Shown here: in pieces, positions 1 through 35,773 of the stretch
Layout: every line of letters starts with the position of its first letter
How positions within the stretch are numbered: the first letter of the stretch is position 1
Source: Prosthecobacter sp.
GTDB lineage: Bacteria > Verrucomicrobiota > Verrucomicrobiia > Verrucomicrobiales > Verrucomicrobiaceae
Length of the DNA stretch: 35,773 nucleotides
Assembly (NCBI GenBank): GCA_030827515.1
Contig: JAUREI010000018.1
Location: 1 to 35,773 of the forward strand
Direction: 5' to 3'
Made by a program: the position numbers and the translations under genes
The notes under the pieces: model-generated
The model's database searches: none
What the model saw: only the letters and a program-made list of their open reading frames with translations
What the model was told of the DNA's origin: nothing

Positions 1-1116
1 GCGCTTTTTGACCTCCATGTGCATGCCCGCGAACCCGGCCAGGAGGAGAAGGAGAACATCGCCAGCTGCGCCGAGGCCGCCATCAACGGCGGCATCACCG
101 GATTTGTCATGATGCCCGACACCGCGCCGGCGGTGGACGGCGCCGGCACGCTGCGCTCGGTGCTTGAAAGCGCCCATCGCAGCCGCTTGGGCCAGGGCAT
201 CCTCGCTGCCGGTGCCATCACCAAGGGACGCATGGGCCAGGAACTGGCGGGCATTGCCGGCATGAAGGCCGCTGGCTGTGTTCTGCTCAGTGACGGTGGT
301 CCACCGGTTGACAATCCCCAGGTGCTGCGCCGGGCGATGGAATATGCGCGCGAGTTTGACCTGCCCGTGGCCAGTCACGGTGAGGTGCGTGAACTCTCCG
401 GCAAGGGTTGCATGCATGAAGGCCGGGTCAGTTATGCCCTCGGCCTGCCCGGCATTCCGAGTATCAGCGAGGAGATCGGCATCGCGCGCGACATCCGCCT
501 GGCCGAATTCACCGGCGTGCACCTGCACGTTCAGCAGGTCAGCACCGTCAAGGGCCTGGCGACGATCCGGCGCGCCAAGGAGCGCGGCATTCGCGTCACC
601 TGCGAGGTCTCCCCGCACCATCTCATCTTTCACCACGAGTCCGTTGGCGACTACGACACGAACTTCAAGGTCAACCCGCCCCTGCGCACACCCGAGGACA
701 ATGCGGCCCTGATCGAGGGACTCCGCGAGGGTTGGATCGACGCTGTCGCCAGCGGTCACGCGCCGCACACGCCCTTCGAAAAAAACCAAGATTTCGCCAG
801 CGCGCCCTTCGGCATCACCGGCCTGGAGACCGCCCTGGTCAGTCTGCACCATCACTTCATCGCCGCCGGCACGCTTGACTGGGGAGTGCTGGTGCGGCGC
901 TGTTCCGCCGAACCAAGACGCTTGCTCGGTCTGCCACCGGTGCCGGTGCAGGAGGGCGGGATTGCTGAATTCGTGGTCTTCCAACCGCAGCGCCAGACGG
1001 TTTGCTCCCGGGACTTCCTTCAGTCGAGGAGTTCCAACACGCCCTTCCTCGACCGCAGCCTCACGGGCTGTGTCGAGCGGGTCATCAGCCGGGGGGTCGA
1101 ACTGATCGCCCGCTGA
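1..1116 (+). CDS. pyrC: Dihydroorotase-family protein, 5'-truncated by window edge; probably catalytically impaired
   Basis: The frame is open from base 1, so the start lies upstream; 371 codons are visible and end at TGA 1114-1116. Family membership is clear: the first codons give DLHVHAREPGQ, the HxH metal motif of class I dihydroorotases (pyrimidine synthesis, carbamoyl-aspartate to dihydroorotate). The region around codons 97-126 (SDGG...ASHGE) and the EVSPHHL block also match. Several positions that are usually ligands or catalytic differ. The HVST histidine is Gln (codon 179, 535-537). The Asp of the usual DHAPH motif is Gly (SGHAPH, codon 252, 754-756). The usual SDDG is SDGG (289-300). 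The H-x-H pair and the H of ASHGE remain. In other bacteria, inactive PyrC-like chains serve as structural partners of aspartate transcarbamoylase; such a role here is inference. It converges on the glutaredoxin gene with a 6-bp gap. Confidence 0.88.
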   Translation, partial: ALFDLHVHAREPGQEEKENIASCAEAAINGGITGFVMMPDTAPAVDGAGTLRSVLESAHRSRLGQGILAAGAITKGRMGQELAGIAGMKAAGCVLLSDGGPPVDNPQVLRRAMEYAREFDLPVASHGEVRELSGKGCMHEGRVSYALGLPGIPSISEEIGIARDIRLAEFTGVHLHVQQVSTVKGLATIRRAKERGIRVTCEVSPHHLIFHHESVGDYDTNFKVNPPLRTPEDNAALIEGLREGWIDAVASGHAPHTPFEKNQDFASAPFGITGLETALVSLHHHFIAAGTLDWGVLVRRCSAEPRRLLGLPPVPVQEGGIAEFVVFQPQRQTVCSRDFLQSRSSNTPFLDRSLTGCVERVISRGVELIAR

Positions 1117-1122
1117 GGCCTT

Positions 1123-1368
1123 TCACGCCTGGCCCCGCGCCTTCAGGAACGGGATCAACTCGTCGACGCCAAAGTCGGCCAGCACCTCGCCTCCCCAGTC
1201 CATCGTCGGTGCCTTGCTCTGGCCCGAAAGCGCCACCATCTCGCTCATCGCCTGAGGGTTGCCGCTGACCACCACCTTGCGGTAGGGCAGACGGCGTGTG
1301 TCGAGGTAGTCCACAACTTCGTCGCACCAGGGGCAGCCGTTCTTTACGTAGAGGGTGGGCGTGATCAT
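1123..1368 (-). CDS. Glutaredoxin family protein
   Basis: An 81-residue protein, the usual length for a small glutaredoxin. A short beta strand (TPTLYVKN) leads into GCPWC, giving a C12-P-W-C15 redox pair, followed by a helix (DEVVDYLDTRRL). The cis-proline comes later in the segment SKAPTMDW, and the C-terminal helix is DELIPFLKA. The family reduces disulfides or mixed glutathione disulfides in the cytoplasm, or binds Fe-S clusters; CPWC differs from the classical CPYC by one residue. The ATG start sits immediately before the first strand, as expected. It converges with the dihydroorotase gene and is divergent from the beta-propeller gene at 1471. The particular substrate cannot be told from sequence. 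Confidence 0.88.
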   Translation of the reverse strand: MITPTLYVKNGCPWCDEVVDYLDTRRLPYRKVVVSGNPQAMSEMVALSGQSKAPTMDWGGEVLADFGVDELIPFLKARGQA

Positions 1369-1470
1369 GGGATGGCATGCACCGGACCCCGCCCGCCGTC
1401 AACCGGCTCTGGTGACAGTCCGAAGCGAGATTTTCTTCAAGCCTGCAGTTCCTTGGAACGTTGATAGGAC

Positions 1471-2727
1471 ATGCAATATCTGCTGCTTCCGGCGGTCCTC
1501 CTACTGCCCACCCTGCTGACCGCCGCCAACTGGCCCATGTGGCGCGGCTCCAATGGCGATGGGACTTGTTCGGAAAGCGGACTGCCGCTCACCTGGAGTG
1601 CCACGGAACAGGTGCTCTGGAAGGTGCCACTGCCCGGAGGGGGCAACTCGACCCCGGTGGTGTGGGGTGACAAGCTCTTTCTCACCCAGTCGGTCGAAAA
1701 GGAGGGCAGGCGCCTGCTGCTCTGCCTCGAGGCCGGGACCGGACGCAAGCTTTGGGAAGCCGGCACGACCTACACCCAGCCGGAGTTGACCCACAAAACC
1801 AATCCCTACTGCGCCGGTTCGCCCGCGACCGACGGTGAAGTCGTGCTCGCCTTCTTCGCTTCCGCCGGCCTGTTCTGTTACGACCTCGATGGCCGGGAAT
1901 TGTGGAAGCGCACGGACCTCGGCAAACTGCATCACATCTGGGGCAGCGGCACCTCGCCCGTGCTCGCCGGCAACCATGTTTTCCTCAACTTCGGCCCCGG
2001 GGAAAACACCGTGCTGTTCGCCTTCGACAAAAAGACCGGGCGCACGCTCTGGCAGCACAAGGAACCGGGTGGCAGTTCCGGTGAGGCCGGCGGCAAGAGT
2101 TGGCTGGGTTCCTGGGCCGACCCCCTGCTGCGCAAAGTTGGAGGGCGATATGAGCTTTTCATGTCCTGGCCCGGCCGCGTCTGCGCCTTCGATCCGGCCA
2201 GCGGCAGGGAACTGTGGACCTGCATCGGCCTCAATCCCCTCGTGTACAATTCCCCCGTTTATGAATCCGCCAGCGAACACGTCATTGCATTCGGTGGCTA
2301 TGGGGGCATGGGGGTCGCCGTCAAGGCGGGAGGCGAGGGGGATGTCACCGCCACTCGACGCCTCTGGCACCTGCCCAAGGTCAGCCAGCGAATCGGCTCC
2401 GGCATCGTTCATGAGGGGCATCACTACATTCTCAGTGACCCCGGCATTGCCGAGTGTCGCGACCTCAAGACCGGTGACCTCGTCTGGAATGAGCGACTCA
2501 AGGGCCCGGGACCAACCGGACAAAACTGGTCTTCACTGGTGCTCAGTGCCGACGGGCTTTGCTATGCCGTCAATCAGGGTGGTGACGCCTTCGTGTTTCG
2601 CGCCAGCCCGAAGTTTGAGTTGCTCGCCACGAATTCCATCGGTGAAAAAGTCATCGGTTCCGTCGCCGTCTGCGACGGCCGCCTGTTCCTGCGCAGCTAT
2701 CAGCACCTGTGGTGCATTGGCAAATAG
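1471..2727 (+). CDS. Secreted PQQ-type beta-propeller (WD40-like quinoprotein) repeat protein
   Basis: A 418-residue protein with an N-terminal signal peptide (QYLLLPAVLLLPTLLTAA) followed directly by the NWPMWRG start motif seen in many planctomycete/verrucomicrobial propeller proteins. Repeats of the form cleEAGTGRKLWE, YDLDGRELWKR, FDKKTGRTLWQ, FDPASGRELWT and DLKTGDLVWN recur through the chain, each being the G-x-x-L-W signature of PQQ-like blades. No dehydrogenase active-site segment is visible, so it is more likely a periplasmic binding or scaffold propeller (BamB-like fold) than a quinoprotein enzyme. The ATG is chosen because it begins the signal peptide. It shares no operon partner: the upstream gene is divergent and the downstream one convergent (13-bp gap). 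Confidence 0.85.
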   Translation: MQYLLLPAVLLLPTLLTAANWPMWRGSNGDGTCSESGLPLTWSATEQVLWKVPLPGGGNSTPVVWGDKLFLTQSVEKEGRRLLLCLEAGTGRKLWEAGTTYTQPELTHKTNPYCAGSPATDGEVVLAFFASAGLFCYDLDGRELWKRTDLGKLHHIWGSGTSPVLAGNHVFLNFGPGENTVLFAFDKKTGRTLWQHKEPGGSSGEAGGKSWLGSWADPLLRKVGGRYELFMSWPGRVCAFDPASGRELWTCIGLNPLVYNSPVYESASEHVIAFGGYGGMGVAVKAGGEGDVTATRRLWHLPKVSQRIGSGIVHEGHHYILSDPGIAECRDLKTGDLVWNERLKGPGPTGQNWSSLVLSADGLCYAVNQGGDAFVFRASPKFELLATNSIGEKVIGSVAVCDGRLFLRSYQHLWCIGK

Positions 2728-2740
2728 CGGGTGAGCGGCT

Positions 2741-3448
2741 TTAGCGCTGCTGCGTGGCACGGTCGACCATGCCTTCATAAATGCGGCGGCGCTCGTCGAG
2801 GCCGAGTCCCTGATTGCGCAGCCCAAACATGCGCCGGTTGATGTCCTCGCGCTGCGAGACGCTCAGGCGCGAGAGTTTGGCGACCATTTCGGGCGGCGGG
2901 GCCTTGGGGTAACCGTCGGCATTGAATCCCTCCCGGTAGTTCACGGCGGCGAGCCGCGCTTCGTTCATCTGGGAGTCGCTCAAGGGCGGGGGTGGCCCGC
3001 CGGGTCCGCCCCCGGACGACCCGCTCCCCGGGCCGCCTGTTCGAGCCGCCGGGCGTGCCGGCGGTTGTTGGTAGCGCACGGCGACGACCTCGCCGCCCTG
3101 CAGACGGATCTGCGCGGTCCAGGTCTGCCGTTTGGCCGGGTCGCCGCCGACACCGACAAGTTGCCAGCCGCCCAGGTTGGGAGTCTTGCCGACGACCTGA
3201 GAGGCGAAGGTGTTCGTGTCGAGCAGGGTCGCGAAGACATCGCCATCCAAGTGGACAAGGCCGGTCAGGATGAGTGAATCCGAGGCGCCGAGCGTGCGCG
3301 TGAACGGGGAACTGGACAGCAGGCTGTCAAAAGTTCCCGCCGCAATGGGCTGCGGAAGATCGTCGTCGGCCCGTGTGAGACTTGCCATCGCAAGACTCAA
3401 CAGGACGAGCCGGAGGGCGTGAACGGGCGGATGCGACGTTGAACGCAT
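2741..3448 (-). CDS. Hypothetical secreted protein
   Basis: A 235-residue protein of unknown function. I chose the ATG at 3446-3448 because it begins a good signal peptide (HALRLVLLSLAMASLTRA, then DDDLPQP); the open frame continues upstream but without such a feature and would overlap the opposite gene. The N-terminal half (PFTRTLGASDSLILTGLVHLDGDVFATLLDTNT) resembles a small secreted beta domain. A Pro/Gly/Ser-rich linker follows (around residues 135-165). The C-terminal part contains KAPPPEMVAKLSRLSVSQREDINRRMFGL, a basic helical segment. No catalytic motif is visible. Its start is only 92 bp from the divergently oriented SGNH hydrolase start, so the two may share a control region. Confidence 0.7.
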   Translation of the reverse strand: MRSTSHPPVHALRLVLLSLAMASLTRADDDLPQPIAAGTFDSLLSSSPFTRTLGASDSLILTGLVHLDGDVFATLLDTNTFASQVVGKTPNLGGWQLVGVGGDPAKRQTWTAQIRLQGGEVVAVRYQQPPARPAARTGGPGSGSSGGGPGGPPPPLSDSQMNEARLAAVNYREGFNADGYPKAPPPEMVAKLSRLSVSQREDINRRMFGLRNQGLGLDERRRIYEGMVDRATQQR

Positions 3449-3539
3449 GGCTGGGAATACGCCGTTGGGTGTGGTTGTCTGTTCAATGGAGCAGAAAAAA
3501 TCTTGCCCGGCGGTTGCCGCTGCGCTGGGATGGTGCCGC

Positions 3540-4784
3540 ATGCGTCTCCTGATCGCCCTCCTCCTCGCCACGACCGCGCTCCGCGCCGAGTCCATCCTGC
3601 CCGCCAAAGCCCGCGTCGCCGTCATCGGTGACAGCATCACCGAGCAGAAACTCTATTCGAAGTACATCGAAGCCTATCTTCTGGCCTGCACGGGACGAAG
3701 CGACATCCACGTCTTCCAGTTCGGCTGGAGCGGGGAGCGCGCGGGAGGCTTCGCGAATCGGCTGGAAAATGACCTGTCGCTGTTCAAGCCGAATGTGGCG
3801 ACCACCTGCTACGGCATGAATGACGGCAGCTACAAGCCGTATGCGCCGGAAATTGGCGCGGAGTATGAGAAAAACATGCGCGCCGTGCTGGCCGGCCTGA
3901 AGAGGATTGGCGTTCAGGCCGTGGCCGTCGGATCGCCGGGCGGCGTGGATCCCGACTTCTTCAATCGTCCGACCGTGCCCGGGGCGGTTTACAACGACAA
4001 CCTCGCCCATCTGCGCGACATCGCCAAAAACCTGGCAGCGGAGTTTGCCCAGCCTTTTGCCAATGTGCATGACACCATGATGGCCGCCCTGCCCAAGGCC
4101 AAGGCGGCGTTGGGTCGTGAATACGCGCCCTTTGGCGGTGACGGTTTTCACCCGGCACCCGCGGGTCAGTTGCTCATGGCTGAAGCCTTCCTCAAGGCGC
4201 TGGGTTTTGACGGCGATCTCGGCACGATCACGATCGATGTCGGGGGGGCATCCACGGCCACGGCGGGGCATCAGGTTTCGCCCGTGAAACTGCCGCCGGG
4301 CACGGTCCAGCTGGTCAGCACCCGCTGGCCGTTCTGTTTTGATGCCGACAGCAAAAATGCCGGCAGCACGCGCAGCATCCTGCCCTTCACCCGCTTCAAC
4401 GAGGACCTCAACCGTCTGACCCTGAAGGTCACCCGCCTTGATGCTCCCAAGGCAAAGGTGCGTTGGGGCGAATCCGTCCGGGAATTTCGCCGCGAACAGC
4501 TGGAGGCCGGGATCAACCTCACGGCGGAGTTTGACCGCACTCCCTTTGACGCCGCTTTTGCCGGACTGCTCAACGCCATTGCCCAGAAGCAGGCATATGA
4601 GACCCTGCTCGTGAAAAACCTGGTCACCCACATGCGCAACCTTGGCGCGGAGGATCCCAAGGTGGCGGCCGCCTTCGACAAGCTCAAGCAGCGCCTTGCC
4701 GCCGAGCACGCCAAGCAGGACGCCAGCGTCCGCAAGCAACTCCAGCCGGTGACGCACACGATTCACATCGAGCCGGTTCAGTAA
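3540..4784 (+). CDS. Secreted SGNH/GDSL-family hydrolase
   Basis: A 414-residue protein. The ATG at 3540 is preferred over an in-frame ATG at 3447 because it opens a signal peptide (MRLLIALLLATTALRAES). The SGNH blocks are in order: block I VAVIGDSIT with nucleophile Ser32, block II FGWSGE (Gly), block III YGMND (Asn94), block V GDGFHP with Asp201/His204. The family hydrolyses esters, often acetyl groups on polysaccharides or lipids, in the periplasm or outside. The C-terminal half (about residues 215-414) lies beyond the hydrolase fold and ends in a Lys/Ala-rich helical stretch with an AFDKLKQRLAAEH segment. In this gene neighbourhood carbohydrate-ester hydrolysis is plausible, but no substrate can be assigned. 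Confidence 0.85.
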   Translation: MRLLIALLLATTALRAESILPAKARVAVIGDSITEQKLYSKYIEAYLLACTGRSDIHVFQFGWSGERAGGFANRLENDLSLFKPNVATTCYGMNDGSYKPYAPEIGAEYEKNMRAVLAGLKRIGVQAVAVGSPGGVDPDFFNRPTVPGAVYNDNLAHLRDIAKNLAAEFAQPFANVHDTMMAALPKAKAALGREYAPFGGDGFHPAPAGQLLMAEAFLKALGFDGDLGTITIDVGGASTATAGHQVSPVKLPPGTVQLVSTRWPFCFDADSKNAGSTRSILPFTRFNEDLNRLTLKVTRLDAPKAKVRWGESVREFRREQLEAGINLTAEFDRTPFDAAFAGLLNAIAQKQAYETLLVKNLVTHMRNLGAEDPKVAAAFDKLKQRLAAEHAKQDASVRKQLQPVTHTIHIEPVQ

Positions 4785-4850
4785 GGGTTGGGCATGATTC
4801 ATTTTTATTCTGAATTGTCTCTCGGTGGCTTTGGCATTGCGCCCGACACC

Positions 4851-4889
4851 GAACCCGGATTATGAACTTGGGTTCATTCAACACCCAAG
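4851..4889 (+). promoter_or_regulatory. Two mutually exclusive hairpins in the metY leader
   Basis: GAACCC (4851-4856) can pair with GGGTTC (4870-4875). Alternatively CTTGGGT (4867-4873) pairs perfectly with ACCCAAG (4883-4889), ending 8 nt before the metY ATG. The two stems share 4870-4873, so they cannot form together. That is the geometry of a translational switch or attenuator. It does not match any SAM riboswitch class I can recognise; the regulatory role is inferred. Confidence 0.35.
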
Positions 4890-4897
4890 ACCTCACC

Positions 4898-6187
4898 ATG
4901 AAACTCGAGACCCTCTGCCTGCACGGCGGCCAGCAGCCTGATTCCGCCACCGGTGCCCGCGCGGTGCCGGTGTACCGAACCGCCAGCTACGTGTTCAAGA
5001 ACACCGAGCATGCGGCGAACCTGTTCGCCCTGCGTGAACTGGGCAACATCTACACCCGGTTGATGAACCCAACGACGGACGTTCTGGAGAAGCGCGTGGC
5101 GCTGCTCGAGGGGGCTCCGGAAATGGGCGGTCTGGCCCTGTCCAGCGGCACCAGCGCGGTCTTTTACTCGATCATCAACCTCGCCAGGGCGGGCGACAAC
5201 ATTGTCTCCGCCAGAAATCTGTATGGCGGCACCTACACCCAGTTCAACGACATCCTGCCGTCGCTTGGCATCACGGTGAAGCTGGTCGATTCGAACGACC
5301 CGGAGAACTTTCGCAAGGCGATCGATGGCAACACGCGGGCAATTTTCTGCGAGTCGGTTTCCAACCCGGCGCTTGAGGTGGCCGATCTGGAGGCGATCGC
5401 CAAGGTTGCCCATGACAACGGTTTGCCTCTGATTGTCGACAGCACCTTCAGCACCCCCTACCTGACCCGGCCGCTCGATCACGGTGCCGACATCGTGGTA
5501 CATTCCCTGACCAAGTGGTTCGGTGGCCACGGCGCCGGCATCGGCGGCGTGGTGGTCGACAGCGGCCGCTTCAACTGGGCCGCCGGACGGCACCCTCTGT
5601 TCACGACGCCCGACATGAGCTACCATGGCCTGCGCTGGGGCGTTGACCTGCCCGAACCGCTGCTGCCGCTTGCCTACATCCTGCGCATGCGCACCGTGCC
5701 GCTGCGCAACCTCGGCGCCTGCATCGCGCCGGACAATTCCTGGTTCCTGCTGCAGGGCATCGAGACCCTGCCGCTGCGCATGGAGCGCCACTGCGAGAAT
5801 GCCCTGGCCGTGGCGAAGCACCTCCAGAAGCACCCCCGCGTGCGCTGGGTGCGTTTCCCGGGTCTCGAGGGCGACCCGCAGTTCGCCGCCAGCCAGAAAT
5901 ACCTGCGTGGCAAGGGCGGTTCGATGGTGGTTTTTGGCATCGAGGGTGGCCGCGATGCGGGCGCCCGCTTCATCGATCACCTGAAGCTGTTCTCGCACCT
6001 GGCCAATGTCGGCGACGCCAAGTCGCTGGCGATCCACAGTGCCAGCACGACCCACAGCCAGCTCAACGAGGAGCAGCAGGCGGCCGGCGGCATCAGCCCC
6101 GACCTGGTGCGCCTGAGCATCGGCCTGGAGCACATCGACGACATCCTGGCTGACCTCGACCAGGCGCTGGCGGCGGCGGTGCCCTGA
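4898..6187 (+). CDS. metY: O-acetylhomoserine (O-acetylserine) sulfhydrylase, PLP-dependent
   Basis: A 429-residue enzyme of the Cys/Met metabolism PLP family. MetY makes homocysteine from O-acetylhomoserine and sulfide. The start at 4898 gives MKLETLCLHGGQ, the standard N-terminus; an in-frame ATG at 4862 would add 12 residues and lie over the leader hairpin. Visible motifs: YTRLMNPT (substrate/PLP phosphate loop), SSGTSAVF, the PLP-stacking region NLYGGTYTQF, VDSTFSTP with the Asp that contacts the pyridine nitrogen, and SLTKWFGGHG with the Schiff-base Lys206. The C-terminal LVRLSIGLEHIDDILADL is the family ending. The length and the HGG...TGARAVP start favour MetY over cystathionine gamma-synthase or beta-lyase. 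The leader carries two alternative hairpins. Confidence 0.93.
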   Translation: MKLETLCLHGGQQPDSATGARAVPVYRTASYVFKNTEHAANLFALRELGNIYTRLMNPTTDVLEKRVALLEGAPEMGGLALSSGTSAVFYSIINLARAGDNIVSARNLYGGTYTQFNDILPSLGITVKLVDSNDPENFRKAIDGNTRAIFCESVSNPALEVADLEAIAKVAHDNGLPLIVDSTFSTPYLTRPLDHGADIVVHSLTKWFGGHGAGIGGVVVDSGRFNWAAGRHPLFTTPDMSYHGLRWGVDLPEPLLPLAYILRMRTVPLRNLGACIAPDNSWFLLQGIETLPLRMERHCENALAVAKHLQKHPRVRWVRFPGLEGDPQFAASQKYLRGKGGSMVVFGIEGGRDAGARFIDHLKLFSHLANVGDAKSLAIHSASTTHSQLNEEQQAAGGISPDLVRLSIGLEHIDDILADLDQALAAAVP

Positions 6188-6259
6188 CCGGGAAAGCGCG
6201 GTCGCCGGCACGAAAGATTTGAAAAGCGCCGCTTCCGGCGGACAGCTTGCCGCGATCCC

Positions 6260-7573
6260 ATGTCCTATCCCGCCACCGTTCCCACCGCCGTCGACCTCCG
6301 CAAGCTGGGCGAGCCCGTCTATCGCGGCTCGGTCCAGAACCTGCACGCCGTTCCGGACCATCCCGGTTACGTCGTCTGCGAGACCACTCCGGCCGGCTCA
6401 GTGTTCGATGTCGGCAGCATTTTCGAGATTGAAGGCAATGACCTCAACCGGGCGATCTTCCGCCATGCGATGTATTTGCGGCTCGGCCAGCCGCAGACCT
6501 GGGAGCGCGTGACCGCGGCGGTGCGGCGCGAGCCTGGATTGGGTGATGCCTGGCGTGATGAACTTCTGGAGGGGCCGCTGCAGGCGATGCTTGAAGGCGG
6601 GGCGCACACCCATCATCTCGGCATGATCGACGCTGCCAGCGGGGACATTGCCAGCAAGGGCATGCCGGCCCGGCCGAGCCGCTTCAATGTCGTCAAGCGC
6701 TTCCCGGTTATCCGGCCTCCGCAGCAGCAGGTGATGGGCAGCTTCGTGTACGACTATGCCCAGTTTCATCAGAGCGACATGTATGTCGTGCCCCTGGAGT
6801 ACATCGTGCGGTTCGGCGTCACCAGCGGCAGTTCGGTGCTGCGCAAGTATGAGTCGCTGACGGAAAAGGAACGCCGCGCCTATGAAGTGGAACTCGGCCT
6901 GTCCGGGTCGATGCGTGCCTGGCAGATGCTCGACAGGCCGGTGTTCGACCTGACCAGCAAGTATGAGCCCGAGGATCGCGCCGTCACCAAGCAGGAGGCC
7001 CTGCTCATGTCCGGCCTGAGCGCCCTGCACTTCACCAACACGATCAAGATGGCCCTGCTTGGTGCCTGGGCCGTCCGCGATTTGCTCGACGAGATCGGCC
7101 TGCAACTCTGGGATCTGAAGTGGGAGTTTGCCGTCGACCGCGAGGAGCTTTTCTTTGTCGACACCATCGACGCCGACAGCTTCCGCGCCACCGGCACGGT
7201 CGAGGTGGAGGGTCGCCGGCTCATCATCCATCACAACAAGCAGGCGATGCGCGATTATTACCGTTTTGTCTGCAAGGACTGGTATGCCGGGGTCAATGCT
7301 GCCAAGCAGGAGGCCCAGCGCAGCGGGGCGCCCTTCAAGCAGGTGCTGCGGGCCGGCCAGGCTACCGGCACCTATCCGGACACGCCGGAGGTCGATGCCG
7401 GTTTCCTGTCCATTCAGGCGAGCAAGTCGGCGCTCATTCGCGACCATGTGCTTGGCGCCAGGCCAGCCGCTGAGATCGAGGCCGGGTTGCGCGACGCGGG
7501 GCTGCAGGAGGCGGAATTCTACCGCGGTCGCGGCCTGCTGCCCGAGTTGCTGGAGGCGAACGCGCCGCAATGA
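6260..7573 (+). CDS. purC: SAICAR synthetase-family protein (divergent, enlarged PurC)
   Basis: A 437-residue protein, much longer than the usual 230-300 residues of PurC. PurC ligates aspartate to CAIR using ATP in purine synthesis. Fold-level matches are in order: VYRGSVQNLHAV at the N-terminus (usual YxGKxKxVY), TPAGSVFDVGSIFE (usual SAFD), DMYVVPLEYIVRF (usual PxExVVR), RPVFDLTSKYEPEDRAVT, and LQLWDLKWEFA...FVDTIDADSFR (usual LVDFKLEFG...DExSPDxxR). The N-terminal Gly-Lys and the DE(I/F)xPD signature are altered, and there is extra sequence around residues 70-130 and after residue 330. It may be a lineage-specific PurC or a paralogue with a different amide-forming reaction. purL and purQ lie about 22 kb away. 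Confidence 0.7.
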   Translation: MSYPATVPTAVDLRKLGEPVYRGSVQNLHAVPDHPGYVVCETTPAGSVFDVGSIFEIEGNDLNRAIFRHAMYLRLGQPQTWERVTAAVRREPGLGDAWRDELLEGPLQAMLEGGAHTHHLGMIDAASGDIASKGMPARPSRFNVVKRFPVIRPPQQQVMGSFVYDYAQFHQSDMYVVPLEYIVRFGVTSGSSVLRKYESLTEKERRAYEVELGLSGSMRAWQMLDRPVFDLTSKYEPEDRAVTKQEALLMSGLSALHFTNTIKMALLGAWAVRDLLDEIGLQLWDLKWEFAVDREELFFVDTIDADSFRATGTVEVEGRRLIIHHNKQAMRDYYRFVCKDWYAGVNAAKQEAQRSGAPFKQVLRAGQATGTYPDTPEVDAGFLSIQASKSALIRDHVLGARPAAEIEAGLRDAGLQEAEFYRGRGLLPELLEANAPQ

Positions 7574-7606
7574 TTCCGGCTGCGGCGCACGCCCCGGCCG
7601 GGCGCT

Positions 7607-8557
7607 TCAAGGCGAGGCCTTTGCGTCGCGCCCGAGCGCCAGGTCAAGAAAGCGCCGCTCCTGATAGCGGCGTTCGGCATCGGCCAACTGGACGATCAGC
7701 AACTGGCGCGAGGGCAGGATGAACAGCTTCTGCTTGCCCTTGCCGGCGGCCATGACGAGGTCTGGTTCGGGATCCTCCGGCACGGCCCTCCAGAAGGTCA
7801 TGCCATAGCGCGGGTTTGCCGACGCGGGCTTGAAGCATTCGGCGAGCGATTCCGGCTTCACAATGGGGCGGCCCTCCCAGACTCCTTGGTTGAGGATGAG
7901 CAGGCCGAACTTGGCCCACTCCCGGGCGGTCAGGTAGGCGCCGCTGGGCAGGTGAGGCAGGTGCCTGGCATCCTCACGCCAGAGCTCGTAGCGCAGACCG
8001 ATCGGTGTCAGGATCCGCTGTTGCAGGTAATCGAGGGGATCCTTCGCCCGCCCATCGGCCACCAGCTTGCGGCGCAGCACTTCGCCGAAGACCTGGTAGG
8101 GGATGGGTCCGTACTGGAAGCGTTTTCCGGGCGTGGCAGTCACGCGCGTCAGGGCAAGGGCCTCGTGGTAGGATGGCACCTGGCCGTTCTCCCCGCCGGC
8201 GATGCCGCTGCTCAGGCTGAGCAACTGGCGGATCGTCAGGTCTTTCTTCTGCGGATCCTCCCGCCATTCGGTCAGCGTCGCACTCAGCGGTTCGTCGAGA
8301 CGCAGCAACCCGTCCTCCTGGGCGGCAACGGCCAGCACGCCGAAAAAGCTCTTCGTGCCGCTGGCAAGCAGGTGTGCTTTGTCCGCCGTATGACCGTTGA
8401 AGTAGCGTTCGAAGACGAGTTCACCCCGCTCATACACCAGCATGGCGTGACCGTTGCACGACTCCAAGTAGGCCGCGGCCGCGGCATAGCGGGGGCTTTC
8501 GGGGGACTCGGCCGCGAGGGTGAGTGGCAGGGCGAGGGCAAACAGGAGGCGGCGCAT
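7607..8557 (-). CDS. Secreted serine hydrolase, beta-lactamase class C / penicillin-binding family
   Basis: A 316-residue protein starting at an ATG that opens a signal peptide (MRRLLFALALPLTLAAES). The active-site SxxK motif is in the segment LASGTKSFFGVL, following the family's HTADKAHLLAS lead-in. Helix and loop blocks typical of the fold follow (LRLDEPLSATLTEW, LTIRQLLSLSSGI). The second motif, usually Y-x-N, is QYGPIPYQVFGEVL, without the Asn. The family includes beta-lactamases, esterases and D-alanyl peptidases; the reaction here cannot be fixed. It lies 41 bp downstream of the CxxCH protein gene on the same strand and may be the last gene of the NsrR-led unit. Confidence 0.82.
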   Translation of the reverse strand: MRRLLFALALPLTLAAESPESPRYAAAAAYLESCNGHAMLVYERGELVFERYFNGHTADKAHLLASGTKSFFGVLAVAAQEDGLLRLDEPLSATLTEWREDPQKKDLTIRQLLSLSSGIAGGENGQVPSYHEALALTRVTATPGKRFQYGPIPYQVFGEVLRRKLVADGRAKDPLDYLQQRILTPIGLRYELWREDARHLPHLPSGAYLTAREWAKFGLLILNQGVWEGRPIVKPESLAECFKPASANPRYGMTFWRAVPEDPEPDLVMAAGKGKQKLFILPSRQLLIVQLADAERRYQERRFLDLALGRDAKASP

Positions 8558-8598
8558 CGCAGACTGAAACCTTTCCCGACCGAGAAAGTTGTGCCCGC

Positions 8599-9873
8599 TC
8601 AATCCGGCGGCAGCAGGTCGCCAATCAGGGCGCGGATGTGACGGCGTTCACTTTCACCCAGATAGGCGTAGCGGTCGCTGCTGTCACGCTCCTCCAGCAC
8701 TAAGGCGAGTCGGTCGAGCACCGTCTTCTTCAGCGACGGCTCCAGGTGCGCGAAGGTTTGCGAGTGGATCATGTAGCTGCAGCGATACTTGAACAGGCGC
8801 GTGTGCAGTTGGAAATCGCGCAGGGAACGCCCGTCGCGACTGTGCCTTTCGCGCCTCGCAAAGGCCGCCTCAAAGGCGCCGTCGCCCTCGATGCCGCCCT
8901 CGGGCAGCAGGGCCTCGTCCTTGAAGAGCAGGGCGTCGAGCACGTCCTCGGTGCTGTGGTCGATGATGCGGCGCGCGGTGCCGACCGGCTCGGTCTGCAC
9001 GGGTTCTCCCAACTCACGCTGCAGGCTGATCTGCATGTGCATGGCACGCAGGGCGGAATGGTTGGCCTTGGTCAGGACATTCTGCACGCCGGTCTGGTGT
9101 TCGAGCACCATCAGGGCGACAATGTCGCTGGTGGCACGCGGGTAGGGCGAGGTGTTGAAGAGCGCGTTCAGGTTTGTCAGGTTGGCACCCTTGTCGACCG
9201 GAAGGTCACAGCTGTTGTCGGGCAGTTCGACGGCGGTGACGTTGCCCCGGTGCAGGGCGTCGCCGTGGCGCCCGGTGACGTACCAGCCACCCCAGCGGCT
9301 TTCGAAAGGCGTGGTGCTGTCGACCACCGTGCTGCCCTGGCTCATGATCGGGCGGCCCTCCGGCCCGGGAAAGACCGATCGCACGAGGACGCCTGGCACG
9401 CCGGGCGAGAACACGCCGCCATGGCAGCTGAGGCAACTCTGGTCGCGCTCAAAGTGCAGGGGCTGAGTGACGGGCACCTCAGGGTCGAGCAGGTAAAAGA
9501 TCGGTCCGAGCCGCGGGTCAATGGTCGCCACCTCGATCGATCCGCCCAGGCAGTAGCCGAGGTAGGCTTCGTCGCCGAAGTAGACCACACGCGGGGTTTG
9601 GGGGTGGATGCGGTCATTCTGCTTGCTGGTCTTGGAGAAGACCATGACCTGGGATTCCTCGGGGATGTTGAAGTGGCGCATCAGGTCGCGCAGCACCGTC
9701 CAGGCGTCGCTGCGGTCGACCTTGGCCTTGCCGTTGCGCAGTAGGTTTTCCAGCTTCCGTGCAGAGTCGTCGGGCTGACTTTTGGAGTAAAAGATGGGCG
9801 CTTGTTCATAGGGATCCACGGCCATGACGGTGGCGGTCCAGAGCAGAAGCAGCGTCTGGGGCAGGAGTTTCAT
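8599..9873 (-). CDS. Secreted single-CxxCH (cytochrome c-type) protein of unknown function, NsrR-linked
   Basis: A 424-residue protein with a signal peptide (KLLPQTLLLLWTATVMA). One heme c attachment motif is visible: C147-L-S-C150-H151, in the segment FERDQSCLSCHGG. Other cysteines are C108 (YLGYCLGG), C219-type (DNSCDLP) and one near the C-terminus (KYRCSYM). Much of the chain is not a standard cytochrome c domain: VYFGDEAYLGYCLGG, a histidine-containing core (HGDALHRGN), VALMVLEHQTGVQN and KANHSALRAMHMQ. The latter resemble alpha-helical segments with possible second heme ligands. Its ATG overlaps the stop of the NsrR-type gene by 4 bp (ATGA), so translation is coupled. That linkage suggests a periplasmic role in NO or nitrogen-oxide stress; this is inference. 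Confidence 0.75.
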   Translation of the reverse strand: MKLLPQTLLLLWTATVMAVDPYEQAPIFYSKSQPDDSARKLENLLRNGKAKVDRSDAWTVLRDLMRHFNIPEESQVMVFSKTSKQNDRIHPQTPRVVYFGDEAYLGYCLGGSIEVATIDPRLGPIFYLLDPEVPVTQPLHFERDQSCLSCHGGVFSPGVPGVLVRSVFPGPEGRPIMSQGSTVVDSTTPFESRWGGWYVTGRHGDALHRGNVTAVELPDNSCDLPVDKGANLTNLNALFNTSPYPRATSDIVALMVLEHQTGVQNVLTKANHSALRAMHMQISLQRELGEPVQTEPVGTARRIIDHSTEDVLDALLFKDEALLPEGGIEGDGAFEAAFARRERHSRDGRSLRDFQLHTRLFKYRCSYMIHSQTFAHLEPSLKKTVLDRLALVLEERDSSDRYAYLGESERRHIRALIGDLLPPD

Positions 9874-10310
9874 GACACTTCCAGCAGGGTGCGGCGCAGG
9901 CGGGCGCGGGGTGCGCCGGCGACCAGGTCGGCTAGGGTGTGGCGATCGAGGCTGGCGTAAAAACTTTCCGCCGCCCCGGCGAGCAGTCCCTTGAGCCGGC
10001 AGGCGCCGTCAATCGGACAGGTGTTGTGGACCTTGTCGAAGCACTCGACGAGGGCCGTTGGACTTTCCGTGCGGCGGACGAGCAGGCCGAGGCGTACTTC
10101 GCCGGCGGATTGGGCCAGCGCGATGCCGCCGCCACGGCCGCGGCGGGTGTCGAGGTAGCCGAGCTTGGCCAGGTGGTTGACCACCTTGACGAGGTGATGG
10201 CGCGAGACGTCGTAGGCCTCCGCCGCCTCGGTGAGCGAGAACGGCGCCTCCTTGAGGGCGGCGTACATCATCACCCGCAGGGCATAGTCACTGAACAGGC
10301 TCAGGCGCAT
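9870..10310 (-). CDS. nsrR: Rrf2-family transcriptional regulator, NsrR type
   Basis: A 146-residue protein, the family's length. The N-terminal winged helix starts MRLSLFSDYALRVMMYAAL, with recognition helix around YDVSRHHLVKVVNHLAKLGY and wing RGRGGGIAL. The Fe-S cysteines are C90, C98 and C104 in ECFDKVHNTCPIDGACRLK, with Asp8 (FSDYALR) in the position that provides the fourth cluster ligand in characterised NsrR. The C-terminal SLDRHTLADLV is also a NsrR hallmark. NsrR holds a cluster, loses DNA binding on reaction with nitric oxide, and derepresses its targets. The gene starts 30 bp from the palindrome at 10341-10357 and overlaps the downstream CxxCH gene, which fits autoregulation. IscR is excluded by the cysteine spacing and the CRLKG segment. 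Confidence 0.88.
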   Translation of the reverse strand: MRLSLFSDYALRVMMYAALKEAPFSLTEAAEAYDVSRHHLVKVVNHLAKLGYLDTRRGRGGGIALAQSAGEVRLGLLVRRTESPTALVECFDKVHNTCPIDGACRLKGLLAGAAESFYASLDRHTLADLVAGAPRARLRRTLLEVS

Positions 10311-10340
10311 GGAAGAACCAACGCCCCCGGTGTCCTAAAT

Positions 10341-10357
10341 TTGCATTCCCAATGCAA
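10341..10357 (-). promoter_or_regulatory. Candidate NsrR operator
   Basis: TTGCATTCCCAATGCAA is a perfect 17-bp palindrome (7-bp arms, 3-bp centre). The inner 15 bp, TGCATTCCCAATGCA, has the same half-sites and spacing as the core TGCATTTNAAATGCA of known proteobacterial NsrR sites, with only the centre differing. Its centre lies 39 bp upstream of the regulator's ATG, where a repressor would cover the promoter. Binding is inferred. Confidence 0.65.
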
Positions 10358-10402
10358 CAATGCCTGTGCCGATCCTGGCGCCTGTGCGCCCGGGCTTGCG
10401 GC

Positions 10403-11887
10403 TCAGTCCCTGCGCTTGAGCTGCGGGAAGAGAATGACGTCGCGGATGCTTTCGGCACCGGTGAGCATCATGATCAGGCGGTCGATGCCGATGCCGATGC
10501 CGCCGGCGGGCGGCATGCCGTGCTCGAGGGCGAGGATGAATTCCTCGTCGATCTTCTGAACCTCCTCGCCGGCTTGGTGCTCAAGCCGCTCCCGCTGGAC
10601 GACTGGATCGTTGAGTTCGGAGTAGCCCGGGCTGATCTCCTGGCCATTGATGACCAGTTCGTAAACATCCACCACCGAAGGGTCGGCGGCGTTCTGCTTA
10701 GCCAGCGGCACCAGTTCCTTGGGCACGTGGGTGACAAACACCGGGTTGAAGCTCTTCTCCTCGACCAGCTTTTCGAAGACCTTCTGGTCGAGTTCGTAGT
10801 GCTCCTCACGGGCTTCGACTTCCTGCAAGCCGAGGCTCTGGGCCCGCTCGACCTTGGCGGCCTTGTCGAGCTCAAACCAGTCGTCGCCGGCGGCGGCGCG
10901 CACGAGTTCGCGGAAGGGCGCGCGCTTCCAGGGGCGGGTGAGGTCGATTGTGCGGGTGACGTTGCCCTCCTCGTCCTTGTGCTCGATGACCAGGCCGCCG
11001 CAGAACTTCTGCGCGAGGTGGCAGATCAAGTCCTCGACGAGGTCGGCCATCTGTTCGAAGTCGGCATAGGCCCAGTAGGCTTCGAGCATGGTGAACTCCG
11101 GATTGTGCCGGCGGCTGAGCCCCTCGTTGCGGAAGTTGCGGTTGAGTTCGAAGACGCGCGGGAAGCCCCCGACGAGCAGGCGCTTGAGATAGAGTTCCGG
11201 CGCGATGCGCAGGAACATCTGCTGGTCGAGGGCGTTGAAGTGGGTCTCGAACGGGCGGGCGGCGGCGCCGCCGGGCACGTCCTGCATCATCGGCGTCTCA
11301 ACTTCAAGGAAGTTGCGGCCGTGCAGGTAGCCGCGGATTTCCGCGATCATGCGGCTGCGGATGACGAAGACTTCGCGGCTTCGGTCGTTGGAGACGAGGT
11401 CGAGGTAGCGCTGGCGGTACTTGATCTCCTTGTCGGTGACGCCGTGCCACTTGTCGGGCAGCGGGCGCAGGGCCTTGGACAGCGGCACCAGGCGGTCAAC
11501 ATGGACCGATCGCTCGCCGCGGCGGGTGACGAAGGTTTTGCCCTCGAGGCCAACGAAGTCGCCGATGTCGATTTGCTGGTTGAACAGGTCGTAGCTTTCC
11601 TCGCCGACGTCGCCCTTGCTCAGGTAGCACTGGATGCGACCGGTGATGTCACCGAGGTCGAAGAAGGTGGCCTTGCCCATGTCGCGGCGCGAGAGCACGC
11701 GGCCGGCGATGCGCACGGGGGTGCCTTCGGCAACGTCGCCGGCAATGAACTGGGCGCGCAGGGCGCCGGGATCGTGGGAGACCTCAAACTTGCCGCCGAA
11801 GGCCGCGATGCCGCGTTTCTGCAGCTCCTCGAGCTTGGCGCGGCGGAAGTGGAGCAGTTCGGATTCGGTGGGTTCGGTCTCGTTCAT
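10403..11887 (-). CDS. lysS: Lysyl-tRNA synthetase, class II
   Basis: A 494-residue enzyme, the usual bacterial LysS length; it attaches lysine to tRNA-Lys in the cytoplasm. I chose the ATG at 11885-11887 ([26 protein letters not shown]); the frame stays open upstream but has no homology to the family. The N-terminal OB-fold anticodon-binding domain spans about residues 55-150 ([21 protein letters not shown]). The class II catalytic core has motif 1 near FLEVETPMM, motif 2 [18 protein letters not shown] and motif 3 [15 protein letters not shown] near the C-terminus. The gene is followed on the same strand by the NsrR-type gene after a 92-bp gap that contains the operator, so the two are probably transcribed separately. 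Confidence 0.96.
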
Positions 11888-12253
11888 GGCGGGCAGGCTC
11901 TTTACCTGCTTCCGGGCGTTTTGCCACCGCAAAAACGGGCTGGCGGCGGCTCCTTCTTGGCAGGATCCGGCGAGGTTGCTACTGTCGAGGGCATGATCCA
12001 TTTGTCCGCAGGGCAGAATAGAAGTGGGGCACGGCATGATCTGATCGCCGATGTCGCTGACTTGGGCGACAGTGCTGTCGGTCGTCGCACCTACCCTCGA
12101 CATTTTGGGGAACCCGTCTCAGCCAGCCGCAGGTCTCCGTTGTGCATACTGCGGGGGCTCGTGAACCCGGGCGGGCTGGGTGCCGTCGAATTCCCTGAGC
12201 CCCATTCTGCACTCCCCGCTTGCCTGCGGCGGTGGTTTACGGCTTGTTGTGGC
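11888..12253. other. 366-bp gap between divergent lysS and Gfo/Idh genes; candidate structured leader
   Basis: There is no convincing gene here. The part nearest the Gfo/Idh gene can fold into consecutive stems: CCGCAG (12127-12132) with CTGCGG (12149-12154), and GGGGCTC (12154-12160) with GAGCCCC (12197-12203). Since 12154 is shared, the stems abut. High GC makes chance pairing likely, and I cannot match it to a known RNA family. The other end holds the lysS leader hairpins. Confidence 0.3.
11893..11937 (-). promoter_or_regulatory. Two small hairpins in the lysS leader
   Basis: GCAGG (11893-11897) pairs with CCTGC (11905-11909). Next to it TTTTGC (11919-11924) pairs with GCAAAA (11929-11934), extended by a CG/CG pair across a one-base bulge. 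They lie within 50 bp upstream of the lysS ATG, so the transcript would be structured near the ribosome site. They are short and could be incidental; no T-box features are visible. Confidence 0.25.
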
Positions 12254-13300
12254 ATGATCGTGCGGCGCCTCTCATCCATCGCCGTCCTGCGGACGGTGGC
12301 CTGCGCCTTTTCCCTGTCCTGCACCGCCATGGCTGACTCCCTCCGCGTGGGCCTCATTGGCCTCGATTCCTCCCACTGCGAACAGTTCACCCTGCGGCTG
12401 AACGATCCCGCCAATCCAAACCATGTGCCGGGTGCTCGCGTTGTCGCCGCCTTCCCGGGTGGCAGTCCGGATTTGCCGGAGAGCGCGCAGCGTGTGGCCG
12501 GCTACACCGCGCTCCTGCGCGACACCTTTGGCGTGCGCATCTACGACAGCCTTGAGGAGGTTTGCGCGGAGGTGGATGCGGTGATGATCCTCAGCGTCGA
12601 TGGCCGACCGCACCTTGAGCAGGCGCGCCGGGTCGCCGCGAGCGGAAAGCCATTCTTCCTCGACAAACCGGTGGCCGCCTCGCTTGCCGATGCAGTGGCC
12701 GTCTATCGCGCGGCCGAGGCGGCGGGGGTGCCCATGTTCAGTGCGTCTGCCGTGCGCTGGTATCCCGGCGTCGTCGAGGTCGCCACTGCCGAGAGCACAC
12801 CCGCGCAGGGTGCATTGTCCTACGGGCCGGCACCGATTCTGCCGCACCATCCGGATTTGTTTTTCTACGGCATCCACGCCACCGAAGCCCTGTTCACTGT
12901 CATGGGCGGCGACTGCCTAGAAGTGCGCCGGACGCGCGGCAACGATGTCTCGGCGGTGACGGGTGTGTGGCGCGGTGGCCGACTCGGCACCCTGCATGCC
13001 CTGCACCGTCTGCCGATGGATTCGACCCAGTACAAACTCGTTCGCTTTGGAGAGAAGGGCGTTGTCGAACAGAAGAGCCTCGGCGACTACACACCGCTGC
13101 TGCGCGAGATCGTCCGCTTCTTCCAGACGCGTCAGGCCCCCGTCAGCGCTCGTGAGACCCTGCAGATCTACGCCTTCATGGAGGCCGCCCAGGAGAGCCA
13201 GCGGCAGGGCGGCGAGAGCGTGCGATTGCGCGAAATCCTCCTGCGTGCCGGTGCTCCCGAAGCCTGGCTGCCGCAGGAGCAAGAGGCGGCCCAGCGTTGA
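12254..13300 (+). CDS. Secreted Gfo/Idh/MocA-type NAD(P)-dependent oxidoreductase
   Basis: A 348-residue protein. The frame is open for about 1.9 kb upstream, but that stretch is antisense to lysS; ATG 12254 begins a plausible signal peptide (RRLSSIAVLRTVACAFSLSCTAMA). The Rossmann entry is LRVGLIGLDSSHCEQF, in which the usual GxGxxG is replaced by GLIGLDSSH. Then comes YDSLEEVCAEVDAVMILSVDGRPHLEQARRVAASGKPFFLDKPVAAS, whose DKP matches the conserved (E/D)KP active-site loop. The middle contains FYGIHATEALFTVMGG, the His-containing substrate segment common in secreted members from these phyla. These enzymes oxidise or epimerise sugars or related polyols; the substrate is unknown. Confidence 0.83.
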   Translation: MIVRRLSSIAVLRTVACAFSLSCTAMADSLRVGLIGLDSSHCEQFTLRLNDPANPNHVPGARVVAAFPGGSPDLPESAQRVAGYTALLRDTFGVRIYDSLEEVCAEVDAVMILSVDGRPHLEQARRVAASGKPFFLDKPVAASLADAVAVYRAAEAAGVPMFSASAVRWYPGVVEVATAESTPAQGALSYGPAPILPHHPDLFFYGIHATEALFTVMGGDCLEVRRTRGNDVSAVTGVWRGGRLGTLHALHRLPMDSTQYKLVRFGEKGVVEQKSLGDYTPLLREIVRFFQTRQAPVSARETLQIYAFMEAAQESQRQGGESVRLREILLRAGAPEAWLPQEQEAAQR

Positions 13301-13420
13301 AGCCGCGCGACCTTGGGCAAGCCCAGCCTCCCCGGGCGGATCGACAGGAACGGCAGACGCCCGTTTGCCGCAGAGACCTTCGCCGTACTTTTCGACAAAG
13401 TCACAATGGGGAGAGATGAG

Positions 13421-13449
13421 TGTCTAATTTTGAGTAAAAAATTTAGACA
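13421..13449 (+). promoter_or_regulatory. Inverted repeat upstream of the ECF sigma gene (distal)
   Basis: TGTCTAA (13421-13427) and TTAGACA (13443-13449) form perfect arms, which extend with one bulged A into TTTT/AAAA. The stretch is strikingly AT-rich for this window. It lies about 70-100 bp upstream of the sigma gene's ATG, a position suitable for a regulator site or a weak terminator for the upstream gene. Which of the two it is cannot be decided. Confidence 0.4.
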
Positions 13450-13463
13450 AACGAAGCAAATAT

Positions 13464-13502
13464 CTTCGACAAAACATTGACAAGACCTGAAATTTGTCGA
13501 AG
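13464..13502 (+). promoter_or_regulatory. Candidate promoter/operator of the ECF sigma gene
   Basis: CTTCGACAAA (13464-13473) and TTTGTCGAAG (13493-13502) are perfect 10-bp inverted arms around a 19-bp spacer. The spacer contains TTGACA (13477-13482), a perfect -35 hexamer; 17 bp later AAGAAT (13500-13505) may be the -10. A further direct copy, TTCGACAAA, lies at 13391-13399. A dimeric regulator on the arms would flank the -35. The arms and hexamer are visible; function is inferred. Confidence 0.5.
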
Positions 13503-13519
13503 AATTGATCAGGTTTGAG

Positions 13520-14152
13520 ATGTCTCAAACTCAAAACCCTCACCCCATCCCGCCCGTCATGACTGATCTTACGAATCCTGAAGTGCAGCGCCAGATTGAG
13601 GAAGACATCGAACTGCTGCGGCGCATTGCCGAGCGCGACGCCCTGGCTTATCAGACCTTTTACCGCAAGTATTCCGGGCTGATCTTCGCGACGATTGCCA
13701 ACGTGCTCAATGACCATCATGACACCGAGGATGTGATGCAGGAAGTGCTGGTCCAGGTTTGGAACAAGGCTCACCTCTATGAGTCGGGCAAGGGCAAGCC
13801 GCTGACGTGGCTGACCACGCTCGCGCGCAATCGCGCCATCGACCGCATCCGGGCCAAGCAGCGGCGTGCCAAGCTCAACGACGACTTTGAACTGGAGAAC
13901 AAGAAACTGCAGTTTGAGTTCGAGGATTCCGGCCGTGAACTGCTGGAGACCAAGGAACGCAATCGCCTGCTGCTTCGCTCGGTCGAACGTCTCAATCCGG
14001 ATCAGCGCGAGGCGGTGCGGTTGGCCTACTTCGACGGTCTCACCCAGGCCGAGGTGGCAGATCGACTGCATGAGCCTCTGGGGACGATCAAAGCGCGCAT
14101 CCGCCGCGGCGTCAGCCGGCTGGAGACGCTGATCAAACCGCGATTGGGCTGA
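13520..14152 (+). CDS. ECF-type RNA polymerase sigma factor (orphan)
   Basis: A 210-residue sigma-70 family factor of the extracytoplasmic-function type. Region 2 spans about residues 45-115: FYRKYSGLIFATIANVLNDHHDTEDVMQEVLVQVWNKA, then PLTWLTTLARNRAIDRIRAKQRR, the -10 recognition part. A charged linker (ENKKLQFEFEDS) follows. Region 4 spans about residues 155-205: LNPDQREAVRLAYFDGLTQAEVADRLHEPLGTIKARIRRGVSRLE, a helix-turn-helix for the -35. I chose ATG 13520, with AGG 6 bp upstream; ATG 13559 (MTDLTN) is an alternative. The next gene downstream is convergent, so there is no adjacent anti-sigma gene. Its control may lie in the inverted repeats immediately upstream. Confidence 0.93.
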   Translation: MSQTQNPHPIPPVMTDLTNPEVQRQIEEDIELLRRIAERDALAYQTFYRKYSGLIFATIANVLNDHHDTEDVMQEVLVQVWNKAHLYESGKGKPLTWLTTLARNRAIDRIRAKQRRAKLNDDFELENKKLQFEFEDSGRELLETKERNRLLLRSVERLNPDQREAVRLAYFDGLTQAEVADRLHEPLGTIKARIRRGVSRLETLIKPRLG

Positions 14153-14164
14153 GTGCCAATCGCC

Positions 14165-15688
14165 TCACTGGGCGAGTTCATAGCAGACCATCTCACGGTC
14201 ATTGCGCACCAGCAGCCAGCGACCTGCCAGACAGGGTGGATTCCAAGTCTTGGAAGCAAGGGCGGCAAGACTCCCCAATGACTCGGGCCCGTCTTCCCCC
14301 GGACGGATGAGTTCGACATGGCCCGCTTCCGCCTGAATCAGCAGTAACTCGCCAAGCTGCAGGTGCTGGCCATAGCCATGGTGCCCCCGGCGCCAGAGAC
14401 GTTCGCCGTCGCGAAGGTCCACGGCCACCAGGGTGCCTTCATCCAGCGCCCAGGCGCGATCACCGCGCACGGTGGCGCTGCTGAACTTGGTGCGCGGGAC
14501 CGAGGACACCCAGAGTTCCCGGCATGCCAGGCCGTCGCCATCGGCGTGGATTTCCAGCAATCGGCTCTTTTGGCCGTAGCTGGCGGTGACCAGCAGGCGG
14601 TTGGTGCCGGCCGGAGCGGGTTGGCCTGCCCGGGGGTATTCACCCGGCCATGGGTGGCGCCAGAGCCTGTGCCCCGTGGCAGGGTCGTGACCGGTGACGG
14701 AGCCGCCATTGACCGAGACAATCTGGTCGCGTCCTGCCAATCGGCGCAGGGCGGGGGTGCTGTAACTGGAGGATTCGTCCCCGGACTGCCAGAGTGGATG
14801 GCCATCCACCTGGGCATAGGCAAGCAGGACCGGGCCGCCTGCTCCGCCGGTGACGATGACCCGTCCATCGTGCAGAAGCGGAGAACTGCTCTTGCCGTAA
14901 GTCAGGTTGTCTGACCCGGTCTCGGCGAGAATGTCGCGACTCCAGATTTGGCGTCCGCTGGACAGGTCCAGGCAGTGCAGGCGCCCCGTGGCACCGCAGG
15001 CGAAGACGCGCTGGCCGGCTTCGTCGATGGCCGGTGTTGCGCGTGGCCCTTCGCCACCTAGGGGCTCGCTGAAGCGGGCGGAGTCGGCGAAGCGCCAGAG
15101 GGGTTCACCGGTGGCGGCATCGTAGCAGGTGACCCACTCTTGGGCGCCATGCTGTTCCTGAGTGACCGCACGTCGGCCGGCAACCACGATGCCGGACCAG
15201 CCCGGACCGACGCCCCGGCGCCAGACTTCGCGGGGCGGATGGGAGGCCCAGTCCGTGCGCCACGTTGGGGCTGGCAGGACGGCATCGCCGGCAGGCCCAA
15301 GGAAGCGTTTCATGTCGGCCATGCCGGCGGGCGGCGGTCCCGGATCGGAGGCTTGCTGCTCGGGGAAGGCTGGAATGTCCGGAGCCGGCGGTCGCGCCTG
15401 CCAGCGCCAGGCCAGACGCGGCAGGGCGGTGCCATCGGCCGAACCCTCGTAGCGCACCAACAGTCGGAACGCGCCAATGAAGAGGATGCCGCCAAGCACC
15501 AGCAGGGCCAGCCGCATCCGGCGACGGCCTCGCCGACGCAGGGCCCACCCGAAGCCGAGCAGCAGGGTGGCGAGCAGTCCGAGCGCCAGGCAGCCGACCG
15601 AGCGGGCGACATGATCCGTGGCGAGCAGCCAGGCAGCGGGCACACCGGTGCCGAGCAGGACGAGAACAGTGTAGCGAAGCGGGCGCAT
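14165..15688 (-). CDS. Membrane-anchored PQQ-type beta-propeller repeat protein
   Basis: A 507-residue protein. The start at 15686-15688 (MRPLRYTVL) precedes three hydrophobic segments: residues about 6-25 (VLVLLGTGVPAAWLLA), 32-52 (VGCLALGLLATLLLGFGW) and 60-78 (RLALLVLGGILFIGAF). The frame is open 27 codons further upstream, without supporting features. From about residue 110 comes the signature DMKRFLGPAGDAVLPAPTWRTDW, which introduces planctomycete/verrucomicrobial propellers. Blade signatures follow: YDAATGEPLWRF, LDLSSGRQIWSR, HDPATGHRLWRH and VDLRDGERLWRR. The propeller would lie on the periplasmic side. This is a second, distinct copy of the family beside the gene at 1471; function is unknown. 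It ends 12 bp from the converging sigma gene. Confidence 0.85.
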   Translation of the reverse strand: MRPLRYTVLVLLGTGVPAAWLLATDHVARSVGCLALGLLATLLLGFGWALRRRGRRRMRLALLVLGGILFIGAFRLLVRYEGSADGTALPRLAWRWQARPPAPDIPAFPEQQASDPGPPPAGMADMKRFLGPAGDAVLPAPTWRTDWASHPPREVWRRGVGPGWSGIVVAGRRAVTQEQHGAQEWVTCYDAATGEPLWRFADSARFSEPLGGEGPRATPAIDEAGQRVFACGATGRLHCLDLSSGRQIWSRDILAETGSDNLTYGKSSSPLLHDGRVIVTGGAGGPVLLAYAQVDGHPLWQSGDESSSYSTPALRRLAGRDQIVSVNGGSVTGHDPATGHRLWRHPWPGEYPRAGQPAPAGTNRLLVTASYGQKSRLLEIHADGDGLACRELWVSSVPRTKFSSATVRGDRAWALDEGTLVAVDLRDGERLWRRGHHGYGQHLQLGELLLIQAEAGHVELIRPGEDGPESLGSLAALASKTWNPPCLAGRWLLVRNDREMVCYELAQ

Positions 15689-15719
15689 GGCGGGGATACG
15701 TCCGTCGTCGATGCCACGC

Positions 15720-16175
15720 TCAGCCGCGACGGAGGATGCCGTCGCTGAGGATGCGTGCGCGCAAGCCACCGTGGCCCTTCATGGCCTCCTCGGCGCCTGC
15801 GGCGAAGGCCTGGTTCATCCAGTAGCAGGGCGCGCTCTCCTGCGTGCCAAAAAAGCGCACGCCCTGGACCTCAAACTCGCGGCCGATGAGGGCGTTGAGG
15901 TCGGTGTCTGTGGTGATCAGATTGCGGCGAAAAACCGAGGGAGGCACGCCAGTGATGCCGAACTGTTCGCACAGGCGTTCGTAAACCTCGTGTTCGAAAA
16001 AGGTGACCTGGCCCTTGTAGTCCTCCTTGTAGTCGAAAAAGCGGTCGCCGACGAGACCCTTGCCTGCGACACACTCGACCTGGTCGACCTCAAGCATGGG
16101 TGCCTTGCCCGGAGGCAGGCCGTGATGGCCGAAGTAAGTGTGCTCAGGGGAGACGTAGAGATGCAGCAGGCGCAT
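15720..16175 (-). CDS. MOSC domain-containing protein
   Basis: A 151-residue stand-alone MOSC domain (molybdenum-cofactor sulfurase C-terminal family). It begins MRLLHLYVSPEHTYFGHHG, then VECVAGKGLVGDRFF, a conserved family segment. Next come KGQVTFFEHEVYERL and PSVFRRNLITTDTDLNALIGREFEVQGVRFFG, and finally ESAPCYWMN with the conserved cysteine and GGLRARILSDG. The domain is known from enzymes that carry a sulfido group or bind Moco/Mo-pterin substrates, including YiiM-type hydroxylaminopurine reductases. An in-frame ATG at 16188-16190 would add five residues (MVQPV). The gene lies 31 bp upstream of the beta-propeller gene and 44 bp downstream of the DUF1501 gene, all on the same strand. The cellular substrate cannot be inferred. 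Confidence 0.85.
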   Translation of the reverse strand: MRLLHLYVSPEHTYFGHHGLPPGKAPMLEVDQVECVAGKGLVGDRFFDYKEDYKGQVTFFEHEVYERLCEQFGITGVPPSVFRRNLITTDTDLNALIGREFEVQGVRFFGTQESAPCYWMNQAFAAGAEEAMKGHGGLRARILSDGILRRG

Positions 16176-16219
16176 GACCGGTTGAACCATGCGGTCGCTG
16201 CGGGCGAATGCAAGCGCGG

Positions 16220-17617
16220 TCAGGCGAGGATCTCGTGCAGGACCTTGCCGTAGCTGACCGGCACCGGGCGGTTGGCGACGTCGCGCACCTCGGTGTCGTG
16301 GCGGATGCCGAGCAGTTGGTATATCGTCGCCGCGAGGTCGTCGGGTTTGACCGGTTTTTCGGCGGGATACTCGCCGTTCTTGTCCGAGGCACCGTGGACG
16401 TGGCCGCGCTTGACGCCGCCTCCGGCAAGCAGCGCCGTGTAGCACTGAGGCCAGTGGTCGCGGCTGAAGTTCTTGTTGATGCGGGGCGTGCGACCGAACT
16501 CACCGACCCACACCACGAGGGTTGTGTCGAGCAGGCCGCGCTCGTCGAGGTCATCGAGGAAGGTGGGCAGGGTCTGCTCGGTCATCGGCATGTGGTAGGC
16601 GTCGATGATCGGGAACATGCGGGTGTCGTTGAAGCCGTGCGTGTCCCAGCCGCCGGCGGTCGTGCTCTGGCCGCCGATGCTGGGCGAGAAATTGACGGTG
16701 ACGAACTTCACCCCGGCCTCGACCAGGCGGCGGGCCAGCAGGCAGCTCTGGCCGTAGGCGGTGCGGCCATAGGCATCACGCACCTTGTCGGGCTCGCGCG
16801 TCAGGTCGAAGGCGGCGCGCAGCTTCTCGCTGTGCAGCATGGCCAGGGCCTTCTCATAGTAGCCCTCAATGCCGAGAGCCTCGGCGGAGATGTCCATGAG
16901 GCGCGTCTGGGCATCGACCAGCTTCTGCAGTTCGCGGCGTGCGCTCAGGCGTTCGTAGCTGATGCCCGGAGGCAGGCTCAGCTCCGGAAGGGCGAAGTCG
17001 GGCGCGCTGGGGTCGCGCAGGACGAAGAAGGGATCGTGTTGTTTGCCAAGGAAGCTGGCGCGCTGGCCGGGGGTGAAGGAGCCGTCGCTGACCGTCCAGG
17101 GTAAGCTGGCGGCGGTAGGGATGTCGCCCTGCACCGGCGCGAGGCGGTCGATTACCGAGGCGTAGGCGGGAAAAAGGTCGGGCGTGTCCTTGAGGCGCTG
17201 GTCGTCGCTGGGCGGCGCGTGGCCGCTCAGCGCGTAGTAACCGGCGCTGTTGTGATTCTTCATCGTGTGATGCATGGACCGGATCAGGGTGACCTTGTCC
17301 ATGATCTTCGCCGTCTTCGGCAGGCGATCGGAAACCCAGATGCCATCGGCGCTGGAGCGGATGGGCTTGTGGAACCCGCGGATGCCCTCGGGAGCGTCCG
17401 GCTTGAGGTCGAAGGTTTCCAGGTGGCTGGGGCCGCCCCACTGGAACAGGAACACGACGGACTTGGCGCGGGCGATGAGTTTGTCGGCGCCGGCTGCCTC
17501 GTTGGCGCGCAGCAGGCGCGGCTGGGTCAGGCCGAACAGGCCGAGGCCGCCGGCCGAAAGCAGACGGCGGCGTGACCAGGGGGCGGGGGAACAGGAACCG
17601 AGCAGGTCCGCGGGCAT
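16220..17617 (-). CDS. DUF1501 domain-containing protein with Tat leader
   Basis: A 465-residue protein beginning with a twin-arginine leader: WSRRRLLSAGGLGLFGLTQPRLLRA (SRR at residues 15-17). The DUF1501 core is visible throughout. KSVVFLFQWGGPSHLETFDLKPDAP is the usual start, followed by KTAKIMDKVTLIRSMHHTMKNHNSAGYYALSGHAP and GQSCLLARRLVEAGVKFVTVNF...GGWDTHGFND. It ends with VVWVGEFGRTPRINKNFSRDHWPQCYTALLAGGGVKRG and DDLAATIYQLLGIRHD. The fold is related to the alkaline-phosphatase/sulfatase superfamily, but the reaction is unknown. It has no DUF1549/DUF1553 gene beside it, unlike the copy at 21370. It starts 21 bp downstream of the MurQ fusion gene on the same strand. Confidence 0.92.
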   Translation of the reverse strand: MPADLLGSCSPAPWSRRRLLSAGGLGLFGLTQPRLLRANEAAGADKLIARAKSVVFLFQWGGPSHLETFDLKPDAPEGIRGFHKPIRSSADGIWVSDRLPKTAKIMDKVTLIRSMHHTMKNHNSAGYYALSGHAPPSDDQRLKDTPDLFPAYASVIDRLAPVQGDIPTAASLPWTVSDGSFTPGQRASFLGKQHDPFFVLRDPSAPDFALPELSLPPGISYERLSARRELQKLVDAQTRLMDISAEALGIEGYYEKALAMLHSEKLRAAFDLTREPDKVRDAYGRTAYGQSCLLARRLVEAGVKFVTVNFSPSIGGQSTTAGGWDTHGFNDTRMFPIIDAYHMPMTEQTLPTFLDDLDERGLLDTTLVVWVGEFGRTPRINKNFSRDHWPQCYTALLAGGGVKRGHVHGASDKNGEYPAEKPVKPDDLAATIYQLLGIRHDTEVRDVANRPVPVSYGKVLHEILA

Positions 17618-17638
17618 GGCAGGGGTACGCCCAAGTGA

Positions 17639-19513
17639 TCAGCGATGTTGCGGGCCGGCAAAACGCCGACCCGAAGGCTTCAGCCGGTCATGGGCGGCCT
17701 TGACGTCCCAACCGCAGGCCTGCAGGGCGGTGCGGGCGGTGTCGCGGCCGCAGCCCGTGAGTTCGTCAAGGATGCGCACGGCACGGTCGCGCAGCTTCAC
17801 GTTGGACGGGTTGAGGTCGACCATGAGGTTGCTGATCACCTTGCCTGCGCGAGTCATGGCCAGTGTTGTAATCATGTTCAGCACCAGTTTGGTGGCGGTG
17901 CCCGCCTTCAGTCGGGTTGAGCCGGTGAGCACTTCCGGTCCGACATCCGGAGCGATGATGAGGCGGGGACGCCAGGCGGAGCGTCCGAGCTTGGCGACCG
18001 CGGTTTTCAGGGCCGGGTTGAAGCAGAGCAGGACGGTGAAGGCACCGCGCGTATTGGCTTCGTGAAGGGCGCCCCAAACGAAGGGCGTGCGACCGCTGGC
18101 TGCAATGCCGACGAGAACGTCGTCGGGACCCACTCCGCGGTGGGCGATGGCGGTTGCGCCGGCCTGGACGTCGTCCTCCGCGCCCTCGACCGCGCTCCAA
18201 AGCGCCTGGCGGCCGCCGGCGATGATGCCCTGAACCTGCTCGCGCGGGGCACGAAAGGTCGGCGGAATCTCACTGGCATCGAGCACGCCGAGGCGGCCGC
18301 TGGTGCCGGCCCCCGCATAATACAGCTGACCTCCGGTCCGGAAGGCGCGCGCCACCTCGGTGACGGCGCGGGCGATGGCACGTTTTTCCTGGCGCAGGGC
18401 GGCGGGAATGCCGGCATCTTCGGCGAGCATCAGTTCGATGCCTTGGGCGGGTGAAAGTCGGTCAAGCTTCAGCGAGTGCGGGTTGCGATGTTCGGTGGGC
18501 GATTGGGTGAGCAGGGCAAGATCGGAGATGACCGGCGGCAGGAGCAGTGCGCTGGCGGGCGCAGTCGGGGCGAGGCGTGGATCGTGGTCCCAGGCACTGC
18601 GGGCCAGGGCTATGGCCCCCGTCACCGACGGTTTCTTCAGGGGTGTGAGGCGTGCACCGGGGCGATGGAGGCGGATGCGGCGGCCGACATCACGAAGGAA
18701 ACCCGGATTCTTCAGCAGGACACCGCCGTTGAAGACGAAACGCACGGGGTCTTCGGGATCCGCTAGCTTGTCGGCGCAGGCGCGGGCGTCCTCGGCGAGC
18801 ATGGCGGCGGCCTCGTCGAGAAGGCCGGCGGCGAGTGGATCGCCCCTGCGGGCGAGGGCGAAGACCGTTATCGCCAGTCCGGCGATCTCGGTCTTTGGCG
18901 CCTGCACCGACCAGGGGATGAGGTCGTCGGGCTCGTTGAACTGAAGGGCATGCAGCAGGGCGGCGCCGAGCGGGCCAAGCCGGCCGTGGCGGTCAAAATC
19001 CGCCAACACGGCGCGCAGGGCGCGTTGGCCAATGTCACAGGCGCTGCCCCGATCGCCAATGACATGTCCGCGTCCCCCGACCTTGGCTGTGCGACCGTCG
19101 GCCGACCTGCCAAAGCAACAGGAACCGGTGCCGCTCAGGACCAGCACTTCAACGGGCGTGCTTCCGCGCGGCGGGGCGGCGGCAAGGGCAGTCTCGAGGT
19201 CGCTGGTGGCCAGGCAGGGGATCCCGGGCCAGATCCTCGTGGCGGCACGGCGCAGGCGCTTGCGATCCGCCGCCGTACGCACTCCGGCCATGCCCAGGCA
19301 GACGGCGTCCGGTTGGCGAGGCAGGGAGGCCGCAAGTTCGCGCAGGTGCCACAGGAGTTCGCGATCGGATAGCAGGGGCAGAACGGCCGGACCGCGCTGC
19401 CATTCGGCCAAGACGTGGCCGCAGGCGTCGGTGAGCAGCACCGTGGTGCGCGTGCCTCCGCCTTCCACCCCCAGGAAGCAGGGTGGGCGGGGGTGGCGGG
19501 AAGCCTGGTGCAT
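17639..19513 (-). CDS. murQ: Fusion: BadF/BcrA-type N-acetylhexosamine kinase + N-acetylmuramic acid 6-phosphate etherase
   Basis: A 624-residue two-domain protein. Residues about 11-305 are a BadF/BadG/BcrA-type sugar kinase: phosphate loop GVEGGGTRTTVLLTD, VLSGTGSCCFGR, GGRGHVIGDRGSACDIG and VRFVFNGGVLLKN. Residues about 336-624 are a MurQ etherase: TEHRNPHSLKLDRLS, YYAGAGTSGRLGVLDASEIPPTF, EGAEDD and DVGPEVLTGSTRLKAGTATKLVLNMI. The catalytic glutamates are E415 and E446, 31 apart as in E. coli MurQ (E83, E114). A Pro/Ala/Leu-rich linker joins the domains. Together they would phosphorylate MurNAc and then cleave the lactyl ether of MurNAc-6-P to GlcNAc-6-P. The kinase also fits the MurK type that acts on GlcNAc; that choice is open. 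The frame is continuous, with no stop or shift between domains. Confidence 0.9.
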   Translation of the reverse strand: MHQASRHPRPPCFLGVEGGGTRTTVLLTDACGHVLAEWQRGPAVLPLLSDRELLWHLRELAASLPRQPDAVCLGMAGVRTAADRKRLRRAATRIWPGIPCLATSDLETALAAAPPRGSTPVEVLVLSGTGSCCFGRSADGRTAKVGGRGHVIGDRGSACDIGQRALRAVLADFDRHGRLGPLGAALLHALQFNEPDDLIPWSVQAPKTEIAGLAITVFALARRGDPLAAGLLDEAAAMLAEDARACADKLADPEDPVRFVFNGGVLLKNPGFLRDVGRRIRLHRPGARLTPLKKPSVTGAIALARSAWDHDPRLAPTAPASALLLPPVISDLALLTQSPTEHRNPHSLKLDRLSPAQGIELMLAEDAGIPAALRQEKRAIARAVTEVARAFRTGGQLYYAGAGTSGRLGVLDASEIPPTFRAPREQVQGIIAGGRQALWSAVEGAEDDVQAGATAIAHRGVGPDDVLVGIAASGRTPFVWGALHEANTRGAFTVLLCFNPALKTAVAKLGRSAWRPRLIIAPDVGPEVLTGSTRLKAGTATKLVLNMITTLAMTRAGKVISNLMVDLNPSNVKLRDRAVRILDELTGCGRDTARTALQACGWDVKAAHDRLKPSGRRFAGPQHR

Positions 19514-19566
19514 GACAGGCCCAGACTAAGCGCAGAAGGCGCCTCTGGCAACCGGCCGGCTGTGGA

Positions 19567-20637
19567 TCAACCCAGCAGGGGCAGGGTGCGTTTTTCGCTG
19601 GCGCTGGCGAAGGCGGTGTCAACGATTTGCTGGCCGATGCGGCTGATCTCCAGCGTCAGCGGCCCGATCAGCGGCGCACCGGTCTCGAGGTGGTGCAGGA
19701 CGTGCTCGATCGGGTTGCGGTTGGGGGCCGTCGGCGGGTCAACAGGCACCTCAAAACCTTCGGGTCGCTCCCGCGTCTGAACACGGATCTGGCGGGCGTA
19801 GTCGTAGCAGGAGATCGTGCCGGCGGTCCCGCGCAGGACAAAGCCGCACATTGGCTGCGGCTGATGGGTCCACGGGTCTGTGAAGGTACCCCAGCGGGTT
19901 TCGCTCTTGCTCAGACCACCGGCGTAGCGAATGACCGCGACGCTGTGCTCGTCGACCTCCAGAGAGCCGGGGCGGTGCCAGGTGCAGGTGACTTCCAGGG
20001 GCACCCTGCCGCCCAGGTGCCAGGAGCCAAGGGTGGCACCGTAGCCCATGTAATCCAGCAGGGAACCGCCCCCTTGGTCGGCCCGATAAAACCAGCTCGC
20101 CGCCTTTTCCTCCGCCGTTGGCTCCTTCTCCAGTTTGTCGGCGCCGTGATACAGCGGTCCTCGGTTGCCCCCGAGGTGGTGGAATTCCAGCACCTCGCCA
20201 ATTCGCCCTTCGCGGATGAGACGGTGAGCCGTCTGCTGGCCGGCGTCCCACACCAGCGGCCAGTTGACGGCCAGCAGCCTGCCGGTGCCCGCCATGGTAG
20301 CCGACATGGCATCCGCCTCAGCGAGCGAGGCGGCAAAAGGCTTTTCAAGAATCACATGGACCCCGAAGGGTGCGACCTTCGCCACCCACTCGCCGTGCCG
20401 GGAGGCGGCCGGGCACAGCAGCACCAGATCGGGTTGAGTCTGTTCCAGGCAGGCCCGGTAGTCGGTGAACACCCGGTCCGGACCTAGGCCAAACCGCTGC
20501 GCCGCATCGACCATCCTCCCAGGCTGTTCATCGGCAACGCCGACAAGATCGACGTTCGGATGCTCGAAGGCCTGCCGGAGCAGGTCGCCCATGTGAAAAT
20601 GATCAAAATTGATGCCTGCAATGCGCCAGCGTTTCAT
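19567..20637 (-). CDS. Gfo/Idh/MocA family oxidoreductase (cytoplasmic)
   Basis: A 356-residue protein without signal peptide; the ATG at 20635-20637 gives MKRWRIAGINFDHFHMGDLLRQAFEH, a Rossmann start close to those of family members that begin with (I/V)AGINFDH. The domain continues with VDLVGVADEQPGRM, a nucleotide-binding beta strand, and QPDLVLLCPAASRHGEWVAKVAPFGVHVILEKPFAAS, where EKP is the active-site loop. The C-terminal alpha/beta domain follows: GRIGEVLEFHHLGGNRGPLYH, LLDYMGYGATLGSWHLGG, then ETRWGTFTDPWTHQPQPMCGF. These enzymes use NAD(P) on sugars or inositols; the substrate is unknown. The gene is 53 bp upstream of the MurQ fusion on the same strand. Confidence 0.9.
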   Translation of the reverse strand: MKRWRIAGINFDHFHMGDLLRQAFEHPNVDLVGVADEQPGRMVDAAQRFGLGPDRVFTDYRACLEQTQPDLVLLCPAASRHGEWVAKVAPFGVHVILEKPFAASLAEADAMSATMAGTGRLLAVNWPLVWDAGQQTAHRLIREGRIGEVLEFHHLGGNRGPLYHGADKLEKEPTAEEKAASWFYRADQGGGSLLDYMGYGATLGSWHLGGRVPLEVTCTWHRPGSLEVDEHSVAVIRYAGGLSKSETRWGTFTDPWTHQPQPMCGFVLRGTAGTISCYDYARQIRVQTRERPEGFEVPVDPPTAPNRNPIEHVLHHLETGAPLIGPLTLEISRIGQQIVDTAFASASEKRTLPLLG

Positions 20638-21369
20638 GCGCGCGCATTGAACGGCAGATGAGGCCGGATGAAAAGCCTTTCCCTTGCATTCCCTGCGCCG
20701 CCGATGAGCCACTCCCGACTTTTTAGCAGTCCGGCAGCGGTCATTCACAGGTTATTCACACGCGCGACCTGATATGAACAGGAGCGGTCTTTGGCGTCGC
20801 AAGGGCCCTGGTGCGGGCCCAAGCCGGCTCCCGCTGGCGTCTGGAAAAGTTCATGGAACATTGAATCTAGCGCAGTGGAACACGGCGATTTCGTCACCTT
20901 GACGAGGCGTTGTCGAACCGCCGGCGGCGGCAGAACCGTCTCTCTTGAGAAATTGCCCCGCGGTGAGTCAATGATTCATAAACCGCCTAAAATCAATGAA
21001 CTGAGACGATTTCATTAAGTCTTCCAAAGGGCTTGCAAAGTCAAGGTATCCAAACGGGCTGGACGATCCGATCCATCCCTCAGGGGGGATCCAAATCCGG
21101 TCAGGAACGGCGGGGGCTGGCGGCGGTCCGTGGACTGCAACGGTGAAGAACGCCGGGTGGACCGCCAAAGGACCGCAGCTTTTGGGGACGACTGCAACCC
21201 GGGTGGCGCTTCGTGTCCGGTTGGTTCTCAACGGTTTCTTCACAGCCCCTTTCCTTGGATCAGGGCTTGAAAATCAGGTAAATCCGCGGGCAGCGGCACC
21301 GTTGGTTCCGGGCAGAAAGAAAGCGGCTCCGCCGGGGGGCGGAGCCGCGGGAGGGGCTGGCTGCCAGGG
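20638..21369. other. 732-bp gene-free stretch between two minus-strand genes
   Basis: No coding sequence convinces me: open frames exist on both strands (for example 20791-21018 and 20968-21243) but none resembles a family or has a good ribosome site. Features seen: two DnaA-box-like 9-mers in tandem (TCATTCACA 20741-20749, TTATTCACA 20752-20760), an AT-rich patch around 20968-21020, an 8-bp inverted repeat GGCGGTCC/GGACCGCC (21122-21129, 21159-21166), and the terminator at 21314-21348. The promoter of the 19567-20637 gene should lie here. Confidence 0.5.
21314..21348 (-). terminator. Rho-independent terminator of the DUF1501 gene
   Basis: Read on the minus strand, GCGGCTCCGCC pairs perfectly with GGCGGAGCCGC (plus-strand 21323-21333 and 21338-21348, 4-nt loop). 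The stem is followed by TTTCTTTC (21315-21322). It lies 21 bp after the DUF1501 stop codon, so its placement is as expected. Confidence 0.85.
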
Positions 21370-22683
21370 TTAGGCGAAGACGCTGGTGAGCGGTTGGCCC
21401 TTGTCAGCAATGGTGAAGGGGCGCTTGCTCGGGCTGTAAACCACCTGGTCGAGCGGCAGGCCGAGTGCGAAGGCAATGGTGGCGTTGAAGTCCTGAATCT
21501 TCACCTTGTCGGCGACGACTTCGCGTCCCTCGGCGTCCGTCTGGCCGTGGACATGACCGCCGCGGACACCGCCGCCGAACATGGCGGCGGAGAAGGCCTT
21601 CGGGTAGTGGTCGCGACCGACGTTCTGGTTGATGTCAGGAGTGCGACCGAATTCGGTGGCGACGACCACAAGGGTTTCCTCCAGCAGTCCGCGCTGGTGG
21701 AGGTCGTCGATCAGGGTGGCGAGGCCGCGGTCGAGGGTTTCGCAGAGCTCGGGCACGCGCACGAAGTTGGCGTTGTGGGTGTCCCAGCCGCCGAGGGAGA
21801 CCTCGACGAAGCGGACGCCGCGTTCGACAAGGCGTCGGGCGAGCAGGCAGCCCTGGCCGAAGGGCGTGCGGCCGTAGGCGGCGCGCAGGTCGGCGCTTTC
21901 CTCGGTGAGTTCAAAGGCCTTGAGATCCTCGGATCGCATCATGGCGATGGCATCGTCGTACATGTCGGCGTAGGCCTTGACGTTGCGATGGGGGAAGGTG
22001 CTGCGGAAGTCGGCGTCCAGGTCGGCGGCGAGGCGCAGGCGGGCGTCAAACTTCTCTTGCGTGAGACCGGAGGGGGGCTTGACATTCTTGAGCCCAGATT
22101 CGGGGTTGTTGACGAACAGCGGGCTCTGGGCGGCGGGGAAGAAGCCGGCACCGGGGTGGCGGCTGTCGTTGCCGACGTAGACGTATTTCGGCAGGGTGCT
22201 GTTGCCGCCGCCCTGGAAGACATTCAGCCAGGCGCCCATGCCGGGATGACGGATGGTGCCGCGCAGCTCGTAGCTGGTGTGCATCATGTAGTTGCCCTGC
22301 TCATGGGCACCCTGGGTGGAGCTGAGCGAGCGGAAGATCGTGCCATGGTGCATCTGCTTCGCGGTGAGCGGCAGGTTTTCCGCGAGCTGGACGCCGTCGG
22401 CGCTGGTCCGGATGGCCTTGGTGGGGCCGCCGGTCTCGGTGCCGGGTTTGGGATCCCAGGTGTCCAGATGGGTCTGTCCCCCGCTCATGTAGAGGTAAAT
22501 GACATTCTTCGCGGTGGCCGCCTGGCGCAGCTTGGAGGACTGTTCGAAGGCGGCAAAGGACCGGCTGGACAGCGAATGGCCAAGCAGGCCGACGCCGAGC
22601 AGGGAGGAGGCCGTCTTGGCGGCAAAGTCGCGGCGGCTGATGTCACCGGAGCGAAGCAGTTTGGAGGCGAGTTCGTGTTTCAT
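21370..22683 (-). CDS. DUF1501 domain-containing protein with Tat leader, paired with DUF1549/1553 gene
   Basis: A 437-residue protein with a Tat-type N-terminus: KLLRSGDISRRDFAAKTASSLLGVGLLG (SRRDF at residues 16-20). The DUF1501 blocks are KNVIYLYMSGGQTHLDTWDPKPGTE, KQMHHGTIFRSLSSTQGAHEQGNYMMHTSY, GQGCLLARRLVERGVRFVEVSLGGWDTHNANF, VVVATEFGRTPDINQNVGRDHYPKAFSAAMFGGGVRGGHVHG and DFNATIAFALGLPLDQVV. It starts 39 bp downstream of the DUF1549/DUF1553 gene on the same strand. This pair is repeatedly found together in planctomycetes and verrucomicrobia and is thought to act at the cell surface; no enzymatic activity is established. The two DUF1501 copies in this window are clearly different from each other. 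Confidence 0.92.
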   Translation of the reverse strand: MKHELASKLLRSGDISRRDFAAKTASSLLGVGLLGHSLSSRSFAAFEQSSKLRQAATAKNVIYLYMSGGQTHLDTWDPKPGTETGGPTKAIRTSADGVQLAENLPLTAKQMHHGTIFRSLSSTQGAHEQGNYMMHTSYELRGTIRHPGMGAWLNVFQGGGNSTLPKYVYVGNDSRHPGAGFFPAAQSPLFVNNPESGLKNVKPPSGLTQEKFDARLRLAADLDADFRSTFPHRNVKAYADMYDDAIAMMRSEDLKAFELTEESADLRAAYGRTPFGQGCLLARRLVERGVRFVEVSLGGWDTHNANFVRVPELCETLDRGLATLIDDLHQRGLLEETLVVVATEFGRTPDINQNVGRDHYPKAFSAAMFGGGVRGGHVHGQTDAEGREVVADKVKIQDFNATIAFALGLPLDQVVYSPSKRPFTIADKGQPLTSVFA

Positions 22684-22722
22684 GGCGGTATCGGGGAGTG
22701 CGGGGGACGGTGGTGCGGGCTC

Positions 22723-25155
22723 TTACTGGATGAAGATGAATTGCTGGGTGTTGAGCAGGGCGTAAATGAGGTCCTCAATCTGGGTGAGCCCCTGGTCGCC
22801 GGCCTTGCCCCAGATTTCCTTCTCACGGGCCGTTGGCGGCCGCGAAAGCAGGGCCAGGTAGGCGGCCTCGACCTTGTCGTCGGCATAGGGCGCCTTGCGG
22901 ATGGACAACATGAGCTGGCTGTGGCGGTGGAGGATGTTTGGCAGCAGGTTGCCGTTCATCATGAACAGGCTCTGCGGCACACTGGCGTCGGTGTTGGCGT
23001 TCTCGATCGTCTCACGATCGCTCTGGCCAAAGTCGCGCAGCGGATGGCCGCGCGGGGCGGGGCTCTGCTCCTCGGCGGCACGCACGTAGGTGCGGTTTTG
23101 CAGGTCGCGGGAGCGATAGTAGTCCTTGAGTTCCTTGTCGGTCAATCCGTAGAAGGTGGCCTCCTCGGCGTATTCCGCTCGCGTCGCTTCCTCGCGCTCC
23201 CGGCGTTGTTCGCGAGTCAGTTCCTCCCGGTCATAGCCGGGGATGCTGACACGCTCGGCGCGCACGCCGCCGGACATCATCATGGTGTCGCCGGCCATGG
23301 CGGCAGGCACCTCCGTTCCTTCCGCGCCGGCGGCACCAGCGAATGGTTTGCCGGTCACTTTCTCGTAGAGCTTCTTGTGGCCGGCGACAAGAATTTCCTG
23401 GGTCGAGGTGCGCCTGCCCTCGTTCTGGATTTCGTTGACCTGGCGACGCAGTTCATCGACCTGCTTGCGCGCCTCGGTGACCTTGGCGACGGCGGCATCG
23501 CGCTCAGGACCGGCCTTGAGCATGTCGGCCGCTTCCTCCAGATCCTTGTGGCGGACCCGGGCCTCGAGGTAAAGTTTTTGGGCGGCCTCGGTGCGATCGC
23601 GGTTGCGGTCATAAACTGCGGCGCTGGCCTTGATGCCGCGCAGGGCTTCCTCCGCCGTGAGGGAGTCGACGCCGTCGGCGTTCTTGCGGGCCTGCTGGAT
23701 GCGTTGTTCGGCATCCTCGCGCAGGCGCAGGTTTGGCATGTCCGGGTCTGGGTTGATCAGGGTGACGAAGGAGTCCCACATCTGTTCGGCGCTCATCCTG
23801 CGCAGCAGCGGGCCGGTGAAGTGATAGGCGACGCCGGGGGCAATGTCCTCGCGGGTGACCTGGCGCTGGTAGGCGGAGGTGTTGAAGAGCACGCGCAGGT
23901 AGGCCTTCATGTCGTAGCCGAGTTCCTTCATCAGACCCTCCAGATGGGCCTGCAATTCGGGGATCATCGGCGTGGTGGTGTCCATCAGCTCGTCAAGCGG
24001 CTCGATGAGCGCGAGTCCAAAGGCCTTTTTCCACAGGCGGTTGGCGATGACCGTGGTGAAACGCGGGTTGTCGGCCGAGGTCATCCAGCGGGCGTAGGCC
24101 TGCAACGGGGTTTCGCCGGGCTGGGTCTGGCATTCGTGGCCCATCATGACCGCGGCCTCGACCGTGGAGCGCGGCTTGGCATCCGTGTATTGATAGTCGT
24201 GGGGCAGGGTCGGACGGCGGTCGCGCGAGCCGACGGCGGTGTAGCGCATCGTGTTGCGCACATCGGTCATGGCCTCCTGATAGTTGCGCTGTTCACGGCG
24301 CATCTTCTGCCGCGCCTCGTCGCGCTGGCGGCTGACCTCGGCGACCTGGGCCTTGTACTCCTGCTCGAGTTTGGCCCATTCCGCATCGCTCATCTCGCGG
24401 GTCTTGCGCGGGCGGGCCGGCTCCTTGAACTGGGCGCGCAGCGATGCCTCCTGGCCGCGCAGGAGGTCGCGCACCTCGTCGATTGAACCGCCATAGTAGT
24501 CCTGGGTGTCGACCCCGTAGGTGTAAGCCGCCATCTGGTAAAACTGCATCTGCGACCACTTGTCGAAGGGGTGATTGTGACACTGGGCGCACTCAATGCG
24601 GGTACCGAGGAAGACGCGGACGGTGTTGGCCATGTTGTCGAGCGGCATGCCGCGGTCGCGCATGTAGTAGCCAATGGCACCGTTGTCCCAGGCCTTGCCC
24701 TGGGAAGCGACGAGTTCCCGCACCAGCGTGTCATAGCTCTTGTTGGCACGCAGGGCATCCTTCAGGTAGCCGGCGTAGGCGGCCCCGGTGATCGGGCCTG
24801 CCTGCTGGCCGTTGGTCTGCAGGCGCAGGACGTCGGCCCAGTAATTGTAGAAATGCTGCACATACCCCTCGGAGGCGAGAAGCTTGTCGATCAGTTTGGC
24901 CCGCTTGGCGGGATCTTTCGAATCGAGGAAATCCCCGGTTTCACGAGTGGTTGGGATGCGGCCGATGAGGTCGAGGTGGATGCGGCGCACAAAGGTGGCA
25001 TCATCGACTTCCGGATTGCCCTGCAGGCCGTGTTTTTTCCATTCGGCTTCCAGCAGGGTGTCAATCCGCCGGGCGGCCTCCGCAGGAGCAGGGGCGGATT
25101 GCAGGCCGACGGCGGCCAGAAGGGTAAGGATGGCGAACAGGCACGGAACTTTCAT
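22723..25155 (-). CDS. DUF1549 and DUF1553 domain-containing secreted protein
   Basis: An 810-residue protein with a signal peptide (KVPCLFAILTLLAAVGLQSAPA); the ATG at 25153-25155 is chosen for it, a further in-frame start lying 10 codons upstream. DUF1549 follows: VRRIHLDLIGRIPTTRE, with KLLASEGYVQHFYNYWADVLRL. The CxxCH motif C189-A-Q-C192-H193 sits in TRIECAQCHNHPFDKW, a typical position for this family. A middle region rich in Glu/Gln/Arg (about residues 255-300 and 540-600) is probably coiled coil. DUF1553 follows: NPRFTTVIANRLWKKAFG, LFNTSAYQRQV and MSAEQMWDS, with the C-terminal DFGQSDRETIENANTDASVPQSLFMMNGN. The protein is likely periplasmic; its reaction is unknown. Confidence 0.93.
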   Translation of the reverse strand: MKVPCLFAILTLLAAVGLQSAPAPAEAARRIDTLLEAEWKKHGLQGNPEVDDATFVRRIHLDLIGRIPTTRETGDFLDSKDPAKRAKLIDKLLASEGYVQHFYNYWADVLRLQTNGQQAGPITGAAYAGYLKDALRANKSYDTLVRELVASQGKAWDNGAIGYYMRDRGMPLDNMANTVRVFLGTRIECAQCHNHPFDKWSQMQFYQMAAYTYGVDTQDYYGGSIDEVRDLLRGQEASLRAQFKEPARPRKTREMSDAEWAKLEQEYKAQVAEVSRQRDEARQKMRREQRNYQEAMTDVRNTMRYTAVGSRDRRPTLPHDYQYTDAKPRSTVEAAVMMGHECQTQPGETPLQAYARWMTSADNPRFTTVIANRLWKKAFGLALIEPLDELMDTTTPMIPELQAHLEGLMKELGYDMKAYLRVLFNTSAYQRQVTREDIAPGVAYHFTGPLLRRMSAEQMWDSFVTLINPDPDMPNLRLREDAEQRIQQARKNADGVDSLTAEEALRGIKASAAVYDRNRDRTEAAQKLYLEARVRHKDLEEAADMLKAGPERDAAVAKVTEARKQVDELRRQVNEIQNEGRRTSTQEILVAGHKKLYEKVTGKPFAGAAGAEGTEVPAAMAGDTMMMSGGVRAERVSIPGYDREELTREQRREREEATRAEYAEEATFYGLTDKELKDYYRSRDLQNRTYVRAAEEQSPAPRGHPLRDFGQSDRETIENANTDASVPQSLFMMNGNLLPNILHRHSQLMLSIRKAPYADDKVEAAYLALLSRPPTAREKEIWGKAGDQGLTQIEDLIYALLNTQQFIFIQ

Positions 25156-25237
25156 CACCCGCGTATAACGCCAAGCATGGCTCACTTTATCTCAAACCAG
25201 AATAAATCGCGGGTCTTGGGGCCGGCCGCGGTGACGC

Positions 25238-26590
25238 TCAGCGGACGCGGATGGTTTTTTCCTCGGCATCCATCTCGGCTTCCCAGCGGGCCAGACGGGC
25301 CTTGAGTTCGTGCAGGATCTCGGGGTGGCGCCAGACGAGGTTGCTGCGTTCGCCGGGGTCGTCGGCGAGATTGAAGAGCAGGTCCATGCTGCCGCCGTCA
25401 TTGACATACTTCCAGGGGCCGCGGCGGATTGCCTTCATCTTGCGGTTGGTGCGGTCCATGCGCCAGCAGAGGTCACGTTCCGGTGCGGCGGCCGCATCGC
25501 GAATCAGCGGCAGCAGGTCGATGCCATCCAGGGGGCGGTCGGCCGGCAACTCGAGGCCGGCGGCCTTCAGGAACGTGGCGTGCAGGTCCATCGTGATGGC
25601 GGGCGTCCCGCAGGTGGTGCCCTTGGGCAGACGCGCCGGCCAGCGCATCAGGCAGGGCACCCGGATGCCACCCTCCCAGAGGGTGGCCTTGTGATGGAAA
25701 AACGGCGCGTTGCTGGCATAGCGCTCGCCGCCGTTGTCGCTGGAGAACACGAAGAGCGTGTTGTCGGCGACGCCCTGTTTTTCCAGTTCCTCGAGCAGCA
25801 GGCCGACGCCGCGGTCGACGCGTTCCAGCATGGCCTTGTAGATCGACCGGCTGCCCTCGAGCATGTTGGCCTTGGTGACCGCCGGCGTGTCCGGTGCGTC
25901 AGGCGGTTGGAAGGGGGCGTGCAGGGCCAGGTGGGGCACGTACAGGAAGAAGGGCTTGCGGGTGTGCTCGCGCACGAAGCGAACAGCCCGCTCGTTGACG
26001 AGGTCGGTGAAGTAGCCCTCGGTCTTCACCGGTCGCAGGCCGTCCCTCAAGGCCTGGGTGCCGTCGTAATAATGGTGACGGTAGTAGTCCGCGTGCCCCA
26101 GCAGTTCGCCAAAGTATTCGTCAAAACCGCGATGGAGGGGATTGTACATCTCCTTGTAGCCGAGGTGCCACTTGCCGAAGGCGCCAGTCGCGTAACCGGC
26201 GCCATGCAGGCGCTGGGCGACGGTGGTTTCACCGTCGGGCAGGCCAAGGCCGTGGATGTCCGGTTCCGGCACCCAGTCCTCGCCGACGCGCCGCCATTGC
26301 TCGACCTGGTAGCCGAAGGCAAATTCAATGCCGGTGCGCTGCTGCCAGCGGCCGGTCATGAAGCCGACGCGTGTCGGCGTGCACACCGGTGCATTGGCAT
26401 AAAAATCGGTGAAGCGAACTCCTTCGCTGGCGAGACGGTCGATGTTCGGTGTGAGAATGTCCTGGCTGCCGGTGCAGCCGAGGTCGCCGTAGCCCATGTC
26501 GTCGGCCAGCACGAAAATGATGTTGGGCGGGCTTGCCGCCTGGATGACGGTGGTCAGAGCGAGCAGGGCTGAGGCGAGACGCGGGAGCAT
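25238..26590 (-). CDS. Secreted type I sulfatase
   Basis: A 450-residue protein with a signal peptide (LPRLASALLALTTVIQAAS) ending just before the sulfatase start PPNIIFVLADDMGYGDLGCTG (metal-binding Asp30 and Asp31). The formylglycine signature is C70-T-P-T-R74 in NAPVCTPTRVGFMTG, matching the CxPxR recognised by formylglycine-generating enzyme. Further blocks: AQRLHGAGYATGAFGKWHLGY, and VFSSDNGGERY with the second metal site. These enzymes remove sulfate esters from polysaccharides or glycolipids. It lies 82 bp downstream of the DUF1549/1553 gene start and 48 bp from the PAP2 gene, all minus strand. No sulfatase-maturase gene is present in the window. Confidence 0.93.
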   Translation of the reverse strand: MLPRLASALLALTTVIQAASPPNIIFVLADDMGYGDLGCTGSQDILTPNIDRLASEGVRFTDFYANAPVCTPTRVGFMTGRWQQRTGIEFAFGYQVEQWRRVGEDWVPEPDIHGLGLPDGETTVAQRLHGAGYATGAFGKWHLGYKEMYNPLHRGFDEYFGELLGHADYYRHHYYDGTQALRDGLRPVKTEGYFTDLVNERAVRFVREHTRKPFFLYVPHLALHAPFQPPDAPDTPAVTKANMLEGSRSIYKAMLERVDRGVGLLLEELEKQGVADNTLFVFSSDNGGERYASNAPFFHHKATLWEGGIRVPCLMRWPARLPKGTTCGTPAITMDLHATFLKAAGLELPADRPLDGIDLLPLIRDAAAAPERDLCWRMDRTNRKMKAIRRGPWKYVNDGGSMDLLFNLADDPGERSNLVWRHPEILHELKARLARWEAEMDAEEKTIRVR

Positions 26591-26638
26591 GGGGCAGCAT
26601 AAGCCGCAGCGTGTCCGCCCGGCAACCCGGAAACTGAC

Positions 26639-27262
26639 TCAGGCGCGCAAGGCTCTTCGCCGGGCAAGCCAGGAAAGGCCGCTGCGGACGAGCAGCACGG
26701 CACACCAACCCACCAGCAGGCCGATGCCGGCCGAGGGCACCACGTCACTTGGCCAGTGGGCCCCGACGTAGACGCGCGAGTAGCCGACCAGTGCGGCCAG
26801 GAGAAAGGCGAAGGCTCCCCAGACGCGGCGGAAATGGGCGATCACCATGGCGACTGCGAACAGGTTGATCGTGTGGCTGCTCGGGAAGGACTTGCCATGG
26901 TCGACCTTTTTGGGGCGGCCGGGATGCTGCACCGGCGGTTTGAAGAGGCGGATGAATTCCGGCCAGCCCTTGCCGAGATCACGGGTGACCACCTCGGTCA
27001 TCGAATCCTGCGGGCGCACGCGGCCGACGATGTGCTTGAGAGTGTGCGACACCACGCCGTCACCCAGGCAGATCGCCACGGCGGTGCAGAGCAGGAACTG
27101 CCGACCCGCACGGCCACCCCTCCAAAAGATCCAGACACTGGCAACGACCAGCAGCGGCAACCAGGCGTGGATGGAAGACACCGCCGGCATGAGCCAGTCA
27201 AGGAAGGGATGCGTCCACTCCTGGTTGATGTGCTGAAGCCATTGCCGGTCCCACTCCATCAT
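26639..27262 (-). CDS. PAP2-family phosphatase, membrane
   Basis: A 207-residue integral membrane protein with about five hydrophobic segments (residues 31-47, 56-72, 132-144, 146-160, 178-195). The three PAP2 motifs are present: KxxxxxxRP as K76-HIVGRVRP, PSSHT at 128-131 (in place of the usual PSGH), and SRxxxxxHxxxD as SRVYVGAHWPSD (Arg163, His169, Asp173). Members dephosphorylate undecaprenyl pyrophosphate, phosphatidate or lipid A at the membrane's outer face. Its ATG overlaps the stop of the GT39 gene by 4 bp, so the two are translated together. That pairing favours a lipid carrier or lipid A modification role; the choice is inference. Confidence 0.9.
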   Translation of the reverse strand: MMEWDRQWLQHINQEWTHPFLDWLMPAVSSIHAWLPLLVVASVWIFWRGGRAGRQFLLCTAVAICLGDGVVSHTLKHIVGRVRPQDSMTEVVTRDLGKGWPEFIRLFKPPVQHPGRPKKVDHGKSFPSSHTINLFAVAMVIAHFRRVWGAFAFLLAALVGYSRVYVGAHWPSDVVPSAGIGLLVGWCAVLLVRSGLSWLARRRALRA

Positions 27263-28836
27263 GAGCCGCCGCCTCCGGGTTTCTGCCAGGAAAGCAGGTT
27301 GTGACCGAGGAAGACATCGTAGGCGCGCAGGCCGCCGCCCGACATACTGACTTCCACCCGTCCCAGGTTTTCCACCGTCTGGAAGCGCTCAGCCAGTCGG
27401 AGTCCCAGAGGATGTGACTCGGCCTTGCCCGCCTGCAGGATGAGGGCGTCCTGGCCCAGGCGTTCCTCAGGCCCAGGCCAGACATCATACTGCGAGTCGA
27501 CCTTCCCCGACTTGTTCCAGCAGTAAACCCTCGGTTTCTGGGGCATGGAAAAGGCGAGTTGGGCGGCGTCGTAGCGGTAGCCGGCGACCAAGACAAAGGT
27601 CTGTGAGGGGTTTGGCACCTGCTCCAGGAAAGCCCCCGCCTGCCGGCCGGCTTCACGCCAGCCCTGCATGTCGGCGAGTTTCTTGTGGCCGCGCAGCGGG
27701 CTGAGCAGGAGGACGACGAGACCCAGATGCAGCAGCAGGGTGATGACGGCGGCCGTGCGAAGGCTGGCGCGACGCCAGGCGGGTCCGGCGGCGGGAACGC
27801 CGGTCAGACGACCGTCCAGCCACGCGGCGGCAAGCAGGAACAGCGGCAGGTAGAACACGGCGGGCCAGTTCGGATTGATGTGCTGACGCAGGGACAGCAG
27901 CAGAAAACCGGCAAGCGGCACAACGGAGAACACCAGCAAAAAGCGTTCCCGACGGCCCAGGGCGCGCCAGTGGCGCAGTCCGAGCCAGGCGACGACCGCG
28001 AGGGCGGCAAAGGTCACCGGTGTGTAGACCAGGGCCTGCACGGCCGGGAACTCGAGGGTGCGTGCCAGCCAGTCACCCACACCCAGGTTCTCGCTGTCGA
28101 AGTGATGTTTCGTGTGTTCCAAGGTGATCCAGTGGTGCTGTCGATTCCACTCCAGCACGGGCGTCAGGCAGGCTGCACCGGCGAGCAGGGCCAGCCAGAG
28201 TTTCGGCTGGCGCAGCAGGGCGTGATCGGGCGCGGAAACCAGGGCGAAGAGCACCAGCAGAAGCGGAAAGACCAGCATCATCTGCTTGCTCAGCACCCCG
28301 AAGCCGATGGCCAGACCGAGGCCGACCCAAGCAGCCCACGGCCGGGGGTGTTCCGTCGCCCGCCAGGCGCAGAGCAGGGCGATACTCCAGGCCAGAAGCA
28401 GGGGAGCGTCGATGGTGAAAAACAGGTTCAGGCCGGCATTGCCGGGTGTCAGCACCAGCAGACAGGCGGCCAGAAAGGCGGTGCGGGCGCCATACAACCG
28501 GCGCGCCAGCGCAAAGGTCACGGCCAGCGTCAGCGTGCCAAACAGAAGCGGGGCGATGCGGATGCCCCAGGCCGCGTTACCGCTCCACCGGCCCACCAAG
28601 GCCATCAGCCAGCCAATCATGGGGGGTTTGCTGAAGTAGCCCCAATCCGGCCTCCGCCCCCAGTCCCAGTAGTAGGCCTCGTCGCCCAGCAGGTCGGCTT
28701 GATGACTGAAAAACAGCGCAAATCCCAACCGAAACAGGAACAGTCCGGTCAGCAGCCAGCCGAAGCGGCGCGACCAGAGAACAGCGTCGGCCTGTGATTC
28801 AATCGGTTTCAAGGTGAAAGCATAGGCACGAACCAT
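27259..28836 (-). CDS. GT39-type (ArnT-like) membrane glycosyltransferase
   Basis: A 525-residue polytopic protein. The start is ATG 28834-28836; the codon before it, a TTG, is an alternative. After a short cytoplasmic N-terminus there are about ten hydrophobic segments. The first periplasmic loop contains LLGDEAYYWDWGRRPDWGYFSKPPMIGWLM, where the DEAYYWDW acidic motif and KPP are the catalytic-site features of GT39/PMT and ArnT family enzymes. They transfer sugars from polyprenyl-phosphate donors to lipid or protein on the periplasmic side. The C-terminal domain (about residues 385-525) is soluble and ends in RVEVSMSGGGLRAYDVFLG. It is co-transcribed with the PAP2 phosphatase (4-bp overlap) and separated from purQ by a terminator. 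Confidence 0.88.
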   Translation of the reverse strand: MVRAYAFTLKPIESQADAVLWSRRFGWLLTGLFLFRLGFALFFSHQADLLGDEAYYWDWGRRPDWGYFSKPPMIGWLMALVGRWSGNAAWGIRIAPLLFGTLTLAVTFALARRLYGARTAFLAACLLVLTPGNAGLNLFFTIDAPLLLAWSIALLCAWRATEHPRPWAAWVGLGLAIGFGVLSKQMMLVFPLLLVLFALVSAPDHALLRQPKLWLALLAGAACLTPVLEWNRQHHWITLEHTKHHFDSENLGVGDWLARTLEFPAVQALVYTPVTFAALAVVAWLGLRHWRALGRRERFLLVFSVVPLAGFLLLSLRQHINPNWPAVFYLPLFLLAAAWLDGRLTGVPAAGPAWRRASLRTAAVITLLLHLGLVVLLLSPLRGHKKLADMQGWREAGRQAGAFLEQVPNPSQTFVLVAGYRYDAAQLAFSMPQKPRVYCWNKSGKVDSQYDVWPGPEERLGQDALILQAGKAESHPLGLRLAERFQTVENLGRVEVSMSGGGLRAYDVFLGHNLLSWQKPGGGGS

Positions 28837-28859
28837 CAACGCTCAAGTCCGCGAACCTC

Positions 28860-28892
28860 AAAAAAAGGTCATCTTGGGCAGCACTGCCCAAG
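28860..28892 (-). terminator. Rho-independent terminator of the purL-purQ unit
   Basis: CTTGGGC (28873-28879) pairs perfectly with GCCCAAG (28886-28892); the stem could extend by two more pairs. Read on the minus strand, the stem is followed by ATGACC and a run of seven T (28860-28866). It starts 3 bp after the purQ stop codon and ends before the GT39 start, so the purine genes and the GT39-PAP2 pair are probably separate units. Confidence 0.8.
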
Positions 28893-28895
28893 CGT

Positions 28896-29603
28896 TCAAA
28901 CGGCAAGAGCGTCAGCGACTCCCTTGAAGAAATAGTAACCCCAGCCCCGCTCCGCCTCCTGCCAGTCCGGGTCATAATGGGTCTGGCGGGCGATGAAGCG
29001 CTCCGGGTGGGGCATGAGGCCAAAGACCCGTCCGGTGGCATCCTGCAGGCCGGCGATGCCGGCGCTGGAGCCGTTGATGTCGGCGCCGTAAAGGAGGGCG
29101 GCGCGACCGTCCTTGACGTATTGCTCGGCGTCCCCCGATTCACCGACAAAGCGTCCCTCGGCATGGGCGACGGGCAGTTCGAACTGGTCCGGCAGAGCCT
29201 TGAGGAAAGGACTGGTGTCGCCATTCTTGCGCAGCGGCGCCCACCGGCAGAGAAAGCGGCCGCTGGTGTTGTGGATCAGGCTGCCACGCGGCAGCAGGCC
29301 CAGTTGGGTGAGGATCTGGAAGCCGTTGCAGATGCCGAGCACATGGCCGCCACGGTTCACGAACGCCTGCAGTTGCTCGCCGAGCTTGTGGCGGGTGACC
29401 AGGCGGGCAATGCGGCCGCTCATGACGTAGTCGCCATAGCTGAAGCCGCCGGAAAAGACGACGAGTGCGGCGCGGTCGAGTGCCTCGGGCTCAAGCCGGG
29501 CGACCGGCACGATCTCTGTCGTGAAGTCGGCGGCCTCCAGGGCGCGGGCGGTTTCGGCGTCGCAGTTGGTGCCGGGGAATTTGATGAGAAGGGCGTGGGG
29601 CAT
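28896..29603 (-). CDS. purQ: Phosphoribosylformylglycinamidine synthase, glutaminase subunit
   Basis: A 235-residue class I glutamine amidotransferase, the usual PurQ length. ATG 29601-29603 begins MPHALLIKFPGTNCDAETARALEAAD, a standard PurQ start. The catalytic triad is in place: the nucleophile Cys in VLGICNGFQIL, and His and Glu in LMPHPERF near residues 205-210. The segment FSGGFSYGDYVMSGRIAR is the oxyanion region. The protein supplies ammonia from glutamine to PurL, which makes FGAM in step four of purine synthesis. It starts 8 bp after the purL stop codon on the same strand, so the two subunits are co-translated. Transcription ends at the terminator just downstream. Confidence 0.97.
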   Translation of the reverse strand: MPHALLIKFPGTNCDAETARALEAADFTTEIVPVARLEPEALDRAALVVFSGGFSYGDYVMSGRIARLVTRHKLGEQLQAFVNRGGHVLGICNGFQILTQLGLLPRGSLIHNTSGRFLCRWAPLRKNGDTSPFLKALPDQFELPVAHAEGRFVGESGDAEQYVKDGRAALLYGADINGSSAGIAGLQDATGRVFGLMPHPERFIARQTHYDPDWQEAERGWGYYFFKGVADALAV

Positions 29604-29611
29604 GGGGCGAA

Positions 29612-32029
29612 TCAATAGTAGGGAGTGAGGCCGTTTTGCCAGAGCGGCTTCAGGTCGGCAAGGGCCGAGTCGACGAGGGTGGTTCCCCGGTGGGTGAGAT
29701 GCAGCCAGCGTTCCCCCGTGCTTTCGCCGATGACGACCGCGCCGGCGGCGACAACGCTGTCGACGTGTTCGGGGGGCACTTCGAGGATCAGGCGGCCTGG
29801 GGTCTCGCCAAAGAGAATTTCCGCCGGCGTGCATTCCTTGTCGGCCGGCACGTTTTCGAGTTCGACCTTGATCCCGGCCTTGCCGCTGAAGCCCATCTCG
29901 GCCAGAGCGACCGCGAGACCGCCTTCAGAGACATCGTGAGCGGCGAGAACGGCACCTTGCTTGACGAGTTCGTGGTAGCGTTCGTAGGCGGCCCAGGATT
30001 CGGCCTCGTCCCAGGTCGGGGCGCCGTCGAGGCCGGCCCCCTGGCTGTGGCGGGCGAAGACGCTGCCGCGCAGGCCGGGGGTGCAGCGGCCGAGCAGGCA
30101 GAGCTTGCTGCCGGCGCGGCGCAGCGAGGCGCCGGTGACGTGGCGGGCATCCTCGACGATCCCGAAACCACTGACCAGCAGGGTCACCGGGATGGAAACC
30201 GGGCCGTCCTCGGTGATGAAATAATTGTAGAAGCTGTCCTTGCCGGAGACGAAGGGAGCGCCGTAGGCGAGCGCGGCCTGGGCCATGCCCTTGGTGCATT
30301 CCACCAGGGCGCCGAGTTCGCGCTCGTTGTCCGGGTTGCCCATGCAGAAGTTGTCGAGGATGGCAATGCGGCGCGGGTTGGCGCCCATGGCAACAAGCTG
30401 GCGGACGCATTCGTCGACGCAGGCACGACCCATGGCGTGCGGGTCGTTTTTGCCCCACTCGGGCAGCAGGGCGCAGGCGAGGGCGACCAGCTGGTCGCTG
30501 CCGTCGACGCGGATCACCGAGCCGTCCTGCGGTGCGTCGCCGCTGGCACCGGCCAGCGGCTTGAGCACAGTGTTGCCCTGAACTTCGTGGTCGTATTCGC
30601 GGATGATTGGCTCGCGCGAGACGATCGCGAAGTCGGCGAGCAGGGTCTTGAGCACCTGAGTCCAGGATTCGGGACGCATGGCAACCTTCGGATTGCGGGC
30701 GACGGTTTGGCGCCAGTGCGCGCGCAACTCGCGGCGCGGCGCGCCGTGCAGTTTCTCCACCGGCAGGTCGCAGACGGCCTCGCCGTGATGCCAGACCTTG
30801 AGGCGCTTGCTGCCATCGGCCTTGGCGAGGGTGAAGATCTCCGTCTGCCAGGTGTCGGCCAGTTCCTGCAGTTGGGGCAGGTGCTTCTCCTCAACGGCAA
30901 GCACCATGCGCTCTTGGGATTCGGAAATGAACACCTGCCAGCTTTCCAGGCCTGGCTCCTTAAGCGGGACGTTTTCCAGCCAGACGTCGCCGCCCACCTC
31001 GCTGAGCATTTCGCCCGCGGCGCTGGAGAAGCCGCCGGCACCGCAGTCGGTGACAAATTCAATGAGGCCGGCCGCGCGCGCGGCGAGGACGAAGTCGGCT
31101 GCCTTTTTTTCCTCGATCGGATTGCCGATCTGCACGGCGGTCTGGTCCTCCTCGTGGGAGTCGGTGGTCAATTCGGCGGAGGAGAAGGTGGCGCCCTTCA
31201 GGCCGTCCTTGCCGGTGCGGCCGCCGGCCGCGATCAGCAGGTGCCCCGGTTTCACCTCCTTGGCGATGTCCTGAATCGGGATGATGCCGGCGGTGCCGCA
31301 GAAGACGAGCGGGTTGTAGATGAAGCTCTCATCGAACTGGATGGCGCCGTTCACCGTCGGGATGCCCATGCGATTGCCATAATCGCGCACGCCACGAACG
31401 ACGCCCCGCAGAATGCCAAGCGGATGAATGACGTCCTTCGCCCTGAGATCCTCCTGACGGGTGTCGGGCGGTCCAAAGCAGAAGACGTCGAGCGAAGCCA
31501 CCGGCTTGGCCCCCTTGCCGGCGCCAAGGATGTCGCGGATGACCCCCCCGAGACCGGTGTTGGCCCCCGCATAGGGTTCAATCGCGCTAGGGTGGTTGTG
31601 GGTCTCGACCTTCAGGCAGACCGCCTTGTCGGCGTCGAGCTTCACGAAACCGGCATTGTCGACGAAGGCGCCAAGCACAAAGTCGGGCTTCTCCGCCATG
31701 ATCTTCTCGGTGACCGAACGCACGTAGGTCTTGAACAGGCTGTCGACCTCCTCGTCGGCGCCGTCGAGCGTATGACGGATGCGGGCGTTGAAGATGCGGT
31801 GCTTGCAGTGCTCGCTCCAGGTCTGGGCAATGACCTCGAGCTCAACGTCCGTCGGGTCGCGGCCCTCGGCGTCAAACAGGTCGCGCACGGCCTCCATGTC
31901 CGCGCGGGACAGGGAAAGTTTCATCTGCTTGGAAAGTTCGAGCAGGCGGTCGGCGTCGAGGTCGCGAACCGGGATCGTGCGGAAAACCGCACGTTCAGTG
32001 CGGGGGGCGGAAGAGGGGGCGGATTGCAA
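29612..32029 (-). CDS. purL: Phosphoribosylformylglycinamidine synthase, synthetase subunit
   Basis: A protein of about 805 residues, the small-PurL type that works with separate PurQ and usually PurS. Blocks in order: VELEVIAQTWSEHCKHRIFNARI, VCLKVETHNHPSAIEPYAGANTGLGGVIRDILG (ATP/substrate loop), GGRTGKDGLKGATFSS, CGAGGFSSAAGEMLSE, and in the C-terminal half GSDQLVALACALLPEW, CVDECVRQLVAMGANP and VSEGGLAVALAEMGFSGKAG. The frame starts at TTG 32027-32029 (N-terminus QSAPSSAPRTERAVFRTIPVRD); there is no in-frame ATG until about residue 36, which would cut into conserved sequence. TTG is therefore the best start but is not certain. No purS gene is visible between or beside purL and purQ. Confidence 0.95.
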   Translation of the reverse strand: MQSAPSSAPRTERAVFRTIPVRDLDADRLLELSKQMKLSLSRADMEAVRDLFDAEGRDPTDVELEVIAQTWSEHCKHRIFNARIRHTLDGADEEVDSLFKTYVRSVTEKIMAEKPDFVLGAFVDNAGFVKLDADKAVCLKVETHNHPSAIEPYAGANTGLGGVIRDILGAGKGAKPVASLDVFCFGPPDTRQEDLRAKDVIHPLGILRGVVRGVRDYGNRMGIPTVNGAIQFDESFIYNPLVFCGTAGIIPIQDIAKEVKPGHLLIAAGGRTGKDGLKGATFSSAELTTDSHEEDQTAVQIGNPIEEKKAADFVLAARAAGLIEFVTDCGAGGFSSAAGEMLSEVGGDVWLENVPLKEPGLESWQVFISESQERMVLAVEEKHLPQLQELADTWQTEIFTLAKADGSKRLKVWHHGEAVCDLPVEKLHGAPRRELRAHWRQTVARNPKVAMRPESWTQVLKTLLADFAIVSREPIIREYDHEVQGNTVLKPLAGASGDAPQDGSVIRVDGSDQLVALACALLPEWGKNDPHAMGRACVDECVRQLVAMGANPRRIAILDNFCMGNPDNERELGALVECTKGMAQAALAYGAPFVSGKDSFYNYFITEDGPVSIPVTLLVSGFGIVEDARHVTGASLRRAGSKLCLLGRCTPGLRGSVFARHSQGAGLDGAPTWDEAESWAAYERYHELVKQGAVLAAHDVSEGGLAVALAEMGFSGKAGIKVELENVPADKECTPAEILFGETPGRLILEVPPEHVDSVVAAGAVVIGESTGERWLHLTHRGTTLVDSALADLKPLWQNGLTPYY

Positions 32030-32105
32030 GGCGTGGGGAAGGTTGACTCGGCATGAACCGATTTGGCGAGAAAACCGGACCGGTCAACGGCGGAGGCGCC
32101 GGGCT

Positions 32106-32663
32106 TCAGATCATCCCCAGCTTCATCTTGCCCTCAACCGAGATCATGCCCTGATTCCATGGCGGATCCCAGACCAGTTCAACAACGGCGTCATCCATGT
32201 CCTCGATGGTCATGATCCGGCTTTGGGCGTCGGCGGCGATGGTCGGTCCCATGCCGCAGCCCGGGGCAGTGAGGGTCATCTTGACGACGGCGCGGTTTGT
32301 GCCGTCTTCGGTGGCCTCGATGTGGCAGTCATAGACGAGGCCGAGATCGACGATGTTGACCGGAATTTCCGGGTCATAGACGTTCTTTAGCTGGTTCCAG
32401 ACGGCACCCTCCAGTTCGCTGGCATCCTCGGGCACGTTGGAGGAAGTGCTCTCCGACTCCCTGCGCGCGGCCTCGGGATCAATGCCGAGCGCGTCCGCGT
32501 CCTTGGCGGCGATGCGGGCGAGGCCGAAGTCCGTTGCGACCGTGTAGGTGCCACCGAGCGACTGAGTGATGATCACCTTCATGCCCAGCGGCAGCTTGAT
32601 GGCGTCGCCGCTGGGAATCTGGATGGCGTCGACTTCGCGTTTGAGTTCGAGGGAAGAATGCAT
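32106..32663 (-). CDS. sufT: Fe-S cluster assembly protein SufT (MIP18/DUF59 family)
   Basis: A 185-residue protein. The ATG at 32661-32663 (MHSSLELKREVDAIQIPSGDAIKLPLGMKVIITQSLGGTYTV) gives the N-terminal extension that is specific to SufT. The DUF59 domain occupies about residues 85-185: WNQLKNVYDPEIPVNIVDLGLVYDCHI, and TLTAPGCGMGPTIAADAQSRI with the conserved Cys. SufT assists maturation of Fe-S proteins in the cytoplasm and is often next to suf genes, which are absent here. The stop lies 76 bp upstream of the purL start on the same strand, so it may be co-transcribed with purL-purQ. The control region between sufT and infC is divergent. Confidence 0.93.
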   Translation of the reverse strand: MHSSLELKREVDAIQIPSGDAIKLPLGMKVIITQSLGGTYTVATDFGLARIAAKDADALGIDPEAARRESESTSSNVPEDASELEGAVWNQLKNVYDPEIPVNIVDLGLVYDCHIEATEDGTNRAVVKMTLTAPGCGMGPTIAADAQSRIMTIEDMDDAVVELVWDPPWNQGMISVEGKMKLGMI

Positions 32664-32793
32664 GGTGGTGGGACCGGTGGCGCCGGCTTGGGCGATTGGC
32701 AATGACCGAACCGCAATCATGGCTTCATACCGCACGGCAGCGTTCTGTAAAGCCCGGGGCGGGGGTCGCGGGGTGACTTTGCCGGAAAACCTC

Positions 32794-32822
32794 TTGCCCC
32801 CCGCTAAGAAATTGGCTATTTT
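32794..32822 (+). promoter_or_regulatory. Candidate sigma-70 promoter for infC
   Basis: TTGCCC (32794-32799), a 17-bp spacer and TATTTT (32817-32822) form a fair sigma-70-like pair in the intergenic region, and the local sequence is AT-richer than its surroundings. The transcript would have a leader of about 240 nt before the AUU start, which contains the hairpins described below. No other pair is as good, but this is a match by eye only. Confidence 0.35.
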
Positions 32823-32856
32823 TACGTATCTACTGCAAGGCGGTGCCTTCCGCCCT

Positions 32857-32899
32857 GGCAGGGCAGGATTTCAAACTCCTGCGTTGCCGCCCCGTTTTT
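32857..32899 (+). promoter_or_regulatory. Terminator-like hairpin in the infC leader (candidate attenuator)
   Basis: GGCAGGGCAGGA (32857-32868) and TCCTGCGTTGCC (32877-32888) form a 12-position stem with one mismatch, one G-U pair and an 8-nt loop. Six bases later comes TTTTT (32895-32899). A preceding small hairpin, GGCGG/CCGCC (32840-32854), could compete, because its GGCGG can also pair with CCGCC at 32887-32891. The arrangement resembles an attenuator; it lies about 170 nt before the infC start. Confidence 0.4.
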
Positions 32900-33019
32900 C
32901 TCCGCATGACAGCCCACACGAATCCTTCCAAACGCCCGCATGATCGGGCAGGGGAGCGGTTGTCCATGCCATCCAGGGTTCGCATGGCTTGATTCGTCTG
33001 CCACCGTGCCCGCACGCCT

Positions 33020-33043
33020 TTCAAAGACCCATGGTTCTTTGAA
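33020..33043 (+). promoter_or_regulatory. Perfect hairpin just upstream of the infC ribosome site
   Basis: TTCAAAGA (33020-33027) pairs perfectly with TCTTTGAA (33036-33043) around an 8-nt loop. The stem ends 12 nt before the GGAGGT ribosome site. Such a hairpin could help control translation initiation of IF-3. Confidence 0.45.
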
Positions 33044-33055
33044 CTCAACCCACCC

Positions 33056-33061
33056 GGAGGT
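33056..33061 (+). promoter_or_regulatory. Ribosome binding site deciding the AUU start of infC
   Basis: GGAGGT is the strongest Shine-Dalgarno sequence in the neighbourhood and lies 5 nt before ATT 33067-33069. No ATG or GTG start follows within reach in frame; the next in-frame ATG is at 33316. This makes ATT (AUU) the start, as known for infC in many bacteria, where IF-3 discriminates against its own AUU codon and so limits its own synthesis. Confidence 0.85.
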
Positions 33062-33066
33062 TCCCC

Positions 33067-34023
33067 ATTAGCAATCCATTCCAAAGCATCAACAGCGGCC
33101 AGTTCAAACCCGGACAGGGAGGACCCGCTGGTCAGCCCCCTGCGGGTCGTCCCACCGGGCCCGCCAGTGGCACTCCACGTCCCACCGGGCCTGCCAGTGG
33201 CGCACCCCGCCCCTCCGGTCCGTCGCGTCCTGCTGGACCTGCTGGACCTGCTGGACCTGCTGGACCTGCTGGACAGCGCCCCGGTCCCACCGGTCCGCCC
33301 GCCTTCCGTGGCGGCATGGGTGGCTTTGGCGGCAACCGCGGCCCGATGCGCAACAACCGCAATGGACGCTATGTCGACCAGACCCGGGTCAACGAACGCA
33401 TCCGCGCTCCCAAGGTGCGTGTTCTTGATGGTGTCACCAACCAGCAGCTGGGTGTGCTGCCGACCGCTCAAGCCCTGCGCATGGCGCGTGAGCGCGGTCT
33501 CGACCTCGTGGAAGTCGCGTCGAATGCCGAGCCGCCGGTCTGCAAGATCGTCGACTACGGCAAATACAAGTACCTCCAGGAGAAGCACAAGAAGGAGGCC
33601 CACAAGAACCACAAGGGCGGCAAGGTGAAGGAAATGAAATTCCGCATCGGCATCGACCCACACGATTACCAGATCAAGATCCTGCACGCGGAGGATTTCC
33701 TCGCGGAAGGCCACAAGGTGCGCATCCAGCTTCAGTTCAAGGGTCGCCAGATGGCCCACCAGGAGCTGGGGCATGAACTGGCCGCCAAGATCAAGACTGA
33801 TCTGCAGACGATGGGTCACGCCGACCAGGAGCCGAAGATGGCCGGCCGCAACATCAACATGCAGATCAGTCCGCTGCCGGAGCGCCAGCGCGTGCGCAAG
33901 TTCAAGACCCACCTGAAGGGGGTCACCGCCCACGCCGACATCCAGCATCACGAGGGTCACGACCCGCGCGAAGATCGCCACGACGTCGAGGACGCCCACG
34001 ACGACGACCCGCCCCACGGCTGA
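33067..34023 (+). CDS. infC: Translation initiation factor IF-3 with long collagen-like N-terminal extension, AUU start
   Basis: Read from AUU 33067, the protein has 318 residues, against about 170-180 usually. Residues 1-95 are an extension rich in Gly, Pro and Ala, beginning SNPFQSINSGQFKPGQGG. It includes two copies of a 10-residue unit (RPTGPASG plus two variable residues) and PAGPAGPAGPAGPAGQ, a Gly-X-Y collagen-like run, then an Arg/Gly-rich segment (FRGGMGGFGGNRGPMRNNRNGR). The IF-3 core follows: RVNERIRAPKVRVLDGVTNQQLGVLPTAQALRMARERGLDLVEVASNAEPPVCKIVDYGKYKY (N domain), the Lys-rich linker, and KEMKFRIGIDPHDYQIK...LRRE-like C domain. The C-terminus is His/Asp-rich (HHEGHDPREDRHDVEDAHDDD). 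IF-3 binds 30S and proofreads initiation. The usual rpmI-rplT partners do not follow. Confidence 0.93.
   Translation: MSNPFQSINSGQFKPGQGGPAGQPPAGRPTGPASGTPRPTGPASGAPRPSGPSRPAGPAGPAGPAGPAGQRPGPTGPPAFRGGMGGFGGNRGPMRNNRNGRYVDQTRVNERIRAPKVRVLDGVTNQQLGVLPTAQALRMARERGLDLVEVASNAEPPVCKIVDYGKYKYLQEKHKKEAHKNHKGGKVKEMKFRIGIDPHDYQIKILHAEDFLAEGHKVRIQLQFKGRQMAHQELGHELAAKIKTDLQTMGHADQEPKMAGRNINMQISPLPERQRVRKFKTHLKGVTAHADIQHHEGHDPREDRHDVEDAHDDDPPHG
33148..33207 (+). repeat. Two 30-bp tandem repeats coding the RPTGPASG unit
   Basis: The units 33148-33177 and 33178-33207 share 25 of 30 bases or so, differing mainly in the last codons and at one third position. They lie in the coding region for the N-terminal extension of IF-3 and code two RPTGPASG-x-x decapeptides. 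Confidence 0.7.
33229..33273 (+). repeat. Five identical 9-bp tandem repeats coding (PAG)5
   Basis: CCTGCTGGA is repeated five times without a mismatch, in frame in infC, coding PAGPAGPAGPAGPAG. Perfect identity in a 9-bp unit implies recent expansion or slippage; copy number changes would keep the frame. Confidence 0.9.
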
Positions 34024-34086
34024 TCCGTTGGCTTGATCAGGATGGTTTCGCTGGCCGGCCTCGCCGGTTCAGTCCAAATTGTCGTC

Positions 34087-35004
34087 ATGCCGACGGACGA
34101 ATCCTCCCAGCGCACCGCCAGGCGCGCCATGCGCCTGTCGCTCTTTGCCAGCTTCCTGCTGCTGGCCCTGAAGCTCGGCGCCTACACGCTCACCGGCTCG
34201 TCCGCCATCCTTGGCGACGCCGCGGAATCCGTGGTGCATCTGGCGGCGGTGTTTTTCGCCTCCTTCAGTCTCTGGCTGTCGCAGCGCCCCCCGGACGCCA
34301 ACCATCCCTACGGCCACAGCAAAATCGCCTTCCTCTCGGCCGGTGTCGAAGGTGCGGTCATCCTCGCCGCCGCCGTTTACATCGCCGTCGAGTCCGTGCG
34401 CCGCTGGGCCGGCGGCCAGATGGTGACCCAGGCCGGCCTGGGCATGCTGCTGACCGCCGTTGGCATCGGGATCAACCTGGTGCTGGGCTGCGCCCTGCTG
34501 CGAACGGGACGACGTCATGGACTGCTGATCCTGCGCGCGAACGGCCGGCACGTGCTCACCGACGCCTGGACCAGCTTTGGCGCACTTGCCGGCCTTGGCA
34601 TGACCCAACTCACCGGCCGACCCTGGTGGGATCCGCTGTTCGGGCTGCTCATCGCCGGCAACATTCTCGTCTCCGGCTACGGTCTGGTGCGCGAGAGCGT
34701 CACCGGCCTGATGGATCAGGCGGATCCGCGTCTGGCACGTGAACTTGAGGAGGCGCTGGACCGTGAAACTGCCGCGCGCGGTGTCAGCTACCACGCCCTG
34801 CGCCATCGAGATTCCGGCGACGTCCACCATGTCGACGTCCATCTGCTTTTTCCCGACGCCATCCTGCTGCGCGACGCCCACCGGCTTGCCACCGAAATTG
34901 AGCGCGCCGTTGCTGCCGCGGTCGGCTCCCGCCTGCAGATCACCACCCACCTTGAAACGGCTGGTGATCATGACCACATCCACCCGCGTGAATTCGAACT
35001 CTGA
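34087..35004 (+). CDS. Cation diffusion facilitator (CDF) family transporter
   Basis: A 305-residue protein with six likely membrane segments, the CDF norm. I chose ATG 34087 (MPTDESSQRTARRAMRLSLFASFLLLALKLGAY); an ATG at 34042 would add 15 residues of no clear family similarity. TM2 has GSSAILGDAAESVVHLAAV, with the conserved Asp but His where many members have Asn or Asp. TM5 has HVLTDAWTSFGAL, the HxxxD metal site common in zinc exporters. The C-terminal cytoplasmic domain contains HALRHRDSGDVHHVDVHLLFP and the His-rich end HLETAGDHDHIH. CDF proteins move Zn2+, Co2+, Fe2+ or Mn2+ out of the cytoplasm against protons. The metal is not determined. It overlaps the start of birA. Confidence 0.9.
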   Translation: MPTDESSQRTARRAMRLSLFASFLLLALKLGAYTLTGSSAILGDAAESVVHLAAVFFASFSLWLSQRPPDANHPYGHSKIAFLSAGVEGAVILAAAVYIAVESVRRWAGGQMVTQAGLGMLLTAVGIGINLVLGCALLRTGRRHGLLILRANGRHVLTDAWTSFGALAGLGMTQLTGRPWWDPLFGLLIAGNILVSGYGLVRESVTGLMDQADPRLARELEEALDRETAARGVSYHALRHRDSGDVHHVDVHLLFPDAILLRDAHRLATEIERAVAAAVGSRLQITTHLETAGDHDHIHPREFEL

Positions 35005-35773
35005 ACCGATCCCCCTGGATCAGGCCTGGCTGCAGACCGCCTGTGCGGAGTCGGACCTGCCCTGGCGCGTGCGCGTGGTTGCCGAAACCGGCTCGACGAG
35101 TGACGACCTGCGCTCGGCCGCCCTCGCCGGCGAGGGGCCCGGTGCGGTGCTTTTCGCCGAGGCCCAGACGGCCGGGCGCGGCCGGCGTGCGAATCGCTGG
35201 CTGGCACCTCCCGGGCGCGACCTGATGCTGTCGCTGCTTCTGAGGCCGGAGGGACCGCAGGCCTGTTGGCCGCGGCTGACGACGCTGGCCGCTCTGGCCC
35301 TCTGCCGGGCCATCGAGGCGGTGCTGCCGCTGCGACCCCTCATCAAGTGGCCCAATGACCTGCATCTCGGCGGTCGCAAACTCGCCGGCCTGCTCGCCGA
35401 AACGGCGGTGGCTCCGGGTGGGGCGGTGCTGGTGTTGGGCATTGGCCTGAACGTCAACACCCGCGAGTTTCCCGCCGCCTTGGCGGACACGGCGACCTCG
35501 CTGACCCGTGAGCTTTCTGCACCCCGGCCGGTGGAGGTCGACCGCCATGAGTTGGCTGTGTCTCTGCTCACCGAATTGCACCGGCAGTTGCCGCGGCTCG
35601 ACGAGGGTTTTGTCGAGGCCCTGCATGAGGTGCGGGCACGCAGCCTGCTGCTCGGCCGACAAGTTCGGGCCCGCCAGGGGCAAGGTGAGGTGGTCGGCCG
35701 CGCCGTCGATCTTGACGAGGAGGGTCGGCTGCGTCTCGAGCGCGCCGATGGTGAAACCGTGTTGCTCGACAGC
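34970..35773 (+). CDS. birA: Biotin--[acetyl-CoA-carboxylase] ligase, 3'-truncated by window edge
   Basis: The frame is open from ATG 34970 to the last base, 268 codons, so the end lies beyond the window. The ATG overlaps the CDF gene by 35 bp; GTG 34988 is an alternative. The enzyme attaches biotin to the carrier subunit of acetyl-CoA carboxylase via biotinyl-AMP. Visible motifs: VVAETGSTSDDLRSA (substrate strand), AEAQTAGRGRRANRW (the GRGRR loop that covers biotinyl-AMP), IKWPNDLHLGGRKLAGLLAE (ATP/biotin site, KWPND) and VLGIGLNVN. The C-terminal SH3-like domain begins at about LLLGRQVRARQGQGEVVG. There is no N-terminal DNA-binding domain, so it is a group I enzyme without the BirA repressor role. 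Confidence 0.93.
   Translation, partial: MTTSTRVNSNSEPIPLDQAWLQTACAESDLPWRVRVVAETGSTSDDLRSAALAGEGPGAVLFAEAQTAGRGRRANRWLAPPGRDLMLSLLLRPEGPQACWPRLTTLAALALCRAIEAVLPLRPLIKWPNDLHLGGRKLAGLLAETAVAPGGAVLVLGIGLNVNTREFPAALADTATSLTRELSAPRPVEVDRHELAVSLLTELHRQLPRLDEGFVEALHEVRARSLLLGRQVRARQGQGEVVGRAVDLDEEGRLRLERADGETVLLDS

Follow-up and report, generated by a model that had tools for sequence, protein, structure and literature searches.

A long N-terminal extension of translation initiation factor IF-3 in Prosthecobacter, apparently read from a non-AUG start codon behind a conserved leader

Initiation factor IF-3 is an essential and otherwise compact protein, with roughly a dozen residues before the core in Escherichia coli, and the infC gene of Prosthecobacter sp. 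raises the question of what a long Gly/Pro/Ala-rich stretch, coded partly by perfect repeats, is doing ahead of that core, and whether it is translated at all. The window, by which the whole analysed stretch of 35,773 nucleotides is meant, is one entire contig (G000:C224) of the metagenome-assembled genome (MAG), 4.05 Mb in 315 contigs, of a Prosthecobacter-type member of the Verrucomicrobiaceae, and the gene is defined there by the following features:

33067..34023, forward strand: infC, translation initiation factor IF-3, 318 amino acids, ATT start (TIGR00168 at 192.5 bits, Pfam, open frame)
33056..33061, forward strand: Shine-Dalgarno sequence GGAGGT, 5 nt before the start codon (GGAGG in 45/45 genus loci)
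33388..33873, forward strand: IF-3 core, IF3_N and then IF3_C (Pfam, solved IF-3 structures, pLDDT)

The core is that of an ordinary IF-3. The TIGR00168 score lies far above the cut-off of 60, PF05198 (IF3_N) covers residues 108-178 with 103.4 bits against a cut-off of 26.9, PF00707 (IF3_C) covers residues 186-269 with 100.3 bits against 34.8, and residues 104-270 align with solved IF-3 structures, with pLDDT above 90 across much of the core. The factor is single-copy, with one PF00707 match in the genome. The infC frame meets a TGA at 33040 and is then open to 34023, its first ATG, GTG or TTG being found at 33316, and the ATT at 33067 is the only candidate infC start in the window with a Shine-Dalgarno match. 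The combination of a non-AUG start and a Shine-Dalgarno site, as in the self-regulated infC class, is present in the window and in the loci of the genus. Ahead of the core the following parts are distinguished:

33067..33384, forward strand: N-terminal extension of 106 residues, Gly/Pro/Ala/Arg-rich and predicted to be disordered (pLDDT, composition, charge, coding evidence)
33067..33105, forward strand: conserved N-terminal motif (M)SNPFQxxNSxxF (ISNPF in 45/45 genus loci)
33148..33207, forward strand: tandem pair of 30-bp units, 87% identical (repeat analysis)
33229..33273, forward strand: five identical 9-bp units, (PAG)5 (repeat analysis; unique in the genome)
33301..33378, forward strand: Arg/Gly/Asn-rich segment adjoining the core (from the translation)

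An IF-3 match was found in 46 of 48 genomes of the genus, and 45 loci were readable, one being excluded as truncated before the motif. ISNPF opens the frame behind GGAGG in all 45, with ATA as the start in 26 and ATT in 19, this count being the success of a rule that accepted I followed by S or N with GGAGG upstream. The first-pass annotation had taken the repeats as a translated part of IF-3 and had named the case that would overturn it, namely that they are untranslated 5' UTR and the protein begins at the ATG 33316 or 33346. Both of these in-frame ATGs exist, and an ATG lies inside the extension in 14/45 loci; however, neither ATG of the window has a Shine-Dalgarno match, and in 12/45 loci the stretch from the AT(A/T) start to the core is free of ATG, GTG and TTG. 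Against the AT(A/T) start, an in-frame canonical start lies 13-17 codons upstream of it with no stop between in seven of the 45, and an internal ATG or GTG with a Shine-Dalgarno core occurs in 3/45. Among the 14 closest pairs of loci, which share genomes and hence are non-independent, the tail differences are distributed over codon positions 1/2/3 as 104/63/477 of 644, and the gaps are multiples of three in 29/29 cases in the tail against 9/16 upstream. The third-position excess and the gap lengths show that the extension is translated, coding sequence; the reading of the repeats as untranslated was rejected on this frame evidence and is very improbable. Compared with G009 and G018, the tail of the window differs by 20/18/38 and 37/33/43 across the codon positions and shows two gaps (23 and 1, together 24) that are not multiples of three; because the differences are spread over the codon positions, the alignment is locally poor there. 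A nucleotide-level reading of another kind would place selection on an RNA or translation act, with a GC- and Pro-rich message start that slows ribosomes or folds and so tunes infC output. Its footing is at 33067-33081, where the start and codons 2-5, AT(A/T) AGC AAT CCA TTC, are near-invariant as nucleotides in the genus (AGC 44/44, AAT 41/44, CCA 44/44, TTC 44/44) and where CCA exceeds the top-codon share of at most 0.68 at five conserved core prolines, which points to some nucleotide-level constraint at the very start. However, core Phe and Asn codons show strong bias as well (up to 1.00 and 0.93), a conserved core Ser for comparison is absent, and only CCA is telling; moreover, the tails have 0-4 stall-type proline motifs each, that of the window having 0, and third positions vary freely past the start. 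The very start of infC may be constrained as RNA plus protein, as judged from codon usage, but an RNA-level cause of the tail as a whole is quite unlikely.

The repeats themselves are largely as first annotated. The 9-bp unit CCTGCTGGA stands five times, identically, at 33229-33273 and codes in frame for (PAG)5, as borne out by TRF (array 33229-33274, 5.1 copies, 100%), by the translation and by the period-9 match of the window tail, which was equalled by 0/500 codon shuffles. The two 30-bp repeats do form a tandem pair (33148-33177 and 33178-33207, coding RPTGPASGTP/RPTGPASGAP), identical at only 26/30 positions, and the Gly/Pro/Ala-rich extension, put at about 95 residues, is real and slightly longer, with 106 residues before RVNERIR. 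A DNA pattern coding (PAG)3 has no other site in the assembly, and, the contigs being those of a MAG, an assembly error in the 9-bp array may be involved. Among the 45 genus loci (PAG)5 is private to the window, the next longest PAG run being three in one genome, and it is missing from the 78-residue tail of the nearest relative, G009, which the core tree joins to the genome of the window (99/93). Judged by this comparison, (PAG)5 is best read as a local expansion in a single lineage within a Gly/Pro/Ala/Arg-rich disordered tail. The supposed variation in length is seen as tails of 78-107 residues (median 97) and PAG runs of 0-5 across the 45 loci, which compare species and not strains.

What is kept in the tail is its composition and charge. 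The pooled tails contain Gly 22%, Pro 21%, Ala 11%, Arg 10%, Gln 8%, Asn 8% and Ser 7%, with Lys and Glu at about 0.1% each, and the net charge is +6 to +10 in 45/45 loci. AlphaFold gave pLDDT block means of 42-49 over residues 1-100, with secondary structure absent there, from a 38-row alignment in which the tail is poorly aligned; the tail is accordingly predicted to be disordered, low pLDDT being a predictor and not a measure of disorder. The charge keeps the suggested RNA binding by the Arg/Gly segment plausible; against it, RGG, GRG or GGR motifs number only 0-2 per tail, where RGG-box RNA-binding tails have several RGG/RG motifs. A similar Gly/Pro/Arg tail was not found, by eye, in IF-2 and two Rho genes of the same genome; two Rho-type RNA-binding matches lie there on two contigs, L206 (G000:C149) and L207 (G000:C44). 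At its other end IF-3 has a His/Asp-rich, acidic C-terminal tail (33880-34020; 47 residues, net -4 in the window), which in the genus is 47-96 residues long with a net charge of -4 to -14 (32/44 loci measured, 12 dropped by the search pattern) and is thus opposite in charge to the basic N-terminal arm. In one genome, G027, infC occurs a second time as a partial copy cut by the edge of a contig (L203, G027:C77), with an 88-residue tail nearly the same as the first, which could be contamination or a strain mixture.

Upstream of the gene, four further features precede the start codon:

32794..32822, forward strand: promoter-like site, TTGCCC (32794-32799), 17-nt spacer and TATTTT (32817-32822) (conserved position)
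32829..33066, forward strand: predicted 5' leader of infC, about 240 nt, with the transcription start placed from the -10 site (conserved blocks)
32901..32972, forward strand: 72-nt conserved leader element with P1 GCATG/CATGC, P2 and P3 CCCG-loop-CGGG (match to the model R1 at 45.2 bits, alignment, covariation)
33020..33043, forward strand: inverted repeat or hairpin just upstream of the Shine-Dalgarno sequence (12-nt arms, 92% complementary, spacer absent)

The pattern TTG(C/A)NN-16..18-TA, a loose one, recurs 272 to 294 nt before the start codon in 43/43 loci with enough upstream sequence, 2/45 loci being without a match or sliced wrongly. In the upstream alignment TTGC forms a conserved column, and the spacer of the promoter-like site often holds GCTAAGAAA or GTGAAAGT. 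The blocks GCATG, CCCG..CGGG, CATGC and TGATATG are kept across the genus, and the loci are not alignable upstream of the promoter-like site; on these alignments the leader appears real and conserved. The 72-nt element aligns without gaps in 43/44 loci (alignment A2, one locus left out). Changes on both sides were found in 11/17 pairs of the named structure (shuffled mean 6.6, 0/500 as high), the covariation score is 0.228 against 0.170 when shuffled (0/500), and paired cells amount to 100% in P3, 84% in P1 and 69% in P2, the last having only 4 contiguous pairs in the window copy. When the structure was slid as a control, cells with changes on both sides numbered 39 against 35 for the proposed structure, but with far fewer paired cells. 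A scan of the order with R1 gave one match, beside infC, in each of 22/23 genus genomes and in 0/89 others, all 22 matched genomes being in the R1 training set and the lone miss being a truncated contig. A model from one clade (18 loci) found 17/26 held-out loci at E <=0.01 and a sequence-only model 19/26; the bits were higher with structure in 18/22 loci found by both, the score types being not strictly comparable, and neither matched eight sister loci. The folding z-score of the leader averages -0.94 (5/44 below -2, window -0.32) against -0.01 in coding controls, and that of the region of the hairpin before the Shine-Dalgarno sequence -1.16 (7/44 below -2, window -1.30). After arm swapping, the pairing of P2 equalled that of the real arms in 425/1480 cases; these z-scores and this swap rest on 44 rows, of which one (G027) was anchored at the wrong place. 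With that row corrected and in a fixed register, P2 has at least 5 pairs in 31/44 real loci, though not in the window, against 27% of swapped pairings. RNAalifold on 38/44 leaders gave 15 pairs at -6.27 kcal/mol, with the lower hairpins misaligned. The element is probably structured, the structure being moderately supported.

Rfam returned zero matches at gathering score over 32300-34200, and two sub-threshold matches, of which one, mascRNA-menRNA (E 0.12), lies within the leader, were judged to be chance. The L20_leader (Rfam RF00558) is defined by a covariance-model match upstream of infC-rpmI-rplT, an arrangement not found at this locus. Downstream, infC is not adjoined by rpmI-rplT; L20 sits on a different contig behind an L35-like frame (L35 recognised by eye), and because of this separation L20 control of infC is unlikely.

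As to the origin of the arm, IF-3 tails in nine other-genus genomes of the family are 21-37 residues long in seven and 88 in G485 (L231), while the start codon of G282 was not assignable. The short tails of the sisters are already basic and Gly/Pro/Asn-rich, e.g., INPSFNNRPRPGFNRGGRFQDQT, and therefore a short tail was lengthened. In the core tree the genus is grouped (96/78) with G485 outside, on a long branch whose placement is unsure, which suggests, from sequence comparison, that the long tails of the genus and of G485 are separate expansions. In another family of the phylum, G185 (L241) has a candidate tail of 79 residues, its candidate start being without a Shine-Dalgarno match, and a relative there has 33 residues; this and the tail of G485 appear to be separate expansions in the phylum, where tail lengths were read among the matches listed and the motif was found in 37/59 loci.

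With translation so argued, the readings of the arm as a protein have to be weighed. It had been called collagen-like, and a tract folded into a collagen-type triple helix would trimerise IF-3; the window does have five uninterrupted Gly-X-Y triplets (p 0.05 against shuffles) and lag-3 Gly enrichment (p 0.004). However, the longest run in each of the other 44 loci is at most four triplets, the lag-3 signal there has p >=0.12, and Pfam matched no collagen family in five proteins at E values up to 1, so that neither a long, uninterrupted, conserved Gly-X-Y tract nor the label derived from it can be retained, and a triple helix is scarcely credible. It is possible, if doubtful, that the tail is translated without any selected function, as a low-complexity stretch which slippage in GC-rich DNA has expanded and which is tolerated as harmless to the core: the rapid change in repeat units and length would suit it, as would the seemingly repeated origin in G485, its branch unsure, and in the 79-residue candidate without a Shine-Dalgarno match, but a long tail, the positive charge and the motif stand in 45/45 loci with zero losses among them. 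It is also conceivable, though unlikely, that tail and leader act as a pair, the arm and the N-terminal motif of IF-3 binding its own 72-nt leader element, so that, once infC had left rpmI-rplT, binding to RNA would supplement the AUU/AUA feedback. The sampled sisters with tails of 21-37 residues are without R1, and the sister with the 88-residue tail has a sub-threshold R1 match at a matching offset, about 171 nt before the start; shared ancestry could account for this co-occurrence.

The reading preferred here, with a probability of roughly 0.55, is that of an expandable, RNA-contacting, disordered tether under non-AUG control of infC. Its start, frame, conserved composition and charge, and in-frame gain and loss of repeat units are read from the sequences; the contact with RNA we infer. 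The gene would be translated from AUU in the window, or AUA/AUU in relatives, behind a strong Shine-Dalgarno site, giving an IF-3 whose N-terminal arm, about 80-105 residues long, is disordered, rich in Gly, Pro and Ala, and basic through Arg. As a flexible tether, the arm may make additional weak, multivalent contacts with RNA (the ribosome, mRNA or its own leader) and may carry the conserved N-terminal motif outward. Selection would then act on charge, flexibility and motif only, with repeats such as (PAG)5 gained and lost by slippage, and, by analogy with E. coli and Streptomyces, the non-AUG start would let IF-3 repress its own translation.

Several known systems resemble parts of this locus. 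IF-3 is reported to repress infC from ATT in E. coli and ATC in Streptomyces, and these genes are like that of the window in the core domains and in a non-AUG start behind a Shine-Dalgarno site (PMC5472188); in contrast, about 106 residues precede the core in the window, AUA is the commonest start in the genus (26/45), and infC stands apart from rpmI-rplT. InfC (Dsg) of Myxococcus xanthus has, according to PMC2129111, a 66-residue extension essential for development and dispensable for translation, which is likewise long and lineage-specific but C-terminal. Tails around the IF-3 core are found also in yeast Aim23p and human mtIF3, and Aim23p needs at least one of them, their proposed role being to adapt the core to the ribosome; these factors are, however, organellar, and the N-extension of Aim23p is modelled as helical, as against the Gly/Pro/Arg tail of the window (PMC6321546). 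In Firmicutes, an L20-interacting structured leader lies upstream of infC in the infC-rpmI-rplT operon (PMC6097659), likewise before infC; the window differs from it in the Rfam result and in the genes downstream, and also in that a terminator run is absent behind the hairpin preceding the Shine-Dalgarno sequence.

Judged by title and abstract, open-licence PMC yielded no paper describing, for this group, either an N-terminal extension of IF-3 or a leader before infC; a disordered arm of this kind, specific to a lineage and N-terminal on IF-3, is apparently undescribed for the group, tails of IF-3 being known elsewhere, in Myxococcus and mitochondria. Gene callers limited to ATG, GTG and TTG miss the IF-3 N-terminus in this group, as gene callers are reported to do for Streptomyces infC (PMC5472188). 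An arm found throughout the genus, its charge staying fairly constant while its sequence drifts, would constitute a natural series, from 21 to 107 residues, that may be useful for studying the effect of terminal tails on start-codon selection and ribosome binding.
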